Both the position numbers and the translations under genes were made by a program. Positions 1-64,000 of a stretch of DNA of 64,000 bases are shown one piece after another. Each line of letters starts with the position of its first letter. The first letter of the stretch is position 1. This DNA comes from Terriglobus roseus (GTDB lineage: Bacteria; Acidobacteriota; Terriglobia; Terriglobales; Acidobacteriaceae): the NCBI RefSeq assembly GCF_900102185.1, contig NZ_LT629690.1, forward strand, positions 2,170,001 through 2,234,000, given 5' to 3'. The notes under the pieces are model-generated. The model did no database searches. It worked only from the letters and a program-made list of their open reading frames with translations, and was not told the DNA's origin.

Positions 1-62
1 GGATACGTGGCACGGCTAGGGGTTTCCTATCCTCTATTGTCGCGGAAAATTGATTTCTGCGC

Positions 63-93
63 CAACTTTTTACAGAAAATGGGCAAAAAGTTG
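63..93. repeat. Perfect 9-bp inverted repeat, 13-nt spacer
   Basis: CAACTTTTT at 63-71 is mirrored by AAAAAGTTG at 85-93. It lies in the 149-nt gene-free stretch at the left edge, past the 3' end of the MFS gene. It could be a weak terminator for that gene (read leftward the stem is A/T-rich) or part of a control region for a gene beyond the edge. No coding frame is supported in 1-149. Confidence 0.45.
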
Positions 94-109
94 AGATTAC
101 GGTTTTGAG

Positions 110-120
110 TGGTCAGACCA
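110..120. promoter_or_regulatory. TGGTCAGACCA palindrome, possible GntR/FadR-type operator
   Basis: The 11-bp sequence TGGTC-A-GACCA is a perfect palindrome around a central base. The TGGTCnGACCA form is the classic half-site layout of FadR-subfamily GntR regulators (known of the family). It lies 30 nt beyond the stop of the MFS gene, so it more likely serves a gene left of the window. A single site by eye is weak evidence. Confidence 0.35.
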
Positions 121-149
121 GTTGTGCTTTTTGAGGCTAATCGCAGTGG

Positions 150-1418
150 TCAGGCTGGTAGGTCCTCCACGGAGGACATGCTTTGGCCCTTGGCTTCCCT
201 GCCAAGACCGGCGAGGAGAGCCACGGCAACCGCTACGATTGCGACTGTCCAGGCGAGGACGGGTGTCAGGTCGCCATGGAAGTACTTGCGCGCCAGCGCG
301 GTCTGGAACTTGGCGTTGCGCGAGGAGAGCAGGTTGCCGAGCTGGTAGGCCAGGCCCGGAAAGGTGGCGCGAACGGCGGCAGGCGAGAGCTCGTTGAGGT
401 GTGCCGGGACGATGCCCCAGGCGCCCTGAATCATGAACTGCATCAGGAAGCCGCCAGCGGCCACCATGATGGGTTCCCAGGTGAAAGCCCAGATGTAAAT
501 CATGGGGATCGCAAGAAGCGCTGCGATGACGATGGAGCGGCGTCGGCCCCAGCGTTCAGACAACGTACCGAAGGTGATGCCGCCGAGGAGAGCGCCGATG
601 TGGCCTACGTCGCTGACCCAACCGACGCGTCCTGGAGTGAAGCCCTTTGCCTTCTGCAGGAAGGTGGGATACAGATCCTGCGAGCCGTGGCTGAAGGAGG
701 TGAAGGCCGTCATGAGGAGGACGAGAAAAAGGAATGTGGGCAGGTAGTGTGCGATGTCGCCCAGGTGGATGGTGGGTTTAACGGCTTTTGCCTGACCGCT
801 GCGGTAGGCGGGAGACTCTTCCACCTTGCTGCGGATGTAGAAGACGAGGATGGACGGCAGCGCTCCGATGAAGAACATGACGCGCCAGTTCACCAGCATG
901 CCTGTGCCGTGAAGATGCGGGAAGACAAGGCCGTACACGGTTGCTGCGAGCAGGTTGCCGACAACGTAGCCTTCCTGCAGCAGGCCGGAGAAGAAGCCTC
1001 GGCCTTTTTCTGGCAGTGTTTCAAAGGCGAGCGCTGCGCCGACGCCCCATTCGCCGCCCATGGCGATGCCGAAGAGAGCGCGGAAGACGAGTAGCCAGCC
1101 GAGAGTTGGCGCGAGGCCGGAGGCTACTTCAAAGACGCAGAAGCTGATGATGTTGATCATCAGCGTGGGGCGTCGGCCAAACTTCTCTGCCATGGCACCA
1201 AAAATGAGAGCGCCAACGGGGCGCATGACGAGTGTCCAGAAAAGGGCTTCCGTCACAGTCTCGACGGTGGTGTGGAAGTCACCCGCGATGGCGGTAATGC
1301 AGTAAGTGAGGATGAAGAAATCAAAAGCGTCCAGCGCCCAACCAAGGAAGCAAGCGATGAAAGCATTCTTCTGCGGCGACGTGAGCGCACGCCACTGATG
1401 CACAATTCCGGAGGCCAT
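150..1418 (-). CDS. MFS transporter, metabolite:H+ symporter type
   Basis: Inner-membrane secondary transporter of about 422 residues with roughly 12 hydrophobic segments. Two MFS loop signatures are visible: GAMAEKFGRR after the second helix and GTLSERWGRR in the second half. The GMGGEWG stretch and overall look resemble the sialate/carboxylate:H+ symporter branch (NanT, ShiA and JEN-like), but the substrate cannot be read from sequence. I start at the ATG at 1418, which gives a short cytoplasmic N-terminus before the first helix. An upstream GTG at 1472 adds 18 cysteine-rich residues and has no ribosome site. It is divergent from the DUF4410 gene across about 260 nt. Confidence 0.85.
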   Translation of the reverse strand: MASGIVHQWRALTSPQKNAFIACFLGWALDAFDFFILTYCITAIAGDFHTTVETVTEALFWTLVMRPVGALIFGAMAEKFGRRPTLMINIISFCVFEVASGLAPTLGWLLVFRALFGIAMGGEWGVGAALAFETLPEKGRGFFSGLLQEGYVVGNLLAATVYGLVFPHLHGTGMLVNWRVMFFIGALPSILVFYIRSKVEESPAYRSGQAKAVKPTIHLGDIAHYLPTFLFLVLLMTAFTSFSHGSQDLYPTFLQKAKGFTPGRVGWVSDVGHIGALLGGITFGTLSERWGRRRSIVIAALLAIPMIYIWAFTWEPIMVAAGGFLMQFMIQGAWGIVPAHLNELSPAAVRATFPGLAYQLGNLLSSRNAKFQTALARKYFHGDLTPVLAWTVAIVAVAVALLAGLGREAKGQSMSSVEDLPA

Positions 1419-1678
1419 GTTTGAAGGAATGTTAACGGCTCTGCGGCAACACAGGCCATAAAAATCTTTCACGACGAAACATTGTGGCTTTGTGATTCGG
1501 TCTGCGACCGATGAACTGCAGACTGAATGCGCGCAAAAAACACCTGTGAAGGTCGCATGACCTTTGCGAAAACTAAATGCATTGGCGCTCGGTCGAGAGG
1601 TTATGATGACGCCATTCGTGATTCAGTATTCGGCTGTCTTGTGAACTTTGTGTTCCGCACGGGACAAGGAGATCGAGT

Positions 1679-2488
1679 ATGGCAGAACGTATTGTGCGCA
1701 TGCATGCGGCTTCGACGCTTGTCTTTGCGATGCTCTCCACCAGTGTTGCCATTGCCCAGAACAAGGCTGAAAAACTGCTGGTAGGCGACACGAAGATTAC
1801 CGTGATCGCTGGATACAAAGGCGAAGCCAAGTTGGCAGCACCAGCGAAGATTGTTGTTCATGATTTCGATGTGCCGAGCGAGATCATCACCGTGGATCAT
1901 TCACCGGCGTCACATGTTCTTTCCAACAGTCCGATTGCGCGTATGAAAGGCGATGCCGGGCAGGACCAAGATCCTGCTGCGATTGCGAAGAAGGTGCAGA
2001 CGGCGTTTTCTAAAACACTGCTCAACGATCTGAAGAAGACTTCTATCCCCTCAGCAGGATCACCACTTGGGGCGAACCCGGAGGAACCCGCAGGCACACT
2101 GATTGTGCGTGGAGACTTCATCACGATTAAGCAAGGCAACAAGACGACGCGCATGATGATTGGGCTGGGACGCGGTGCGAGTGATGTGCAGGCGCATGTG
2201 GTGATCTCCCTGCTGACAGATAACGGACCGATTCTGCTAAGCGAATTCAAAGTGGATGCCGCGAGCGGCAAGAAGCCCGGTGCCGTAGAGACGATGGGTG
2301 TTGGTTCCGTGGCAACCAGCGCTGCGGCAGGCGCAGCAACGGATAGCAAATCAAGCGTGGAAGGCGATACCGCGCGCATTGCCAATGCCGTTGCGAAAGA
2401 GATGAACACCATCATGGCTACGCAGGGTTGGGTTGCTTCTCAGCCGAGTGGTGATAAGTCACAAACTCCAGCGCAACAAGCGAAGTAA
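1679..2488 (+). CDS. DUF4410 domain secreted protein
   Basis: 269 residues beginning with a likely signal peptide (hydrophobic core around residues 8-26, ending VAIAQN). The middle part, with RTMMIGLGRGASDVQAHV-like spacing around residues 150-175, matches the DUF4410 pattern of a Gly-rich turn followed by an amphipathic strand. The function of the family is unknown; members are exported and may be envelope-attached. The C-terminus is Ser/Gln/Lys-rich. A strong ribosome site (AAGGAGA) lies 7 nt before the ATG. It is first of three same-strand genes (gaps of 15 and 25 nt) closed by the terminator at 4328. Confidence 0.7.
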   Translation: MAERIVRMHAASTLVFAMLSTSVAIAQNKAEKLLVGDTKITVIAGYKGEAKLAAPAKIVVHDFDVPSEIITVDHSPASHVLSNSPIARMKGDAGQDQDPAAIAKKVQTAFSKTLLNDLKKTSIPSAGSPLGANPEEPAGTLIVRGDFITIKQGNKTTRMMIGLGRGASDVQAHVVISLLTDNGPILLSEFKVDAASGKKPGAVETMGVGSVATSAAAGAATDSKSSVEGDTARIANAVAKEMNTIMATQGWVASQPSGDKSQTPAQQAK

Positions 2489-2503
2489 GAAAGGAACAGC
2501 ACG

Positions 2504-3046
2504 ATGGGAATTCTGCTTGGCTTATCGCCGTTTATTGCATTTGCAGTGTTGAGCCGCTTTACGAGTGCCGCAGTGGCACTATGGGCTGCCGCAGCGGTGT
2601 CCGTTGTGCTGATCCTGCGCGAATTGAAACTGGGGCGCTCGTTGAAAGTGTTGGATTGTGGCACCTTAATTTTGTTTGCGGGGTTGGCATGCTACACAAC
2701 ACTGGTGCATCGGACCTGGGACATTATGGGAGTCAGAGCCGTAGTGGATACGGGACTGTTTTTGATCATGCTGATCTCCCTAATCATTAAGCTGCCATTC
2801 ACGTTGCAGTATGCGCGTGAAGAGGTTCCGGAGTCGCTGCACACATCACCCATATTTATTCGCACGAATTACATCCTGACTGCCGTGTGGACGGTGGCTA
2901 TGGCGACCGTTGCGGCGTTCGATATGTTGGCGCACTCCAATCCGGATTATTCAACGTTGTCACGCAGGATGATCATCGTCTCGCTGGTTGCGGCATTCAG
3001 CTTCACGAAGTGGTATCCGGACCACGTTAGCAAGGCACACGCTTAA
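2504..3046 (+). CDS. Conserved hypothetical membrane protein
   Basis: 180 residues with about six hydrophobic stretches (near 5-20, 22-38, 50-66, 78-95, 120-140 and 155-172) and short polar loops, so an integral inner-membrane protein. I do not recognise a named family. The ribosome site AGGAA precedes the ATG. It lies 15 nt after the DUF4410 gene and 25 nt before the hydrolase gene, which suggests co-transcription. No catalytic motif is visible. Confidence 0.65.
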   Translation: MGILLGLSPFIAFAVLSRFTSAAVALWAAAAVSVVLILRELKLGRSLKVLDCGTLILFAGLACYTTLVHRTWDIMGVRAVVDTGLFLIMLISLIIKLPFTLQYAREEVPESLHTSPIFIRTNYILTAVWTVAMATVAAFDMLAHSNPDYSTLSRRMIIVSLVAAFSFTKWYPDHVSKAHA

Positions 3047-3071
3047 CAAAGACACGAAAAGGAAATTACTT

Positions 3072-4307
3072 ATGTTGAAAGCGGGACGCTTTCCCTTCTT
3101 CCCTGACAATGTGCAGTACTGGTTTGAAACAAAGCGCGCCTTTGGTGCAGCAAGCTATGGCGCTTCAGAATTTGGCGAAGTGATGGCTACGGTTAATCGC
3201 ATTACTTCTGGCGATCCGGATGGTTGGTACACAGAGTGGACTGCGACAGCGGAACGCGTGCTGGCAGAAGCTGAATCGCAGATAGAGCGGGGACATCGTG
3301 TGAGTGCCCGGGATAGTTATCTGCGCGCCACAACTTACTTCCGCACCGCAGAGTTCTTTCTCCACGGCAATCCGGATGATCCTCGCATTTACAACTCCTA
3401 TCAAAAATCCATTGCGGCCTATAAGGCTTGTTGCGTGCTGTGTGATCCGCCTGTGCTTCCGGTGGAGATTCCGTATGAAGGCACGACGTTACCGGGCTAC
3501 TACCACCGCGTGGATGAGTCCGATACAAAGCGTCCGTTGTTCATCATTCATTCCGGTTTCGATGGCTCAGCCGAGGAACTGCATGGCGAGGGCGCTATTC
3601 CAGGTGTGGAACGCGGCTATAACGTTCTGACGTTTGATGGTCCGGGGCAGTATGGACCTATCCATCGTGAACGGCTTCCCTTCCGCCCGGACTGGGAGAA
3701 AGTGGTGACGCCAGTGGTGGATTTCGCACTGACTCTGCCTGGAGTTGATCCGGACAAGATTGCTTTGATGGGCATTAGCCTAGGAGGCTATCTGGCACCG
3801 CGCGCTGCTGCGTTCGAGAAACGGATTGCCGCACTGGTGGCCAACGACGGCGTGTATGACTACGGAATTGCGAATCTTGGTGGCAATGTTTCGCCTGAGC
3901 AACTTCCTGTTATCGAGTCCATGATTCGTGCGCCGGAAGCACCGGAACTGGATGCAAAGCTGGAAGAAGAAAAGAAATCGTCTCCGGTGGCAGACTGGGC
4001 ACTTACCCATGGAATGTTTGTTACTGGAACCAAGTCGCCGCGTGAATACATTGCGGCTACCTTGGAGTATCACCTTCGCAATGGCATTGCAGAAAAGATC
4101 GCCTGTCCTACGTTGGTTTTAGAAGCGGAAGACGATCTTTTCTTTAAAGGTCAGCCCCAGGCCCTTTTCAACCATCTGACCTGCCCGAAGACGTTTATTC
4201 GCTTTACTGGGGAGGAAGGTGCGGGAGCGCATTGCCAGGTGGGTGCGCATCGCATGGCGTTTGCGCGTATCTATGATTGGCTGGATGAAACGTTCGAAGG
4301 CATGTAA
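3072..4307 (+). CDS. Alpha/beta hydrolase family protein
   Basis: 411 residues. The nucleophile elbow is MGISLGGY (around residue 240). An upstream HSGFDGS stretch resembles an oxyanion-hole strand, and late candidates for the acid (EAEDDLFF) and histidine (GAGAHCQVGAHR) are present. The long helical N-terminal half before the hydrolase fold recalls the FrsA / 2,6-dihydropseudooxynicotine hydrolase group. The substrate is unknown. I start at the ATG at 3072, preceded by AAGGAAA, rather than an upstream frame opening inside the previous gene. It is the last gene of its run, followed by a strong hairpin terminator. Confidence 0.8.
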   Translation: MLKAGRFPFFPDNVQYWFETKRAFGAASYGASEFGEVMATVNRITSGDPDGWYTEWTATAERVLAEAESQIERGHRVSARDSYLRATTYFRTAEFFLHGNPDDPRIYNSYQKSIAAYKACCVLCDPPVLPVEIPYEGTTLPGYYHRVDESDTKRPLFIIHSGFDGSAEELHGEGAIPGVERGYNVLTFDGPGQYGPIHRERLPFRPDWEKVVTPVVDFALTLPGVDPDKIALMGISLGGYLAPRAAAFEKRIAALVANDGVYDYGIANLGGNVSPEQLPVIESMIRAPEAPELDAKLEEEKKSSPVADWALTHGMFVTGTKSPREYIAATLEYHLRNGIAEKIACPTLVLEAEDDLFFKGQPQALFNHLTCPKTFIRFTGEEGAGAHCQVGAHRMAFARIYDWLDETFEGM

Positions 4308-4327
4308 GTTACTTACTTCATAAGTAG

Positions 4328-4363
4328 AAATCGCCACTCCTGCACAAGAGGAGTGGCGATTTT
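4328..4363. terminator. Strong hairpin terminator between convergent genes
   Basis: A perfect 14-bp stem (4328-4341 with 4349-4362) and 7-nt loop is followed by a T-rich run reading rightward. It lies between the hydrolase gene and the converging response-regulator gene, so it may serve both. Confidence 0.85.
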
Positions 4364-4384
4364 GTTTCTGGGTCGTTGGTCACG

Positions 4385-5107
4385 TTACGGTAGTTGCTGA
4401 TCCTGCGGATAATCCTTCAGTAACTGGTGATGCATGCAGTAAAGCGCGAGCTCGAGACGGTCGCTAACTCCTAGTTTGTCGTAGATCTTGCGCAGGTAAT
4501 TCTTGATGACCTGTTCCGTTGTACCGACGTGATACGCAATTTCTTTGTTGCGCATGCCGCGTGTAATGCAGGAGATGATCTGCACTTCTTTCGGTGACAG
4601 ATGCGGCTTGTTGCGCGGGCTCATGATGGCTGCCGCTTGTGCGCGATAAGCCTCAATGACCCACGAGACAGACTGGTTGTCGATCCAGGTTTCTCCTGCG
4701 GAGATCTTGCGGACGCACTTGACGAGAAGGTCAGGCGAGATGGCGCGCGGCACTACACCGCGAACACCGCGACGATAGAGCTCCACCGTCGTAGCCTCAT
4801 TGGATTCAGTGACCTGGACGATAATTTTTGCCTGCGGTGCGCGACGGATGAGCTCGGGAATGGCGTCGACAACTCCGGCGATGAGGCTTCCTTCGAGGAT
4901 GACGACATCGGCGGGAAAACGCTGCAATGCGGAGTAGAGATTGGACAGGGTTTCCGCCTGGGCGACGACGCGGATATCGTCTTCAAGAGCAAAGACTTTG
5001 CGGATACCGACTCGGTAAATGGCTTGCGAATCTGCAAGGATGACGCGGATTCCCTCGTTGGGAATGTGGTCTTCTTCAAAGCCGTCCTGCAGGGAACGAT
5101 CCTTCAT
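4385..5107 (-). CDS. LuxR/NarL-type regulator with degenerate receiver domain
   Basis: 240 residues: an N-terminal CheY-like receiver (about 20-135) and a C-terminal LuxR helix-turn-helix (about 168-228, containing GMRNKEIAYHVGTTEQVIKN). The receiver lacks the usual phosphorylation chemistry. The acceptor Asp position reads VVILEGSL, with Glu at 72. The acidic pair reads ADS instead of ADD, and the conserved Lys is Arg at 121 (VVPRAIS). It may therefore work without phosphorylation, or the Glu may mimic the phosphorylated state (inference). Its start overlaps the stop of the PilZ gene by ATGA, so the two are translationally coupled. No histidine kinase is nearby. Confidence 0.85.
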   Translation of the reverse strand: MKDRSLQDGFEEDHIPNEGIRVILADSQAIYRVGIRKVFALEDDIRVVAQAETLSNLYSALQRFPADVVILEGSLIAGVVDAIPELIRRAPQAKIIVQVTESNEATTVELYRRGVRGVVPRAISPDLLVKCVRKISAGETWIDNQSVSWVIEAYRAQAAAIMSPRNKPHLSPKEVQIISCITRGMRNKEIAYHVGTTEQVIKNYLRKIYDKLGVSDRLELALYCMHHQLLKDYPQDQQLP

Positions 5108-5457
5108 TTAGGACCTCCTGCAATGCGGTAACTATCAATGACCGCGCCGATTTGCTGACCATCTTGACTCGATCTTCTCCAGATGACTCGCCCTAGACAA
5201 TGGACCACAGTATCAGCGGGGCCTCCCATGACTTCGCCTGGTAAAACCATCGTCCACGAGAGCTGGGCATTGATTGCAGGCGCCTCCGCCTGCGTACGGA
5301 AAAGCACGCCACTTGCAGAAACATCTTCCGTTTCTGCATCAAACGCTCCCTGCTCTGTTTCCACGCGCACTTTTAACCTGAGAGGAAAACGTACACCGTT
5401 CCGCATGGGATCAGCAGGGCTTCCAGATTGTTCTTTCTGTATTTCTTCTGAAGCCAT
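5104..5457 (-). CDS. PilZ domain protein
   Basis: 117 residues, essentially one PilZ domain. The c-di-GMP binding signature is intact: RNGVR (the RxxxR element, residues 19-23), then DVSASG (the D/NxSxxG element, about residues 45-50), followed by beta strands ending near VIWRRSS. It should bind c-di-GMP and pass the signal to a partner. The overlap of its stop with the start of the LuxR-type regulator makes that regulator the obvious candidate partner (inference). It is divergent from engB across about 160 nt. Confidence 0.85.
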   Translation of the reverse strand: MASEEIQKEQSGSPADPMRNGVRFPLRLKVRVETEQGAFDAETEDVSASGVLFRTQAEAPAINAQLSWTMVLPGEVMGGPADTVVHCLGRVIWRRSSQDGQQIGAVIDSYRIAGGPK

Positions 5458-5607
5458 GTAGTTACTGTCGTCACCAGTTACTGTAGTGTAAACCTTTTTC
5501 TGACGCTGTATGACGCAACGGATGAATCTCTATTTTGAGGGGATTCAGTGGTTCCGAATCGGCACCTTTGAGCGGTAGCGATCACTTCGATTCATTCCGT
5601 AAGGCAT

Positions 5608-5613
5608 TACACT
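5608..5613 (+). promoter_or_regulatory. Candidate -10 box (TACACT) for engB
   Basis: TACACT ends 8 nt before the engB ATG, giving a predicted 5' leader of only a few bases. No convincing -35 is visible. The same box-to-start arrangement recurs at pepA, yvcK, the M16 peptidase and the nuclease-like gene. Confidence 0.35.
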
Positions 5614-5621
5614 CAGGAACG

Positions 5622-6248
5622 ATGAAGTTGAATGCACAGTTCCTGCTGTCGGCGTTTGCGCCAGAACATTTCCCCACCCAGGCACGCACGGGCGGCGCGC
5701 CCGAAGTGGCGTTCCTGGGGCGTTCGAACGTGGGTAAATCCAGCCTGATCAATGCTTTGCTGGGTGCGGGAATGGCCAAGGTGTCGTCTACGCCGGGTCG
5801 AACGCGGTCGATCAACTTCTTTGGGCTGTATCCGGTGAGTTCCAGTGGGCAACAGAAGTCGCTTCCGGCGTTGGTGTTTGCCGACCTTCCGGGGTATGGA
5901 TACGCGAAGATTTCGAAGTCAATTGCAGCGGAGTGGTCGGGTTTTATTGACCCATACCTGACGGATCGTGAGCAGTTGGCGCTGTGCTGCTGCCTCGTCG
6001 ACACGAACATTCCGCCCCAACCAAGCGACACCCAGTTAATGGACTTTTTACGGCATGAACAACGGCCGTTTGTCGTCATTGGAACGAAGAGTGACCGGTT
6101 GAGCAACAACACGCTGGCCAAGTCCATTGCCGCGCTGAAACGGGAGCATGGCGTGGATGAAGTGATCGCCGTTTCCGTGGAGAAGGGCAAGAGCGACAAG
6201 GGACTGCGTGCGCTTTGGGAGCGGTTGGAGTCGGTGATTCCGGCTTAA
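5622..6248 (+). CDS. engB: Ribosome biogenesis GTP-binding protein EngB (YsxC/YihA)
   Basis: TrmE-Era-EngA-like GTPase of 208 residues needed for large ribosomal subunit assembly (known of the family). Visible motifs: G1 GRSNVGKSS, switch region STPGRTRSINFF, G3 DLPGYGYAK, G4 GTKSD and G5 near VSVEKGKS. I start at the ATG at 5622 (MKLNAQFLL), preceded by AGGAA. An upstream TTG at 5535 in the same frame would add 29 residues with no family resemblance. The last 4 nt overlap the 3' end of the converging urocanase-like gene. Confidence 0.93.
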   Translation: MKLNAQFLLSAFAPEHFPTQARTGGAPEVAFLGRSNVGKSSLINALLGAGMAKVSSTPGRTRSINFFGLYPVSSSGQQKSLPALVFADLPGYGYAKISKSIAAEWSGFIDPYLTDREQLALCCCLVDTNIPPQPSDTQLMDFLRHEQRPFVVIGTKSDRLSNNTLAKSIAALKREHGVDEVIAVSVEKGKSDKGLRALWERLESVIPA

Positions 6249-6913
6249 AGCGCTGTCCAGTAGGCCCGGCTTAGGGAACGCGGGAAGAGGGTTGGGGCTG
6301 TCTCGAACCAGCGCTTCTGTAACGCTTGCGGTAGGGCTTCTGATTGCTGTGTGCGAAGAATTTCGTCTTTGCTGCGGCGGTCTTGCAGCGTAGCGGCGGT
6401 GTCTTCTGCGATGCCGGCCCGCAAGGATGCCAGCGGGGCTTCCAAGTTGCGACTTGCTTTGTTGATTGCGGTTAGGCCGCTTGCGTGAAGTGGTTGCGCT
6501 CCCCACTGCTGCAGCGTTTGCAGGGGCGATTGCTCTGCCTCGGTAAGTGGGCGTGACGTTGTGATGGCGGTGGGGAGGACTCCTCGTTCGACCATTTCCG
6601 CTAGCCGTTGCGCTGAACTACCGGCGAGGCCGATGGTGATGGCTCGTTTCTGCCGGATTTCATTTTTTAAGGCGCGCAGGGCTTCGTCGAGGGTGGTGAC
6701 GGTGAAGGTGAGGCAGCCTTCGCGGTTGGCTTCGCGGAGTTGTTGGCTGTCTTCTTCGAGGAGTAACGACGCTGCGCCTGCGGCGAGGGATGCGAGGGCT
6801 AGTTCCCTGCCGGATTCGTTGAGGCCGATGTGGAGGAGGAGTTGTCCTGCCCAGTCTTCGCGATGCAGTGAGAGTGCGGTGTAAAGGCGCAGGGTTTGGG
6901 ACTGCGAGGGCAT
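6245..6913 (-). CDS. Small protein resembling the central part of urocanase
   Basis: 222 residues. A stretch near residues 80-130 (TTLDEALRAL, then ITIGLAGSSAQRLAEMVERG) follows the urocanate hydratase NAD-binding segment, where the usual text is DTLDEAL then SIGLxGNAAE..PELVRRGV. The next expected motif, TDQTSAHDP, is replaced by a non-matching ITTSRPL. Urocanase is normally about 550 residues, so flanking domains are missing and hydratase activity is unlikely. It could be a derived NAD-binding or scaffold protein. The ATG at 6913 has GAGGG upstream and follows the previous gene's stop by 4 nt. It is last gene of the secretin operon. Confidence 0.55.
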   Translation of the reverse strand: MPSQSQTLRLYTALSLHREDWAGQLLLHIGLNESGRELALASLAAGAASLLLEEDSQQLREANREGCLTFTVTTLDEALRALKNEIRQKRAITIGLAGSSAQRLAEMVERGVLPTAITTSRPLTEAEQSPLQTLQQWGAQPLHASGLTAINKASRNLEAPLASLRAGIAEDTAATLQDRRSKDEILRTQQSEALPQALQKRWFETAPTLFPRSLSRAYWTAL

Positions 6914-6917
6914 GCGG

Positions 6918-7379
6918 TTATGCCCTCGAGGCATTACGCGCGGCGGCGATGGCTTCCAGGTTCTTTCGCATGGTGGCGAGTCGGGCACGGCCAGCTTCAG
7001 TGCCTTCGACTTGCCGTTCGATTCCGCTCATCCATTCGGGCAGATTCATCTGCTGCCGGAAGCCAGCCAGGAATGGCTGAATCTTCGCGTATTGGAAGTA
7101 CATTTCCTGGCAGGTGTTGTAGATCAGTTGAGGAGTGAGCGCGCCGCTGTCGACGAACGACGCCACCATGTCCCAGTAGCCATAGACCTGGAGTACGAAG
7201 GCACCCTGCTTTGTGCCGCTGCTGACGATGGCTACGAGTTCTTCCACCGAGGCAGGCAGGAATTCTCCGCCAATGTAAGAACGTGCTTCGCGCATGGTGG
7301 CTTCGCGTCGCAGGTCGTAGAGCTTCAGGATCAGTTCAGCTTGTCGGATGGCAATATCAACGGCGGATAGATCGCTCAT
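6918..7379 (-). CDS. Conserved hypothetical protein in secretin operon
   Basis: 153 residues, soluble and largely helical, without signal peptide or membrane segment. It has an Arg/Glu-rich N-terminal helix, a central aromatic patch (VYGYWDMVASFVDSG, about 67-81) and MYFQYAKIQPF near residue 95. I do not recognise the family. A GAGAGAG ribosome site precedes the ATG. It lies 30 nt after the second pseudopilin gene and 4 nt before the urocanase-like gene, so a cytoplasmic role linked to the secretion apparatus is possible, but this rests on position only. Confidence 0.65.
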   Translation of the reverse strand: MSDLSAVDIAIRQAELILKLYDLRREATMREARSYIGGEFLPASVEELVAIVSSGTKQGAFVLQVYGYWDMVASFVDSGALTPQLIYNTCQEMYFQYAKIQPFLAGFRQQMNLPEWMSGIERQVEGTEAGRARLATMRKNLEAIAAARNASRA

Positions 7380-7409
7380 CGCACTCTCTCTGAAGTGAGT
7401 ATTTTTCTT

Positions 7410-7820
7410 TTACCAGGTGGAGTAAAGCGAACCGTCGAGCGAGGCGTTCTGCGCTCCGCTGTGGACGTCATTGATGCCGGTCTGCGTTTCGTCGACAGAG
7501 TTGTAGCTGTCGGTGCGATCGCCCATCCAGGAATCCTTGCGGTTGGTGATGGGGTCCATGGGGAGAGCTTTTAGATAGCCTGCGGTGACGAGATCGTCCA
7601 GTGTCTGCGGGGCTTTCTGCTTGTCCACCGTATAGCTGTCGATTGCCTCACGCATGACGTGCAGATCCTGCTTGAGGACAGCTTCCTTTGCGGCGCGCAG
7701 GTGGCGCGTGTACGCAGGCACCGCCATGGCGGCGAGCACGCCGATGATGACCATGACGAAGAGGAGCTCCAGCAGGGTGAAGCCTTCGTCGTTGCTATGC
7801 CCTTTGGTCATGGTTACCAT
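7410..7820 (-). CDS. Type II secretion / type IV pilin-like pseudopilin (GspG-like), second copy
   Basis: 136 residues. It has a prepilin peptidase site after Gly13 (DEG then FTLLELLFVM) and a 20-residue hydrophobic helix with the Glu at mature position 5, then a short globular domain. The end reads INDVHS..., LDG..Y.TW, a pattern shared with the pseudopilin encoded just upstream, so the two are diverged tandem copies. In GspG-type major pseudopilins this region is the calcium-binding loop (family knowledge). It overlaps the first pseudopilin gene by 7 nt. An internal ATG at 7811 is an equally possible start. Confidence 0.85.
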   Translation of the reverse strand: MVTMTKGHSNDEGFTLLELLFVMVIIGVLAAMAVPAYTRHLRAAKEAVLKQDLHVMREAIDSYTVDKQKAPQTLDDLVTAGYLKALPMDPITNRKDSWMGDRTDSYNSVDETQTGINDVHSGAQNASLDGSLYSTW

Positions 7821-8290
7821 TCTGAATATTTTGTCCCGTCCAGAGCGATGCCCTGACTCTTGGAATGTACGTCAAAGACGTTCTGGCCGCCCCAGCCGCT
7901 GGTGTCAGGCTCGTCCTGCATGGAGCGGAGTTGCCAGTCGGTATCACCGGTCATGGGGTCTTTCGGAATGCCCCGCAGAAACTTCACCTTCTTGGTTTGG
8001 ACGTCTACGCCGTCGACCAGTGTTTCCAAATCCGGCGGATAGTTGAAGCTATCGAGCTTGGTCTGGAAGGCTCCGCGATCTGCGGCGTCCTTGTACCGAT
8101 CGATGGCGGAACGCATCTGCCACAGGGCGGTGCGCAGTTCCCTTTCCTTGGTCCGCTTCACCTGCCAGCGAGTGACCGGGATGGCGGCACCCGCGAGGAT
8201 GGCGAGGATGCCCACCACCACGATGAGTTCGACAAGGGTGAAACCGCCCTGACCAGAGTCCGGCCCGGATTTCGCCGTTCGCATACGCAT
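7814..8290 (-). CDS. Type II secretion / type IV pilin-like pseudopilin (GspG-like), first copy
   Basis: 158 residues. The prepilin peptidase site is GQGG then FTLVELIVVV, with Glu at mature position 5, followed by a hydrophobic helix and a globular domain. Features of GspG-like proteins are present: a PKDPMTGDTDW segment (about 110-120) and a C-terminal FDVHSKSQGIALDG..YSEW. Such proteins polymerise into the periplasmic pseudopilus of a secretion system. The ribosome site GGGGAG lies 7 nt before the ATG. It sits 15 nt after the secretin gene. No GspE ATPase or GspF membrane protein is encoded in this window. Confidence 0.87.
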   Translation of the reverse strand: MRMRTAKSGPDSGQGGFTLVELIVVVGILAILAGAAIPVTRWQVKRTKERELRTALWQMRSAIDRYKDAADRGAFQTKLDSFNYPPDLETLVDGVDVQTKKVKFLRGIPKDPMTGDTDWQLRSMQDEPDTSGWGGQNVFDVHSKSQGIALDGTKYSEW

Positions 8291-8305
8291 GGCGATTCTC
8301 CCCTG

Positions 8306-10756
8306 TTACTTCACGTGGACCGTGGCCTGCGAACCGACCGCGGGCAGATTGACCTGCGTGCTGTTCTTCGCGCCTACCTTGCTGAGCGAAACGGTCGAGT
8401 CACCTGCGGCGTTTGCCTTGAAGGTTAGGACGCACACCGATCCCTGGCCATCCACACCGCGTACCGCAGGCGGACGCGAGATGGAGATGGTGGTGGTGCC
8501 GTTGCCTTCGTCGCGGTGAACGACGGCTACGGACTGGCCGTCACGCGAGAGGAGTTCGCCCGAATCGACGTTGACCAGCGACAGAACAGCAGGATTGAAC
8601 TGCACCTGCAGCGGCACGGAGTACAGGTCCTTCGCACCGGAAGCGATGACCGCCATCTGGAAGGTGCTGCCGACTGTCTGTGTGGCCTGTCCCGGGGCGA
8701 CTGCGAAGCTTACCGGTGGAGCAGAGGCTGCGGCGGCTGGCTGAGCAGCGGGTGATCCAACTGGCTGCGAATTCTGTTTCAGAGCGGCAGCTGCGGCCTG
8801 CGCTGCGGGCGTGTTCTCATTGCCGATCTGGCCGATCATGGCCGATGCGGCCTGCGCTGCTGTAATGGGAGCCGATGGCGGCAGGTTCCGCGCAGGCTGC
8901 TGCGGGAAGGCGCTGGTATTCATGCTGGCGGCGTTATCGCCTGCAAGCGCCTCAGCGACGACTTCGCGACGGAGTTCGATCGCCTGACCGGAACCTGTAT
9001 CGATGGCGCGCGTGTTCAAGCGCGTGATCAGCGGTTCGCGCACGATGTGCGGGATCAGCAGGAAGACGACTTCGTCCTGCGAACGATCGCGGTTGTGCGT
9101 ACTGAAGATGTTCTTGAGGATCGGAATTTCAGACAGACCGGGTGTGCCGGAGAGCGAATCCGTTTCCTGCCGCGTGAGGATGCCGGCGAGGATGCTGGGT
9201 TCGCCTTCCTTAAGCTGGATAACCTGCTCTACCGTGCGCTGACCGATGACCGGCTCTGTGACGCCGGAGATGGTGACGTCGCTGGCATGGGTGGAGATTT
9301 CCAGCTTCATCTTGAGTGAGACTTCGCGGTCCTGATGAACGGTCGGCGTGAGGTCGATGTTGACACCGATATCCATGTAGGTGAACTGCGTGTTCACCAG
9401 CGATGACACGATGGCCGTAGACGCGCCGGAGGAGTACGAACCGGTGGCGACGGGGATCTTCTGACCGATCTTCAACTGCGCGCGCTGTCCGTCAGTAGCG
9501 CGGATGCGCGGATTCTGCAGGATGCGTGTATCGCTGTCCGAAAGCAGTGCTGCCACCGTTGCGTTACCGACGCTGACGGCGAAGTTGCTGGCGGTCAGGT
9601 TTGCGAAGGTATTCAGCGTTGGAGACGTTGTTGTGGTGGTTGTGCTGCTGGACGAACTGGACGAGGACGATGAGGTGCTGTTGGCAACCTGTGGCGTGAT
9701 GGTGACGCTCTGCGGCAGCGTGAGACCGAGATTACGCGAGTGATCGCGATTGACTTCAAGGACAGCCACGTCCACCACGACTTCGCTATGCGGACGGTCG
9801 AGGTTGTTCAGCAGCTCCTGCGTGAGCATGAGCTGATCGGGCGTGCCGCGCTCCACGATGGCGTTCTGGCTGGGAACGAGGAAGATTTTGACGTCTTGTT
9901 CCAGCACGTTACGCAGTGCGGTCAGAAGCTCGTTCTGATCCGCCTGTGTGGCCGCGTTGGAGAGGTAAAACGTCTGCACGGCACGCGTCTGCAGGTCCTG
10001 ACGCTTCTGCTGCGTGTTCTGCGCGACGAAGATCGTGTTCGACGTGACTGGCTTATAGAACGTGCCGGACTGCGTGCCGAGAATGCGCAGACCGTCAGAC
10101 AGCGAAACGCCCTTCAGATCAAGCTGGATCCGGCGCGAGGTGTAGTCGGGGTCGAAGATGACATTGAGGCCGGCAGCTTTGCCGATGGCCTGATAGAGCA
10201 CCTTGGTGTCTTCCACCATGCTCAGCGTCAGCGGGTCCGATGAAACGGGCTTCAGCTTTAGCGGCTCGCCAAGCGTGGCAAGCTCTGGCGCGGGGCCCGT
10301 GGATGCTGGCAGGTCGAGATTGCTGGTCGGGGTGTTCGCGAGAATCCGCTCGGTGACATTAATTTCCTGCTGAGCGGATTGATTGCTGCCGTCAATGGCG
10401 AGGGCGCGCTCAAACTCAGTGAGAGCACCATGAATGTCGCCACTTTGACGCAGGACGCGACCACGGTCAACGTGGGCGGCGGCGGCCGAAAAGCGTGCGC
10501 GCTCAAAGTGCGTCTTGTAGCGAAGGTCGTTTGGCTTGAGCAGGTGGGCCTGGCGGTACGCCTCAAATGCAGCGTCCCAGTCTTCACGAGACTCGGCATC
10601 TGCGCCGCGCTTGGACCATGCCGAGGCGGACTGTGCGTGCGCCGGCGGCGCGGTGAAGGCAGCGGTACTGATGAGCAATGCGGCGGCAGCGCCTGCGTGG
10701 AATAGGCTGCGGCCCAACGTCGTACATGCGCCTCTGCCCGGTTTCTGAATCGTCAA
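8306..10756 (-). CDS. Secretin with N-terminal TPR-like region and C-terminal cohesin-like domain
   Basis: 816-residue outer-membrane secretin. Order: signal peptide (cleavage near residue 41, PPAHA), TPR-like helices (about 44-135), STN/secretin N-domains (about 175-320), secretin core (about 325-575) with ILQNPRIRATDGQ and the signature SGTPGLSEIPILKNIFS, an Ala/Pro/Gln-rich linker (about 595-680) and a beta-rich cohesin-like domain (about 685-815). A Ser/Thr run (359-380) is inserted in the secretin core. The start is a TTG with GGAAG just upstream. It heads the operon with two pseudopilins. It resembles GspD/PilQ; the C-terminal domain may bind a partner at the cell surface or in the periplasm (inference). 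Confidence 0.88.
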   Translation of the reverse strand: MTIQKPGRGACTTLGRSLFHAGAAAALLISTAAFTAPPAHAQSASAWSKRGADAESREDWDAAFEAYRQAHLLKPNDLRYKTHFERARFSAAAAHVDRGRVLRQSGDIHGALTEFERALAIDGSNQSAQQEINVTERILANTPTSNLDLPASTGPAPELATLGEPLKLKPVSSDPLTLSMVEDTKVLYQAIGKAAGLNVIFDPDYTSRRIQLDLKGVSLSDGLRILGTQSGTFYKPVTSNTIFVAQNTQQKRQDLQTRAVQTFYLSNAATQADQNELLTALRNVLEQDVKIFLVPSQNAIVERGTPDQLMLTQELLNNLDRPHSEVVVDVAVLEVNRDHSRNLGLTLPQSVTITPQVANSTSSSSSSSSSSTTTTTTSPTLNTFANLTASNFAVSVGNATVAALLSDSDTRILQNPRIRATDGQRAQLKIGQKIPVATGSYSSGASTAIVSSLVNTQFTYMDIGVNIDLTPTVHQDREVSLKMKLEISTHASDVTISGVTEPVIGQRTVEQVIQLKEGEPSILAGILTRQETDSLSGTPGLSEIPILKNIFSTHNRDRSQDEVVFLLIPHIVREPLITRLNTRAIDTGSGQAIELRREVVAEALAGDNAASMNTSAFPQQPARNLPPSAPITAAQAASAMIGQIGNENTPAAQAAAAALKQNSQPVGSPAAQPAAAASAPPVSFAVAPGQATQTVGSTFQMAVIASGAKDLYSVPLQVQFNPAVLSLVNVDSGELLSRDGQSVAVVHRDEGNGTTTISISRPPAVRGVDGQGSVCVLTFKANAAGDSTVSLSKVGAKNSTQVNLPAVGSQATVHVK

Positions 10757-10934
10757 CTTCCGCTTCCGCCTCTCAGGGGATTCCTGCCTCTCTGTTGGAC
10801 GGATGTAAGCAAAAACCGCTCACACAAAGCCAATGTCAGGGACGCTGAATCTGCCTGTTTTGTGTGAGAAGTGTACCATCGTGAGAAGGGCGCTGGATGC
10901 TTCCGTAGTGGAGGTCCACGCATCAGATAGAACC

Positions 10935-11462
10935 ATGCCGCATTCTCCCGCCGTATTTCAGCAAAACCCATCCAAAAAACCAGCGCAACGCGACCCGGTC
11001 GCGGTGGGCCAGCGGGATGCTGCCGTAAACCGGTCTGCCAGCCATAACTACTTTCTTACAGACCGTTTTGAATGTGGAATTGCGCTGCGCGGCACCGAAG
11101 TGAAGAGCATTCGCGAAGGCAAAGCGCAGTTGAAAGACGCCTATGGGCTGATCAACAACGGTGAGGCATTTTTGCTGAATGCTCACATTGGCGCGTTTTC
11201 GCACGGCAACATCATGAACCACGAAGAGACGCGCACCCGTAAGCTGCTGCTGCATAAGGAAGAGTTGCGCAAGTTGACGGCACGGACCAAGGAAAAGGGT
11301 TTCACCCTGATTCCGACGCGTTTCTACTTCAAGAATGGTCGCGTAAAGTGCGAACTGGCGTTAGCCCGCGGTAAGCAGGATTGGGATAAGCGCGAGACCG
11401 AACGCAACCGCGAGGCAGATCGTGAAGCTCGCGCGGCTGTTGCGCGTAGCCAACGTCGATAG
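10935..11462 (+). CDS. smpB: SsrA-binding protein SmpB
   Basis: tmRNA-binding protein of trans-translation, 175 residues. The hallmarks are RSASHNYFLTDRFECGIALRG near the start, GTEVKSIREGKAQL, LLLHKEEL and the C-terminal ALARGKQDWDKRE followed by a basic tail that enters the decoding centre. The N-terminal extension of about 30 residues is longer than the usual 150-160-residue protein. The ATG at 10935 is chosen because the upstream frame codes for an unrelated Cys-rich stretch. It is divergent from the secretin gene and 45 nt before pepA. Confidence 0.95.
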   Translation: MPHSPAVFQQNPSKKPAQRDPVAVGQRDAAVNRSASHNYFLTDRFECGIALRGTEVKSIREGKAQLKDAYGLINNGEAFLLNAHIGAFSHGNIMNHEETRTRKLLLHKEELRKLTARTKEKGFTLIPTRFYFKNGRVKCELALARGKQDWDKRETERNREADREARAAVARSQRR

Positions 11463-11493
11463 TCGCGCTGCGATTTTCTTCCGTTGGCAGAGC

Positions 11494-11499
11494 TACACT
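11494..11499 (+). promoter_or_regulatory. Candidate -10 box (TACACT) for pepA
   Basis: TACACT ends 8 nt before the pepA ATG, the same distance as at engB. No -35 element is evident. If used, transcripts would begin at or next to the start codon. Confidence 0.35.
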
Positions 11500-11507
11500 G
11501 TTGGGGC

Positions 11508-13013
11508 ATGAATGCCTCGCTTCAGTTCTCAAACGCCCCCGAATTTGTGACATCGCTGCTGACCGTGTTTGCCGTTGATAATGGCAGCGCACCTGATGCT
11601 CCTTCCATTTCTCTTCTGACAGCAGAACAAGCGATTCTTGCTGCCGCTGCGCCTTTCCTGAACTCTGGTGAGTTTAAGGCGGATGCTGGCGGGACATTGC
11701 TGCTGCATGCGCCTGCTGGACTGAAGGCGGAGCGGTTGTTGATTGTGGGTGCAGGTAAGGCTGCGAAGCTTTCGACTGCGGAATTGCGTAAGGCTGCTGG
11801 CACCGCGATTCGTACTGCGAAAGCGAAGAGTATTCGCGATGCGGCGATCGTATTTCCGAAGCTGAATGAAAATCTGGACGCCGCGGAAGTATCGCGTGCG
11901 TTGACGGAAGGCATTCTGCTGGCGGATTACGATGCGGATACGTATCGCAGCCAGCGGGAAGACCGCAGCATGCAGAATGTTGTTCTGCTTGGTGATGAGA
12001 CGTCGCGTGGTGCGTTGGAGCGTGGGTTCGCTGAAGGTGAAGTTTTTGCTGCGGCACAGAACTTTGCGCGGACGCTGGTGAATGAGCCCGGCAATGTGCT
12101 GACTCCTACGGAGCTTGGCAAGCGCGCTGCTGCGATGTGCGAGGCCAATGGGCTGTCCTGCGAAGTTCACAGCACGGAGAAACTGAAGGAACTGGGCATG
12201 GGTGCGTTCCTGGGTGTGGCGCAGGGTTCTGTGCAGCCGCCTGCGCTTATCGTGATGCGCTATAAGCCTGCGAAGGCCGCGAACAGCAACGTGATTGGCC
12301 TTGTGGGCAAAGGCATTACGTTTGATACCGGCGGCATCTCCATCAAGCCTGCGGATGGCATGGACAAGATGAAGTACGACATGGCTGGTGCTGCTGCCAT
12401 GATTGGTGCGATGCAGACGATTGCTGCGTTGAAGCCTGCGGTAGAGGTGATCGGTGTTGTGTGTTCTGCGGAGAATATGCCGAGTGGCTCCGCGTACAAG
12501 CCGGGTGATGTATTAACGGCGATGAGCGGCAAGACCATTGAGGTGATGAACACAGATGCTGAAGGTCGGCTGGTGCTCGCAGATGGCTTGCACTATGCGA
12601 AGACTTTGGGTGCAACGCATCTCATCAATGCGGCGACGCTGACGGGCGCGTGTGTCGTTGCGTTGGGCAAGTTGAACAGCGGTTTGTTCTCAAACGATGA
12701 TGAGACCGTTGCGTTGTTCCGCGAAGCAGTAAATACAACCGACGAAACTTTCTGGCAGCTTCCCTGTACCGATGATTATCGCGAGTTGATTAAGAGCGAC
12801 ATTGCCGACATTAGAAACACCGGTATGGATCGTTGGGGTGGTGCGATCACTGCTGCGATGTTCCTGAAAGAGTTTGTTGGCGAGACGCCGTGGATTCATC
12901 TGGACATTGCAGGGCAGGCATGGATTGACGAATCTCGTTCGTACATTGCCAAGGGACCGAGCGGCGTCGCGGTGCGGTCGATTGTGGAATGGGTGCGGGC
13001 GCTGGCGCAATGA
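11508..13013 (+). CDS. pepA: Leucyl aminopeptidase (M17 family)
   Basis: Cytosolic metallo-aminopeptidase of 501 residues, the usual family length. The catalytic half carries GKGITFDTGGISIKP and KYDMAGAAAM (metal ligands and catalytic Lys) and the M17 signature NTDAEGRLVLADGL. The N-terminal half is the substrate-assembly/DNA-binding-like macro domain. A TTG at 11484 is in frame, but the ATG at 11508 gives the family-like N-terminus MNASLQFS. Its stop overlaps the ATG of a receiver-domain gene (ATGA), an unusual partner. Confidence 0.93.
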   Translation: MNASLQFSNAPEFVTSLLTVFAVDNGSAPDAPSISLLTAEQAILAAAAPFLNSGEFKADAGGTLLLHAPAGLKAERLLIVGAGKAAKLSTAELRKAAGTAIRTAKAKSIRDAAIVFPKLNENLDAAEVSRALTEGILLADYDADTYRSQREDRSMQNVVLLGDETSRGALERGFAEGEVFAAAQNFARTLVNEPGNVLTPTELGKRAAAMCEANGLSCEVHSTEKLKELGMGAFLGVAQGSVQPPALIVMRYKPAKAANSNVIGLVGKGITFDTGGISIKPADGMDKMKYDMAGAAAMIGAMQTIAALKPAVEVIGVVCSAENMPSGSAYKPGDVLTAMSGKTIEVMNTDAEGRLVLADGLHYAKTLGATHLINAATLTGACVVALGKLNSGLFSNDDETVALFREAVNTTDETFWQLPCTDDYRELIKSDIADIRNTGMDRWGGAITAAMFLKEFVGETPWIHLDIAGQAWIDESRSYIAKGPSGVAVRSIVEWVRALAQ

Positions 13014-13383
13014 CTTTGGCTGAGAGCACCGTCCTTGTTGTGGACGACGAACCTATTTTGCGACTTACATTTTCTATCGTGCTGCAGCGGACGGGAGCAC
13101 GTGTTCTTACCGCTGACGATGGAGCGGAAGCACTGCGGATTGTGGAAGCAGATCCTGTCGATCTGATCCTGACCGACAAACAGATGCCGAACGTGAATGG
13201 AATGGCTTTGCTACGCCAACTGCGCGAACGCGGTGTGATGACGCCAGTCATTTTGTTTGTGAATGTGTTGTGCCAGAAGACGCGTCAGAGATGGAACGAC
13301 TCGGCGTAGCACAGACTGTGACCAAGCCAATTCATCCACTGGAGTTGGTGCGTGTTATGGAGGCGGTGCTTGTAGACAGGTAA
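13010..13383 (+). pseudogene. Single-domain response regulator, frameshifted
   Basis: CheY-like receiver starting at the ATGA overlap with pepA. The first frame carries VLVVDDEP (acidic pair at 12-13), phospho-acceptor TDKQMPN (Asp56) and TPVILF, then drifts into unrelated sequence and stops at 13309. A second frame, read from about 13255 and ending at TAA 13381-13383, supplies the missing C-terminal part, with EDASEMERLG and VTKPIHPLELVRVMEAVL, including the conserved Lys-Pro. One base appears to be missing in the T-rich stretch 13251-13262. This may be a true inactivating frameshift, a sequencing error or, less likely, recoding. Confidence 0.8.
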
Positions 13384-13410
13384 TACCCTTATCAGTGTGG
13401 AGCTACAAGT

Positions 13411-13439
13411 GAGGTCAACGCGGTGATTGCGTTGACCTC
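13411..13439. terminator. Hairpin terminator between convergent genes
   Basis: A perfect 11-bp stem (13411-13421 with 13429-13439) and 7-nt loop is followed rightward by AACTTTCTT. It separates the receiver pseudogene from the converging argS. Confidence 0.8.
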
Positions 13440-13446
13440 AACTTTC

Positions 13447-15432
13447 TTACATCGACAGTGGCACTTCGATGCCGAGCCAGCCGAGGACGCGCGTGAGTTC
13501 GCGTGAAGCTACGGCAGCGGTAGCCAATAGCAACTTCTTCCGTGCGGGATCGGTTTCGTTCAACACGTGATTGCGGTGGTAGAAATTGTTGAACTCCTGC
13601 GCGAGCTGGAAGGCAAAACGCGCGACGATGGCGGGTTCTGCTGCCGCAATGGACTGCTCAACAATCGTTGTCACACGCGACAGGATGAGCCACATGGCCC
13701 ACAGGCTGTCGCCTGCTTCACCTTCGAAGTAGGGGGCCAGATCGAGGTCAGCAATGTCATTGATCGCGTGCTGCTCTGTGACGCCTGCCTTCTTCAGGAT
13801 GTTTGCGGCGCGTACTGCGGAGTACTGCACGTACGGGCCGGTTTCACCTTCGAAGGAAAGCGCATCGCGGAAATCAAACGCGATGATGGTGTTGCGTGTG
13901 TACTTCAGCATGAAGTAACGCAGAGCACCCACTGCGATCTGTTCCGCGGAACGTTGGCGCTGCGACTCGGGATCTTCCGGATGACGTGCGTCGACTTCGG
14001 ATTTCGCAGCTGCGATGAGGCGATCGAGAAGATCGTCTGCCTTTACACCAAAGCCTTTGCGACCACTGACTTCGAGGTGTGTCTTTTCCTTGTCGGCATC
14101 GCTGAGGGTGTAGCCGAGATCGATGGCGCAACGCGGTGTGAGCGCAACCATGGCGTAGTTGATGTGCGTGTAGTTCGCTGCGGCCTCGGTGTAACCGAGT
14201 GCGCGAAGACTCTCTACGACGTTGGCCTGCGGATCGTTCTGACGTGAGTCGATCACGTTGTAGATGGCAGCGGCCTGACCGTAGTTAGGATGCGGTTCTT
14301 CGCCGTGCATGGTGCTGATCCAGCAGGGATGCGTTTCGTACTCGCGGAAGATCTTGTAGCCGAAATCGCGACCCGGTAGAAGGCCGAACTTCCATAGGTG
14401 ATACGCGATGTCTTTGCCTACGTAAGTCACGGTGCCGTTGGAACGGATGATGACCTTTGCATCTTCATCGGGGCCTTCCACAACTTCTGCGCCGGGGCGA
14501 CGCATAACCCAGCAGCCCTTATTCTTGCCTTCGGTTTCGAGATACAGAACACCGCGCTCAACCATCAACTGGCGTGCTGCTTCCCAGAAATGCAGGTGCA
14601 GGATTTCGCTTTCACGCGGCAGGAAGTCGTACTCGATGGAGAGGCGCTCCATGGTTTCGAGATGACGCTCGAGAACCGCAGTGGCGACGAGGTCGGCTAC
14701 CTTTGCGATTTCGTTGTTGCCTTCTTCAATGTGGTGCAGCGTGTCCAGGCGCAGCTTCTTGCGTGCTTCTTTCTGGTCGGCATCACTGTCATACCACTGC
14801 GAGACGCGGGCGTAGAGATCCCACAGGTAGTAGTCGACGCGTTCGCCGCGCGCGACGAGATCGCCGATGAGTGCATCCACATCCGCAGACGACTTCCCTT
14901 CCAGATGCAGCAGGCCGACGACTACGTCCGCCACCTGAACGCCGGTGTTATCGATGTAGTTCTGCACCACGGTGGGATAGCCGGACTTATAGCTGTCCTT
15001 GCGCAGGAGACGCGCGAAGCTGTCACCGAGGATGGCGTTGCGCAGATGGCCTACGTGAGCGGCTTTGTTCGGGTTGATGCTGGTGTGTTCGACGAGACGG
15101 AGGCCTTCGCCGCCAATGTCAGAGTGTTCGCCCTTGGCAATGCGCTTGGTGATGGCTGCGCGATCAAGCTTTACGTTGAGGTAGCCAGCACCGGCGACTT
15201 CAACCGTGGCAACACCGTCGATGCCGTTGAGTTCAGCGGCAAGTTCAGTGGCGATCATCTTCGGTGCTTTGCGCAGGCGCTTGGCGAGCTCAAAGGCGAC
15301 GGGCGTGGCGATTTCGCCCATCGCGATGTTTGGCGGAAGCTCTGTGGCGATGTTTGCGCCGGTGACTTCGTATTTTGTTTGCAGCACGTTTGCTGTGGTT
15401 TCCAGCAGTGCCTGTTTGAGCTTGCGATACAT
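13447..15432 (-). CDS. argS: Arginyl-tRNA synthetase
   Basis: Class I aminoacyl-tRNA synthetase, 661 residues. Features in order: N-terminal additional domain (1-120), class I signature INPNKAAHVGHLRNA (HxGH element, about residues 120-134), the ArgRS region LEVSGRKGFGVKADDLLDRL in place of a canonical KMSK, and the alpha-helical anticodon-binding domain with ETGPYVQYSAVRAANIL and a C-terminal YHRNHVLN stretch. It charges tRNA-Arg in the cytosol. It is slightly longer than the typical 550-600 residues. Only a weak purine-rich ribosome site (AAGAA) precedes the ATG. It ends next to the hairpin at 13411. Confidence 0.95.
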   Translation of the reverse strand: MYRKLKQALLETTANVLQTKYEVTGANIATELPPNIAMGEIATPVAFELAKRLRKAPKMIATELAAELNGIDGVATVEVAGAGYLNVKLDRAAITKRIAKGEHSDIGGEGLRLVEHTSINPNKAAHVGHLRNAILGDSFARLLRKDSYKSGYPTVVQNYIDNTGVQVADVVVGLLHLEGKSSADVDALIGDLVARGERVDYYLWDLYARVSQWYDSDADQKEARKKLRLDTLHHIEEGNNEIAKVADLVATAVLERHLETMERLSIEYDFLPRESEILHLHFWEAARQLMVERGVLYLETEGKNKGCWVMRRPGAEVVEGPDEDAKVIIRSNGTVTYVGKDIAYHLWKFGLLPGRDFGYKIFREYETHPCWISTMHGEEPHPNYGQAAAIYNVIDSRQNDPQANVVESLRALGYTEAAANYTHINYAMVALTPRCAIDLGYTLSDADKEKTHLEVSGRKGFGVKADDLLDRLIAAAKSEVDARHPEDPESQRQRSAEQIAVGALRYFMLKYTRNTIIAFDFRDALSFEGETGPYVQYSAVRAANILKKAGVTEQHAINDIADLDLAPYFEGEAGDSLWAMWLILSRVTTIVEQSIAAAEPAIVARFAFQLAQEFNNFYHRNHVLNETDPARKKLLLATAAVASRELTRVLGWLGIEVPLSM

Positions 15433-15480
15433 AGTTCGTTCTTTCTACATGGGCTGCGCGTGTGCGCAGCAGTTCTTCAC

Positions 15481-16521
15481 TTACAGGAGATCGGCTTCAG
15501 GCGGAAGTGAATGAATTTCCTGCGAGAGCGTTTTACCACCATGCTCTTTGCGGTTGATCAGGAAGCCGATGCCACCGACGATGTTGACGAGCATAAAGAT
15601 GACGAAGTGCACAAAGAGTGCGTACAGGATGGCCAGCGATGTGGGCACACCCTGCGACTCCATGGCGAGCTTGCCAAATGCTTCAAAAGGGCCGATGCCA
15701 CCGGGAGCGCTGGGCAACATAAAGCTCAGATTGCTGAGAATGGACGCGAGCATGGAGCCGTGGAATGTGTTGAGGCCCAGGAGCTGCGCGGTGGAATAAA
15801 AGACCATGCCTTCACAGAGCCAGACGATGGACGTGAGCAGCACGAGCAGAAAGCGCACCGGGTACGGGATGTGCACGATGGCATCAAACAACTGCTCAGC
15901 CCACTCGCCGAACTTGCGTGTGCGTGGGTGATTGCCGTAACGCGCAACGAGTTTCTGCACGAGGAGGTGCAGGATGTGTGTGCCGAAGAGAAGCAGGCCC
16001 AGGCAGAACACCAGAATGACGAGCACCAGACGAACCGTCTGCGCGACGCCATACCCGTGGAATGAGAACGCAGCAAAGCTGCTCTCAAGCCCGGAGGCTG
16101 CCACGGCAAAGAAGCCGAGCAGCATGACCGTATCCAGCAGACGTTCCAACACCACGGTACTAAGCACAGCGGACGATGACGCGTTTACATCCGGGGCATA
16201 GGCAAAGATGCGCAGGAAATCGCCAATGCGGAAGGGCAGGATGTTGTTTGCCGCCAGGCTGGTCATGAGCACGCGAAAGCATGCGGTGAGGCGCGCGTTA
16301 TATCGGCGCAGCATGAGCCACCAGCGATAGCTGCGGAGGCCGTAATCTACCGAGATGAAGCCCAGTACACCCAGAATCCATACGGGATGGCCGAAGTGCA
16401 CATCGCGCAGCTCATCCAGGTGGAATCCGCGCAGGGTCCGCCAAAGGAAAAAGGCGGAGATGAGAAGCCCGGGAATGAGTTTCCAGTAGCGGCTTGCGTT
16501 GCTGGATGGCTTTTCGCTCAA
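15481..16521 (-). CDS. Flippase-like membrane protein (LPG synthase TM / UPF0104 family)
   Basis: About 346 residues with 7-8 hydrophobic segments. The family pattern of lysylphosphatidylglycerol synthase transmembrane domains is visible: YGLRSYRWWLMLRRY, SLAANNILPFRIGDFLRIFAY, STVVLERLLDTVMLL and LPSAPGGIGPFEAFGK. Such proteins move or build lipids in the inner membrane; the substrate here is unknown. I choose a TTG start at 16521 because AGGAG lies 7 nt upstream and a TATAAT box at 16581-16586 would place transcription start just downstream of the alternative GTG at 16578. It is 48 nt upstream of argS and co-directional with it. Confidence 0.82.
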   Translation of the reverse strand: MSEKPSSNASRYWKLIPGLLISAFFLWRTLRGFHLDELRDVHFGHPVWILGVLGFISVDYGLRSYRWWLMLRRYNARLTACFRVLMTSLAANNILPFRIGDFLRIFAYAPDVNASSSAVLSTVVLERLLDTVMLLGFFAVAASGLESSFAAFSFHGYGVAQTVRLVLVILVFCLGLLLFGTHILHLLVQKLVARYGNHPRTRKFGEWAEQLFDAIVHIPYPVRFLLVLLTSIVWLCEGMVFYSTAQLLGLNTFHGSMLASILSNLSFMLPSAPGGIGPFEAFGKLAMESQGVPTSLAILYALFVHFVIFMLVNIVGGIGFLINRKEHGGKTLSQEIHSLPPEADLL

Positions 16522-16580
16522 ACAATGGCTCCTGCTCTGCGGGGATACGGGCGGGAATGAAATTGGGACATGCCTCACCG

Positions 16581-16586
16581 ATTATA
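16581..16586 (-). promoter_or_regulatory. Consensus -10 box (TATAAT) for the flippase-like gene
   Basis: TATAAT read on the minus strand. The expected transcription start, about 16574, falls downstream of the first possible GTG codon at 16578 and upstream of the TTG at 16521 that carries a good ribosome site. No clear -35 is visible. Confidence 0.5.
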
Positions 16587-16658
16587 CGAAGATTGGCAGA
16601 AGACGCCGCTGCGTACGTCTAACTCTGCACGTTAGTCTTAGGTGCTCGCACACAATAC

Positions 16659-18194
16659 ATGGCAACAGTTTCGATTCTTACAGAAGCGCGTTTGCGCTCG
16701 ATGAATGCAACGGAAAGCAGCAAGCGGACGACGCTGCTGTTTTTAGGTGCATTATCACTGGTGGCCGCGGCACTCCTTGGCTATCACCCGTATGCGGAGG
16801 ATGGCGGGATTTATGCGTCGGCTTTGGCGCTGCGGTTAAATCCGTCGCTGTTCCCTGCATTTCGAGCCTTTGCCGTGGCGCATACCGGCAAGAGCCTGTT
16901 CATCCCGGTTGTGGCTGAAGTGGTGCAGCGGAGCCGTATGCCGCAGGAAGTCGTACTGCTGGGGCTGTATTTGCTGTCGATTGCCGCGACCGTGGCCGCA
17001 GCGTACGGAATGGCTTGCGAGTTGTTCTCTACGCGACGGCAGCAGCTTTGGTCTACATTGTTGCTGGCGCTGGCTATGGGCATGCCGGTGGGCGGGACGT
17101 CGCTCTATATTGCGGACCCGTATCTGACGTCTCGTTCGTTCTCCACGCCATTGATTCTGTTGGGGCTGACTGCCCTGTTGCGTAAGAGATATGGCGCTGC
17201 GGCTGTGTGTGGAGGGATGTCGTTTGCCGTGCATCCGCTGATGACGCTGTGGGCGCTACTGCCGGCTGCTTTTTTGCTGCTTTGGCAGAGATCGCCGAAA
17301 CGTACGCGGGGTTTTATTCTGCTGGCGCTGGCTGTGATTGGCATCATGGTGGCGATACAGTTTGTGGCGCCTGTTGATTCCGCGGCCGTGCGTGCCGCGT
17401 CGCTTTCGCGGGGTTACTGGTTCCCTTCGCAGTGGCAGTGGTACGAGTGGATTGGTCTGATTGCGCCGGTTCTGATGCTGTTGACCGTGGCTTCCGGCCG
17501 AAGTAAGACGATGTCTTCTGCGGCGCAGTCCGTAGCTGCTGCGATGGCTGCTTCCATGGTGACGGTGACTGCGGGCGCGTTGCTGCTGATCCATACGGGC
17601 AATACGGCTTTCCAGTTGGCACGCTTGCAGCCACTGCGGTTGCTGCATCCCGTCTCCATTGTTTTTGTACTGCTGCTGGCTGGACGGCTGGCAGATCCGG
17701 ACGCAAGAACGTGGCGGCGCTGTGTGCTCTATCTGTTCGTGCTTGGCGCTGTTGGCGGAATGCTGTTCTTGCAGAGAGAGACTTATCCGCACTCTGCTCA
17801 CTGGGAAAATCCGTGGCAGCAACGTGGCAATGGATATGAGAACGCTGCTCTTTGGCTTCGAAAGAACACGCCTGTGGATGCGCTGATTGCTGTCGACGCG
17901 CGCTACACGACGACGCGCGGTGAAGATGCGCAGATGGTGCGGGCCATTGCGCGGCGAAGCACAATTCCTGATGCGGCTAAGGATGGTGGTATTGCGTCTG
18001 TTGTGCCGGTGCTGGCCGATACATGGCTGGCTGGTAGCCAGGCACAGGAAGGACTTGCTTCTCTTCCAGACGCTCAGCGCATTCAGCGGTTGCGTCCGTA
18101 TGGGGCGTCGTGGATTTTGTTACCTGCGGATGCTGAGACGGCGTTTCCCTGCCCGTATCGCAATGGGGATGCGAAGGTCTGCCGCGTTCCCTGA
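16659..18194 (+). CDS. Polytopic membrane protein, possibly GT-C-like
   Basis: 511 residues with about 10-11 hydrophobic segments and a soluble C-terminal part (from about residue 385). The first periplasmic loop carries GYHPYAEDGGIYASAL; acidic residues in that position are typical of GT-C fold glycosyltransferases that use lipid-linked sugars. That is the only hint of function. The C-terminal region (WLRKNTPVDALIAVDARYTT) resembles the soluble tail of such membrane enzymes. Substrate and family are not recognised. A second ATG at 16701 is possible. It is divergent from the flippase-like gene and followed by a terminator shared with bcsC. Confidence 0.6.
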   Translation: MATVSILTEARLRSMNATESSKRTTLLFLGALSLVAAALLGYHPYAEDGGIYASALALRLNPSLFPAFRAFAVAHTGKSLFIPVVAEVVQRSRMPQEVVLLGLYLLSIAATVAAAYGMACELFSTRRQQLWSTLLLALAMGMPVGGTSLYIADPYLTSRSFSTPLILLGLTALLRKRYGAAAVCGGMSFAVHPLMTLWALLPAAFLLLWQRSPKRTRGFILLALAVIGIMVAIQFVAPVDSAAVRAASLSRGYWFPSQWQWYEWIGLIAPVLMLLTVASGRSKTMSSAAQSVAAAMAASMVTVTAGALLLIHTGNTAFQLARLQPLRLLHPVSIVFVLLLAGRLADPDARTWRRCVLYLFVLGAVGGMLFLQRETYPHSAHWENPWQQRGNGYENAALWLRKNTPVDALIAVDARYTTTRGEDAQMVRAIARRSTIPDAAKDGGIASVVPVLADTWLAGSQAQEGLASLPDAQRIQRLRPYGASWILLPADAETAFPCPYRNGDAKVCRVP

Positions 18195-18203
18195 TGTACT
18201 GCA

Positions 18204-18231
18204 GCAAAAAGCACAGCCGAAGCTGTGCTTT
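18204..18231 (-). terminator. Terminator of the cellulose operon, UUCG tetraloop
   Basis: Read leftward, a 10-bp stem closes on a TTCG tetraloop (loop 18218-18221) and runs straight into TTTTT (18208-18204). It lies 22 nt beyond the bcsC stop. The other strand reads a CGAA loop and few T residues, so the main direction is leftward. Confidence 0.88.
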
Positions 18232-18252
18232 CGTTAGCCAATGTTTTGATTG

Positions 18253-21200
18253 CTATGGAACGCGTAGCGGTCGGAGACCTTCCATTGGGAACAGGCCCGT
18301 TGGATAATCCTCTGTCGGGTACTGTGCCTTAAACAGATAGCGCGCGAAGAAGGTGGGCTGCACCATGGTGTAGTTGTTCGTGTTGTTCGCGGCCAACGCT
18401 CCGCCCACATACCAATGTTCCGCAACTTGATAGCTGAACTGGCCACCGATGTTGAAGTTGGCTCCGGTGGAGGTGCTGCGTGGCGAATAGGCCGTGGCGC
18501 AGGTCTTCTGGGCAATCTCAGTCAGAGAGCAGCCAGAGAGCGATCCGTTAAACAGTGCTACGCTGGCGGAGTCGGACATGGGATAGAACTTGGCCGTGTC
18601 CTGTACAAAGGTCTGCACGCCGAGGGCGCCTGCGATGGTGTAGTGCCACTTGTCGCGATAGTGGCCATTCCAGGTGACGGGCAACGAGCCGAGGAAGTAG
18701 ACCTCAGGGCTGAAGTAGCCGCCGTTACCGTAGGTCAATGGGATTTCGTTGTGGGCATAATGCATGCCGAAGAAGCTACCACCCACGTTCAGCGAACCAT
18801 ACTGCGGCACCTGCCAGACGCGGAAGTACGCGCCCATGGTGCCTTCGAGCTTCTGGTTGTCGAGCGTCTTGTAACCGTTGACCGTACCGCCGTCGCCGCT
18901 GATGTAGAAGCCGGACTTTTCATCGCCGAAATCGACACGAGCGCCCACGGTGGTGGAGACCACGCCGCCCCAGATGTTGCCGGAGAAGACAGGTGTTACA
19001 GAACCCGGATCACGCAGACCGGCGTAGGAAAGCTGCGTGTCCTTCACGGAGTCGCGTTCGCCGTAGAGCGTGAGGTGATTGAAGAAACGCGCACGCGCGC
19101 GACCGGTGATGTTGTTTACCAGGAACGAGTACGGGGTATAGCCAACGGCCAGGCCGAAGTTCGTGCTGGTCATCTGCAGTTCACCGCCGACGCCGGACGA
19201 ATACTGCGGCGCGGGAGAGGTGATGGCCGTGGCAGGCAAGGTGCCCAATAGCGGTGTGGCAGTGGTTGCGCCCAGCGTGCCGAGATCGAGTGTTCCGCTG
19301 TTCAGGAAGACTGCCTTCGGGACTACGGAGAAGCGCACGCGATTCCCCGCCACGAAGGTGGCTTCCATGGGAGCTTCGTAGTCGAAGAGACGGTTGACGC
19401 CCGGTGTGCCGCTACGGAAGCGTACCCAACCGCTGCCACCTACCCAACCGGAGTAGCTGGATTCAAGCGTGGCCAGGTCAAGTTCTGTCTGCTGACGTTC
19501 GTTGAGCGGCGGCGCTACCTTCTCGTTCGGGTCGTAATAGCCGCGCAGTGGCGGGACGCTACGCGCGACCAAATCGCCATCCGTTGGGATGCGATTGTTG
19601 CCGTTGTTATATGGCGGCAGATCCGGGTATGGCTGCGTGGAAAGCTCGCTGGGTGCCGCGGGATAGAAGATGGGCGCAGAGGCCTGACCCACGCCAGCAA
19701 TCGACGTGGCGGAACGCGAACGCGTGGTGCGGTGAGCCGTCGTTGTGCCCTTGATCACAGGGCGCGTGGGCTGCGGATACTGCTGGCCGTAGGTGTTCTC
19801 GCCGCTCTGGATGCCGTAATTGTTGTACGAGCGACCGGGCTGAACCGTCGTGGTGCGTGTGCTGCCCAGTCCCTGACGGTAGGTGTTGCCATCGTTGGTG
19901 GATGACGTGTCGTACGGCTGCGTGTTCGTGGGAGCCGTTGCCGGGAGCGACGATGGCTGGCCCGTCTGGCCGGGAACCGGTGTCTGCGCGTATTGCGTGT
20001 TGCGCGGCGTGCCGTCCGCGATTTCGTCAGGCGGAGTGCTCTGCCCCATCATGCTGCGTGGATCGGACTGGCGGCGGCGCGCTGCAGCAGCTTCCGCAGC
20101 GGCGATTTCAGGATGCACCGTCTTCCCGCCGCGCTTGGTGTTGCTGACGGCATGGGTCGGGACGCGGACGTCGCTGGCCGAGTACGTGACCATTGGGGTT
20201 GCGTTCTGCTGCGTTGGCGGAACGTATGGGATGTACGGGCCGTAGACTTCGCCGTTGAACTGGCCGGTCTGCGCACCTTCTTTATACGAGCCAGCGAGAT
20301 ACACCGGATCCGATGTGTTTGCTGACTGAGCCTGCTGGGTGGAACGACGAATCTGTTCCTGCTGGTAGGCGAGTGAGGCGTCAGGCGCGGTGCCTGGCAG
20401 ATCGGTCTCAGAAGAAAGCGGCTGTGCGCTTGCTGTCAGCGGCGCTTCCTGTGCATGCCCTGTTACATCCGGCATTGAGTAATTCTGTGAGACACCGGGA
20501 TACACGATGGAGCCTGCGGCCGGAAGCGTGCCGGAGTTGGGAACGTAGTCACGCAGGCGCTGCGTGGAAGGCTGCTGGCGCACCGTGGAATTGGGGTTCG
20601 CCATGTACGACGGTACCGTTGGCTGAGCGGTATTGCCGTTGTAAGGCTGTGCGTATCCAGACCCTGGCAGCGGTGCCTGCGTGCCGATCTGCACCGGCGC
20701 CTGACCATACGAGTTGGAGGCGTTGGGAAGGTACGGATGTGCCGGAGGCTGCGTCATGGGCGTGCCGTCCGGGTTGCGATCTTCTTGGCCGGGGGCCAGA
20801 AGCTGCGCAAGGCCTTCTGCTTGCGTGGGGCTCGGCAGTTGGCGGGGATTCAGCTGCGGCGTTGGCTGATTAAGGATGCTCGCCAGTTCCGAACCCGGAT
20901 CGGGCTGCGGTTGCGCGGCGAGCGATGCGCGATAGTAATCGGCGGCACGCGTGCTGTCGCCGCGGGCCTGCTCGAAACGTGCAGCAAGGTTCAGAATCTG
21001 GCCGTCGCGGGGGTATTGATCCAGCGCGTAGCGCAGCCAGTTTTCGGCGTCCTTCAGATCATTTGCGGCAAGCGCGGAACCGACTGCGGCCTTGTAATCC
21101 GCTGCGGAGCCAGTGCTCATGTCCTGCGCCTTGAAGATGGCGACGGCTTGCTTTGCCATTCCGGCGCGGAGATATCCGCCGGCGAGGGCCTTGATGACAC

Positions 21201-23664
21201 CGGGATTATCCGGGAAGGCTTTCGCCGTGGCATTCAGAATTGCGAGTGAGCGCTTCTCGTTGTTGGCAGCGGCAGATTGATTTGCCTTGCGCACAGCCCA
21301 GTTGGCCCAGATGACCTGCACCGTGCGGCGCTGTTCGTCGGAGAGATCCTGACGGCTGCCGAGCACCAGCAACTGGCGATAGAGACCAACGTCATTCTGC
21401 CCGTTGAAGAGCAGCCAGGCGTTCTGAATGTCAATGTCTGCCGGAGCTACCGTGTGTTGGCTGGCATAACGCTGCTGCACACGGTTCAGGAAGAGCATGG
21501 CCTGAGAAGGCTGGCCGAGACCGTTGTAGATGTTGCCAACGGTCTGGAGATATTCCACGTCGCCTTCGAGCGTCTTGCGCGTGGAAACAGGAATCTGCTG
21601 AATCTGCGCCAGCGCATCGCGGTCGCGGCCTGCGGTATGCAGCGCGGTCAGCAGGCCCTTCCATGCATCCACGCGATCCGGGTTTTCACTCAGGATGCGC
21701 TGGTAGATGGGAAAGGCGTGTGCTGCGTCGTTCCGCTGAAGATACAGGCCCGCCAACTGCAACTGCAATGCTGCCGGGATGCGCTGACCTGCGGTGTTCT
21801 GCTGCGCGATAGCGCGCTCCAAGAGGCTTTGCGCGATGTCGTACTTGTTCTGCGATTGATAGATGGCTGCGGCAGTGCCGAGGAAGCCGGGGTCATGGAG
21901 CGCCTGATCGTAAACAACAGGCGGCATGCTCTCCAATGTCTGAATCGCGCCCGCATCGTCATGCATGGTGTGCAGGGTGTTAACTAATCCCTGCCATGCG
22001 AGCGCGTTCGTAGGGTCCCCGGAAAGTACCTGCCGGTACAGGCCAGCGGCCTGATCAAGATGGTTTGCCTGCAAGAGCAGGCTGGCGTACTGCAGCTGTG
22101 TGTCTGCCTTCAAGCCCTGCGCTCCCGCAGGAAAAGGCATATCGAGCGCCGAGCGCAAAACGCGTTGTGCATCCGCGTCGCGGCCAACGGCGGAGTAAGC
22201 CGACGCGAGCGAACGGAGGTAGTCAGGGTCACGCATGAGCTGCGTGCGAATGGTCTGCGGTGTGCGGCGTTCCGTCTCAAGTGCGGCGGCGGCATGGCCT
22301 GCCTGATACTGCGACATGAACAGACCGCGCCAGCCTTCAATCGCTTGCGGCTTCAGGCGAATGTATTCCTGATACGCAGCACTGGCTGGTTCCGGCTGCT
22401 GTGCCTTGGCGAGTGTTCCCGCGAGGCCCAACAGAGCCTCCGGGCCGCTGGGACGGATAGTAAGCGCCTGCCGGTACTGTTGTTCCGCAGTGGTCAGGTC
22501 GTTTTCATTGAGAGCGATGCCGCCCTCTTGAATGGTGTAGAAGTAACGCGCCGAGTTGAGGTTCGCGTCGAGGCCCTTGTCCGTTGCACCTTCCTGCTTT
22601 GCCTGCTCCAGGAAGGAGATGGCGCCGCCGAAGTTCTGCTGGTTCATGCGGACATATCCCATGCCAGCGAGTGCGCGAGCGTCGTCGGGATTCTTGGCCA
22701 GCAAGGTCTTGAAGCGCTCTTCTGCCTCAGTGAAGCGCTTCGCGTTCAGCGCGGCGTAAGCAGCACTCTGCTCCGCGTTGTACTGACGCTGCTGAGCGTT
22801 TTCTGGTGGTTCAACATATGGAGTACCAGCACCGGGCTTGCGGCTCTTTGCGGCGGCACGCTGGTTCGCTTCCGTGGTGCGGAGCGCGTCCTGCAACTGC
22901 GCGTCTTTGTGTTTTGCGAGATAGTTGCGGATGTCACCGGCGGAAGCCGGGTTCTGCGCGTCCCACACCAGCGATTGCTTAAGAGCCTCCACTGCCTGAG
23001 GATCGTTGGGATGGCGCTCCAGCAGGCGACGGCCTTCCGCTCGCGTCTTCGGGTTGTACGTGAGGATGCGGCCCAGGGCTACTTGATAACGCGAGTCCGC
23101 GGGATAGCGGTCCATCAATGACCGCAGCGCGGCAATGGCGTGCGGGCGACCGTCTTCCGTGGCGGCTTCTGTCTCGTAATAGGCCAGTGCCCATTCGCCC
23201 TGCGGCGGGTTGTTGCCGAAGACGGAGCGGTAGATGCGGACGGCTTCCGCGTAATTTCCAGCGGCGGCAAGCTTGCCTGCCTTCTGCAATTCCGCGAGCT
23301 GTGCTCCCTGCTGCATCACGCTTTCTGCGCGAGCAATGCCGGGGTCGTTCGGATTGATGGAACGCAGGCGTTGCAGATAGGTGTTGGCGAGAGCGTTGTT
23401 GCCGGACATCTTGGCGGCGCGTGCCAGGCCAGCGAGTGCGTCCGTATTGTTGGGATCGGCCAGGAGGACCTGCTGCCAGGTCTGGGCAGCCATGTCCATG
23501 CGTCCGCGCGACTCCAGCGAACGGGCCTTATCCAATAGAGCTTGTGTTGCCGCGCTGGTGGTGGCGGGTTGTGTCTGGGCCTGCAGGCACAGTTCTGCCG
23601 GAGTGCTCAGGAGAACGGCACTCAGGAACAGAAGCGTCCGCCGGGATGGAGCTTTGTATGCCAT
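18253..23664 (-). CDS. bcsC: Cellulose synthase outer-membrane export subunit BcsC, unusually long
   Basis: 1803 residues (E. coli BcsC is about 1157). Signal peptide (about 1-30), then a superhelix of TPR repeats to about residue 990 (repeated A..L...P.N.DAL.GL patterns). Next comes a long Gln/Pro/Asn/Ser/Thr/Tyr-rich linker (about 1000-1400), then the C-terminal outer-membrane beta-barrel (about 1440-1803, GWVGGSGWVRFRSG onward, ending in alternating aromatic strands). The TPR part spans the periplasm and the barrel exports the glucan chain. Ribosome site AGAGG precedes the ATG. It is separated from bcsZ by 158 nt, more than the other bcs junctions, so an internal promoter is possible. Confidence 0.92.
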   Translation of the reverse strand: MAYKAPSRRTLLFLSAVLLSTPAELCLQAQTQPATTSAATQALLDKARSLESRGRMDMAAQTWQQVLLADPNNTDALAGLARAAKMSGNNALANTYLQRLRSINPNDPGIARAESVMQQGAQLAELQKAGKLAAAGNYAEAVRIYRSVFGNNPPQGEWALAYYETEAATEDGRPHAIAALRSLMDRYPADSRYQVALGRILTYNPKTRAEGRRLLERHPNDPQAVEALKQSLVWDAQNPASAGDIRNYLAKHKDAQLQDALRTTEANQRAAAKSRKPGAGTPYVEPPENAQQRQYNAEQSAAYAALNAKRFTEAEERFKTLLAKNPDDARALAGMGYVRMNQQNFGGAISFLEQAKQEGATDKGLDANLNSARYFYTIQEGGIALNENDLTTAEQQYRQALTIRPSGPEALLGLAGTLAKAQQPEPASAAYQEYIRLKPQAIEGWRGLFMSQYQAGHAAAALETERRTPQTIRTQLMRDPDYLRSLASAYSAVGRDADAQRVLRSALDMPFPAGAQGLKADTQLQYASLLLQANHLDQAAGLYRQVLSGDPTNALAWQGLVNTLHTMHDDAGAIQTLESMPPVVYDQALHDPGFLGTAAAIYQSQNKYDIAQSLLERAIAQQNTAGQRIPAALQLQLAGLYLQRNDAAHAFPIYQRILSENPDRVDAWKGLLTALHTAGRDRDALAQIQQIPVSTRKTLEGDVEYLQTVGNIYNGLGQPSQAMLFLNRVQQRYASQHTVAPADIDIQNAWLLFNGQNDVGLYRQLLVLGSRQDLSDEQRRTVQVIWANWAVRKANQSAAANNEKRSLAILNATAKAFPDNPGVIKALAGGYLRAGMAKQAVAIFKAQDMSTGSAADYKAAVGSALAANDLKDAENWLRYALDQYPRDGQILNLAARFEQARGDSTRAADYYRASLAAQPQPDPGSELASILNQPTPQLNPRQLPSPTQAEGLAQLLAPGQEDRNPDGTPMTQPPAHPYLPNASNSYGQAPVQIGTQAPLPGSGYAQPYNGNTAQPTVPSYMANPNSTVRQQPSTQRLRDYVPNSGTLPAAGSIVYPGVSQNYSMPDVTGHAQEAPLTASAQPLSSETDLPGTAPDASLAYQQEQIRRSTQQAQSANTSDPVYLAGSYKEGAQTGQFNGEVYGPYIPYVPPTQQNATPMVTYSASDVRVPTHAVSNTKRGGKTVHPEIAAAEAAAARRRQSDPRSMMGQSTPPDEIADGTPRNTQYAQTPVPGQTGQPSSLPATAPTNTQPYDTSSTNDGNTYRQGLGSTRTTTVQPGRSYNNYGIQSGENTYGQQYPQPTRPVIKGTTTAHRTTRSRSATSIAGVGQASAPIFYPAAPSELSTQPYPDLPPYNNGNNRIPTDGDLVARSVPPLRGYYDPNEKVAPPLNERQQTELDLATLESSYSGWVGGSGWVRFRSGTPGVNRLFDYEAPMEATFVAGNRVRFSVVPKAVFLNSGTLDLGTLGATTATPLLGTLPATAITSPAPQYSSGVGGELQMTSTNFGLAVGYTPYSFLVNNITGRARARFFNHLTLYGERDSVKDTQLSYAGLRDPGSVTPVFSGNIWGGVVSTTVGARVDFGDEKSGFYISGDGGTVNGYKTLDNQKLEGTMGAYFRVWQVPQYGSLNVGGSFFGMHYAHNEIPLTYGNGGYFSPEVYFLGSLPVTWNGHYRDKWHYTIAGALGVQTFVQDTAKFYPMSDSASVALFNGSLSGCSLTEIAQKTCATAYSPRSTSTGANFNIGGQFSYQVAEHWYVGGALAANNTNNYTMVQPTFFARYLFKAQYPTEDYPTGLFPMEGLRPLRVP

Positions 23665-23822
23665 TCAATCTGCCTCTGCGCTGGTACGCTGCCTGCGCAT
23701 GCTAAGACCCGCGACCTGGGGGTCAGGTTTGCCGTGTTCCCCACAGAATCTTACTCGTTTCTTGGGTGGAACAGCCGGTTTTTTTAGGGGTTTACTCTTG
23801 TGGTAACAGCTACTTGGCTTCC

Positions 23823-25004
23823 CTACTTCCATTTCAGCCTGAGCTTTCCATCACGGTCGAAGCGAAAACGTCCCTCCTGCCAACCTGTCGCAAATAACGC
23901 AAGATTCTGGTCATAGTACAGAGAAGAGTGGCCATACAGACCGGTTGCTGAGTCCTTGCTGGCCGTCAGGCGATCGTTCTGCGTCTTTGCCTGACTCATG
24001 CGGCCAGTGCTGACCAGAAAAGGAATCATGGCTGCCGAAAACCCGACCGTGCCCTCTGGATTCAGGATCTTTCCGGTGGCATCCACCTGCAGCGGAGGCG
24101 TCGGGGCCGTTTGCATGTAACGTCCCATGCCCTGCAGATATCCCAGCGAGTCAGAAACGCCGTTGGTGCCCTTGTCGGCCATGCCGAGCCAGAGATAAAC
24201 ACGGATGGATTCATAACCGCCGACCGGAGCGAAATCAGTCTTGCCGGTGGCTAGTTGTGCCGGGGTTCCGCTGGGACGTACGGCTGTCCCTGCAGTGACC
24301 CAATCCATGGCATATCCGGTGGGAGAGCTTCCCTGTATCAGCGCAGGGTAACTTTCCAGCAGCGGTGTCCATGGCCCTTGCGGCGATTCCGTACGCAGAC
24401 GGGCCACCACCTGCGGCGGCGTGTATGAGGGATTCAGGATGAAGGTGTTCTGATCAGGGTGAAAGCCCTGCGGACCGGGCAGCAAAACTGTCCCCAGTCC
24501 CGGCACCAGCGCGACTTCGCTCTGTGCGATGCGGTTCGCAAGGACCGTACCAAGCTTTGCGAGACGATCGTCCTTCCAGAGACGTCCGGCCTCAACGAGG
24601 TCGTAAGCCATCCAGAGATCGGCGTCAGCCGCGGAGTTGGCATCGAGCGTCTTCCACTGGCCTTCGGGTGACTTGCCCCAATTCCATGCAGGGAGACGTG
24701 CTGTGAGGTCGCCGCCGGCGAGGTTGTCCTCGGTCCAGCGGAGCATCTTGTCAAAGGTAGGACGGTCGTTGGTGACAAGGGCGAAGAACATGCCATACGC
24801 CATGCCTTCGCTGGTGGTGCGGTCGTTGGCGTCGTGGTCAATCACGCGGCCGGAGGCATCGACAAACTTTGCACGATAGGACTGCCACAGCGGCCACGGG
24901 ACCTCTGCACGGCAGCCCGTCTGCGATAACAACGTCACGCACGCGATTGCGACCGCCGCTGTGCGACGGAAGCCATCACGCCACCCTTTTCGTACTCCCA
25001 GCAT
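23823..25004 (-). CDS. bcsZ: Periplasmic endoglucanase BcsZ (GH8)
   Basis: 393 residues. N-terminal export signal (about 10-31) ends in a Cys; the lipobox-like LSQTGC is imperfect, so lipoprotein status is uncertain. GH8 motifs: TTSEGMAYGM with likely acid Glu66, and the family signature AADADLWMAYDL with Asp127 or Asp129 in the active site. BcsZ trims cellulose during export and is a standard member of bcs operons. Its ATG abuts the TAA of the bcsAB fusion with no spacing. Length matches the family (about 370). Confidence 0.93.
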   Translation of the reverse strand: MLGVRKGWRDGFRRTAAVAIACVTLLSQTGCRAEVPWPLWQSYRAKFVDASGRVIDHDANDRTTSEGMAYGMFFALVTNDRPTFDKMLRWTEDNLAGGDLTARLPAWNWGKSPEGQWKTLDANSAADADLWMAYDLVEAGRLWKDDRLAKLGTVLANRIAQSEVALVPGLGTVLLPGPQGFHPDQNTFILNPSYTPPQVVARLRTESPQGPWTPLLESYPALIQGSSPTGYAMDWVTAGTAVRPSGTPAQLATGKTDFAPVGGYESIRVYLWLGMADKGTNGVSDSLGYLQGMGRYMQTAPTPPLQVDATGKILNPEGTVGFSAAMIPFLVSTGRMSQAKTQNDRLTASKDSATGLYGHSSLYYDQNLALFATGWQEGRFRFDRDGKLRLKWK

Positions 25005-28000
25005 TTAGTCCTCTCCCTGCAACCGCAGCCGTGCGCGACGGCGGAGCGATACACGGATGATTATTGCCAGCAGGATGCTGGCCAGGATCACCAGTACTAC
25101 AACGGATGCAGGGAATTCGGAAAAGAACAGCTGGAGACGTGTCCAAATTGACAACGACCCAATCTTGTAGACGTCGTTGCCAATGCGGTATGAGACGAAC
25201 TGCGTACCGTGAAGCACGGCGACGGACTGCGAGATGTCCGAGGACGAGCTGACGCGGAGGAAGGTTGTGAGGAACGCGGGGATGACCGAATGGTCACGCA
25301 GAGCGATCACAACGACCGAGCGGTTGGAACGCGCAGGCCATTCCATGCCTTCGATCAAAGCGTCGGGCAGACCGCCGGAGACTTCCAGCTCGCCTGTCTT
25401 GACGTGATCGGAGGAGCGAACCTTCCACCATGCGTGTTCGAGAGGAGCGAAGAAGCCCTGGGTGTCGGAAATCTTGAGGCCGCTGGTTGAAGGCTGTACC
25501 GGCAGGTGGTTGTTCAGCTTGGCGAAGGCCGTCTGATCTTCCACGGTGCCCATGACGATGTAGTCCTTCTTACCGTCAGACTTCAAGCCGTCGGGACCGT
25601 CGACTGTGACATCGATTGCGGGATAGCCGGTGGCAGCACCGAAGTGGCCCATGAGGGTCAGGTAGGCTTCGATCTCATCTGCGCCTGGGTTATCCGGCAG
25701 GATGAAGGCGGTCTGCGACAGGTCCTTGTATCGCGTGAACGGGAAGCCTGCGTTGGAGAACAGTTCCAGATCGGGCAGCACAGCCAGATGCGGAATGCCA
25801 CGGATGTCGAGGTAAGAATCCTTAACGATGGCTCCCTGCAGGTTGAGCGGCGCCGTGTCCTGGCACTTGTTCTTCTTCGCGATCTGGAAGACGAACTTGA
25901 GGCTCATGGTCTGCGAGAACGGACGCATGTTTCCGCGTGGGATGGGGATTTCCGTTTCGAGGCGCGCGGAGGCGCGATCCGCATGAGGCATGGGCGTGGA
26001 CGAAACGTACGCCGTGTTCATGTAGACCTGCAGCGTGCTCTCATTCGCCAGCGGCACCGGGTTATACCGGTAGTCCATGTGGAAGATGATGTTGGCGCGC
26101 GAACCGTAATAGAGATCCGGTGGCAGACGCATGAAGACGCCTACAGGCACGGAGCCGTCGCCCTGAAGGTCTCCCGTCTGCATTAACTCACCAACGGTTG
26201 TGAGGCGATCCGTGGGCATCCAGCGTGGTGCATCGTCTGGCTGGCTGGGAGCAGGATGCGTTACGGATACCGACACCTGATTGCCCTGCCACATGTCTTT
26301 CTGCAGCGAGAGCGCTTGCGCAGCAAGTACTGCGTCTGCGGCGGAATTTCCGGTGAGCACCAGAACCTTGGAATACGGGTCGGATGGATTCGTCCGCATG
26401 GCTATGGTGGGCCCGCCAGTGGACTGCACATTGAGCGATGACGGGAGTTCCGCGGCGTTCTCGCTAATGAGGATGACGTTGCCCTGAGGAATCTGTCCGA
26501 ACGACACCGGGAAGCGGACCTTGCGGTAGTCGGTGAGTACGCCGAAGTAGGAGGCGACAATGCCGGCAGCCTGCATCGCTTTCGTGGAAGGCTGGTTCAG
26601 GAAGACGATGGGCACCACGGGGTGCAGGTTGACTGCGGCGTCATAGAACGGCAGCGGCAACAGCTTGAGGTCGTCCTGCAGGGGCAGCAGATTGCCGGTG
26701 AGTTCGATGGAACTGTTGTTATCGATGTGCGACCACAGCGTGGAGTGCGAGGGGTCTTCGCACTGCAGGGTGTAATGGCCGATGAACTCAAAGGTGATCT
26801 GGTTGTCGCGGACGAGCATGTCCGCGGGCATTTCCAGCGTGGCTTCCATGAGCGCGTTGTTCTCGTTAACGCGCGTGACGGAAAGCTTCTGGCTCTCTGC
26901 AATCTTCTCTTCCGGTGTCAGATCTGCAGGCGTCAGATTCGGCTGTTGCGTGACGGGCAGCGTGGCGAAGAGAGTGCCGTTGACAGAGACCTTCAGATGG
27001 CTCAACGCAGGCAACAGGCCCGGCGAAAAGTGATAGCGCAGATGCAGTGTCGCGGTCTTCACAACCTGCGTCTGCGGCACAGCGAAGTAGACAGAGTGGT
27101 ACGCGTCCACACCGCGCAGAACGACGGTGTCAGCAACGCCTACGTCCTGCAACGTGAAGACGTTGTCGAACTGTCCCGGAGGCATCACACGCTGTTGCAG
27201 CGCGGAACCGGGTGTCACACCCAAAGCGCCAACGTTTGCGGCTCCACTTTGTGGTGCAGGTGGCACCATTATGCCGGGTGCTTGCGCATGCGATGACGCG
27301 CCCAGGCCCAATAACATTCCCAGCGTGAGCAGCAGCGCCAGCGGGGCGATTCCCGTACTCAGCGCACCTTTTCCACTACCACCGTTCTTCTTCATCAGAC
27401 CTCGGAAGGTTTCTCTCAACCCAATTACTGCAAGATGCAAGATGCGCGCCAGGCTCTTCAGCGGCCTATCGGCTTCACGTGCTTCGCCCCATCCGAGCCA
27501 CGTGTCGGCACGCGAGTACAGCACTTGCGTGAGCGCCTCTTCTTCGGAGATGGAGAGTGGATCAAACTGCGCGCGAAGCTCTGTTCCATTTACGCGAACG
27601 ATCGTAGCGGGAAGCGACTCTTCGCCATCCAGCACCGGGAAGTGGAGACGAACCGGTTCCCCGCCTTCCACCATTGCCGCTGCTTCGTCGGTTTCCATCA
27701 TCACGCCGCCACTGGAAACGTCGGCGGTCACACCAGTGAGCATGGTTCCATCGGGCAGTTCAACGGTTACAGGCACCTGCATGGTGACACGCACTGTTTG
27801 ACGACGTTGCTGGCTTTCCCACGCCACACCGCAGGCCACGCCCAGGATGAGGATGTTGAAGAAGGTCCAGATGACGTTCATCAGGATGGTTCCAGGGTGG
27901 GTGCCGTCATACATGTTCGCGAGAATGTTCAACGGCCAGATAAGGCCGCTTCCCGGGAAGTGAATGTATCGCGGAATGGCGCAGAGCAGCCCAAGGAAGC

Positions 28001-29570
28001 TAAACGCGAGCATTGTGAGGAACGGCAATGCGATACGCGAATCGAAGAACCTGCGGCTAACCACACCGCCCTTTGCCGTTACGTTGAACGAACCCAGCTT
28101 GGGGTTGAGGATGGCCATGAACGTGGGCAGGAAGATGTACGGCGCCAGCACGGTCTCGTAGATCTCGTTCCAGAACGAATGGCGATGCTGGCCCTGGATG
28201 CGCGAGTTCGTCATGGATGACAACACAAGGTGCGGGAAGGCGTACGCGAGAATCGCTGCCCAGTACCCCGGCACGTTCGTGTGTCCCAGGATCAGGTAGA
28301 TCAACGGAGCGAACAGGAAGATCAAACGCGGCAGACCGTAAAGGAAGTGGGTCATCGCGTTGAAGTAGCAGAGCCGCTGCATGGGCTTGAGGCCCGGCGC
28401 AAACAGCGGATTGTCTGTACGCATGATCTGAATCATGCCGCGTGCCCAGCGAATACGCTGCTTTACGTGACCACTGAGGCGTTCCGTAGCCAGACCTGCT
28501 GCCTGCGGGATGTTGATGTATGCCGTGTTCCAGCCATTGATCTGCATGCGGAGGCTGGTGTGAGCGTCTTCCGTGACGGTTTCAACAGCGATACCGCCAA
28601 TTTGATCCAGAGCTTCGCGACGAAGTACGGCACAGGAACCGCAGAAGAATGTGGCGTTCCAGAGGTCGTTGCCGTCCTGCACGATGCCGTAAAACAGTTC
28701 GCCTTCATTGGGGATGGCGCGGAACTGGCCGAGGTTACGTTCGAACGGATCGGGCGAATAGAAATGATGCGGCGTTTGCAGCATGCCCAGCTTGCGGTCG
28801 CGAACGAACCATCCCACAGTGACCTGCAGGAACGAGCGTGTGGGAACGTGGTCTGAATCGAAGATGGCCACGAGCGGTGAGCTCAGGCGCTTCAAGGCGC
28901 GGTTGATGTTGCCAGCCTTGGCGTGCGCGTTATCGTCACGCGTCATGTAACCGATGCCTGCTTCTTCGCAGAAGATACGGAACTCTTCGCGCTTGCCGTC
29001 GTCGAGCACATAGACGTTCAGCTTGTCGGCGGGCCAGTCAATGAGTGTGGCGGCGAGTGCCGTGTAACGGACCACGTTGAGCGGTTCGTTGTAGGTCGGG
29101 ATCAGCAGATCCACTGCAGGCCAGTCTTCCGTATCGTCCGGTAGCGGCACGGGGGTGCGGCGCAGCGGCCAGAGCGTCTGCATGTAGCCCAGATAAAGAA
29201 TGGAGAACGAATACGCTTCCGCCAGAACCAGCAGGAAGATAAAGAACGCATCGAGTCCGCCCCACTGCGAAGCGGGGTCCAAGAAGAACTTAATGACTGT
29301 AGAGATACGCCAGTAGGCGTAGCGGTACGTGGAATAGCAGGACGCCATCATCAACGTGAGCGTGATGAGGTACGACGAGGACGAACGATCCATCCATACC
29401 GCGATGAGAACGGTCACAACGCCGAGAATGGCCTGCTGTGGCCACGTGAGTTCCAGTAAACCTGCGTAAACCAAAAGGCAGACGCAGCAGAAGACTACCG
29501 TCGTGCGGAGGAGAAGCAAGAAATAGTTGTCGCCGCTCTCAAACTGCTGCCAGAGTCGCGTTTCTGTCAT
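25005..29570 (-). CDS. bcsA: Cellulose synthase, BcsA-BcsB fusion
   Basis: 1521 residues joining two subunits that are usually separate. BcsA part: N-terminal helices, GT2 domain with DDG (190-192), DSD (238-240), FFCGS (308-312), TED (333-335) and QRIRW (371-375), gating loop FNVTAK (495-500), then a PilZ domain with RQTVR (590-594) and DVSSGG (617-622). A hydrophobic signal-like segment (about 738-764) leads into the periplasmic BcsB part, which ends in one transmembrane helix and a basic tail. It polymerises UDP-glucose and secretes the chain, activated by c-di-GMP. Fusions like this are known, for example AcsAB of Komagataeibacter. The start overlaps bcsQ by 4 nt. Confidence 0.96.
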   Translation of the reverse strand: MTETRLWQQFESGDNYFLLLLRTTVVFCCVCLLVYAGLLELTWPQQAILGVVTVLIAVWMDRSSSSYLITLTLMMASCYSTYRYAYWRISTVIKFFLDPASQWGGLDAFFIFLLVLAEAYSFSILYLGYMQTLWPLRRTPVPLPDDTEDWPAVDLLIPTYNEPLNVVRYTALAATLIDWPADKLNVYVLDDGKREEFRIFCEEAGIGYMTRDDNAHAKAGNINRALKRLSSPLVAIFDSDHVPTRSFLQVTVGWFVRDRKLGMLQTPHHFYSPDPFERNLGQFRAIPNEGELFYGIVQDGNDLWNATFFCGSCAVLRREALDQIGGIAVETVTEDAHTSLRMQINGWNTAYINIPQAAGLATERLSGHVKQRIRWARGMIQIMRTDNPLFAPGLKPMQRLCYFNAMTHFLYGLPRLIFLFAPLIYLILGHTNVPGYWAAILAYAFPHLVLSSMTNSRIQGQHRHSFWNEIYETVLAPYIFLPTFMAILNPKLGSFNVTAKGGVVSRRFFDSRIALPFLTMLAFSFLGLLCAIPRYIHFPGSGLIWPLNILANMYDGTHPGTILMNVIWTFFNILILGVACGVAWESQQRRQTVRVTMQVPVTVELPDGTMLTGVTADVSSGGVMMETDEAAAMVEGGEPVRLHFPVLDGEESLPATIVRVNGTELRAQFDPLSISEEEALTQVLYSRADTWLGWGEAREADRPLKSLARILHLAVIGLRETFRGLMKKNGGSGKGALSTGIAPLALLLTLGMLLGLGASSHAQAPGIMVPPAPQSGAANVGALGVTPGSALQQRVMPPGQFDNVFTLQDVGVADTVVLRGVDAYHSVYFAVPQTQVVKTATLHLRYHFSPGLLPALSHLKVSVNGTLFATLPVTQQPNLTPADLTPEEKIAESQKLSVTRVNENNALMEATLEMPADMLVRDNQITFEFIGHYTLQCEDPSHSTLWSHIDNNSSIELTGNLLPLQDDLKLLPLPFYDAAVNLHPVVPIVFLNQPSTKAMQAAGIVASYFGVLTDYRKVRFPVSFGQIPQGNVILISENAAELPSSLNVQSTGGPTIAMRTNPSDPYSKVLVLTGNSAADAVLAAQALSLQKDMWQGNQVSVSVTHPAPSQPDDAPRWMPTDRLTTVGELMQTGDLQGDGSVPVGVFMRLPPDLYYGSRANIIFHMDYRYNPVPLANESTLQVYMNTAYVSSTPMPHADRASARLETEIPIPRGNMRPFSQTMSLKFVFQIAKKNKCQDTAPLNLQGAIVKDSYLDIRGIPHLAVLPDLELFSNAGFPFTRYKDLSQTAFILPDNPGADEIEAYLTLMGHFGAATGYPAIDVTVDGPDGLKSDGKKDYIVMGTVEDQTAFAKLNNHLPVQPSTSGLKISDTQGFFAPLEHAWWKVRSSDHVKTGELEVSGGLPDALIEGMEWPARSNRSVVVIALRDHSVIPAFLTTFLRVSSSSDISQSVAVLHGTQFVSYRIGNDVYKIGSLSIWTRLQLFFSEFPASVVVLVILASILLAIIIRVSLRRRARLRLQGED

Positions 29571-31921
29571 CGTTCACTCCAGCGGATGCTTCGCATACTG
29601 TTCTGCGCTGGTGCTGCAAGGTTGCGAGCCCACTCCGCCAGATGCATGTAATCCTCCGCAACCGGCGATTCCGGCGCGTAATCCATAACGGTCATACCTT
29701 CTGCCAACGCTTCCGAAACTGCAGGAGAACGGCGGATCATCACCGGCAACAGACGGTCGCCCAGTTGCTGACGCAACACCTCACGCACATCCAGATGAAG
29801 CGGCAATGAGGCATCAAACTGGTTCAGAACATAGTAAGGACGAACGGGGCGCCCCTCCGTGTCCTGTGTTCCCGCAAAGAAGCGTTCCATGTTCTTGATG
29901 CCGAGAACGGAGTTCATGTCTGGCGTGATGGGCACGAGAATCTTCGCCTGCTTCTCTGATGCAAGGCGACGTCCTAACCATGCGCTGGCGCTGTTCAGAT
30001 CCAACAGTACGCGCTGCGTGCCGTGTGCATGCCGAGATATCTCATCCAGAAGATCCGCCTGTCCTTCGTCGTTACCATTCAGTCGCTCTGCCTGGTAATT
30101 CACCATGAAGACTGGTGCAGCCTTGCTGCCTGGTGGGGGCGAGAAGGTCCGCACTACATCTGGACGCAATTCGTTTGCGCCAAAGTAATACGGCAGTAGA
30201 CCGTGAGGCGTGACGTCAGCAAGAAGAACTCGTTCCCCCATGGAGGACAGCGTGCGTGCGACGGTAGCCACCATGCTGGTCTTGCCGACACCGCCGGCCA
30301 GAGACATGACGCAGAGTGTTGGCACCGGAACATCCTTGCTGCGCGCGGGGACAGCGGGCTCCGAATGCGTTTCCGACCCGACCAATCCCTTCAGAGCAAA
30401 CCAACGTGCGGCAACGCGTTCGCGCGACTGCTGCAAGGTATCTGATGAAGGACGCGCGGTTGGCGCGTTCGCGACATCGCTGGAGGCCGATCGAGGTTGC
30501 GACACTTCCCTTTCCGCCACGTACTCCGGCGCGGGCTGACGCACATCGCGTGCAGCACGATCATCTGAAGCAGCTTCTATGCGCTGCGTTTCGGAGAATC
30601 CTGCGGCGGGGCTTTCGCGACGATCCTGATACGAAGGCACTTCGGCAGAGTCTCGTGCATCGCGTCCTAGCCATTCCGGACGCTCCTCGGAAGAACGCGC
30701 GGGCTCGCCCTGGATGGTGAATACGGGATTGGAATCGGACCGGCGGACATCTGTAGGAAGCCGACGCATGGACTGTTGCGAATCAGCAGCGTATTCCCCA
30801 GCTTCCGAAACATCACTGTCACGCCGTGCGGGTTCCTGGCGCGAATGACGCGTCGTGCGCGCCGAGATGTCAGTTGCAGATTCGCGACGACGAACACGCG
30901 AGGTGTCCAGCACGTGGGTATTCCCCGGTTCCGGGTCCACAGGACGGGTTATTGAACGTACGGCTCTCTCAGCAGATGCAGATGATGGTCGAGCACCGGG
31001 AACGCGCGGCGGGATATATAGATCGCCCGGCGCAGAGTTCAGGTCTGACGGAGACCGTGGAATAGCAGAAGCGCTTGCGGCTTCAGGCTTGTGATCGTAA
31101 TAGCCGTGGTCGTCGATGTCCTGCGCGCGCATTTCGCTGGGGCGATGCAGGCGCTCCTGCTCGTCCGGACGACGGCGTTCGTGTGCATCTTCCGGAGTGT
31201 CGGTCCGGTGGTCCGGATAGGCATAGTTCTCTGTATAGGGAGAGCGCTCCGTTCCCGCGGCCGCAGGCATTTCTGCGCTGCCCTTGGAACGGTAGTAATT
31301 TTCTGTGATCCTGCGCTCTGAAGAGACACGCTGCGGGACGGAACTGCGGACGCCTTTGCCGGGAGCAAATGCCGTGGGTTCCAGGTGCCCAGCGTAATAG
31401 TAGGGATCCTCGATCTCACCGGGGATGTTCTCCCGGGTCGAGTTGCGGTAACGCGCATCGGCCTCTGCGTAACGTGCCGCCTGCTGCTCAACATGGCGGC
31501 GCGCCTCCTCCATCTCTCGTTCTGCATCCTGGAGTGCGCGCTTCAGATTTTCTGCGGTTTCTACGTGGCGCTGGGCGGCCTGACGCTCGCGGCTGGCGCG
31601 CTCTTCTGCAAGTCGGCGAGCCTCTTCTGCTTCCTGCCGGGCCGCTTCGTTATCTGCAACTTCCTGCTCGTGGCGGCGCGCCTCTTCCAACTCTCGCACG
31701 GCAGCCTCCTCCATTGCCTGTGCGGCATCCAGCTCAGCCTGACGCTGCGCTTCCACCATGCGATGACGCTGTAGCGCGCGATGTTCGCGGCGCTCCGCGG
31801 AGAAATCTCTGTACTTGCCACCGTGGACGTTTGCCCACGTATACAGAACGGCTACGTCTTCCGGAGTCTCCGGAGCGTCCTGGCGTTCGTCTTCGGCTGG
31901 ATTCATGCTGCTATCGTCCAT
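29567..31921 (-). CDS. bcsQ: BcsQ-like ParA/MinD ATPase with long N-terminal coiled coil and linker
   Basis: 784 residues (BcsQ alone is about 250). Residues 20-50 carry a small conserved-looking patch (DVAVLYTWANVHGGKYRDF). Residues 50-155 form an Ala/Glu/Arg-rich coiled coil, 160-500 is a polar, likely disordered linker rich in Ser, Arg, Glu and Pro, and 533-765 is the ParA/MinD ATPase. The P-loop is SLAGGVGKTSM with Lys547; the deviant first Lys of MinD is Ala. BcsQ-type proteins place the cellulose synthase complex at the cell pole or help its assembly (family knowledge). Ribosome site CGGAG lies before the ATG. It is the first gene of the bcs operon. Confidence 0.87.
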   Translation of the reverse strand: MDDSSMNPAEDERQDAPETPEDVAVLYTWANVHGGKYRDFSAERREHRALQRHRMVEAQRQAELDAAQAMEEAAVRELEEARRHEQEVADNEAARQEAEEARRLAEERASRERQAAQRHVETAENLKRALQDAEREMEEARRHVEQQAARYAEADARYRNSTRENIPGEIEDPYYYAGHLEPTAFAPGKGVRSSVPQRVSSERRITENYYRSKGSAEMPAAAGTERSPYTENYAYPDHRTDTPEDAHERRRPDEQERLHRPSEMRAQDIDDHGYYDHKPEAASASAIPRSPSDLNSAPGDLYIPPRVPGARPSSASAERAVRSITRPVDPEPGNTHVLDTSRVRRRESATDISARTTRHSRQEPARRDSDVSEAGEYAADSQQSMRRLPTDVRRSDSNPVFTIQGEPARSSEERPEWLGRDARDSAEVPSYQDRRESPAAGFSETQRIEAASDDRAARDVRQPAPEYVAEREVSQPRSASSDVANAPTARPSSDTLQQSRERVAARWFALKGLVGSETHSEPAVPARSKDVPVPTLCVMSLAGGVGKTSMVATVARTLSSMGERVLLADVTPHGLLPYYFGANELRPDVVRTFSPPPGSKAAPVFMVNYQAERLNGNDEGQADLLDEISRHAHGTQRVLLDLNSASAWLGRRLASEKQAKILVPITPDMNSVLGIKNMERFFAGTQDTEGRPVRPYYVLNQFDASLPLHLDVREVLRQQLGDRLLPVMIRRSPAVSEALAEGMTVMDYAPESPVAEDYMHLAEWARNLAAPAQNSMRSIRWSER

Positions 31922-31981
31922 GCTCTCCGTTTCTTTCCGCCTGTACCTTCAAGGTCATCCTTCAAAAACCGGCTCAATAAC

Positions 31982-32021
31982 AAAAAGCGGCCACGGAGGG
32001 CCGTGCCGGTTTTAGGCCGGC
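31982..32021 (-). terminator. Terminator-like hairpin with overlapping upstream hairpin before the bcs operon
   Basis: Read leftward, a first stem (32021-32017 with 32009-32005, GCCGG/CCGGC, loop of 7) is followed by a second GC-rich stem (CACGG/CCGTG core at 32005-31992, extendable by G-C pairs to 32008-31988) and then CTTTTT. The two stems share 32005-32009, so they compete. This may terminate the tRNA-Lys transcript, or act as an attenuator 60 nt before bcsQ. Confidence 0.6.
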
Positions 32022-32194
32022 AATCGGACGAGGTTTGCACATCAGCTGGTGCGAAAAGCACCCTGCTTGTGGTGAGGCTACGTTCCTTACCATCTCAAGT
32101 CAACCGGGGTATCTGCCACTAAAGTTGCAGGCAGGAACCTACGTCGGAACCCATGCTCCGGAACGGGAATGTCATGAAAAAAATGCGGTGGGAG
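32022..32194 (-). other. Unassigned hairpin-rich spacer between tRNA-Lys and the bcs terminator
   Basis: No coding frame is convincing. Visible elements: GGTGC-GAAAA-GCACC hairpin (32048-32062), CTGCC/GGCAG pairing (32113-32117 with 32130-32134), and a direct repeat of GGAACC (32134-32139 and 32146-32151). I checked for c-di-GMP-I, TPP and cobalamin riboswitch signatures and do not see them. It could be the bcs leader, a trailer of the tRNA transcript or a small RNA. Confidence 0.4.
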
Positions 32195-32270
32195 TGGTGA
32201 GAGGTCTGGGATTCGAACCCAGGACCAGCGCCTTAAAAGGGCGATGCTCTACCAACTGAGCTAACCTCTC
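32195..32270 (-). tRNA. tRNA-Lys (anticodon TTT)
   Basis: A complete 76-nt cloverleaf with encoded CCA (32195-32197). The acceptor stem GAGAGGT/ACCTCTC pairs fully, the D arm is GCTC-AGTTGGTA-GAGC, the anticodon loop is CTTTTAA (anticodon TTT), and the T arm is CTGGG-TTCGAAT-CCCAG. The discriminator is A. The outermost anticodon-stem pair is a T-C mismatch. Confidence 0.95.
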
Positions 32271-32382
32271 GAACAATTCAAGAATACCTGATTCTGATCA
32301 GAATGTCGGCCTACCCAACGGTGGAAGAGTGGCTCAGATATTCTGAGCGAACCGTTCGCGATACTCCCAAGCAATTCGCACT

Positions 32383-33867
32383 CTACTTCGCGTAGCCTGC
32401 CGTCATCTTCTTCACGATGTTGGTGGTGGAGAAGCCCTCCACAGTGGGCACAATCTCTACGCGTCCACCAGCGGCAAGAACATCTTCGTGGCCCACAACG
32501 GTCTCCACGGAATAGTCGCCGCCCTTCACCAGAACATTCGGCTTGAGAGCACGGATCAACTCGAGCGGCGTCTCTTCATCGAAGAGCACCACCATGTCGA
32601 CACAACCGAGTGCAGCCATCACGCGCGTGCGTTCGTTCTGACCCACGATGGGACGTGTGGGTCCCTTCAGTTCACTCACAGAACGATCCGTGTTCATTGC
32701 GACCACGAGCTTCGAACCGTAGCGGCGGCAGTCTTCCAGAAGCGTTACGTGACCAATGTGAAGGAGATCGAAGCAGCCGTTGGTGAACACAACCGTTTCA
32801 CCAGACTCCTTCCATTCGTCGATGCGTGCAACTGCGCGATCAAGATCCAACACCTTCTCGGCAGAGGTGATGCCACCGGAGACAGTAAGCTCTGCGACGA
32901 TCTCATGCGCCGCCACAGGCACTGTTCCCAGCTTGGCAACGACAATTCCTGCGGCAACATTCGCCAGATCCACCGCGGTGCCTACCTGCAGACCACCGGC
33001 CAAGCCAGCTGCCAACGTTGCGATGACGGTGTCGCCTGCACCAGATACGTCAAAGACTTCGCGAGCACGTGAGGGGGAATGAATCTCTTCGCCTTTGCCG
33101 TCTGCATGGAGTACGCGGATGCCCTTCTCACTCATGGTGACCGTGAGGTAATCCATTTCAAGGGAACGCAACAGATCTCGCCCTGCCTGCAACAGATCAT
33201 CCGTCTGGTGAGGAGGAACACCAGTCGCCATGCTGAGTTCATTCAGGTTGGGGCTGATGGTGGTGGCGCCGCTGTACTTGGTGAAGTCGCGCGTCTTTGG
33301 GTCTACCAGAACGGGAACACCACGGGAACGTGCGGCTTCGATGACGGCGTGGCAAAGCGACCTGGTCAGTGCGCCTTTTGCGTAGTCAGACAGGATGACT
33401 GCCTGAACGGAGGAGACTGCCTTCGTCGCGAAGGCGCGGAGAGCCTGGCAATCACCGTCTGCATGCTCATTGCGGCTCTCTACGTCGATGCGCATCAACT
33501 GCTGCGTTCGGCTGACAACACGCGTCTTCGCGATCGTGGGAAGGCCGCAGTCAACGAGTCCTGACGGATCCACACCAGAATCCTTGAGCAAGGAACGCAG
33601 TTCCGCTCCGGCTGCGTCGTCACCTACAAATCCTGCCAGGGTTGCCTTCAGCCCGAGTCCGGCAAGGTTCATCGCGACGTTTGCTGCGCCGCCCGGTCTG
33701 GAATATTCACGAACCTGCCGCAGGACTGGGACAGGTGCTTCCGGCGAGATGCGTTCCACATCGCCCACAATGTAGCGATCGATCATGACATCGCCAACTA
33801 CCAACACACCGAGGCTGCCGAAGCCGCCCTCCAGCAGGTCAAGTACCTTGTGCAACTCGGGAAGCAT
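32383..33867 (-). CDS. hldE: Bifunctional heptose-7-phosphate kinase / heptose-1-phosphate adenylyltransferase HldE
   Basis: 494 residues in two domains. The N-terminal PfkB-type kinase (1-330) has GGAANVAMNLAGLG near residue 58 and the ATP/anion-hole motif DVSGAGDTVIATLA near 270. The C-terminal nucleotidyltransferase (about 350-494) has TNGCFDLLHIGHVTLL, whose HxGH element is catalytic, and a late region with STTNIVKK. It phosphorylates D-glycero-D-manno-heptose 7-phosphate at C1 and later adenylates the heptose 1-phosphate for LPS core synthesis. AAGGAG precedes the ATG. It lies 9 nt after the glycosyltransferase gene. gmhA and hldD are 23 kb away in this window. Confidence 0.95.
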   Translation of the reverse strand: MLPELHKVLDLLEGGFGSLGVLVVGDVMIDRYIVGDVERISPEAPVPVLRQVREYSRPGGAANVAMNLAGLGLKATLAGFVGDDAAGAELRSLLKDSGVDPSGLVDCGLPTIAKTRVVSRTQQLMRIDVESRNEHADGDCQALRAFATKAVSSVQAVILSDYAKGALTRSLCHAVIEAARSRGVPVLVDPKTRDFTKYSGATTISPNLNELSMATGVPPHQTDDLLQAGRDLLRSLEMDYLTVTMSEKGIRVLHADGKGEEIHSPSRAREVFDVSGAGDTVIATLAAGLAGGLQVGTAVDLANVAAGIVVAKLGTVPVAAHEIVAELTVSGGITSAEKVLDLDRAVARIDEWKESGETVVFTNGCFDLLHIGHVTLLEDCRRYGSKLVVAMNTDRSVSELKGPTRPIVGQNERTRVMAALGCVDMVVLFDEETPLELIRALKPNVLVKGGDYSVETVVGHEDVLAAGGRVEIVPTVEGFSTTNIVKKMTAGYAK

Positions 33868-33876
33868 GCATCTCCT

Positions 33877-35001
33877 TCAGAACGTCTTTGCGACGGACAC
33901 CTTCATGGTAGCGGTAAGTGCAGCCAATACCTCATCCACGGTGATAGAAAGCAGACATTTGCGCTTTTGTTCAATGCAGGTCTCCAAAGCGCATCCCCAA
34001 CAGTCAACATAGTGGTAAATCACACGATGATGTTTGCCGAAGGGGAACCACATACGCGGCTTGTTACGTGCTGCAAAGATAGCCACGCAAGGCGTTTGAA
34101 CCGAGGCAGCGAGATGCATTGGTCCGCTGTCATGACCGAGAAAGACTTTGCATTTGTGGAAGGCAGCCGCACTCTGCCGGGGCGACAGCTTGCCGCACAG
34201 ATTCACAACGGGACCGGCTCCCTCAATAGAACGCCAGCCATCGGCTGCAAACTCGCTTGCCTCTGATTCCTCTGGAGCACCGGCGAGCACGAGGCCGTGG
34301 TTCGGATAGAGCTCTGCAACTCGAGTCAGAAGAGCACGCCAGTTATCGCGACCCCAATCCTTCGCCTGCACCTTAGTCCCCACGCTGACTGCGATGCACG
34401 GCATATGAGCAACGGGTTCCAGGAGACGATCGGCTGCGGCAATCTCATCGTCGGAGAGTCGCATGTCCCAGCTTGTGGGCTCGTTCAGATAGGCTTCACC
34501 GAGAGCGCCGATGTTACGTGCCAAACGCGATGCTTCCGGTTCCAGCATGCCTGTGGCGTCGACCCTGCATCGCTGCATGTCTTCTGTAACGGGAATGCCG
34601 ATGATGTTGCGGATGCCGCAGATTGTTTGGAAGAAACGTAAATCTCGCTGAGCTGTAACAGTGCCGCGCGCAGCCATGAGGTAGACCATTGCGTTCGGGC
34701 GGAAGCGGCGAATGCGGAAGACAAGCTTCAGCAGCTCCCACGGGCTGCGTGTGCCTACCGTGTAGCGCTCATAGCCATGGATAAGCCCGGAGTCGCCCAG
34801 AACCGCGGCAGCAGCGGGCGCCTTCCCTGAAACAGGAAAGTTTGTCAGCAATCTACGATCCGCCATGGGAAACGCACGTTCCACCAGGTGAAGCGATGGA
34901 AGTGCCACCAGTGTGTCACCTAAACTTCCCAGTCGATAGATCAGAACCCTACGCGCTGATCGGCCGATAGTGGCACTCCTGCCTGTTCCCGTTACACTCA
35001 T
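33877..35001 (-). CDS. Family 9 glycosyltransferase (heptosyltransferase-like)
   Basis: 374 residues of the ADP-heptose:LPS heptosyltransferase superfamily. N-terminal RVLIYRLGSLGDTLVALPSLH is the hallmark acceptor-side motif. The C-terminal half has VSVGTKVQAKDWGRDNW, VNLCGKLSPRQSAAAFHKCKVFLGHDSGPMHLAA and a Cys-containing tail (YVDCWGCALETC). It probably adds heptose to the LPS core (inference, supported by hldE 9 nt downstream). The ATG at 35001 gives about 16 residues before the core; an ATG at 35013 is the alternative. Earlier in-frame starts would overlap the divergent DUF4254 gene heavily. Confidence 0.85.
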   Translation of the reverse strand: MSVTGTGRSATIGRSARRVLIYRLGSLGDTLVALPSLHLVERAFPMADRRLLTNFPVSGKAPAAAAVLGDSGLIHGYERYTVGTRSPWELLKLVFRIRRFRPNAMVYLMAARGTVTAQRDLRFFQTICGIRNIIGIPVTEDMQRCRVDATGMLEPEASRLARNIGALGEAYLNEPTSWDMRLSDDEIAAADRLLEPVAHMPCIAVSVGTKVQAKDWGRDNWRALLTRVAELYPNHGLVLAGAPEESEASEFAADGWRSIEGAGPVVNLCGKLSPRQSAAAFHKCKVFLGHDSGPMHLAASVQTPCVAIFAARNKPRMWFPFGKHHRVIYHYVDCWGCALETCIEQKRKCLLSITVDEVLAALTATMKVSVAKTF

Positions 35002-35011
35002 TCTGACCTGC

Positions 35012-35662
35012 ATGCTACACGCCAACTCCACTTTCGACCCCACGCCAGAAATGACACATCTGCTTGATGCGCATGCGGAAACGCTGCGTTTTGCGGAGCA
35101 CACCGCAAGCTGGCACGTTGTTAACTCAGAGGTTCCTGACGTTGATTTATTACTGCGTTTACATCGCAGTAACTTTGACCTATGGCACCTGGAAGATCGA
35201 GCACGCGACACAGGCGCAACCGATGCAGTGATCGCCCAGGTGAAGCGCGAGATTGATCAAACCAATCAACGCCGCAACGACCTGGTGGAGAAAGTGGACA
35301 ACGCATTGATGTCCGCGCTGGCTACTGCAAGTTTACCCAATCCTGAGTCTCCGTTGCATTCGGAGACGCCGGGCATGATTTTGGATCGACTATCAATTCT
35401 GTCCTTGAAGGTCTTTCATACAGACGAAGAGACACGGCGAGAGGACGCATCCGAAGAACATCGCGAGCGCAACCGTCAGCGACTGTCGATCCTGCAGGAA
35501 CAGAGTTCTGCACTGACCGGATGTCTGGCTGACTTATGGCAGCAGGTGGTGCGTGGTGAGCGACGTTTTCAGCTCTACCGACAGATGAAGATGTACAACG
35601 ATCCCACTCTGAATCCGGTGCTGTACGCTGCAGCGGAACGCAACCGGATGCGGGGCTCTTGA
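35012..35662 (+). CDS. DUF4254 family protein
   Basis: 216 residues, soluble and mostly helical. Family-like elements: LLRLHRSNFDLWHLEDRAR (about 40-60), VKREIDQTNQRRNDLVEKVD, and the C-terminal GERRFQLYRQMKMYNDPTLNP. Function unknown. DUF4254 genes are often found with LPS core genes, and here the gene is divergent from a heptosyltransferase only 10 nt away. The start could also be the ATG at 35051. The very short divergent gap means both promoters must lie inside the opposing genes, or one of the two starts is further in. Confidence 0.8.
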   Translation: MLHANSTFDPTPEMTHLLDAHAETLRFAEHTASWHVVNSEVPDVDLLLRLHRSNFDLWHLEDRARDTGATDAVIAQVKREIDQTNQRRNDLVEKVDNALMSALATASLPNPESPLHSETPGMILDRLSILSLKVFHTDEETRREDASEEHRERNRQRLSILQEQSSALTGCLADLWQQVVRGERRFQLYRQMKMYNDPTLNPVLYAAAERNRMRGS

Positions 35663-35763
35663 CCGCGCCGCAACACTCCCGTATAACGCATAGCGAACAC
35701 CCGTTGCCAACTTTATACGTTCCCCCCAAACAAACGGGCATACGGAAAACTCTCAGGACACTC

Positions 35764-36363
35764 ATGCCAGCCGCAAAATCCGCAGCCTCCACCGCCTCCA
35801 AGACTTCTGCAAAGCCCGGTAAGAACGCGACCACCGGAAAGCCACCACGCACCATTGCAGGCACCGTAGCGCCTCAGCAGGACGAGTTGAGGCAGGAAAT
35901 TCTCCGGCAGTATGAAGAGGCAGTCCGCGCGATGCAGCAGGGCAACTATGCCGCTGCACATCCGGCGCTGGAAAAGCTTCTGCAGATTGCCCCGCCGGAG
36001 TTCGTCGATCGCATCCGCATGTATCTTGCTGCTTGCGTTGCGCAAGCGAACCGCAAGACGGCGACCTTCACGTCTGCGGAAGAGAAGTATGACTACGCAA
36101 TCTCACTGCTGAACGATGGACAGTTTGAGGATGCGCGGGAACATCTGAACGAAATCCTGGATGGCAACTCCGAGGCCGATTATGCGTTCTACGGTCTGGC
36201 CGTCCTTGCCTCAGTCACCGGCGACTCGCACAACTGCCTGGAGAAGCTTACGGAGGCGATCCGGTTAAATGGCCAGAACCGCATCCTGGCGCGCTCCGAC
36301 TCAGATTTTCAGGACATGTCGGACGATCCTCGCTTCACCGAACTGCTGTACCCGGAAGCGTAA
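35764..36363 (+). CDS. TPR-type hypothetical protein
   Basis: 199 residues. The N-terminal 40 are Lys/Ala/Ser/Thr-rich (histone-like basic tail), followed by at least three TPR-like helix pairs: LRQYEEAVRAMQQGNYAAAHPALEKL, KYDYAISLLNDGQFEDAREHL, and YAFYGLAVLASVTGDSHNCLEKL. The end reads SDSDFQDMSDDPRFTELL, a motif seen at the C-terminus of some TPR proteins. No signal peptide. Partner unknown. I start at the ATG at 35764; an in-frame TTG at 35659 would add 35 residues abutting the DUF4254 stop. Confidence 0.7.
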   Translation: MPAAKSAASTASKTSAKPGKNATTGKPPRTIAGTVAPQQDELRQEILRQYEEAVRAMQQGNYAAAHPALEKLLQIAPPEFVDRIRMYLAACVAQANRKTATFTSAEEKYDYAISLLNDGQFEDAREHLNEILDGNSEADYAFYGLAVLASVTGDSHNCLEKLTEAIRLNGQNRILARSDSDFQDMSDDPRFTELLYPEA

Positions 36364-36450
36364 AAATACAAACGAAACATCGAACCACGGGCCGGCATCT
36401 TGTCGGCCTGTGGCTTTTGGTGCGATACCGCTGCGACTAACATGGAATCC

Positions 36451-37410
36451 ATGAAGCCTATCCTTGCCGTGGCCCGCCACTTCACACCTGAGGTGAATGC
36501 GCGCATTGACCGCGATTTTGAGCCTCGCTGGAATCCCAATGAACAGCCATGGACGCAGGATGAACTGCTGCAGGCCGCGGATGGCGCCGACGCTGTCCTT
36601 GTTTCGCCGGTGAACAAGCTGGATGCGCGCTTCTTCTCGCTGCTTTCTAACTCAGTGAAGGTGATCGCGACGTTTTCTGTGGGATACGACCACATCGACC
36701 TGGCAGCGGCGCACGCCAGAGGCATCCCTGTCTCGCACACGCCGGGTGTGTTGACCGATGCGACCGCGGACGTGGGCATGCTGCTTCTTCTAGGTGCCTC
36801 GCGCCGCGCATACGAGGCCCAGCAGCGGCTTCGCAGCGGTCTGTGGGCATCGTCCAAGGGCGATCTGCTGGGATGGTCGCTACAGGGCAAGGTGCTGGGC
36901 ATTTATGGCATGGGCCGCATCGGCCAAGCGCTGGCACATCGTGCGCGCGCTTTCGGCATGCAGGTGCACTACAACAATCGCAGCAGACTTTCGCCTGATG
37001 AGGAACAGGGCGCGGTCTTTCACGAAGACGCTGCTTCCCTTCTGCGTGTAAGCCAATTCCTTTCGCTGAACGCACCGGCTTCGCAAGACACACGGCACTT
37101 TCTGCGAACTGAAAACATCGATCTGCTTCCTGCTGGCGCAATCGTCATCAACACGGCGCGTGGAGCGCTGGTAAACGACGACGACCTGATTACCGCGTTA
37201 AAGTCCGGGAGGATTGCCGCCGCGGGACTGGACGTCTTTGAAGGCGAGCCAAAGCTCAATCCCGGGTATCTTGATCTGCCAAACGCGTTTCTGCTGCCAC
37301 ACATTGGAAGTGCCACGGTCGAGACACGCACTGCCATGGGGATGCTGGCGCTGGACAACATTGAGGCCGTACTGAAGGGCAGACCCGCACCGACGCTTCT
37401 GCGGAATTGA
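36451..37410 (+). CDS. D-isomer 2-hydroxyacid dehydrogenase (glyoxylate reductase-like)
   Basis: 319 residues, NAD(P)-dependent. The Rossmann motif is GIYGMGRIGQAL (about residue 150). The catalytic Arg is in INTARGALVND, the Glu in VFEGEP and the His in LPHIGSAT. It probably reduces glyoxylate, hydroxypyruvate or another 2-oxoacid; the substrate is not readable. The ATG at 36451 has GGA 6 nt upstream; the ATG at 36442, three codons earlier, is nearly as good. A standalone gene between the TPR gene and yvcK. Confidence 0.9.
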   Translation: MKPILAVARHFTPEVNARIDRDFEPRWNPNEQPWTQDELLQAADGADAVLVSPVNKLDARFFSLLSNSVKVIATFSVGYDHIDLAAAHARGIPVSHTPGVLTDATADVGMLLLLGASRRAYEAQQRLRSGLWASSKGDLLGWSLQGKVLGIYGMGRIGQALAHRARAFGMQVHYNNRSRLSPDEEQGAVFHEDAASLLRVSQFLSLNAPASQDTRHFLRTENIDLLPAGAIVINTARGALVNDDDLITALKSGRIAAAGLDVFEGEPKLNPGYLDLPNAFLLPHIGSATVETRTAMGMLALDNIEAVLKGRPAPTLLRN

Positions 37411-37445
37411 ACGTAAACCTACACAAATTCCTATAACGAAACGGG

Positions 37446-37451
37446 TACACT
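37446..37451 (+). promoter_or_regulatory. Candidate -10 box (TACACT), leaderless yvcK
   Basis: TACACT ends 6 nt before the ATG, so transcription would start on the start codon itself. No ribosome site is visible between box and ATG, which supports a leaderless transcript. Confidence 0.45.
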
Positions 37452-37457
37452 CCAACA

Positions 37458-38504
37458 ATGCCAGCTTCGGCAAAACAGCTTCGCGTGGTCGCCATCGGCG
37501 GGGGCACAGGCCTCTCCACGCTGCTACGCGGCCTGAAGCGCTATGTAGACACTGCGGATGCAGGCGAACACGATAACAACGCTTGCCTCAACGTACCGTG
37601 CCGCATTCGCAAATTGTCTGCGTTGGTCACAGTGACGGACGACGGTGGTTCATCCGGGCGGCTTCGTGAGGATCTGCAGATTCTGCCGCCGGGCGATGTG
37701 CGCAACTGCGTCGCAGCTCTCAGTGAAGATGAGCAACTGCTGACCAAGCTGTTCCAATATCGTTTCCCGAGCGACGGAACGATGCATGCCCTCTCCGGTC
37801 ACTCGTTTGGCAATCTTTTTCTAGCAGCTTTGACAGCCATTCACGGAGGCGATTTCGCGAAGGCGGTGCAGGCCTCGTCGCACATTCTGGCGGCGCGCGG
37901 CAACATCTATCCGGCTACGAACTCTCCCGTAACGCTCTCCGCCATCATGGAGGATGGCTCCGTGGTTCACGGCGAAACGAATATCACTGCTTCGAGACAT
38001 CGGATTGCAGAGCTGCGCATGCATCCCTCAGATGCTCCTCCCATGCAGGAAGCGCTGGAAGCAATTCAGGAAGCGGATCTGATCACCGTTGGACCAGGGT
38101 CGTTGTTCACTTCCCTCGTCACCAATCTGCTGGTGAAAGGCATTCCAGAAGCGATTGCTGCGTCGAAGGCGAAGCGTGTGTTCATTGGCAACCTGATGAC
38201 ACAAGCCAACGAATCCATTGGCCTGACTGCGTCAGAACACATGGAACGCATACGGTCGCACACTAATGGTTTGCAGCTGTTTGACTTTGCTTTGCTGAAC
38301 ACCGCATCGATCTCGCCAGCGCTGTTGCAGCACTACGCCAGCGGCGGGCAGCAGCCCATTGAAAACGATCTGGACCGCATTCGCGCCATGGGTGTAACGC
38401 CCGTAACGGGCAGCTTCGCGTACGAAGGCGTCGTGCTGCGCCACGACTACGATCGTGTAGCCGACGCGCTGATGGATCTGTGCGAACGCGAGCCATCGCA
38501 ATGA
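37458..38504 (+). CDS. yvcK: YvcK/CofD-like protein (gluconeogenesis factor family)
   Basis: 348 residues. The family motifs are clear: IGGGTGLSTLLRGLK at the N-terminus, VTVTDDGGSSGRLREDL, PPGDVRNCVAAL, SGHSFGNLFLAAL and VGPGSLFTSLVTNLLV. Homologues bind UDP-GlcNAc and affect cell-wall morphogenesis on gluconeogenic carbon sources. The resemblance to CofD is structural; no F420 genes are seen here. Its stop overlaps the GNAT start (ATGA), so the two are coupled. Confidence 0.9.
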   Translation: MPASAKQLRVVAIGGGTGLSTLLRGLKRYVDTADAGEHDNNACLNVPCRIRKLSALVTVTDDGGSSGRLREDLQILPPGDVRNCVAALSEDEQLLTKLFQYRFPSDGTMHALSGHSFGNLFLAALTAIHGGDFAKAVQASSHILAARGNIYPATNSPVTLSAIMEDGSVVHGETNITASRHRIAELRMHPSDAPPMQEALEAIQEADLITVGPGSLFTSLVTNLLVKGIPEAIAASKAKRVFIGNLMTQANESIGLTASEHMERIRSHTNGLQLFDFALLNTASISPALLQHYASGGQQPIENDLDRIRAMGVTPVTGSFAYEGVVLRHDYDRVADALMDLCEREPSQ

Positions 38505-39097
38505 GCCATACGCCGCTTCTGGAAGGCTATGGCGTTCGCCTTGAGCCGCTGTCCTCTGCACACATTCCTGCACTCACACAGATCGCGTTGGATGAATCCA
38601 TCTGGCGTTACATGAATGTGCGCCCGACCACGGCGGATGACGTGAAGAAGCACGTTGAAGACACTCTTCTTCAGGCTGAACAGGATCTGGTGGAAGCATG
38701 GGTAACCTTCGTTGGCGATGAAGCGGTTGGCGCCACCCGTTTTCTGGATATCCAGAGAGCGCATCGTGGGGCGGAGATCGGTTTTACATGGCTGGCGAAG
38801 CCGTGGCGTTCCAGCGGTGTGAACCCACGCGTGAAGCTGCTGCAGTTGACGTACGGCTTTGAAACGCTGGGACTACGTCGCATCGCGCTCAAAACTCATC
38901 ACGAGAATGTGCATTCGCAGAACGCCATGCTGAAGCTAGGCGCGCAGTATGAGGGCACCTTTCGCAATCACATGATCATGCCCGACGGATCGACGCGGCA
39001 TACCAAGTGGTACAGCATTACCGCGGAAGACTGGCCTGACGTGAAGGCGCGCCTTTTGGAACGCATTTCGGGTGAACGGATACAGCGTAGAGCCTAA
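38501..39097 (+). CDS. GNAT acetyltransferase (RimJ/RimL type)
   Basis: 198 residues. The GNAT fold is visible: LEPLSSAHIPAL at the N-terminus, AVGATRFLDIQ (beta 4), RGAEIGFTWLAKPWRSSGVNPRVKLLQLTYGFE (acetyl-CoA binding region and helix 3), and ALKTHHENVHSQNAMLKLGAQYEG, typical of the RimJ/RimL N-acetyltransferase group. Substrate unknown: possibly a ribosomal protein N-terminus or a small amine. It is translationally coupled to yvcK through ATGA. Confidence 0.88.
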   Translation: MSHTPLLEGYGVRLEPLSSAHIPALTQIALDESIWRYMNVRPTTADDVKKHVEDTLLQAEQDLVEAWVTFVGDEAVGATRFLDIQRAHRGAEIGFTWLAKPWRSSGVNPRVKLLQLTYGFETLGLRRIALKTHHENVHSQNAMLKLGAQYEGTFRNHMIMPDGSTRHTKWYSITAEDWPDVKARLLERISGERIQRRA

Positions 39098-39111
39098 CGC
39101 TCGTCGACCGC

Positions 39112-39117
39112 TACAAT
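39112..39117 (+). promoter_or_regulatory. Candidate -10 box (TACAAT), M16 peptidase gene
   Basis: TACAAT ends 6 nt before the ATG (intervening GGAAGG). The predicted transcription start coincides with the start codon. The purine run could instead be a ribosome site on a longer transcript. Confidence 0.42.
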
Positions 39118-39123
39118 GGAAGG

Positions 39124-40446
39124 ATGGTCGAAACCACTCCCCTTGCGGAGAATGCCGCATCCGCCACCGCCTCCAATGAACGCAACATCCGCCGCACCAC
39201 GCTGCCGAACGGCATGATGGTGCTGACCGAACGCATGCCGCATGTCCGTTCCGTCAGCCTGGGCGTCTGGATTGGCACCGGATCGCGCGACGAACAGGCA
39301 GAAGAGAACGGCCTTTCGCACTTTGTAGAACACATGGTCTTCAAGGGCACCACGACCCGCTCCGCACGCGACATTGCGCGTGAGACGGACGCGATCGGCG
39401 GCAACCTGGACGCATTCACCGGCAAAGAAACCGTCTGCTTCAACATCAAGGTGCTGGATACGAATGTGCCTGCCGCGATGAACATCCTTTCTGATCTGGT
39501 CCTGAACCCGACGTTCGCAGCCGACGACATTGCGCGCGAACAGTCCGTGGTGCTGGAAGAGATCAAGATGGACGAGGACAATCCCGACTATCTGATCCAC
39601 GAGATTCACACAGCGAACTTCTGGAAGAACGATCCGCTGGCGCGCTCCATCCTGGGCACAGCGAAGACTGTCTCCAGCTTTGATGAAGCCGCCGTGCGTC
39701 GTTTTCATTCTGAGCGTTTCGTCCCATCGAACATGGTCTTTTCAGCCGCAGGTCATCTCGAACACGAAGAGATGATTGCGGAGATCACGCGTTACTTCGG
39801 CGCGTTAGCTGCGACGTCTAGCACTCTGGCGCGCTTTCCGGAACCTGCGCCTACGCCGCACATCACACTGCGCAACAAGAAGTCTCTGGAGCAGGTGCAG
39901 ATCTGCCTCGGCGTTCCTGCGCCGCGCGTGGACCATCCTGATCGCTATGCGCTGTACCTGCTCAGCAGCATCCTTGGCGGCGGCATGAGTTCACGGCTGT
40001 TCCAATCAGTGCGCGAAGAGGCAGGGCTGGCTTATTCGATTTACTCAGAACTGTCGCCCTTCCGCGATACAGGCGCACTGAGCATCTATGCAGGAACTTC
40101 GATTGAGAAGACGCAAGAGATGCTGCACCTGATCCTGGAAGAGTTCCGCCGCATTAAGGCAGCCCCTGTAGGAGAAGATGAACTGGAACGCGCCAAGAAC
40201 CAGAGCAAGGGCAACATTGTGCTGGGACTGGAAAGTTCCTCATCGCGGATGAGCAACCTTGCGCGTCAGCAGATGTACTACGGCCGATTCAACACGGTGG
40301 ACGACATCATCGCCGACGTAGATCGCGTGACCGCTGCCGATGTGCAACGCCTTGCCGTGTCACTGCTGCAGCCAGAGAAGATTTCACTGACGTTGCTAGG
40401 GAATCTCGGCGAGTTGAAGATCACTCGCGACGATCTCACTTGCTAA
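39124..40446 (+). CDS. M16 family metallopeptidase (processing peptidase-like)
   Basis: 440 residues. The inverted zinc motif HFVEH (His66, Glu69, His70) lies in GLSHFVEHMVFKGT, with the distal Glu ligand in VVLEEIKMDEDNPDY. The C-terminal half carries the family's GLAYSIYSELSPF and SSSSRMSNLARQQMYYGR. It matches the mitochondrial processing peptidase beta / PqqF-like class of about 420 residues. No signal peptide, so it is probably cytosolic. Physiological substrate unknown. Followed by a long, near-perfect terminator. Confidence 0.92.
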   Translation: MVETTPLAENAASATASNERNIRRTTLPNGMMVLTERMPHVRSVSLGVWIGTGSRDEQAEENGLSHFVEHMVFKGTTTRSARDIARETDAIGGNLDAFTGKETVCFNIKVLDTNVPAAMNILSDLVLNPTFAADDIAREQSVVLEEIKMDEDNPDYLIHEIHTANFWKNDPLARSILGTAKTVSSFDEAAVRRFHSERFVPSNMVFSAAGHLEHEEMIAEITRYFGALAATSSTLARFPEPAPTPHITLRNKKSLEQVQICLGVPAPRVDHPDRYALYLLSSILGGGMSSRLFQSVREEAGLAYSIYSELSPFRDTGALSIYAGTSIEKTQEMLHLILEEFRRIKAAPVGEDELERAKNQSKGNIVLGLESSSSRMSNLARQQMYYGRFNTVDDIIADVDRVTAADVQRLAVSLLQPEKISLTLLGNLGELKITRDDLTC

Positions 40447-40450
40447 ATGC

Positions 40451-40495
40451 AAAAAGCCTCGCTCGCGATGGATTCATCGCGAGCGAGGCTTTTTT
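40451..40495. terminator. Strong bidirectional terminator
   Basis: A 20-bp stem (40451-40470 with 40475-40494) and GATT loop is flanked by A-run and T-run on either side. It separates the M16 peptidase gene from the converging PepSY gene. Confidence 0.93.
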
Positions 40496-40501
40496 GTTCT
40501 T

Positions 40502-41197
40502 CTACGGTACCCAGATGCGATAGAGCAGCAGGCACAGGGCTGTTGCAATTGCGGCCAACAGCAGACCGCTGGTGCGACGCTTGTAGATGAAGAAGATCAG
40601 CACCAGTCCAGAAAGCGATACCAGCGTGAGTAGGATGGCTGAACCGTCTATCACCCATGACCACACCTTGCCGCTGTCGCGCCCCTTGTGAAGGTCATTA
40701 ATGACGGCAACGAATCCTGCTTTCGTCTCCACCACCTGATACTTTCCTGTGGCGCGATCTACCGTTGTGTCCGCGCTATAGCCCGGGCCGCGGAAGCTGA
40801 AGGTGATCTGGTCGTCGTCCACGCGCAGGTCTTCGGTATTTACCGCACCGTGGACATGGTCCGTGTTGCGGATGTGCTCCACGATGGCCAGTGTGTCCGG
40901 ATGGTCCTTCGGTCCCATCTCTTTCGCGGACAGCGAACCGTTAAGATTCTTAACCACCTCTCCATGCGAGAAGTAGTCCGCGTGGTTCAGTGTGAGTCCG
41001 GTCACAGCGAAGAACAGCACCACGGCGAAGCTCACCATGGACAAATAGATATGCAGCCAGCGCGAGACAATCGCGGTCTGCTTACGCAGACGCACCCGGA
41101 GAGGCTGTTTCGCCTTTCCGGGTGTGCTGTGATGGCTTTCGGGTTTGGTGGAAGGACTAGTGTTTACGGTAGTCAAGCTGCACCGCTCCGAGTTCAT
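40502..41197 (-). CDS. PepSY-associated transmembrane protein
   Basis: 231 residues. After a polar N-terminus comes SRWLHIYLSMVSFAVVLFFAVTGLTLNH (first helix, with the histidine-containing start typical of PepSY-TM proteins), then a periplasmic PepSY-like region (about 85-170) with NDLHKGRDSGKVWSWVIDGSA leading into helix 2. A last helix pair ends at the C-terminus. Such proteins take part in membrane redox or iron reduction. It overlaps the 3' end of the ApbE gene by 41 nt, so co-translation is likely. The ATG at 41197 has no strong ribosome site; a TTG a few codons in is possible. Confidence 0.78.
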   Translation of the reverse strand: MNSERCSLTTVNTSPSTKPESHHSTPGKAKQPLRVRLRKQTAIVSRWLHIYLSMVSFAVVLFFAVTGLTLNHADYFSHGEVVKNLNGSLSAKEMGPKDHPDTLAIVEHIRNTDHVHGAVNTEDLRVDDDQITFSFRGPGYSADTTVDRATGKYQVVETKAGFVAVINDLHKGRDSGKVWSWVIDGSAILLTLVSLSGLVLIFFIYKRRTSGLLLAAIATALCLLLYRIWVP

Positions 41198-42725
41198 CGC
41201 TTGCCGGCAACGTCTTCGCAGAAGGCGTGCCGTTGAAGTTGATCTCCTGGCGAAGCAGCGAGTGACCACCGTGTTCACGCGCGGCTTCAATCACCACTGT
41301 GTACGTGCCTGCCTTTAGCAGCTTGCCGTTGTTGTCTTTACCGTCCCACTTCAGCGTGTATGAACCCGGGACACGCGTAGCACTGGAAACCGTTGCAGAG
41401 ATGTCCGTGCCTTCGCTCAGATTGCGCAGCTGGTCATCGCGGTACCAGCCCTTCAACTCATTCAGCCAACGAGGATTCTTGAACCACAGCGCAATGGTGC
41501 GAACGGGATACTTGTCCTTGTCTTCAATCCACACCGCAACATAAGGACGACGATAACGCGGGTTATCCATACGCGGCAGTTCCAGCTTGATCTGCAGTTC
41601 CATGGACTGGTTCCAGTTCGTGCCGGCCTGCGGTGCTGCAGCGCCCGCCTTCACGATGTATGCAGCGCGTTCGAGTTTGGGCTCTGCGTAGTTCGTCCAG
41701 CCGTTGCTGCGAATTTCTTCGCCAGACGCAGTCACGATGAGATATTGCGCATCGGGATGACGCTGCATCAATGCCTGCGATTCACGCGGCGATAGGATGG
41801 ACAACGCTGTAGCCAATGCGCCCGCAGTAGTTGCATCCTGAGCGATAACGCTGGAGGACAGCACCTGCGCTGCAGGCGTAGCCGTGCGCGGGTCGATGAT
41901 GTGGGACATGCGCTCGCCTGCAACATCGAAGCCACGACGATAGCTGCCACTGGTGGCGATGGCACGGTCGCGCAGCACAACTGTGTCGATGGCTGCATCG
42001 TTCTCGGTGTGCGCCTGAGGATTGGCAACGTCAACACGCTGGGTCAAGGCGCCGCGAGTTACGATGTCGCCACCCACGTTCAACATCACGCCTGATGCAC
42101 CTGCGTGCAGAGCGGCTTCTGCAGCCTTCTCCGTGATCCAGCTTTTCGTGAACGTAGCAAGGACCAGCGGAGCATCGCTGAGACGCGTTGCTGTGCCGTT
42201 GGTACGATCCAACGACCAGTGGGGCTGCTTCATCGTCTGCACAGCAGCAGCAAGCTGTTCCGTGGAAGGCGCTGCACCTTTTGCAGCGGCACCACGCCAT
42301 ACCTTTGCAGCAGTCTCGCTGGAAGCGTTCAGAACTCCGCCCGTTTCACCCTGCCAAGCATCGAAGTGAGCGAGCACTTCCATCAACTCCGGCGATACCT
42401 TCACTGCAACGCCGCGTGTCTTCTGCCAACGCGAAAATTCGCTGTCCGCATTCCATGCGCTGAGTTTCGAGGAAAGACGATCGAACTCTGCAAGCGCGGC
42501 CTTCTCGGCTACACGTGCATCGCGCTGCGACGGTGCACTGATGGCCGCATCCAGTGATGTCCCCAACACGTTTTCATGCGAGAAACCCCATGTACCCGCG
42601 GCATCCTTCGCCGGAGCAACAGAGGGTTCTGCAGCATGTGCCGCAACAAAGCCCGGCAGAACACCAAACGCAATCGCAGCCAGTGACACTGCACCATTCT
42701 TCATCTTCGAAACTGTCTTATTCAC
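41157..42725 (-). CDS. ApbE-type FMN transferase fused to DUF2271
   Basis: 522 residues. Export signal (about 8-32, ending AAHAAEP). The ApbE domain (about 45-335) has FDRLSSKLSAWNADSEF, LNVGGDIVTRG, ATSGSYRRGF and SHIIDPRTATP. A C-terminal DUF2271 domain (about 365-510) contains YRRPYVAVWIEDKD and WDGKDNNGKLLKAGTYTV. ApbE enzymes attach FMN to Thr/Ser of exported redox proteins, using Mg2+ and FAD. No protein in this window shows a clear flavinylation motif, so the acceptor is elsewhere or unrecognised. The start is a GTG with GGGAGAG 8 nt upstream; an ATG at 42704 is the alternative. Confidence 0.88.
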   Translation of the reverse strand: MNKTVSKMKNGAVSLAAIAFGVLPGFVAAHAAEPSVAPAKDAAGTWGFSHENVLGTSLDAAISAPSQRDARVAEKAALAEFDRLSSKLSAWNADSEFSRWQKTRGVAVKVSPELMEVLAHFDAWQGETGGVLNASSETAAKVWRGAAAKGAAPSTEQLAAAVQTMKQPHWSLDRTNGTATRLSDAPLVLATFTKSWITEKAAEAALHAGASGVMLNVGGDIVTRGALTQRVDVANPQAHTENDAAIDTVVLRDRAIATSGSYRRGFDVAGERMSHIIDPRTATPAAQVLSSSVIAQDATTAGALATALSILSPRESQALMQRHPDAQYLIVTASGEEIRSNGWTNYAEPKLERAAYIVKAGAAAPQAGTNWNQSMELQIKLELPRMDNPRYRRPYVAVWIEDKDKYPVRTIALWFKNPRWLNELKGWYRDDQLRNLSEGTDISATVSSATRVPGSYTLKWDGKDNNGKLLKAGTYTVVIEAAREHGGHSLLRQEINFNGTPSAKTLPASDELGAVQLDYRKH

Positions 42726-42769
42726 CTGAAAATCTCTCCCGGATCTTTGCCGTGTGAGTCGAGAAATGC

Positions 42770-42792
42770 TCCGGTCAAGTATTTGGACCGGA
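42770..42792. repeat. Inverted repeat TCCGGTC-N9-GACCGGA
   Basis: A 7-bp perfect stem with a 9-nt loop in the 83-nt gap between the EF-hand and ApbE genes. There is no T-run on either strand, so it may be an mRNA processing or stabilising hairpin, or a protein site, rather than a terminator. Confidence 0.5.
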
Positions 42793-42808
42793 ATAAAGTC
42801 AAAACTGA

Positions 42809-43669
42809 TTACTGCTGAGGCTGCTGACCGCCCTGGCCACGACCACCACCAGGACCTCCCGGACCACCAGGACCGCCCGGTCCACGTCCCTGCGGCTGCT
42901 TCTCCATGTAAGCGGTGGCCTCGTCCATATCGACCTTGCCGTCGTGGTTCGTATCGATCGCCTCAAACTGCGCCTGCATACGATCGGGCATCTCTTCCTT
43001 GGTCAGAGCGCCGTCCTTGTTGGTGTCCCACTCGTCAAAGAGGTGTTCCGCGCGCTGGCGGGGGGTCTGCTGACGCATGCGAAGCTCTGCCACGGACAAC
43101 GTGCCATCGCCATCCTTGTCCAGCGTCTTCAGCGCTGCAGGCGCATTCGTGATTTCTGTAGCTGAAAGGATGCCGTCCTTGTCTACATCCAGAACGATCA
43201 TGACGGGGTCCATGCTGCTGAAGTTGCCACGACCAATAGGACGCCCCTGGGGATCGGCCTGCTTGCCGGACATGGCAGCGATTTCCGCCTTCGTCAGCTT
43301 GCCATCATGATTCGCGTCGCCCTTTTCAAAGAGCGGCTTCATGCGCTCAGGCACTTCGTCTGCCGTCAGAACACCGTCGCCATTCTTGTCCAGCAGCATC
43401 AGGCGCTGCTCAAGATCGCTGCTTGCGGTCTTGTCTTCCAGGCGCGGATTGTATTCCGCTGAGGTGATCTGCCCATCGCCGTTCTTGTCCAACTTCAGCA
43501 ACGCCTGCGATGCAGCGGCAATCTCCGCTGCCGAAAGCTGGCCATCACCATCCGTATCCAACGCTTCCAGAACGATGCGCTTGGGCGGTCCGCCACCGCC
43601 GGGGCCCTGTGCAACAGCGGCCGAGGAAAGAAGAATGGGCAGGGCAAACAGCAAGTGCGATGGCTTCAT
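42809..43669 (-). CDS. Secreted protein with eight EF-hand loops
   Basis: 286 residues with a signal peptide (1-20, ending AVAQ). Eight canonical EF-hand loops are visible: [84 protein letters not shown] and [12 protein letters not shown]. It should bind calcium in the periplasm or outside the cell. The last 30 residues are Gly/Pro/Gln-rich. First gene of a run with ApbE-DUF2271 and PepSY-TM, behind a promoter that carries two matching inverted repeats. A role in metal handling for the redox proteins is inference. Confidence 0.9.
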
Positions 43670-43687
43670 CGGGAACGATCCTGAGGA

Positions 43688-43714
43688 GAATGAGGACTGA
43701 AAATGTCCTCATTC
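43688..43714. promoter_or_regulatory. Operator-like inverted repeat 1: GAATGAGGAC-N7-GTCCTCATTC
   Basis: A perfect 10-bp inverted repeat with a 7-nt spacer. Its core AGGAC-N7-GTCCT is identical to that of the second repeat 28 bp away, centre to centre. It covers the expected transcription start of the EF-hand gene. Confidence 0.7.
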
Positions 43715-43715
43715 A

Positions 43716-43744
43716 GTTGTAGGACATATTTGGTCCTAGATCAA
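43716..43744 (-). promoter_or_regulatory. Promoter of the EF-hand run with inverted repeat 2 inside its spacer
   Basis: Read leftward: -35 TTGATC (43744-43739), 17-nt spacer, -10 TACAAC (43721-43716). The spacer is filled by TAGGAC-N7-GTCCTA (43720-43738), sharing the AGGAC-N7-GTCCT core with repeat 1. A dimeric repressor bound here would block RNA polymerase directly. The regulator is not identifiable. Confidence 0.7.
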
Positions 43745-43806
43745 GGACGAAATTCCCTTTTGCAAAGACGCACCATGCGATAAACGACCGTTTGAGAGAA
43801 AGATGG

Positions 43807-44472
43807 CTATGCCGGAGGCAGACCGTCCACCACCGTCACACCAGCAGGAGGAGTGAAACGGAAGTCTGCATCGGAGGCGGCGACGTTCTCTTTCATGTCC
43901 CGGAATGCGAACTCCGTTACGGTGCCGTCGATCTCTTCGATACGTAGTCCGGTGATGACTCCCGTAGCGGCGATCACGGTGACGGAGATGCGTTGCACGC
44001 GCTGATCGCCAGGCGACATCGCATAGTGCGGCGTTCCGCTTAGAGTGACTTCCCCACTGCCCGCTGGGGTTACCTTCAGGTTGTCCAGTTCTTTTTCCAG
44101 CTTCGTATGGCCCAGCAGGAAGCGCAGCGGAGAGCGCATGTCGTCCAGTTGTTTTGCAGGGACGCGTTGCGCCTGCGGATCGCCCGGCGTGTAGCTAATG
44201 GCGTATTTGCCGTCGAGCACGAAGAGCTTGCCGTTGCTGTACTGCCAGCGCATACGTCCCGGCTTCTTCAGCAGCAGCGTGCCACCTTCAGTGCGTTGCT
44301 GTCCCATGCCACTGTAATGCTCGGTGTACGTGGCGTGCAGCGTGGTCAGGTGGTTGTAGTGGTCGTCGACCTTCGAAGCGATTGCGTGAACATCCTGCGC
44401 GTGAGCGGACACTGACAACACAGCGACCGCCGCAAATCCTGTAAGAAACTTCATCGTTTTGCTAAGACGCAC
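43807..44472 (-). CDS. lolA: Outer-membrane lipoprotein carrier protein LolA
   Basis: 221 residues: signal peptide (core FLTGFAAVAVLSVSAHA) and the LolA fold with LHATYTEHYSGM, GTLLLKKPGRMRWQYSNGKLFVLDG (typical of LolA strands binding the lipid), PLRFLLGHTKLEKELD and a C-terminal EFAFRDMKENVAASDADFRFTPPAGV. It ferries lipoproteins across the periplasm to LolB or the outer membrane. I choose the GTG start at 44472 because AGGGAGA lies just upstream; the ATG at 44454 has no ribosome site. Confidence 0.9.
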   Translation of the reverse strand: MRLSKTMKFLTGFAAVAVLSVSAHAQDVHAIASKVDDHYNHLTTLHATYTEHYSGMGQQRTEGGTLLLKKPGRMRWQYSNGKLFVLDGKYAISYTPGDPQAQRVPAKQLDDMRSPLRFLLGHTKLEKELDNLKVTPAGSGEVTLSGTPHYAMSPGDQRVQRISVTVIAATGVITGLRIEEIDGTVTEFAFRDMKENVAASDADFRFTPPAGVTVVDGLPPA

Positions 44473-44503
44473 AAACTCTCCCTGGAGTCATCCGTACAGA
44501 CGA

Positions 44504-44527
44504 AAGGCGCAGCCGAAGCTGCGCCTT
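44504..44527 (-). terminator. Hairpin terminator of the pilin gene, UUCG loop
   Basis: A 10-bp stem (44504-44513 with 44518-44527) closes on TTCG when read leftward, followed by TTTCGTCTG. The stem core resembles that at 18208-18231, with the same CAGC-CGAA-GCTG centre. Confidence 0.78.
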
Positions 44528-44544
44528 CCCAACATCAAACCCGT

Positions 44545-45057
44545 TTACTGAATGGGCTGTGTGCAGGCGGTGCCCCCCTTGGGGTCGTACTTCACCTGCT
44601 GCGAATCATCAGAGCAGAAGCCACGGTCGCCGGTGTTGCCCACCTTCTGCGGAACTGCGGTGATCTCGTACGAGGTGTACTGATCCTGATTGTTAATCGT
44701 TACTTTATTGCAGTTCACGAGGGCGAAGGTGTAACCCGCCTTCTGGCCGCCCGCGAGATCCGACGGCAACAGGCCGGCCGCTGCGGGAGTTGGAGCTGCT
44801 CCCTTGTCACCACCCAGAGCTGCCAGCGAGCAGGCATAACCGTTAGCCGGATACGTCTGCTGATACTGCAACTGTGCCGCTACGATGGCGCGGATGGACT
44901 GGATCGCCGAGGTCTCGTTGCCCTGCCGCTTGATGCGCGTGATGTTCGGGATCGCGAAGGTGGCAATGATGATGATGATCGACATCACGATCAGCAATTC
45001 GATGAGCGTAAAGCCCTCATCCTGGCGCGATGCACGGCGGCGGTTCGGTAAAGTCAT
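44545..45057 (-). CDS. Type IV pilin-like protein
   Basis: 170 residues. A basic leader of 15 residues ends at the prepilin peptidase site (QDEG then FTLIELLIVM), with Glu5 of the mature protein, followed by a long Ile-rich helix (MSIIIIIATFAIPNITRI). The globular part (about 60-170) has four cysteines, which could form two disulfides. The length and the KVTINNQDQYTSYEITAVPQ region fit a major pilin or minor pilin rather than GspG. The ATG at 45057 has GAGGA upstream. No other pilus genes adjoin, so it is an orphan pilin in this window. Confidence 0.83.
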   Translation of the reverse strand: MTLPNRRRASRQDEGFTLIELLIVMSIIIIIATFAIPNITRIKRQGNETSAIQSIRAIVAAQLQYQQTYPANGYACSLAALGGDKGAAPTPAAAGLLPSDLAGGQKAGYTFALVNCNKVTINNQDQYTSYEITAVPQKVGNTGDRGFCSDDSQQVKYDPKGGTACTQPIQ

Positions 45058-45171
45058 GCGGATCCTCAACGGAGTTCGAAACGGCTTATAGCCCTGCCGA
45101 GAGAGACGGAGGGAAAAGCGAATCGACAACACAAACTGTAGCAAAAAGAAGCCAGACTTGTTCGCCTATGG

Positions 45172-45696
45172 CTACTTGGCCGGTAATGTGTACGTGAAGT
45201 CATAGCTATGGCCGGATTTATCGATCGTGATCTGCAGGGAACCTTCAATTCCCTTCAGCTCTCCGGTGCCGGTGTTTGGCAGAACGGCGATGTCCATCAC
45301 GCCGGTCTTCGGGTCGGTCGAATCCATCGTCGCCTTGTGTGAGAACACAAACGTCCCGGACTTGCCGTCGATCTTTACGTTCATCGTTTCCAACGCAACG
45401 TAGGCCATCGCTGATCCAACCGCAGAAGTGGTCATTTCACCCTTGCTGGTACCTTCGATGCCGCCGCTCCATACCTTGTCGATGGTCATGCGACCGAGCC
45501 CCGCAGCTTTGCCGATTTCGCTGGCCTCCGCTGGCTTTACTGACACCTGGAATGTTCCGGTTGCGTGCATCTTGGCAGTCCTTTCAAAGCCCGGTTTCGC
45601 TGTCTCGCTTGCGCTTACGACGCTCTGCGAGAAGGCGTGAATCGGCAGCGCCAGCATGAGGAAAGCGGTCATACGAAACAGGAGCATTCGATTCAT
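45172..45696 (-). CDS. Secreted DUF3224 domain protein
   Basis: 174 residues with a signal peptide (about 1-24, HAFSQ). The DUF3224 pattern is visible: HATGTFQVSVKP, IEGTSKGEMTTS, GSAMAYVALETMNVKIDGKSGTFVFSHKATMD and TGTGELKGIEGSLQITI. These single-domain beta-barrel-like proteins have no established role. Its 5' end is overlapped by 113 nt by a small membrane-protein frame on the same strand. Confidence 0.78.
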   Translation of the reverse strand: MNRMLLFRMTAFLMLALPIHAFSQSVVSASETAKPGFERTAKMHATGTFQVSVKPAEASEIGKAAGLGRMTIDKVWSGGIEGTSKGEMTTSAVGSAMAYVALETMNVKIDGKSGTFVFSHKATMDSTDPKTGVMDIAVLPNTGTGELKGIEGSLQITIDKSGHSYDFTYTLPAK

Positions 45697-45952
45697 TCGC
45701 CAAGCTTAGCAAATCATCGCCATTGGCCTGCAGATTGGATTGCGATGGGGAAAGAAGCAGCAATATCAATTCAATCCACAGCCAGGCAATACAAACCAAC
45801 ATCAGAACGCCGCTGACTCCCCAAAGTGAGGAAAGCAGCGTCTCGGGGTGCGACGCGTCAATATGTCTGTAGTCTTTGCGAACAAACGCAAGCACAGATA
45901 TTGCCGTTAGCATGCACGCCAAAATGAGCCTTTTGAGGTTTACTTGCGTCAT
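45584..45952 (-). CDS. Possible small membrane protein
   Basis: 122 residues with two clear hydrophobic helices (about 7-24 and 45-69) and a charged C-terminal tail. I do not recognise the family. No good ribosome site precedes the ATG, and the last third overlaps the DUF3224 gene by 113 nt in another frame. The hydrophobic pattern and a basic residue after helix 1 argue that it is real, at least to about residue 85; the tail could be a by-product of the overlap. Treat as tentative. Confidence 0.4.
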   Translation of the reverse strand: MTQVNLKRLILACMLTAISVLAFVRKDYRHIDASHPETLLSSLWGVSGVLMLVCIAWLWIELILLLLSPSQSNLQANGDDLLSLANESNAPVSYDRFPHAGAADSRLLAERRKRKRDSETGL

Positions 45953-46011
45953 CTGGATATTTAGATGCGCCTAATGAAGAAAAGGGAGGGTTGAAAACTC
46001 CAAAACTGATA

Positions 46012-46890
46012 TCACAACTTGTTTTTTTGTCGGAACGCCTTCACGACCTCGGCGGGATCCCTGTGATCTCCCTCCACGGCGTGGTTCATCGCCTGCATCT
46101 GAACCTCGCTGATCTTCCCTGTCAGCATTTGCAGTGCTTTCAGGGCTGCGGGGTGCGCCCGCAGCATGTCCTCCCGGACCAGCGGAACAGCCTGGTACGG
46201 CGGAAAGTAGTGGCGATCATCCGCAAGCACCCTGAATCCCAGGGCGGTAATGGCGCCATCAGTGGAGTTGCCACTGACGATATCCACCTGATGGTTTTGT
46301 AGCGCGCGATACAACAACCCGAGGTCCATCACGCGAGGAGAATCCGCAAAGTGAAGCCCATACGCGGCCTGGAGTCCGTGAAGACCGTCAGGGCGCTCCT
46401 CAAACTCGTATCCAACGCCCAGTCTTAACGAAGGAGCCGCCGGCGCAAGCTGACTCAGGCGGCTGACGTGAAGTCGATCTGCATCTTCACCACGCATCAC
46501 CATGGCAAAGGTGTTTTCAAAGCCGAGCGAAGGCATTACCAGTACGTTGTATCGTTCGTGATAGATGCGCGCGACCGTATCGAAGACGCGTTGCGGATCG
46601 TGATCGAGCGGCTGCTTCAAGATGGAGGTCAGCGCCGTTCCGGTGTACTCCACATAAGCGTCGATGCGACCGGAGACAAGCGCCTGATGTGCGATGTAAC
46701 TGCCCGCAAGATAGAAACGCCGATCCACTGGCTCACCTTGCGCTTCGATCTCCTGCGCCAGAAGTTCGCCGAGCAGAACCTGTTCTGTGAAGTTCTTTGC
46801 GCCGATGACAATGCGCGAGCCACGCGGCGGGTTACATGCGGTCAACGGCAAAAGTAGTAGCAGCAACAAGCATGCCGCCGCGCGCCTCAC
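46012..46890 (-). CDS. ABC transporter substrate-binding lipoprotein (OpuC/ProX-like)
   Basis: 292 residues. Lipoprotein signal peptide with lipobox LTAC (Cys19). The mature part begins IVIGAKNFTEQVLLGELLAQ, the standard opening of quaternary-amine binding proteins of the OpuC/ProX/OsmF type, and continues with DAYVEYTGTALTSIL and DIVSGNSTDGAITALGF. It probably binds glycine betaine, choline or related osmoprotectants; the aromatic cage cannot be verified by eye. Third gene of the ATPase-permease-binding protein run. Overlaps the permease gene by 4 nt. Confidence 0.9.
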   Translation of the reverse strand: MRRAAACLLLLLLLPLTACNPPRGSRIVIGAKNFTEQVLLGELLAQEIEAQGEPVDRRFYLAGSYIAHQALVSGRIDAYVEYTGTALTSILKQPLDHDPQRVFDTVARIYHERYNVLVMPSLGFENTFAMVMRGEDADRLHVSRLSQLAPAAPSLRLGVGYEFEERPDGLHGLQAAYGLHFADSPRVMDLGLLYRALQNHQVDIVSGNSTDGAITALGFRVLADDRHYFPPYQAVPLVREDMLRAHPAALKALQMLTGKISEVQMQAMNHAVEGDHRDPAEVVKAFRQKNKL

Positions 46891-47519
46891 TGCTGCCTCC
46901 GCACTTCCAACCTGCGTTCAATCCAGCCAAGAAACGCATCAGCAAAGAGCGCAAGCAGAGCCGCAGGGACAGCTCCCAGCAAAACGAAGCGGTTGTCTAC
47001 CGACGCGACGCCACGGAAGATAAATTCGCCCAAACCGCCCGCACCAATCGCCGCCGCAATCGTTGCTACACCGACGCACGTTACGGTCGCTGTGCGCAGG
47101 CCGGCTAACAGAACGCTTGCGGAAAGCGGCAATTCCACCTTGGTCAGCCGCTGCCAATCCGTCATGCCGAGAGCGCGACTTACGTCGATCAGAGCCGGGT
47201 CGATGCCTTGTATACCCACATAAGTGTTGCGAACAATCGGCAGTAGCGCATAGCCAGTGAGCGCAAGAATAGCGAGCCGCGCTGCGTTATCCCCGAGCCA
47301 TGGCACCGGCAGCAGTAAGCCGAAAAGTGCAAGGCTGGGAACGGTCTGGACAACGTTCGCAAATCCGATGACAGGTTTGGCCCAACGTTCATGCCGCGTG
47401 AGCCAGATGCCCGCAGGAATGGCGATAAGCGAGGCGAACAACATCGCAGACACCGTGAGCCAAAGGTGCTCGAAGGTTAGTTGAAGAAGCTCGTGCAGAT
47501 GCATGCGGAGGAAGGTCAT
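46887..47519 (-). CDS. ABC transporter permease (OpuCB-like)
   Basis: 210 residues with about five membrane helices. The inner-membrane permease signature (EAA loop) is ALGMTDWQRLTKVELPLSASVLLAGLR, followed by VTCVGVATIAAAIGAGGLGEFIFRG, highly typical of OpuCB/YehW-type permeases. Works with the ATPase and lipoprotein encoded on either side. Overlaps both neighbours by ATGA-type 4-nt overlaps. Length is normal for the family. Confidence 0.92.
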   Translation of the reverse strand: MTFLRMHLHELLQLTFEHLWLTVSAMLFASLIAIPAGIWLTRHERWAKPVIGFANVVQTVPSLALFGLLLPVPWLGDNAARLAILALTGYALLPIVRNTYVGIQGIDPALIDVSRALGMTDWQRLTKVELPLSASVLLAGLRTATVTCVGVATIAAAIGAGGLGEFIFRGVASVDNRFVLLGAVPAALLALFADAFLGWIERRLEVRRQQ

Positions 47520-48292
47520 GCCTCTGCCTCCACAAAGCGCTGTACCGCCGCGACGTATTCCTTCACCTCGGGAATCTGCGAGTGCAGAACATCGCGCGAA
47601 GGCAGGTCTGCAACGATACTTCCCTTGTCCACCAGCAGAACGCGATCCGCAAGAAAGACCGCTTCCTGAAGATCGTGCGTAACGATCACGGCAGTCTTCT
47701 GCAACTTCTTGAGCAGATCGCGGAGCATGGTCTGCATCTCGGCGCGCGTCAGAGGATCGAGCGCGCCGAAGGGTTCATCCAACAGCAGGATGGCAGGATC
47801 AGCAGCCAACGCCCGCGCCACACCAGCGCGTTGACGCTGTCCGCCAGAGAGCTGCCACGGCATGCGATCCGCAAACTTCGATGGATCGAGCCCCGTCATG
47901 GCAAGCAGTTCACGAGCTCGCGATTGCCGCTCCGCCAGCGGCTTTCCTGCAAGCTCCAGCGGCATGGCTACGTTGCGTTCGATAGTCAGGTGAGGATAGA
48001 GGCCCGTCTCCTGAATCACGTAACCAATGCGGTGGCGCAAGGCCAGCAAATCGCCCTTGCCGACCACTTCGCCGTCGACGAGCACAATGCCGGAGGTCGG
48101 TGAGACCAGCCCATTGATGGTGCGTAGCAGCGTCGTTTTCCCGCTGCCGGAGCGCCCTAGCAGCGCCGTGGTCGTTCCGGCAGACAGTTTCAGCGAAATG
48201 CCATTCAGAATGACAACGCCCTCGCCGGAGTAACTTCGGGAGGGCGCCGCCTTCACTACTACGTCGCGGATCTCAATGGCCGCGCCGTTCAT
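47516..48292 (-). CDS. ABC transporter ATPase (OpuCA-like, without CBS domains)
   Basis: 258 residues. Walker A LLGRSGSGKTTLLRTI, Q-loop near VIQETGLYPHLT, signature LSGGQRQRAGVARAL, Walker B ILLLDEPFGALDP and the His switch VIVTHD are all intact. OpuCA-type ATPases usually carry C-terminal CBS domains that sense ionic strength; here the protein stops soon after the ATPase core, so that sensing would be absent. First gene of the transporter trio and only 6 nt after the P-loop kinase-like gene. Confidence 0.92.
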   Translation of the reverse strand: MNGAAIEIRDVVVKAAPSRSYSGEGVVILNGISLKLSAGTTTALLGRSGSGKTTLLRTINGLVSPTSGIVLVDGEVVGKGDLLALRHRIGYVIQETGLYPHLTIERNVAMPLELAGKPLAERQSRARELLAMTGLDPSKFADRMPWQLSGGQRQRAGVARALAADPAILLLDEPFGALDPLTRAEMQTMLRDLLKKLQKTAVIVTHDLQEAVFLADRVLLVDKGSIVADLPSRDVLHSQIPEVKEYVAAVQRFVEAEA

Positions 48293-48298
48293 ATGTTC

Positions 48299-49159
48299 TT
48301 ACTCAGCCTGCGGTTCGTCCGGCTCGATACCTTCCGATCCGTCCAGATCGGGCGTATCGACATCGGCAGGTACAGGAGCGTTGAAGGCATCATCGCTGAC
48401 AGCAGCTACCGGAGCTGCTGTGCCCTGGCCCTTGACGCGAACGACCGTGATCTTCGTGAAGCCTTCCTTGAACGACGGCGGACGCAGACGCTCTGCCATC
48501 TTCTGCATCACGTCATCGGCGACCCGGCGCTCGCGCTTGCTGTTCCGATCTACGCAGACAGCCAGCGGCACGTCAAAGTACACGGCCTGCACCTCGTAAC
48601 CGAACGAGCGCGCCATCTTGATCCACTGGCGACGTTCGTGTGCGCTGAGGTTGGTGGCATCCACGTAGTTCCACGGCATCTTGGCAATCAAGCGCGCACG
48701 CAAAAGTGAACGCAGTGTGCTGAAGACCAAGCCGCTGTACCGTTGGTCCGTAATGTCGTCAAAAAGGATGTTGCGTAGCATGTCGCTGCTGAGCGGCGTC
48801 ACGCCACGGCGCTTGAACCAAGTGGTCTTACCGCTGCCGGGAAGCCCAATGGTCAAAACGACATAGCCACGGGGAGCCGACTTGTCGCCTGCCGGGATCG
48901 AAGGCGGTTCAACGGGCGCAGCCAGCGATTCCGGCTGCGTTTCCACTTCGATTTTGCCGGGAGCAATTGGCTCTGCCTCAACCGCTTCCGGTTCGGCTTC
49001 AGCGGCTATCTCTGCTTTTGCAGGAGCTTCGGGGTAGCTCGGCTGCAGCGCTGCAGGCTGATCCTGTGGGATCTCCTGCCCAATCTTTCCAGTGGCCTCG
49101 CTGTTGTTGGGGCCACGCTTACCACGTCTTTTCATCTTGTTGCGGATCCAGTCCCGCAT
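48299..49159 (-). CDS. P-loop ATPase, polynucleotide kinase-like
   Basis: 286 residues. An Ala/Glu/Pro-rich, probably flexible N-terminal stretch (about 15-95) precedes a P-loop domain: GYVVLTIGLPGSGKTTWFKRRGV (Walker A), SSDMLRNILFDD, a helix with VFSTLRSLLRARL, NYVDATNLSAHERRQWI (lid region) and a Walker B-like AVYFDVPLAVCVDRN. This order matches the AAA_33 / T4 polynucleotide-kinase-like group. Substrate unknown. Start uncertain: the ATG at 49159 has no ribosome site, and tandem GTG codons at 49177-49180 follow GAGG. It may share a transcript with the ABC transporter. Confidence 0.72.
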   Translation of the reverse strand: MRDWIRNKMKRRGKRGPNNSEATGKIGQEIPQDQPAALQPSYPEAPAKAEIAAEAEPEAVEAEPIAPGKIEVETQPESLAAPVEPPSIPAGDKSAPRGYVVLTIGLPGSGKTTWFKRRGVTPLSSDMLRNILFDDITDQRYSGLVFSTLRSLLRARLIAKMPWNYVDATNLSAHERRQWIKMARSFGYEVQAVYFDVPLAVCVDRNSKRERRVADDVMQKMAERLRPPSFKEGFTKITVVRVKGQGTAAPVAAVSDDAFNAPVPADVDTPDLDGSEGIEPDEPQAE

Positions 49160-49330
49160 AGCCGGTTTGTAACACACCACACGCCTCAGGCCAAACCCGA
49201 TGGGAACCTTTGATGGCTCCCCAGGGTTTCACACAGCCGAATTGCGCCACCCCACGGCGCACCCGCTACACTGGTTGCGACGGACGAAACGGCGTTCGCC
49301 GTAACCCTGAGAGGAAGCTAAAGACACGTC

Positions 49331-50338
49331 ATGGCAGTAAAGGTAGGCATTAACGGATTTGGCCGTATCGGCCGCAACGTCTTCCGCACCGCAATCGATA
49401 ATCCTGAAATCGAGTTTGTGGCCGTCAACGATCTGACCAGCCCTTCCACGCTGGCTCACCTGCTGAAGTACGACTCGATTCTCGGCAATCTGAAGCACGA
49501 GATCGAAGCTGGCGACGACTACATCAGCGTCAACGGCAAGAAGATCAAGGTTTTCGCTGAGCGCGATCCTGCCAAGCTGCCCTGGGCAGAAGTTGGCGCA
49601 CAGATCGTGGTGGAATCCACCGGCCACTTCACCGACGCCACCAAGGCCAAGGCCCACCTGGGCGAGACCGTGAAGAAGGTCATCATCTCCGCTCCTGCCA
49701 CCAACGAGGACGTGACCCTGGTACTTGGCGTGAACAGCGACAAGTATGACGCGTCGAAGCACAACGTCATCTCCAACGCGAGCTGCACCACCAACGGCCT
49801 GGCGCCTGTGGTGAAGGTTCTGCACGAGAAGTTCGGCATCACCAGCGGCATTATGACCACGATCCACAGCTACACCAACGATCAGGTCATTCTGGACTTC
49901 CCGCACAAGGATCTGCGCCGCGCCCGTGCTGCTGCGCTGAACATGATCCCCTCGACCACAGGCGCTGCCAAGGCGCTGAAGCTGGTTATCCCTGAGATGG
50001 ACGGCAAGCTCGACGGCTTCTCCATGCGCGTGCCCACGCCGAATGTCTCCGTGATCGATCTCACCTTCAACACGGAAAAGCCGATGACCATCGCCAGCAT
50101 TAACGAAGCGATCAAGTCAGCCAGCGAAGGCGCGCTGAAGGGCATCCTTGGCTATACCGAGGAAGAACTGGTGAGCAGCGATTTCAAGGGTGACAACCGT
50201 TCGTCCATCTTCGACTCGAAGCTGACCAAGGTCATCGGCGACAAGACGGGCAAGGTCATCTCCTGGTACGACAACGAGTGGGGTTATAGCTCGCGCGTGA
50301 AGGACCTGATCCTGTTCCTGGTGAGCAAGGGTCTGTAA
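49331..50338 (+). CDS. gapA: Glyceraldehyde-3-phosphate dehydrogenase
   Basis: 335 residues, phosphorylating type I GAPDH of glycolysis and gluconeogenesis. N-terminal NAD-binding KVGINGFGRIGRNVFR. The catalytic Cys lies in SNASCTTNGLAP; NMIPSTTGAAKA and a terminal SWYDNEWGYSSR are typical. Length exactly fits the family. A TACACT box at 49267-49272 with TTGCGC upstream could be the promoter, giving a leader of about 50 nt; GAGAGGAAG lies 14 nt before the ATG. Codon choice is strongly biased to C/G-ending codons compared with neighbours, as expected of a highly expressed gene. Confidence 0.97.
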   Translation: MAVKVGINGFGRIGRNVFRTAIDNPEIEFVAVNDLTSPSTLAHLLKYDSILGNLKHEIEAGDDYISVNGKKIKVFAERDPAKLPWAEVGAQIVVESTGHFTDATKAKAHLGETVKKVIISAPATNEDVTLVLGVNSDKYDASKHNVISNASCTTNGLAPVVKVLHEKFGITSGIMTTIHSYTNDQVILDFPHKDLRRARAAALNMIPSTTGAAKALKLVIPEMDGKLDGFSMRVPTPNVSVIDLTFNTEKPMTIASINEAIKSASEGALKGILGYTEEELVSSDFKGDNRSSIFDSKLTKVIGDKTGKVISWYDNEWGYSSRVKDLILFLVSKGL

Positions 50339-50360
50339 GTCTTCCGCAATACAAAAAGCT

Positions 50361-50390
50361 AACGGGTGCGGCTAAGGCTGCACCCGTTTT
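50361..50390 (+). terminator. Terminator after gapA
   Basis: AACGGGTGC (50361-50369) pairs with GCACCCGTT (50380-50388), followed by TT and a further T-rich stretch. It separates gapA from the converging DinB-like gene. Confidence 0.85.
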
Positions 50391-50407
50391 GCTTTACAGA
50401 GAGTTCG

Positions 50408-50917
50408 CTAGACGACCTTTTCATCCGCGCTTGGACCATACGTCGAAGGCACGTTCACTCCCAGCAGGCGCAGATAGACCGTCAACTGGCCGCGATGATG
50501 GGTCATGTGGGTGAAGGTGTCGGCGATCTGATTGATGCGTGTGCCTCCTGCCAGCACCTTATCGCCCATGCGGAAGCTCCACGTCCCGTTCAGGTGGCCT
50601 TCGTTCGTGCCTTCGAGAGCAGACTTCCCTTTCACGGTTGAATCATCGGCCAGCTTCAGCAAGGCTGCGGTTGAGTCCGACCCCTTGGCCTGGAAGCTGC
50701 TGCGTGCGGAATTGTCAGCGAAATCAAGGCCATCCGTAGCGATCATCATCGCAATCCAAGCAGGCATTTGCGCTACCAGAGCCGCCAGATAACCAAGCTC
50801 CATCGACTTGTCATGCGGCTTCCATGAGTTCTTGCCTTCCGGCACTACGGATAGCACCTTCCGGTTCAACGCATGTTCCCGCTGCAACTGGTCCACAAAG
50901 AAACGCACTGCATCCAT
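50408..50917 (-). CDS. DinB/DfsB family protein
   Basis: 169 residues, four-helix-bundle DinB-like protein. The C-terminal metal-binding pair sits in THMTHHRGQLTVYLRLLG, typical of the family. The first His of the usual triad is expected near MELGYLAALVAQMP, where I see none (a His occurs earlier, in KPHDKS). Many DinB-like proteins are thiol-dependent transferases or damage-inducible proteins of unknown substrate. Single gene, divergent from pyrE by 70 nt. Confidence 0.85.
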   Translation of the reverse strand: MDAVRFFVDQLQREHALNRKVLSVVPEGKNSWKPHDKSMELGYLAALVAQMPAWIAMMIATDGLDFADNSARSSFQAKGSDSTAALLKLADDSTVKGKSALEGTNEGHLNGTWSFRMGDKVLAGGTRINQIADTFTHMTHHRGQLTVYLRLLGVNVPSTYGPSADEKVV

Positions 50918-50987
50918 GTCACATCACCTCACGCACAACACGATACTCCGACTTGCTGACTGGCCTAGTCGCTGTTTTGATAGAGAC

Positions 50988-51596
50988 ATGGACCTCTCCA
51001 CTGCTCTGACCGCCGACCGCGCTAAACTTCTCAGCCTGATTGCAGAACTCAGCTTTCGTCTCGGCGATTTCACGCTGGCCTCTGGCGCCAAGAGCGATTA
51101 CTACATCGACTGCCGCACCACCACGCTGGATGCCGAAGGCGGTCGCCTGAGCGGACTTGTCTTCGCAGAGCTGATTCGCCAACACGCTCCCGGTGCAGTC
51201 GCCGTTGGCGGTCTAACGATGGGTGCTGATCCGCTGGTGAGCAACACGGCGTCGGCGTCGGCCTGGTACGCGCTGGATCACGCGGATGCGAAGCCGGTGC
51301 ATGGCTTTCTGGTTCGTAAAGCGCTCAAGCAGCACGGCACCGGGCGACAGATTGAGGGCTACGTGCGCGAAGGCGCTTCCGTTGTCGTGGTGGACGACGT
51401 CTGCACCACCGGCGGTAGCACTATCACCGCGATTGAAGCTGTGAAAGCCGCAGGCATGACCGTTGCAGCCGTGCTCTGCCTGGTGGATCGCGAACAGGGG
51501 GGCCGTACCAACATCGAAGCCGCAATCGGCGATGCTCCGTTCGTCAGCGTGTTCACTGCAAGCGACGTGCGCGCGGAGAAGTTGCGGCAGAGCTAG
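50988..51596 (+). CDS. pyrE: Orotate phosphoribosyltransferase
   Basis: 202 residues. The PRPP-binding loop VVVVDDVCTTGGST is unmistakable, and FTLASGAKSDYYIDCR near the N-terminus is the PyrE hallmark. It joins orotate with PRPP to form OMP in pyrimidine synthesis. The ATG at 50988 (MDLSTAL) is chosen because the upstream frame is not family-like. Its stop overlaps by 4 nt the 3' end of the converging zinc-ribbon gene. No other pyr genes are near. Confidence 0.95.
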   Translation: MDLSTALTADRAKLLSLIAELSFRLGDFTLASGAKSDYYIDCRTTTLDAEGGRLSGLVFAELIRQHAPGAVAVGGLTMGADPLVSNTASASAWYALDHADAKPVHGFLVRKALKQHGTGRQIEGYVREGASVVVVDDVCTTGGSTITAIEAVKAAGMTVAAVLCLVDREQGGRTNIEAAIGDAPFVSVFTASDVRAEKLRQS

Positions 51597-51796
51597 AGGT
51601 CGCTCGCTTCAGACACCTCAACCTCAGAACTCTTCACCAGCACCTTGCATTTGCCGCAGTTCGGGCAGGCGCGGCCTTTGCGGTGAAGCACCTGTGAGGT
51701 AAGGAAAACTTTGCCGCAGGAAAAGCAGGTGACAGCGGCTGTGTTGCCATACCAGTCTTCGCCCTGTCCCAGATTCGATTTGTCGAGAGTACGCAC
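51593..51796 (-). CDS. Small zinc-ribbon protein
   Basis: 67 residues. Two cysteine pairs, CFSC (24-27) and CPNCGKC (44-50), fit a zinc ribbon; the rest is charged, with an acidic tail. Function unknown; it could be a nucleic-acid-binding adaptor or a domain of a larger RNA-polymerase- or ribosome-related protein. The start is a GTG with GGAG very close upstream, so the exact N-terminus is uncertain. Overlaps the end of pyrE by 4 nt and is divergent from the nuclease-like gene. Confidence 0.62.
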   Translation of the reverse strand: MRTLDKSNLGQGEDWYGNTAAVTCFSCGKVFLTSQVLHRKGRACPNCGKCKVLVKSSEVEVSEASDL

Positions 51797-51842
51797 CTCT
51801 CCATGCTATCGGCAATTGCGCACAATTCGCCTTTTCATCGCC

Positions 51843-51848
51843 TACAAT
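51843..51848 (+). promoter_or_regulatory. Candidate -10 box (TACAAT), nuclease-like gene
   Basis: TACAAT ends 6 nt before the ATG, the same spacing as at the M16 peptidase and yvcK. TTGCGC at 51816-51821 is a weak, too-distant -35 candidate. Confidence 0.42.
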
Positions 51849-51854
51849 GGAGGC

Positions 51855-52700
51855 ATGGCTGTGCGGACCGAATCCCCGGAACTTGTCGTGCGATCCGCGA
51901 CGAATCTTCGCCGCGAGATCAGCGCTCGCAACCTTGGCCATGCGTATGAAACCACCTACAGCAGCATCCCTTCCGTGCTGTTTTGTGAAGATGAGAGCGG
52001 CCAACACGGCAACTTCCATCCCGCGAGTTACAAACGCATTCTTGCCAATCCTGAATGGGCAGAGCGGCTGAGCAAGACGTACACCGCCTCCAGCCGCATT
52101 GCGCATGGCAACGAGCGCAGCCGCGGCGAACTGGATTGTGCAGTGAGTTCCGATGCGCTGCTGATGAACATCTTTTGCCATCCGCAAGCGTTACGGTCGA
52201 AACGTCTGAAGCTGCTGCTGAATCTCGAACCAGACACAATGCCTGCATTTGGCTTCCGTGTGCGCACGTCGCTGCGCGATGGCCATGACGACCGCACGGA
52301 GATGGATATGCGCATCGACGATCTGCTGGTGGAAGCGAAGCTGAGCGAGTCGGATTTTCAGACGGCGCGACCTGATCTGCTGCGGCGTTATGAAGCGTTC
52401 GAGGAGGTTTTCGAGACCGATCAACTTCCGCGCTCACGCAGCCTGTTTCGCGGGTATCAACTTCTCCGTGGAGTGCTGGCAGCGCACTGCAGCGATTCCC
52501 GCTTCGCGGTGTTCGTCGATGAGCGCAGACCCGACCTGCAGCGACAATACTTCGCGGTACTCTCTGCCATCCGCTACAGCCATTTGCGCAGCCGCATCCT
52601 GATGATCACGTGGCAGGAGATCGCGGCTACGCTGCCCGCTTCCCTGCAGCAGTTTCTTGAAGAGAAATACGGCATTGTTGTAACGCCGAAAACCCGGTGA
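51855..52700 (+). CDS. Conserved hypothetical protein with PD-(D/E)XK nuclease-like motif
   Basis: 281 residues, soluble. The segment RTEMDMRIDDLLVEAKLSES (about residues 146-165) has the spacing of a PD-(D/E)XK nuclease core: an Asp in the middle of one strand and E-A-K in the next. Before it comes a region with SRGELDCAVSSDALLMNIFCHP. It could be an orphan restriction-endonuclease-like protein of unknown target; no methyltransferase is adjacent. GGAGG precedes the ATG, but a TACAAT box 6 nt upstream also allows a leaderless mRNA. Confidence 0.6.
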   Translation: MAVRTESPELVVRSATNLRREISARNLGHAYETTYSSIPSVLFCEDESGQHGNFHPASYKRILANPEWAERLSKTYTASSRIAHGNERSRGELDCAVSSDALLMNIFCHPQALRSKRLKLLLNLEPDTMPAFGFRVRTSLRDGHDDRTEMDMRIDDLLVEAKLSESDFQTARPDLLRRYEAFEEVFETDQLPRSRSLFRGYQLLRGVLAAHCSDSRFAVFVDERRPDLQRQYFAVLSAIRYSHLRSRILMITWQEIAATLPASLQQFLEEKYGIVVTPKTR

Positions 52701-52752
52701 ACGGTGACGCCGGTCACACCTTGCTGTTCACGAAAGCGTAAACTTGTAGGTG

Positions 52753-53847
52753 ATGATTCCTACTCTCGAATGGACCGACCAGGGCGTTCGCTTCCTCGAT
52801 CAGACGAAGCTTCCGCTTGAAGAAACGTACGTACTCGCCACCAGCTATCAGGACGTTGCCACCGTCATCCGCGACATGATCGTTCGCGGCGCTCCAGCCA
52901 TCGGCGTATCCGCCGCCATGGGCATGGCACTGGGCATCCAGAACTCGCCCTCGACCACCGTTGCCGCTCTGAGCAAGGATGTGGACGAGATGGCCAAAGT
53001 GCTAGCCGCCACCCGCCCAACCGCAGTCAACCTGTTCTGGGCAATTGAGCGCATCCGCGTGCTGTATTACCAGCTTGTCGACAAGCAGCCCGCGAATCTG
53101 TCGGAAGCTGAGAAGATCGAGCGCATTCGCGAAGAAGTTCGCGCTGAAGCGCTGCGTATGTACGACGAAGACATTGAAGCCTGCAAGACGATGGGCCGCT
53201 TCGGAGCAGAACTGTTGCCGAAGGAAGGCACAGTGCTGACGCACTGCAACGCAGGCGCTCTGGCCACCTGTGGCTATGGAACGGCGCTGGGCGTGATTCG
53301 CGCGGCTGTAGAAGCCGGACACAAGATCAACGTGCTGGCCGATGAGACTCGCCCGTACCTGCAGGGTGCTCGCCTGACCGCGTGGGAACTGCTGCATGAC
53401 GGCATCCAGACCTCAGTGCTTTGCGACAACATGAGCGGCGCGCTGATGCGCAAAGGTCGCATTCAGGCAGTCATCGTCGGTTCGGACCGCATTGCTGCCA
53501 ATGGCGATGTGGCCAATAAGATCGGCACTTACTCCGTCAGCGTTCTGGCGAAGGAACATGGCATTCCGTTCTACGTTGCCGCCCCTTGGTCCACCGTAGA
53601 CATGGCGACGAAGCACGGCGATGACATTCCAATTGAAGAACGCAGCGCCTACGAAGTAACGCACTCCAACGGCAAGCAGATGACGCCGGACGGCTGCGGC
53701 ATTGAAAACCCTGCTTTCGACGTCACCCCGGCAAAGTACGTGACCGCCATCATCACCGAGCGCGGCGTGCTGTATCCGCCGTACGACGAGAGCATGCGTG
53801 CCATGGAGGCCGCAGTTAAAGCAGAAGCCAATGGCGTACCTGCATAA
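52753..53847 (+). CDS. mtnA: S-methyl-5-thioribose-1-phosphate isomerase
   Basis: 364 residues, eIF2B-alpha-like fold. Hallmarks: [19 protein letters not shown], catalytic Cys in [19 protein letters not shown], and catalytic Asp in [20 protein letters not shown]. It converts 5-methylthioribose 1-phosphate to the ribulose form in methionine salvage. GTG at 52750 immediately precedes the ATG at 52753; I prefer the ATG. No other mtn genes are visible. The next gene follows after 19 nt. Confidence 0.95.
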
Positions 53848-53866
53848 CCATCACCGGATTGCATTT

Positions 53867-54139
53867 ATGGATTGGCGCCAGCGTTCGCTGCTGCGCGCCA
53901 ATCTACTGGTGCTCCTGAGCCTGACGGTCTCATTCTGGCTGTCGAATTTCCCATATAACAGGGCCAATCCTTGGCTTGTGATTCCACTGCTGTTTTCCTT
54001 GATTGGAACGGTGGATACGTTGCGCTGCATGCGCACGAAGTGGAACTGGTACCACGGCGGTGTGGTGCTCTGTGCCTACATGGACCTGATGTGCGTCTGC
54101 GTCATCCTGTTCTTCCTGGTCTATCCGTTCTGGCTGTAG
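53867..54139 (+). CDS. Small conserved membrane protein
   Basis: 90 residues with three hydrophobic helices (about 14-28, 33-50 and 63-88) and a short basic N-terminus (MDWRQRS). No recognised family. The ATG at 53867 is chosen; an ATG at 53831 would overlap mtnA by 17 nt. It ends in YPFWL. Co-directional with mtnA and mscL; a function in membrane or osmotic stress is only a guess from position. Confidence 0.6.
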   Translation: MDWRQRSLLRANLLVLLSLTVSFWLSNFPYNRANPWLVIPLLFSLIGTVDTLRCMRTKWNWYHGGVVLCAYMDLMCVCVILFFLVYPFWL

Positions 54140-54234
54140 TACCGCGAAATTTTCGATCACGCAAAAATCATGCGCTCCCATAAACGCGCGGCGGCATGTA
54201 TGCTGTCCCCAATGTAAGGGGGGCAATACTCCAC

Positions 54235-54678
54235 ATGCTGAAGGGCTTTCGCGATTTCATCCTGCGCGGCAACGTTGTTGATCTGGCAGTCGCGGTCATC
54301 ATCGGTGCGGCATTTGCGGCCATCACGGCATCGGTAACGGCAGACATCATCACCCCGTTTATCGCTGCGATTGTTGGCGCACCGGATTTCTCCAACCTGG
54401 TTGTTCACGTTCCCACACTGCGCCATGTAGTACCGCCAAATCCCCTGCCTGCGGGTTATATTCCGCCGGGTGAACTTCACGTTGGCAAATTTCTCAATGC
54501 AGTCATCAACTTTCTGATCAACGCAGCAGCCATCTACTTCATGATCGTGATGCCTATGAAGTATGTGATGGCAAAGTTCGAGACGCCCGCAGTGGCCACT
54601 ACAAAGCCTTGCCCGGAATGCCTGTCTGACATCCCGGTGGACGCCAAGCGCTGCAAATTCTGCGCGCAACCGGTGTAA
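54235..54678 (+). CDS. mscL: Large-conductance mechanosensitive channel MscL with C-terminal zinc ribbon
   Basis: 147 residues. MscL core: FRDFILRGNVVDLAVAVIIGAAF (N-terminal helix and TM1), ITPFIAAIVG, periplasmic loop, then FLNAVINFLINAAAIYFMIVMP (TM2). In place of the usual short charged C-terminal helix the protein ends CPECLSDIPVDAKRCKFC, a four-cysteine zinc ribbon. The channel releases solutes on hypo-osmotic shock. The ribbon faces the cytoplasm and may bundle the pentamer's tails (inference). AAGGGGGG lies 13 nt before the ATG. Confidence 0.92.
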   Translation: MLKGFRDFILRGNVVDLAVAVIIGAAFAAITASVTADIITPFIAAIVGAPDFSNLVVHVPTLRHVVPPNPLPAGYIPPGELHVGKFLNAVINFLINAAAIYFMIVMPMKYVMAKFETPAVATTKPCPECLSDIPVDAKRCKFCAQPV

Positions 54679-54703
54679 CTCTCCAGCAATTGTTCATGAA
54701 CCG

Positions 54704-54729
54704 GAAGGGGTCGCAGATGCGGCCCCTTC
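54704..54729. terminator. Hairpin after mscL
   Basis: An 11-bp stem (54704-54714 with 54719-54729, one G-T pair) with an AGAT loop, followed by TGCTTTGAC. The T-run is weak, but position and stem strength fit a terminator. Confidence 0.65.
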
Positions 54730-54762
54730 TGCTTTGACAGAACGCTGGCAGCAGACCCGCGC

Positions 54763-54768
54763 TATGAT
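54763..54768 (+). promoter_or_regulatory. Candidate -10 box (TATGAT), CYCXC gene
   Basis: TATGAT ends 7 nt before the ATG at 54776, so transcription would begin on or next to the start codon. An in-frame ATG at 54764 overlaps the box and is disfavoured if the box is used. Confidence 0.42.
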
Positions 54769-54775
54769 CGTATGC

Positions 54776-55213
54776 ATGAAGCGCGTACTTGCTCTTGTCG
54801 CCGTTGCCGTCCTTACCGTAGCCGCATGTGCACAGTGGTCGAACCCTTCGAAGGATATTCCGGCCTACAACGCCTCCGCGCCCACCAAGGCCCTGCCGCC
54901 GATCCTGCATGACGCGCAACTGACAGGCGTGTACTTCTCGCACCCGTACCAGGTAACGGTTTACAAGATGGCAGCAAAGGTTTCGCCGGTGCTGCACCAG
55001 ATGCCCTGCTACTGCCGTTGTGATCTCGGCATGGGCCACAACAGCCTCCACTCCTGCTTTGAAGGCCTGCACGGAGCCGAATGCTCCACCTGCATGAAGG
55101 AAGCCGCCTTCACCTACCAGCAGACAAAGCTGCACAAGTCTCCTGCACAGATTCGCGCCGCCATTGAAAAGGGCGACTGGATGAATCTGGATCTGGAACA
55201 CGTCAGCCTGTAA
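54776..55213 (+). CDS. CYCXC family exported protein
   Basis: 145 residues. An N-terminal hydrophobic signal ends TVAAC (possible lipobox, Cys18). The core carries the PCYCxC motif in HQMPCYCRCDLGMGHNSLHSC, then HGAECSTCMKEA: seven cysteines with two histidines close by. The family (CYCXC, PF13798-like) is of unknown function; the Cys/His cluster suggests metal binding, possibly copper. Stands alone between two terminators. An upstream ATG at 54764 adds four residues. Confidence 0.8.
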   Translation: MKRVLALVAVAVLTVAACAQWSNPSKDIPAYNASAPTKALPPILHDAQLTGVYFSHPYQVTVYKMAAKVSPVLHQMPCYCRCDLGMGHNSLHSCFEGLHGAECSTCMKEAAFTYQQTKLHKSPAQIRAAIEKGDWMNLDLEHVSL

Positions 55214-55233
55214 AACCCTCTATGCAAAACGTG

Positions 55234-55262
55234 AAAGGCCGCGATTCATCATCGCGGCCTTT
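55234..55262. terminator. Bidirectional hairpin terminator
   Basis: A perfect 12-bp stem (55234-55245 with 55251-55262) begins with AAA and ends with TTT, followed by CGTTGTTTG. It lies between the converging CYCXC and ROK kinase genes. Confidence 0.88.
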
Positions 55263-55283
55263 CGTTGTTTGTGAAGAAGTGAA

Positions 55284-56189
55284 CTATTCCTGCGGCCAGA
55301 GCCAAGCTGCACCACGCACACCGCTGGCGTCGCCGTGTACAGCCTTACGCAGTGGAGTTTCAAATCCCTTGCCAAAGGTGTACTGCGCGATGAGCGGAGG
55401 CACATTCGTGTACAGCCGATCCAACTGAGACAAACCACCACCAAAAACAATGGCATCCGGGTCCAGCAGGTTGCAGACGTTGGACAAACCGCGTGCAAGA
55501 CGATCTTCCAGACGCTGCAGTGCGGCCTCTGCTTCGGCATCGCCACTTTCGCTCAGCTTGACGATTTCAGGTCCGCGCAGCGCCTTGCCAGTGACAGCAA
55601 GAAAGTCGCGTTCCAGACCTGATCCGGCAACCCAGGTCTCCATGCATCCGCGCTGACCGCAGTAGCATTCCGGGCCGGGCCATTCGCCTTCACGCTGCAT
55701 GGGCAGCGAGTTGTGTCCCCACTCGCCACCAATGCCGTTCGGTCCGTTGTGTACCCTGCCTGCGATGGCAACCCCACCACCGCAGCCGGTGCCAAGGATG
55801 ACGCCGAAGACAACGTTGTATCCCGCGCCAGCTCCATCCACTGCTTCTGAAACCGCGAGGCAGTTTGCGTCGTTGGCGCAGCGAACTTCGCGGCCCCATG
55901 ACTTGGAAAGATCCTTCTCCAGCGGGCGGCCATTCAGCCACGTGGAGTTCGCATTCTTCACCAGCCCAGTGGACTTCACCACCGACCCCGGAATGCCAAC
56001 GCCCAGCGTTCCCTGCTGGCCAAGACGCGTCTCCAGCGACTTGGCGACCTCAATGATGGTTGCGACTGTGCCGTCGTAATCTTCACGCGGTGTGGGAACG
56101 CGGAGGCGATCCAGTTCCTGTCCCTTGTTATCAAAAGCGCGGCCTTCAATCTTTGTGCCGCCGAGGTCAACTCCAATACGCATGCTCAT
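55284..56189 (-). CDS. ROK family sugar kinase
   Basis: 301 residues. ATP-binding DLGGTKIEG at the N-terminus, GTGCGGGVAIAGRVHNG and GEWGHNSLP in the middle, and the ROK zinc motif CYCGQRGCMETW. Overall it resembles NagK/Mak-type fructokinases or N-acetylglucosamine kinases; the sugar is not decidable. It lies 13 nt after gmhA in the run hldD-gmhA-ROK, so a sugar phosphate linked to envelope sugars is plausible but HldE already provides the heptose kinase. Start 56189 or 56183 (second Met). Confidence 0.9.
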   Translation of the reverse strand: MSMRIGVDLGGTKIEGRAFDNKGQELDRLRVPTPREDYDGTVATIIEVAKSLETRLGQQGTLGVGIPGSVVKSTGLVKNANSTWLNGRPLEKDLSKSWGREVRCANDANCLAVSEAVDGAGAGYNVVFGVILGTGCGGGVAIAGRVHNGPNGIGGEWGHNSLPMQREGEWPGPECYCGQRGCMETWVAGSGLERDFLAVTGKALRGPEIVKLSESGDAEAEAALQRLEDRLARGLSNVCNLLDPDAIVFGGGLSQLDRLYTNVPPLIAQYTFGKGFETPLRKAVHGDASGVRGAAWLWPQE

Positions 56190-56202
56190 TCGCCCGTTCC
56201 GC

Positions 56203-56805
56203 TTAGGTTAGCGGCTGCTCTCCTGCCTCTGCGGCAGCAAGGAGACGAAGCTCCACCAGCTCGCAGATAGTGTGTAGCAGCAGCTTGTGTGCTTCTTGGA
56301 TACGTGCCGTCACATTGTGACGCACAATCAGTTCCACATCTGCAATGCCTGCGCATGCTCCACCGGCGCGTCCAAGAAAGGCAACCGTGGCAACACCATA
56401 CTGCCGCGCCGTATTCAACGCACGCAGCACATTCTCGCTGTTGCCGCTGGTAGTGTAGGCAAACAGAACGTCACCCTTCAAGCCGAAGGCACGTACCTGC
56501 CGCGAAAACACATCGTCGAAGCTGTAATCGTTGCCGCAGGCCGTCAGATCGCCGCCGTTTGCGGTCAGGCTGATCGCGGGATATGGACGACGCTCCTTGT
56601 GGAAGCGAACCACAAACTCCGTGGTGAGATGCGATGCATCCGCAGCCGATCCACCATTGCCGCATGCCAGCAGCTTGTTGCCGCGCAGCAGTGCGTCGGC
56701 AAGTACTCGTGCTGCCTCTTCTACCAGCGGTTCAAGCTCCAGGATCGTATCCAGCACTACCCTTGCATCGGCTACGTTGCTTTGTAAAACGCTCAATTCC
56801 TTCAT
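56203..56805 (-). CDS. gmhA: Sedoheptulose-7-phosphate isomerase GmhA
   Basis: 200 residues, SIS-domain isomerase. The signature is ACGNGGSAADASHLTTEFV, followed by ANGGDLTACGNDYSFDDVFSRQV and YTTSGNSENVLRAL, then a metal-binding His-rich end (HKLLLHTICELVE). It converts sedoheptulose 7-phosphate to D-glycero-D-manno-heptose 7-phosphate, the first step of heptose synthesis for LPS. Overlaps hldD by 4 nt. Confidence 0.94.
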   Translation of the reverse strand: MKELSVLQSNVADARVVLDTILELEPLVEEAARVLADALLRGNKLLACGNGGSAADASHLTTEFVVRFHKERRPYPAISLTANGGDLTACGNDYSFDDVFSRQVRAFGLKGDVLFAYTTSGNSENVLRALNTARQYGVATVAFLGRAGGACAGIADVELIVRHNVTARIQEAHKLLLHTICELVELRLLAAAEAGEQPLT

Positions 56806-57806
56806 CCTTTTAACTTCTCCGCACGCGGCTCCAGATAGCCCTTCACGTAGTCGTGAATGCCGTCTTCCAGCGTTGTAAATGGTTTGGTGTATCCCGCCGC
56901 GCGCAGTTTGTCCGGCTTGGCTTCGGTGTAGTACTGATACTTCTCGCGCAGCGTCTCCGGCATGTCGATGTATTCAATATTGGGCTTCTTGCCGCTCGCC
57001 GCATACACCGCCGTGACCAGGTCATTCCACGTACGCGAAATGCCGGTGCCACAGTTGAACACACCGCCAATCTGCGGATTTTCCAGCAGCCACAGGGTGA
57101 CATCGACAGCGTCTTTCACGTAGACGAAGTCGCGCATCTGCTCGCCGTCCTTGTACTCCGGACGATGGCTCTTAAACAGCTTCACCTTGCCGTCACCGTC
57201 GCCAATCTGGCCGAAGCTCTTATGGACGACGGAACGCATGTCGTCCTTGTGATCTTCGTAAGGACCGTACACGTTGAAGTACTTGACACCGGCAATGGGA
57301 TGACCGTTCGCGAAGAAGCCATTCTTCAGGGCCCATAGGTCAAACATGTGCTTGGAGTAGCCGTACATGTTCAACGGCTCCAGCTTCGGCGTTACGCTGT
57401 CATCGTCATCATAGCCAAGCGAACCATCGCCATAGGTGGCAGCGGATGAGGCATAGACGAAGCGTGCGCCATGCTCCTGTGCCCAGTTGCACAGGGTGCG
57501 CGTGTAGCCGTAATTGTTGGTCAGGAGGTAGTCCGCATCCTTTTCCGTGGTGGCGGAACATGCGCCCAAATGCACGATGCCGTCAATCTCAGGCAGCTCC
57601 TCTTCGCCCACGCCATGGATGCGATCAAAAAACTCATTGACCGGGATCAGGTCTTCGTATCGCAGACCGTTCAGGTTCTGCCATTTCTCGCCCGTTCCCA
57701 AGTCATCCACCAGCAATAGATCGGTGTTGCCGCGCCGGTTCAACTCTGCCACTGTGTTGCGTCCGATGAATCCGGCTGCGCCGGTAACTACGGTCATCTT
57801 TCCCAT
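56802..57806 (-). CDS. hldD: ADP-L-glycero-D-manno-heptose 6-epimerase HldD
   Basis: 334 residues, short-chain dehydrogenase fold. The NADP-binding VTGAAGFIGRNTVAEL starts the protein. The active-site region has YASSAATYGDGSLGY and YGYSKHMFDLWAL (Tyr and Lys three residues apart). The late region with GTGISRTWNDLV and NIEYIDMPETLREKYQYYTEA is typical of HldD. It makes the L-glycero form of ADP-heptose, the last step before transfer. Start ATG 57806 or 57797 (GGGAAAG upstream of the second). First gene of hldD-gmhA-ROK. Confidence 0.95.
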   Translation of the reverse strand: MGKMTVVTGAAGFIGRNTVAELNRRGNTDLLLVDDLGTGEKWQNLNGLRYEDLIPVNEFFDRIHGVGEEELPEIDGIVHLGACSATTEKDADYLLTNNYGYTRTLCNWAQEHGARFVYASSAATYGDGSLGYDDDDSVTPKLEPLNMYGYSKHMFDLWALKNGFFANGHPIAGVKYFNVYGPYEDHKDDMRSVVHKSFGQIGDGDGKVKLFKSHRPEYKDGEQMRDFVYVKDAVDVTLWLLENPQIGGVFNCGTGISRTWNDLVTAVYAASGKKPNIEYIDMPETLREKYQYYTEAKPDKLRAAGYTKPFTTLEDGIHDYVKGYLEPRAEKLKG

Positions 57807-57950
57807 GAGGATGATTGTAGCCGTGCGAAGACCATGGGTAGTGGCAGCGAAGTACACGTAATATCTGCTTTTAATCGAAACTTATCCGCAACCTATATAG
57901 GCCTGAGGCAGAAGCCTTTCCATGGCGCTGATAAACTGACCGTTAGCGCG

Positions 57951-60095
57951 ATGCCCAATAAGTTCTATCTCACGACTCCGATTTATTACGTCAACGCCCG
58001 GCCACATATCGGCCATGCGTATACAACCATTGCCGCAGACACACTGGCGCGCCGTAAGCGCCTTGATGGCGTGGATACCTACTTCCTTACAGGGACGGAC
58101 GAACACGGCCAGAAGATTGGCCGCAGCGCCGCGTCTGCAGGCGTTCCGCCGCAGCAGTTCACGGATGAGGTTTCCGCCACCTTCCGCACGCTGTGGCAGC
58201 GCATGGGCATCAGCTACGACCAGTACATCCGCACCACCGACGAGAAGCACAAACTCGGCGTGCAGAAACTGTTCCGCGTTCTGTATGAGAAGGGTGCGAT
58301 CTATCTCGATCGCTACACTGGCGCGTACTGCGTTTCCGATGAGGCCTTCGTCGATGTGCCCGTTGGCGATCATTGCCCCGAATGCGGTCGCGTGACCGAA
58401 GAGGTAACGGAAGAGAACTTCTTTTTCCGGCTGTCGGCATATCAGAAGCCACTGATTGATCTCATCGAATCGAACCAGCTCACCATTACGCCAGAAGCTC
58501 GCAAGAACGAAGTCCTGAGCTTCCTACGCGGCCCTGTGAACTCCGGCGCAGAAACGCTGCTGAGCGATACCGGCATCCCCTACGTTCCCGGTGCAGTGAA
58601 GGACCTGTCCGTGTCGCGTACCAGCTTTGACTGGGGTATTCCTGTTCCCTCGCCTGCTGCCGACACCACAACGCAGAAGCATGTGATCTACGTGTGGCTG
58701 GACGCGCTTGCCAACTACATGACCGCAGTTGGATATGGCGACGAAAGCGAAGAAGGCGCAGAGATGTTTGCGCGCTACTGGCCTGCCGATCTGCACTTTG
58801 TTGGCAAGGAGATTGTTCGCTTCCACTGTGTCTACTGGCCCGCGTTTCTGCTGGCCGCCGCCCTGCCGCTGCCGAAGAAGATCGTTGCGCACGGATGGCT
58901 GCTCTTCGAAGAGAGCAAGATGAGCAAGAGCCGCGGCAACATTGTGCGTTCCGAAACCATTCTTGATGCCTTCGGTTCATTGAAGCCGGAAGCCGACAAG
59001 AAAGAACAAGACCTGTTCGGCGCGGACGTGTTGCGCTACTTCCTGCTGCGCGAAATCTCATTCGGCCAAGATGGTTCTTTCTCATTCGATGCGCTTGTTG
59101 CGCGTTACAACAGCGATCTTGCCAACGGCTACGGCAACCTCGTCAGCCGCACGTTGAGCATGATCGTGCAGAACTTTGATGGTGTGATTCCGGATGCTGC
59201 TCTTACGACGGAACTCACATCAGACATCACGACTGCGATTGAAGCCGTTGGACGTGGACTGGAAACGCAGGACTTCACCGCAGCCGTGCAAGCCACGTCT
59301 GCCTTGATTGCCGCAACAGACGGTTACCTGACGGCGAATGCGCCTTGGAAGCTGGCAAAGGATCCGGAACAGCGCGAACGCCTGGCCACCGTGCTGCGCA
59401 CAGCTGCGAAGAGCATCCGCATGGTGACTGCGTTGCTGCACCCCGTACTGCCGTATGTCACGGCACGCGTGTGGGATCAGCTTGGACTCGGCTCCATTGA
59501 ACGCGCCGCCGAAACTGGCGAACTGCGCGATCTGACACAGGGCGGATTCGCCGCAAACACAAAGCTTGGAACACTCGCGCCCATCTTCCCGCGCGCGGAG
59601 AAGGAACTGATTACTCGCATGAACGACGCAGAACAGAAGCCCGCAACCACCGACGCCAACGCGCCACAAAACCTGGCCGAAGGCGAACAGAAGCTGACAC
59701 CAGTAAGCGATGCCACCACTACCCCAGTAGCAGCAGAAGCCGCAGACCCTCCCGCGAAGCCGGATACACCAGAGATCACCATCGACGACTTTGCGAAGGT
59801 CGACCTCCGCGTGGCGCAGGTGCTCGTCGCCGAGCGCGTCCCCAAGGCCGACAAGCTGCTTCGTCTTGAAGTTGACCTGGGCTATGAGAAGCGCCAGATC
59901 CTCGCAGGCATCGCACAGTACTACGAGCCGGAAAAGCTAATTGGTCGCAAGGTCGTCATCGTTGCGAACCTGGCTCCACGTAAGCTGCGTGGCTTCGAAT
60001 CGCAGGGCATGGTTGTCGCAGCTTCTATCGGCGACGGCACACCCGCACTCGCCAGCTTCATTGAAGACATCGAAATCGGGGCGCGCCTGCGGTAG
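57951..60095 (+). CDS. metG: Methionyl-tRNA synthetase with C-terminal tRNA-binding domain
   Basis: 714 residues, class I. HIGH motif in NARPHIGHAYT (near residue 18), zinc-region CPECGRV with only one complete Cys pair visible, KMSKSRGN at about residue 324, and an anticodon-binding helical domain. A Thr/Ala/Pro-rich linker (about 555-605) leads to an EMAP/Trbp111-like tRNA-binding domain: FAKVDLRVAQVLVAERVPKADKLLRLEVDLG to the end. The ATG at 57951 gives MPNKFYLTTPIYYVN, the family start; the upstream in-frame start lies inside the intergenic region. TatD follows after 8 nt, a frequent partner. Confidence 0.96.
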   Translation: MPNKFYLTTPIYYVNARPHIGHAYTTIAADTLARRKRLDGVDTYFLTGTDEHGQKIGRSAASAGVPPQQFTDEVSATFRTLWQRMGISYDQYIRTTDEKHKLGVQKLFRVLYEKGAIYLDRYTGAYCVSDEAFVDVPVGDHCPECGRVTEEVTEENFFFRLSAYQKPLIDLIESNQLTITPEARKNEVLSFLRGPVNSGAETLLSDTGIPYVPGAVKDLSVSRTSFDWGIPVPSPAADTTTQKHVIYVWLDALANYMTAVGYGDESEEGAEMFARYWPADLHFVGKEIVRFHCVYWPAFLLAAALPLPKKIVAHGWLLFEESKMSKSRGNIVRSETILDAFGSLKPEADKKEQDLFGADVLRYFLLREISFGQDGSFSFDALVARYNSDLANGYGNLVSRTLSMIVQNFDGVIPDAALTTELTSDITTAIEAVGRGLETQDFTAAVQATSALIAATDGYLTANAPWKLAKDPEQRERLATVLRTAAKSIRMVTALLHPVLPYVTARVWDQLGLGSIERAAETGELRDLTQGGFAANTKLGTLAPIFPRAEKELITRMNDAEQKPATTDANAPQNLAEGEQKLTPVSDATTTPVAAEAADPPAKPDTPEITIDDFAKVDLRVAQVLVAERVPKADKLLRLEVDLGYEKRQILAGIAQYYEPEKLIGRKVVIVANLAPRKLRGFESQGMVVAASIGDGTPALASFIEDIEIGARLR

Positions 60096-60103
60096 TTGCA
60101 CCT

Positions 60104-60952
60104 ATGCACATCGTCGATTCGCACGCACATCTCGACTTCCCCACCTACGCCGATGATCTCGACGCTGTACTCGCGCGTTCACTGGAAGCGGACGTGCGCA
60201 CCATCCTCTCTGTTGGTATCGGTGATGGCCCGGAGACGATGCATCGCGCACGCGATCTTGCCGTGAAGTACAAGGGCAATCACGCTGTGCCACGCATCGT
60301 CGCATCGGCGGGCATTCATCCGCAGGAAGCACAACACGCAAATGATGCCGCACTAAGCAAACTTCGCATGCTGGCAGCGGATGAAAACGTTGTTGCCATC
60401 GGTGAAATCGGTTTGGACTACTACCACATCGAGAACCCTGACATCGACGTCCAGCAGCAGGCGTTTCTTGCGCAGATGGAGATTGCACTCGCGGCGAACA
60501 AGCCAATCCTGATTCACTGCCGCACCAGCGAACTGGCTACTCCGCAGGCAAAAGAGCGCTTTGGCCCAGCCGATGCGCAGGATGACCTGCTTCGTCTGAT
60601 CGCAGAAAACTTTGCGAATAAGGGCGGCGTTGGCGTGATGCACTGCTTCTCCGGCACAGCGGATGAAGCGAGCCGCGCACTCGATCTTGGGTTCTACCTA
60701 TCCTTCGCCGGCAACGTGACGTATGCGCGCTTTCCATCCATCCGCGAGGCAGCAGAGCTTGTGCCTGCTGACCGCTATCTGGTGGAAACAGACGCGCCCT
60801 TCCTGGCGCCGATCCCCTATCGTGGCGAACGCAACGAGCCCGGACGGACGCGTGTGACGGCGGAGTTTGTCGCCGAGTTGCGCAAGATCCCGCTGGAACA
60901 GCTTGCAGAGGAAACCACAGGAAACTTTCGTCGCCTCTTCCGCGTAGAATAA
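60104..60952 (+). CDS. TatD family metal-dependent hydrolase
   Basis: 282 residues, TIM-barrel. Metal ligands are visible: HAHLDFP, the Glu in IGEIGLDYYHIE, His in ILIHCRTSE, His in GVMHCFSGT and the Asp in LVETDAPFLAP. TatD proteins are 3'-5' exodeoxyribonucleases involved in DNA repair or quality control; several family members have other hydrolase activities. Follows metG by 8 nt with no ribosome site, so it is probably translated from the metG transcript. Slightly longer than the usual 260. Confidence 0.93.
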   Translation: MHIVDSHAHLDFPTYADDLDAVLARSLEADVRTILSVGIGDGPETMHRARDLAVKYKGNHAVPRIVASAGIHPQEAQHANDAALSKLRMLAADENVVAIGEIGLDYYHIENPDIDVQQQAFLAQMEIALAANKPILIHCRTSELATPQAKERFGPADAQDDLLRLIAENFANKGGVGVMHCFSGTADEASRALDLGFYLSFAGNVTYARFPSIREAAELVPADRYLVETDAPFLAPIPYRGERNEPGRTRVTAEFVAELRKIPLEQLAEETTGNFRRLFRVE

Positions 60953-61026
60953 CGCGGCAACGTGCGGCATCTTTCTGTCGCTCTGAATCATCAGCAACAT
61001 TGCAGTACTGGCAAGGAGAACGAACA

Positions 61027-61527
61027 ATGGCAGCCGATAACAGCTTTGACGTCGTCAGCAAAGTGGAAGTGCAGGAAGTGAAGAACGCGCTTGACCAGGC
61101 CACCAAGGAAGTCAACGCACGCTTCGACCTGAAGAACTCGAAGTCCACCATGTCACTGGAAGGCAACGACGCCATCCAACTGGCGTCGCAGGACGAGTAC
61201 ACGCTGAAGGCCGTCACAGACATCCTGCAGCAGAAGCTGGTGAAGCGCGGCGTCTCGCTCAAGAATCTGGAGTACGAAAAGATTGAGCCCGCCTCAAACT
61301 CCTCCGTCCGCCAGAAGATCAAGCTGAAGCAAGGCATTGCGGGCGACGCGGCAAAGAAGATCACCGCCGCCGTAAAAGACAGCAAGCTGAAAGCGCAGGC
61401 CTCGATCCAGGGCGACACCGTCCGCGTGACCAGCAAGGATCGCGATGTTTTGCAGCAGATCATCTCACTGCTCAAGGGCAAGGACTTCGGCGTGGAGCTG
61501 CAGTTCACCAACTACCGGTCGAATTAA
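61027..61527 (+). CDS. yajQ: YajQ family cyclic-di-nucleotide-binding protein
   Basis: 166 residues. The family pattern is clear: DVVSKVEVQEVKNALDQATKEV, RFDLKNSKS, ILQQKLVKRGV, and the late KDSKLKAQASIQGDTVRVTSKDRDVLQQII. Two RNP-like ferredoxin folds. In Xanthomonas a homologue binds c-di-GMP and acts on transcription (family knowledge); whether that holds here is unknown. AAGGAG lies upstream of the ATG. Terminator-like hairpin follows at 61545. Confidence 0.92.
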   Translation: MAADNSFDVVSKVEVQEVKNALDQATKEVNARFDLKNSKSTMSLEGNDAIQLASQDEYTLKAVTDILQQKLVKRGVSLKNLEYEKIEPASNSSVRQKIKLKQGIAGDAAKKITAAVKDSKLKAQASIQGDTVRVTSKDRDVLQQIISLLKGKDFGVELQFTNYRSN

Positions 61528-61544
61528 GCCTTCCTACAATTGAC

Positions 61545-61576
61545 ACCCCGTTTACGACGCAAGTTGTGGACGGGGT
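61545..61576 (+). terminator. Hairpin terminator after yajQ
   Basis: ACCCCGT (61545-61551) pairs with ACGGGGT (61570-61576) across an 18-nt loop, followed by TTCTCTTTCC. The long loop makes it weaker than other terminators here. Confidence 0.6.
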
Positions 61577-61638
61577 TTCTCTTTCCTGCGTCCCACTGCA
61601 CTGCTTTCGCGTCAAAGAACTGTTACAGTTTGAAAAGC

Positions 61639-62643
61639 GTGAGTCTTCTCCCCAGTGCGACTGCCAAACAGGTCTTTGACCTTGTGCGTGATGACCTTGC
61701 TGCCGTAGAGCGTGAGTTCAGCCGCCAGGCAGAGTCCGAAGTTGTGGTCATCCAGGACATTGCAGAATATCTGCTGGCAGGCGGAGGCAAACGCATCCGT
61801 CCGCTGCTGCTGTTGCTTGCGGCAAAGGCGCTCGGCTTCCAGGGCGAGAGTCGCATCCGCATGGGTGCCGTGGTCGAGATGTTGCACACCGCCACGCTGG
61901 TTCACGACGACATCATTGATGAAGCGAAGACCCGCCGCGGCAAAGCCAGCACCAACACCGTGTGGGGAGAAAGCAAGTGTGTCCTCGCGGGCGACTGGTT
62001 GTACATGCAGTCGTTCCAGACGGCTCTGGAAGAGCGCAACTTCCACGTGCTGGATCTGCTCATCGGGCTGACACAGCAGATGGTGGAAGGCGAGCTTCTG
62101 CAGATCCAAAAGCTGGGCCACCTGATCAACGAAGAAGAGTACTTCGACCTGATCTTCCGCAAGACCGCGATGCTGTTCAAGGTGAGCATGCAGCTTGGCG
62201 CTGCTCTCTCCGGAGCCAGTGACGAAGTAGAGCAGCAGCTTGGCGAATACGGCCGTAACCTTGGTCTGGCCTTCCAGATTGTCGATGACGTACTCGATAT
62301 CACCGGTGAAGAATCCACCATCGGCAAGCCCGCCGCCAGCGACCTGCGTGAAGGCAAGGCTACACTCGCCGTGATTCATGCGCTGGAACGTGGCACAGGC
62401 GCCGAACGCGAAGCCATCCGCACCGTGTTGGCCGATCGCAACTTCAGCCGCGTGAAGCACGCTACGATTCTGGAAATCCTGAAGCACCACGGATCACTGG
62501 AATACGCAATGGATGCAGCCCGCGCTTATGCGGAAGCAGCTCGCCAGTCCATCGTCGATCTCCCTGCTGCGAACAGTGAAGCCGCCAAGGCGTTACGCGC
62601 ATTGCAATGGGTCCCCGGCTACGTAACCGACCGCGACCGCTAA
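61639..62643 (+). CDS. Polyprenyl diphosphate synthase (trans, long chain)
   Basis: 334 residues. The first Asp-rich motif LVHDDIIDEAKTRRGK and second IVDDVLDITGE are intact, with GGGKRIRPLLLLLAAK near the N-terminus. Makes a long-chain isoprenoid diphosphate for quinones; chain length cannot be deduced, although small residues before the first motif (MLHTATL) fit long-chain enzymes. I take the GTG at 61639 as start because it gives a family-like N-terminus (MSLLPSATAKQVF); a TTG at 61540 opens the frame inside the yajQ terminator. Confidence 0.92.
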   Translation: MSLLPSATAKQVFDLVRDDLAAVEREFSRQAESEVVVIQDIAEYLLAGGGKRIRPLLLLLAAKALGFQGESRIRMGAVVEMLHTATLVHDDIIDEAKTRRGKASTNTVWGESKCVLAGDWLYMQSFQTALEERNFHVLDLLIGLTQQMVEGELLQIQKLGHLINEEEYFDLIFRKTAMLFKVSMQLGAALSGASDEVEQQLGEYGRNLGLAFQIVDDVLDITGEESTIGKPAASDLREGKATLAVIHALERGTGAEREAIRTVLADRNFSRVKHATILEILKHHGSLEYAMDAARAYAEAARQSIVDLPAANSEAAKALRALQWVPGYVTDRDR

Positions 62644-62663
62644 AACGAAAACTCCCCAAAACT

Positions 62664-62696
62664 AAAGGGTGTGCGAAGCTGTTTCGCACACCCTTT
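62664..62696. terminator. Strong bidirectional terminator
   Basis: A 14-bp stem (62664-62677 with 62683-62696), AAA at the left end and TTT at the right, followed by GTTCTTTAC. It separates the converging polyprenyl synthase and GH28 genes. Confidence 0.9.
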
Positions 62697-62701
62697 GTTC
62701 T

Positions 62702-64000
62702 TTACAGAGTCTTGCCGCTAGCGTCAGCAAACACCGCATCCTTCGCCGCTCTGCTCCAGCCCACGCGCACATCCTTAGCGTGACGGAAGTCGAAGGCGCT
62801 GGGCGTGGTGGGTGCGGTAATCGCGAAGAAGTCGGCCCTGTTCACCTCTTCCAACACAAAGGACGGACGTGCATCTGCCTTCACAGGCGCAATCTCTACA
62901 TGGCTCAGTTCCACGTTGTGGACGTGGCGCAGGAAGAAGCCCTGCGCAGGCATGGGGCCGAACATCTCGGGATCGGGATACTTTGCGATCTCTTCGGGTG
63001 GAACCAGCTTTGCCTTATCGGCGGTAGCACCGCCCTGATGCTGCATGTAGAAGTTGCTGATCTTCATATCGCGGATGGGAAAGTCCGGAATCCCCGAGAG
63101 AATGTTGCACAGATTCGACGTTGAGTTGTAGCTGGTGATGTTGTTCACCACAATGCGCTGCAGCGTGCCTGGCTTTGTCTCCGGCTTTGGCCCGCGTAGA
63201 CGTGCTCCCAAACGGAAGAAGAGTGGGCCGGCAAACAGATCGCGCATGGTGATGTTGGAGATAGCAATGTCTTCACACAACGCGCCGTCTTCGCTCTCAA
63301 GGCAAAGACTATGGCAACCGTCAAAAACACAGTTGGAGATGGTGATGTTCTTGAACCCACCGTTGGATTCGGTGCCACACTTGATGCGTCCGGTGCGATA
63401 GGTCTGAGGAGCATCTGCCGCGAAGTGTTTGTAGGTGCCATCCAGCACCGTTCCCAGCATGTAATCGCCAGTCACTGTGCAGCCAGTGATTGTGACGTTC
63501 TCCGTTGCGCGCGCGTAGCCCAACGCATAACTCGACTTCGGGCAGATGCCGTCATCCCACGGCGAATTCACTGTGCAGTTGGAGACGTGCACATTCTTAC
63601 AGCAATCGATGTCGATGCCATCGCGATCGGTGTCGATCAGCAAACCATCAATGACCAGATTGTCGACGCCTGTGAGCAGGAACCCGAAGTGGCCGCCCTT
63701 CAACAGACGAAACTCGCGAAAGGTGACATTGCGGCAGTTCTTCATCGCAATAGCCTTGTTGCCCACGCCCGCCTGCTCCGCTTTGTAAATCGGATAATCG
63801 CCACGAGCAGCGCGTGTTGCGCCGAAGGACAGCCCCTTGCCATAAATCAAACCAGGGCCGGTGATGGAGACATTCTCAATACCCTCGCCCCAGATCAACG
63901 AGTTGTGCCAGTGGTTGTGGCCGTAATCCTGGAACGGTTCAATCGCCGGATTCTGTGGCTCTGCAGCGTCATACGTGCCACCCATCTGTCCCGTAGTCTC
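62702..64000 (-). CDS. GH28-like parallel beta-helix glycosidase (partial, 5' end beyond window)
   Basis: 432 codons visible and still open at the right edge, so the true start and any signal peptide lie outside. Beta-helix repeats with N-V/I-x-I-x-x-C/N-x-V patterns run through the protein. GH28 active-site-like segments are visible: DTDRDGIDIDCC, SPWDDGICPKS and GTESNGGFKNITISN, with a His in GGHFGFLL. It probably cleaves pectin-type or other acidic plant polysaccharides after export. The opening GHNHWHNSLIWGEG is typical of the acidobacterial branch I have in mind, but the substrate remains uncertain. Confidence 0.85.
   Translation of the reverse strand, partial: ETTGQMGGTYDAAEPQNPAIEPFQDYGHNHWHNSLIWGEGIENVSITGPGLIYGKGLSFGATRAARGDYPIYKAEQAGVGNKAIAMKNCRNVTFREFRLLKGGHFGFLLTGVDNLVIDGLLIDTDRDGIDIDCCKNVHVSNCTVNSPWDDGICPKSSYALGYARATENVTITGCTVTGDYMLGTVLDGTYKHFAADAPQTYRTGRIKCGTESNGGFKNITISNCVFDGCHSLCLESEDGALCEDIAISNITMRDLFAGPLFFRLGARLRGPKPETKPGTLQRIVVNNITSYNSTSNLCNILSGIPDFPIRDMKISNFYMQHQGGATADKAKLVPPEEIAKYPDPEMFGPMPAQGFFLRHVHNVELSHVEIAPVKADARPSFVLEEVNRADFFAITAPTTPSAFDFRHAKDVRVGWSRAAKDAVFADASGKTL

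Follow-up and report, generated by a model that had tools for sequence, protein, structure and literature searches.

Which protein occupies the two matching palindromes in the promoter of an EF-hand gene of the soil acidobacterium Terriglobus roseus, and which signal does it read? The promoter lies in the window, the whole stretch of 64,000 nucleotides that was analysed, and window positions are counted from its first letter. A first-pass annotation had described the locus as two matching operators in a promoter of the tightly repressed type, with regulator and signal unknown. We discuss here the promoter, its conservation in related genomes, the other genes that carry the site, and the candidate regulators.

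Architecture of the promoter

The promoter was located on the minus strand between a LolA-like gene (43807-44472) and the EF-hand gene (42809-43669). It showed the order TTGATC-TAGGACCAAATATGTCC-TACAAC, then TGAATGAGGACATTTTCAGTCCTCATT, and then the ATG at 43669. The −35 element TTGATC (43744-43739) and the −10 element TACAAC (43721-43716), both assigned from the sequence and from orthologous promoters, were separated by a 17-nt spacer (43738-43722) on the same strand. Operator 1 (43721-43737), an exact AGGAC-N7-GTCCT palindrome, filled this spacer and had one base in common with the −10 element. Operator 2 (43688-43714) contained the same core at 43693-43709 inside perfect 10-bp arms, GAATGAGGAC-TGAAAAT-GTCCTCATTC. 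The centre-to-centre distance was 28 bp and both palindromes were exact, which confirmed the pair that had been annotated. The start of transcription is expected at about 43707-43709, and would therefore be covered by operator 2. The generic promoter scan of the window did not list the EF-hand promoter; it demands a final T in the −10 element, which TACAAC does not have.

LolA-like and type IV pilin-like (N_methyl) genes (43807-45144) adjoined the EF-hand operon. The same neighbourhood recurred in relatives, for example at L021, L141, L146, and L150.

Genes of the operon

The first gene of the operon coded for an EF-hand repeat protein (42809..43669, minus strand), detected by PF13202 and other EF-hand models. 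It was followed on the minus strand by an ApbE-DUF2271 fusion (41157..42725), an FMN transferase joined to a flavinylation-substrate domain (PF02424, E 8e-52; PF10029, E 3.4e-41), and by a PepSY_TM-like membrane protein (40502..41290; PF16357, E 4.2e-50), whose true start is probably downstream of the listed TTG. Just 3' of the operon, the hairpin scan detected a 20-pair hairpin with a T run (40451..40494), a likely terminator. It was listed on the plus strand, and its reverse complement likewise ended in T.

ApbE, DUF2271, and a PepSY-like protein were thus present together, as in PepSY-like flavinylation systems. The [S/T]GA[S/T] flavinylation motif was not found in the DUF2271 domain of the window, and by eye SSAT occupied the presumed place. 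In the 25 DUF2271 rows printed, SSAT was observed 22 times and SAAT once, and two rows matched elsewhere. SSAT may be a variant flavinylation target or a lost one.

Rarity of the pair

With one mismatch allowed, the window contained 2 sites against 1.5 expected. The genome (4.85 Mb) contained 4 exact sites and 70 sites with one mismatch, and 10 when an A+T spacer was demanded; the reversed-pattern control gave 8, 193, and 5, respectively. As the control gave more exact sites (8 vs 4), single sites were not enriched genome-wide. Among the matches listed of the 70, no evident link was seen for the sites at L012, L015, L016, L018, L019, and L020. Apart from the four sites of the two pairs, six GGAC-NN-WWW-NN-GTCC sites of the genome were inside predicted frames or on their margins, and were left uncounted.

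Two of the four exact sites of the genome formed the EF-hand promoter pair, 28 bp apart. The tandem pattern occurred as 2 pairs in the genome, against 0 for the control. Across the family (398 genomes), 15 genomes together gave 19 exact pairs, against 7 in 7 for the control; among the 19, the G273 and G249 pairs and both from G242 were chance- or repeat-like by eye. Pairing, and not the single site, is the unusual feature that stands out.

Conservation in orthologous operons

Orthologues of the ApbE-DUF2271 protein (E <= 1e-80) were present in 40 of the 398 genomes searched. From these, 39 operon genomes were entered (G394, at a contig edge, was left out), and in three (G233, G266, and G362) the stretch examined lacked an EF-hand frame, which left 36 readable operons. 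A site was counted when its GAC/GTC core was intact, with at most 2 mismatches and at least 4 A/T among the 7 spacer bases. At least one site was found in 31 of the 36 operons and two in 18, and the scan gave no site in the remaining 5/36. Control windows of the same length at the same loci showed a site in 1 of 474, and mononucleotide-shuffled upstreams in 0.8%. The repeats are thus kept upstream of orthologous genes, a check that had been proposed for them, and this conservation ruled out a chance origin of the pair.

The geometry was compared in 17 of the 18 two-site promoters, the window's own included; G315, with its sites 52 bp apart, was left out. In each of them the two hexamers were taken at set distances from operator 1. 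All 17 closely paired promoters (sites 25-28 bp apart) showed TTGA(TA/TC/AC/AT) at the −35 place and, after 17 nt, TA(T/C)AA(A/C/G) at the −10 place. In every one of them operator 1 was in the spacer and operator 2 started 3-6 nt beyond the −10 element, so that the annotated placement, with one operator between TTGATC and TACAAC and the other over the expected start, recurred throughout. The operator-to-operator step varied (25, 27, or 28 bp) and the −35/−10 spacing was constant. One-site promoters, such as those of G066 and G117, kept the site directly after a −10-like element. This conserved geometry argues for the tightly repressed type of promoter that had been suggested.

The second pair and other target genes

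A genome search for AGGAC-N7-GTCCT pairs, also proposed in the first-pass annotation, gave one further tandem pair, at about C1:2945834-2945875. It was located between an SRPBCC-like gene and a divergent operon coding for a TonB receptor, then a Sel1 protein, and then a YbiX/PiuC-type Fe2+-dependent dioxygenase. The best named model for the receptor was the catecholate siderophore receptor Fiu, with 362 bits, below its cut-off of 686, and the dioxygenase scored 362 bits, above the cut-off of 180. The SRPBCC-like gene, named by eye (169 aa; L236 4450-4959, G000:C1 about 2945949), shared the pair with the Fiu-like receptor and showed no Pfam or NCBIfam match.

A model of the pair, R1, was trained on 15 pairs, whose recovery is built in; hits independent of the training were both pairs of G128, the second loci of G194, G277, G095 and G066, G117, and all weak ones. 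In 20 genomes, own included, matches were obtained in 19 (E <= 1). Reading covered 17 model-match loci, with L152-L154 outside this set. A TonB receptor gene was beside the site in 7 (6 checked by Pfam, L151 by eye), the EF-hand operon in 4, a multicopper oxidase in 1, and a PepSY_TM-like gene in 1 (L156, by eye), and no clear target was seen at 4 (L148, L149, L155, and L157). Among 15 weak matches read, 9 were without evident iron link and 6 fitted: an FTR1 iron permease (L158), an A-type Fe-S carrier (L160), an IscR-like Rrf2 gene with an iscS-like gene (L167), the SRPBCC-like promoter (L172), and, by eye, PepSY_TM-like genes at L159 and L170. The A-type carrier genes of the own genome had no convincing site. 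Many of the predicted target genes are iron or Fe-S genes.

In G344 (L138 / L042), a pair was observed between a TonB receptor gene and a divergent gene that by eye was pyridine-nucleotide-disulfide oxidoreductase-like.

Candidate regulators

The own genome contained three Rrf2 genes over the cut-off (L027, L028, and L029). L027 (G000:C1:4027289-4027699, minus strand) was IscR-like and upstream of an iscS-like gene. Its best named Rrf2 subfamily was TIGR02944, ‘SUF system Fe-S cluster assembly regulator’, with 86.3 bits, below the cut-off of 110.65, so it passed only the Rrf2 superfamily model. Three cysteines in its C-terminal part, C-x6-C-x5-C, were likewise seen in the IscR-like sequences printed in full, and by this pattern L027 is a predicted Fe-S-binding Rrf2 protein. 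For L029 the NsrR model was best, yet under the cut-off. An Rrf2 match was found in 29 of 30 genomes searched; the exception, G283, had the pair and was 70% complete.

For the iscR-like promoters, 32 loci were entered and 24 matched the start pattern. The pattern missed L177, L178, and L200, all IscR-like, and L177 has a site; L201 was unclassified. A site was present in 8 of the 24 promoters against 0 of 216 control windows, at −54 to −62 in seven and at −27 in one. At L176, L183, L185, and L191 the site followed TACACT, and at L192, L193, L198, and L199 a weaker form was seen by eye at the same place. The scan showed no site in the other 16/24, including the own genome, G031, and G166. Autoregulation is a common trait of such regulators. 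It was looked for in the own species and not seen, because neither the own iscR-like promoter nor the A-type carrier genes had a site.

Another Rrf2 protein of the genome could bind the pair, either L029, which is NsrR-like and would sense NO, or L028, or the signal could be redox or NO and not iron. With three Rrf2 genes over the cut-off there is more than one candidate. IscR type 1 sites have the form GAC-N7-GTC. RisR uses GAC-N7-GTC as well (PMC9973013), so the spacing singles out no Rrf2 member. The genomic distribution points to the IscR-like protein: G180, G231, G207, and G240 had EF-hand promoter sites and a single Rrf2 match each, which was IscR-like. None of the four L028/L029-type genes that were read (L187, L188, L028, and L029) had a site upstream, against 8/24 for iscR-like genes, and the many iron and Fe-S targets speak against a redox or NO signal. 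We therefore consider this alternative unlikely.

That the operators are Fur sites is the least probable of the alternatives, and we regard it as very unlikely. The Fur box is of the GATAAT type, and GGAC-N7-GTCC does not resemble this box. Palindromes of another kind, TTGAGAATTATTCTCAA, TTGATAATAATTATC, and variants, which we take to be Fur/PerR-box-like, were found instead before several iscR-like genes of the genus. In favor of Fur, one Fur-family gene was present in the genome, and PepSY/DUF2271 clusters, which are thought to reduce iron (PMC8238504), are under repression by Fur in both Shewanella and Caulobacter (PMC8238504, PMC12004947). Fur as the direct regulator was set aside on the form of the site.

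The Fur/PerR-box-like palindromes were seen at L027 (G000:C1 about 4027.8 kb), L193, L199, L184, and L186, as if Fur stood above the Rrf2 regulator.

The tandem pattern across GTDB

The GTDB scan for the A+T-spaced pair gave 52 loci. Five had the pair before Rrf2 genes (L066, L102, L076, L081, and L105). By eye, suf genes were beside L066, L076, and L081; the parts of L102 and L105 in view showed none. The Rrf2 proteins of L066, L102, and L081, the three tested, all passed TIGR02944. Two of the 52 loci (L064 and L104) were acidobacterial EF-hand promoters.

A loose frame test placed an Arc-like frame beside the pair at 29 of the 52 GTDB loci, so doubled GGAC-N7-GTCC sites can also serve a protein of another kind. 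On these grounds a non-Rrf2 repressor with a similar site, whether of the ribbon-helix-helix (Arc-like) class or of another, might bind here, which we judge quite improbable. The Arc-like loci mostly had the symmetric GGACAT/ATGTCC, and the acidobacterial and Rrf2-suf sites were mostly without it, although this difference was modest. At the three acidobacterial loci among the 52 (L064, L104, and L106) this frame test gave no Arc-like frame, and the Arc-like repressor was set aside.

The 29 Arc-like loci (of L056-L107) were mostly from Rhodobacterales, with tandem operators mostly of the form GGACA-N5-TGTCC, 24-25 bp apart. The operator was at the start of the repressor frame and often, by eye, near an integrase-like frame. 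Such a locus resembles a mobile-element switch under autoregulation.

Proposed mechanism

From these comparisons, the regulator and signal left unknown by the first-pass annotation can be narrowed to a putative Fe-S-sensing Rrf2 protein and to iron or Fe-S status. The pair is probably a tandem operator for such a repressor, most likely L027, and sufficiency of iron or Fe-S would repress the EF-hand operon. Iron status probably controls the operon because relatives keep the sites and the sites resemble those of an Fe-S-sensing repressor. The strongest argument for iron as the signal is one of position, as both tandem operators of the genome are found at probable equivalents of two Caulobacter loci. 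We infer from sequence which protein acts, that it binds and represses, what it senses, and what the enzymes of the operon do.

Under good iron or Fe-S supply, the [Fe-S]-loaded Rrf2 dimer would bind both palindromes. One of them occupies the −35/−10 spacer (operator 1) and the other the expected start (operator 2), so that RNA polymerase would be shut out twice. Under iron shortage, or when the cluster is damaged, the apo-protein would be released and the EF-hand/ApbE-DUF2271/PepSY operon expressed. The products would form a membrane-to-periplasm flavin electron path, which probably reduces ferric iron ahead of its uptake. Control of the second pair, at the Fiu-like receptor/Sel1/PiuC-like operon, would fall to this regulator as well.

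A broader proposal, which we hold only tentatively, is that in Acidobacteriaceae an Fe-S-sensing, RisR-like Rrf2 repressor took over direct control of surface iron acquisition from Fur, and that the lineage of the window shed isc autoregulation, leaving a dedicated iron-uptake regulator. Its targets would be the flavin/PepSY reductase, Fiu-PiuC, FTR1, and other TonB receptors, and its tandem operators would clamp the −35/−10 region and the start site. A literature search on Rrf2 and iron in Acidobacteria (open-licence papers, by title) gave no such regulator in the phylum. On the mechanism proposed above, an uncharacterised, widespread flavin-based surface redox system would be linked through its regulation to iron or Fe-S sensing, probably apart from Fur, and a concrete candidate regulator and 17-bp site for iron control in Acidobacteriota can be named.

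Comparison with known systems

The proposed regulator is of a known kind; the target set and the tandem layout are new. A close likeness was with RisR of Myxococcus xanthus, whose footprinted site is T(T/G)GAC-N7-GTCC(T/A) with A+T flanks and overlaps −35 and −10, or −10 and the start (PMC9973013). Holo-RisR represses, and in the authors' model iron limitation or chelation and superoxide or oxidative stress relieve repression; RisR belongs to the Rrf2 subgroup IS6, which includes Acidobacteria (PMC9973013). Both window sites had the GAC-N7-GTC core of RisR, the outer G/C, and A+T-rich surroundings, with A as the outermost base where RisR has T (PMC9973013). Overlap with the putative core promoter, judged from the −35/−10-like hexamers, was likewise seen in 17/17 paired promoters. 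The RisR targets considered here are isc and suf, with one protected region of ~30 bp per promoter (PMC9973013), whereas here tandem sites are on flavinylation and iron-uptake operons and the own iscR-like gene is without a site.

IscR of Rhodobacter sphaeroides is also an Rrf2 protein that represses iron genes, through a 19-bp palindrome, the Iron-Rhodo-box, mostly over −35/−10 (PMC4618611). It differs in being alphaproteobacterial and in its single-cysteine cluster ligation (PMC4618611).

The operon shares ApbE, DUF2271 (fusions are noted), and a PepSY-like membrane protein with the PepSY-like flavinylation systems for which iron reduction was proposed (PMC8238504). It differs in being led by an EF-hand protein, a term absent from the text of PMC8238504, and in SSAT at the presumed flavin site in place of [S/T]GA[S/T].

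In Caulobacter, CCNA_03155-03159 (PepSY-DUF2271) and cciT/cciO (TonB receptor and 2OG/Fe(II) dioxygenase) are the likely counterparts of the two target loci (PMC12004947; PMC11475020). The two rank among the loci whose fitness loss under EDTA was greatest, and Fur has each of them as a target (PMC12004947). For CCNA_00028 (cciT) a putative IscR site is given in addition, and the Caulobacter IscR motifs printed there are not GGAC-N7-GTCC (PMC11475020). The comparison suggests that PepSY/DUF2271 and cciT/cciO, which Fur controls in Caulobacter, have been kept together here under a different regulator.
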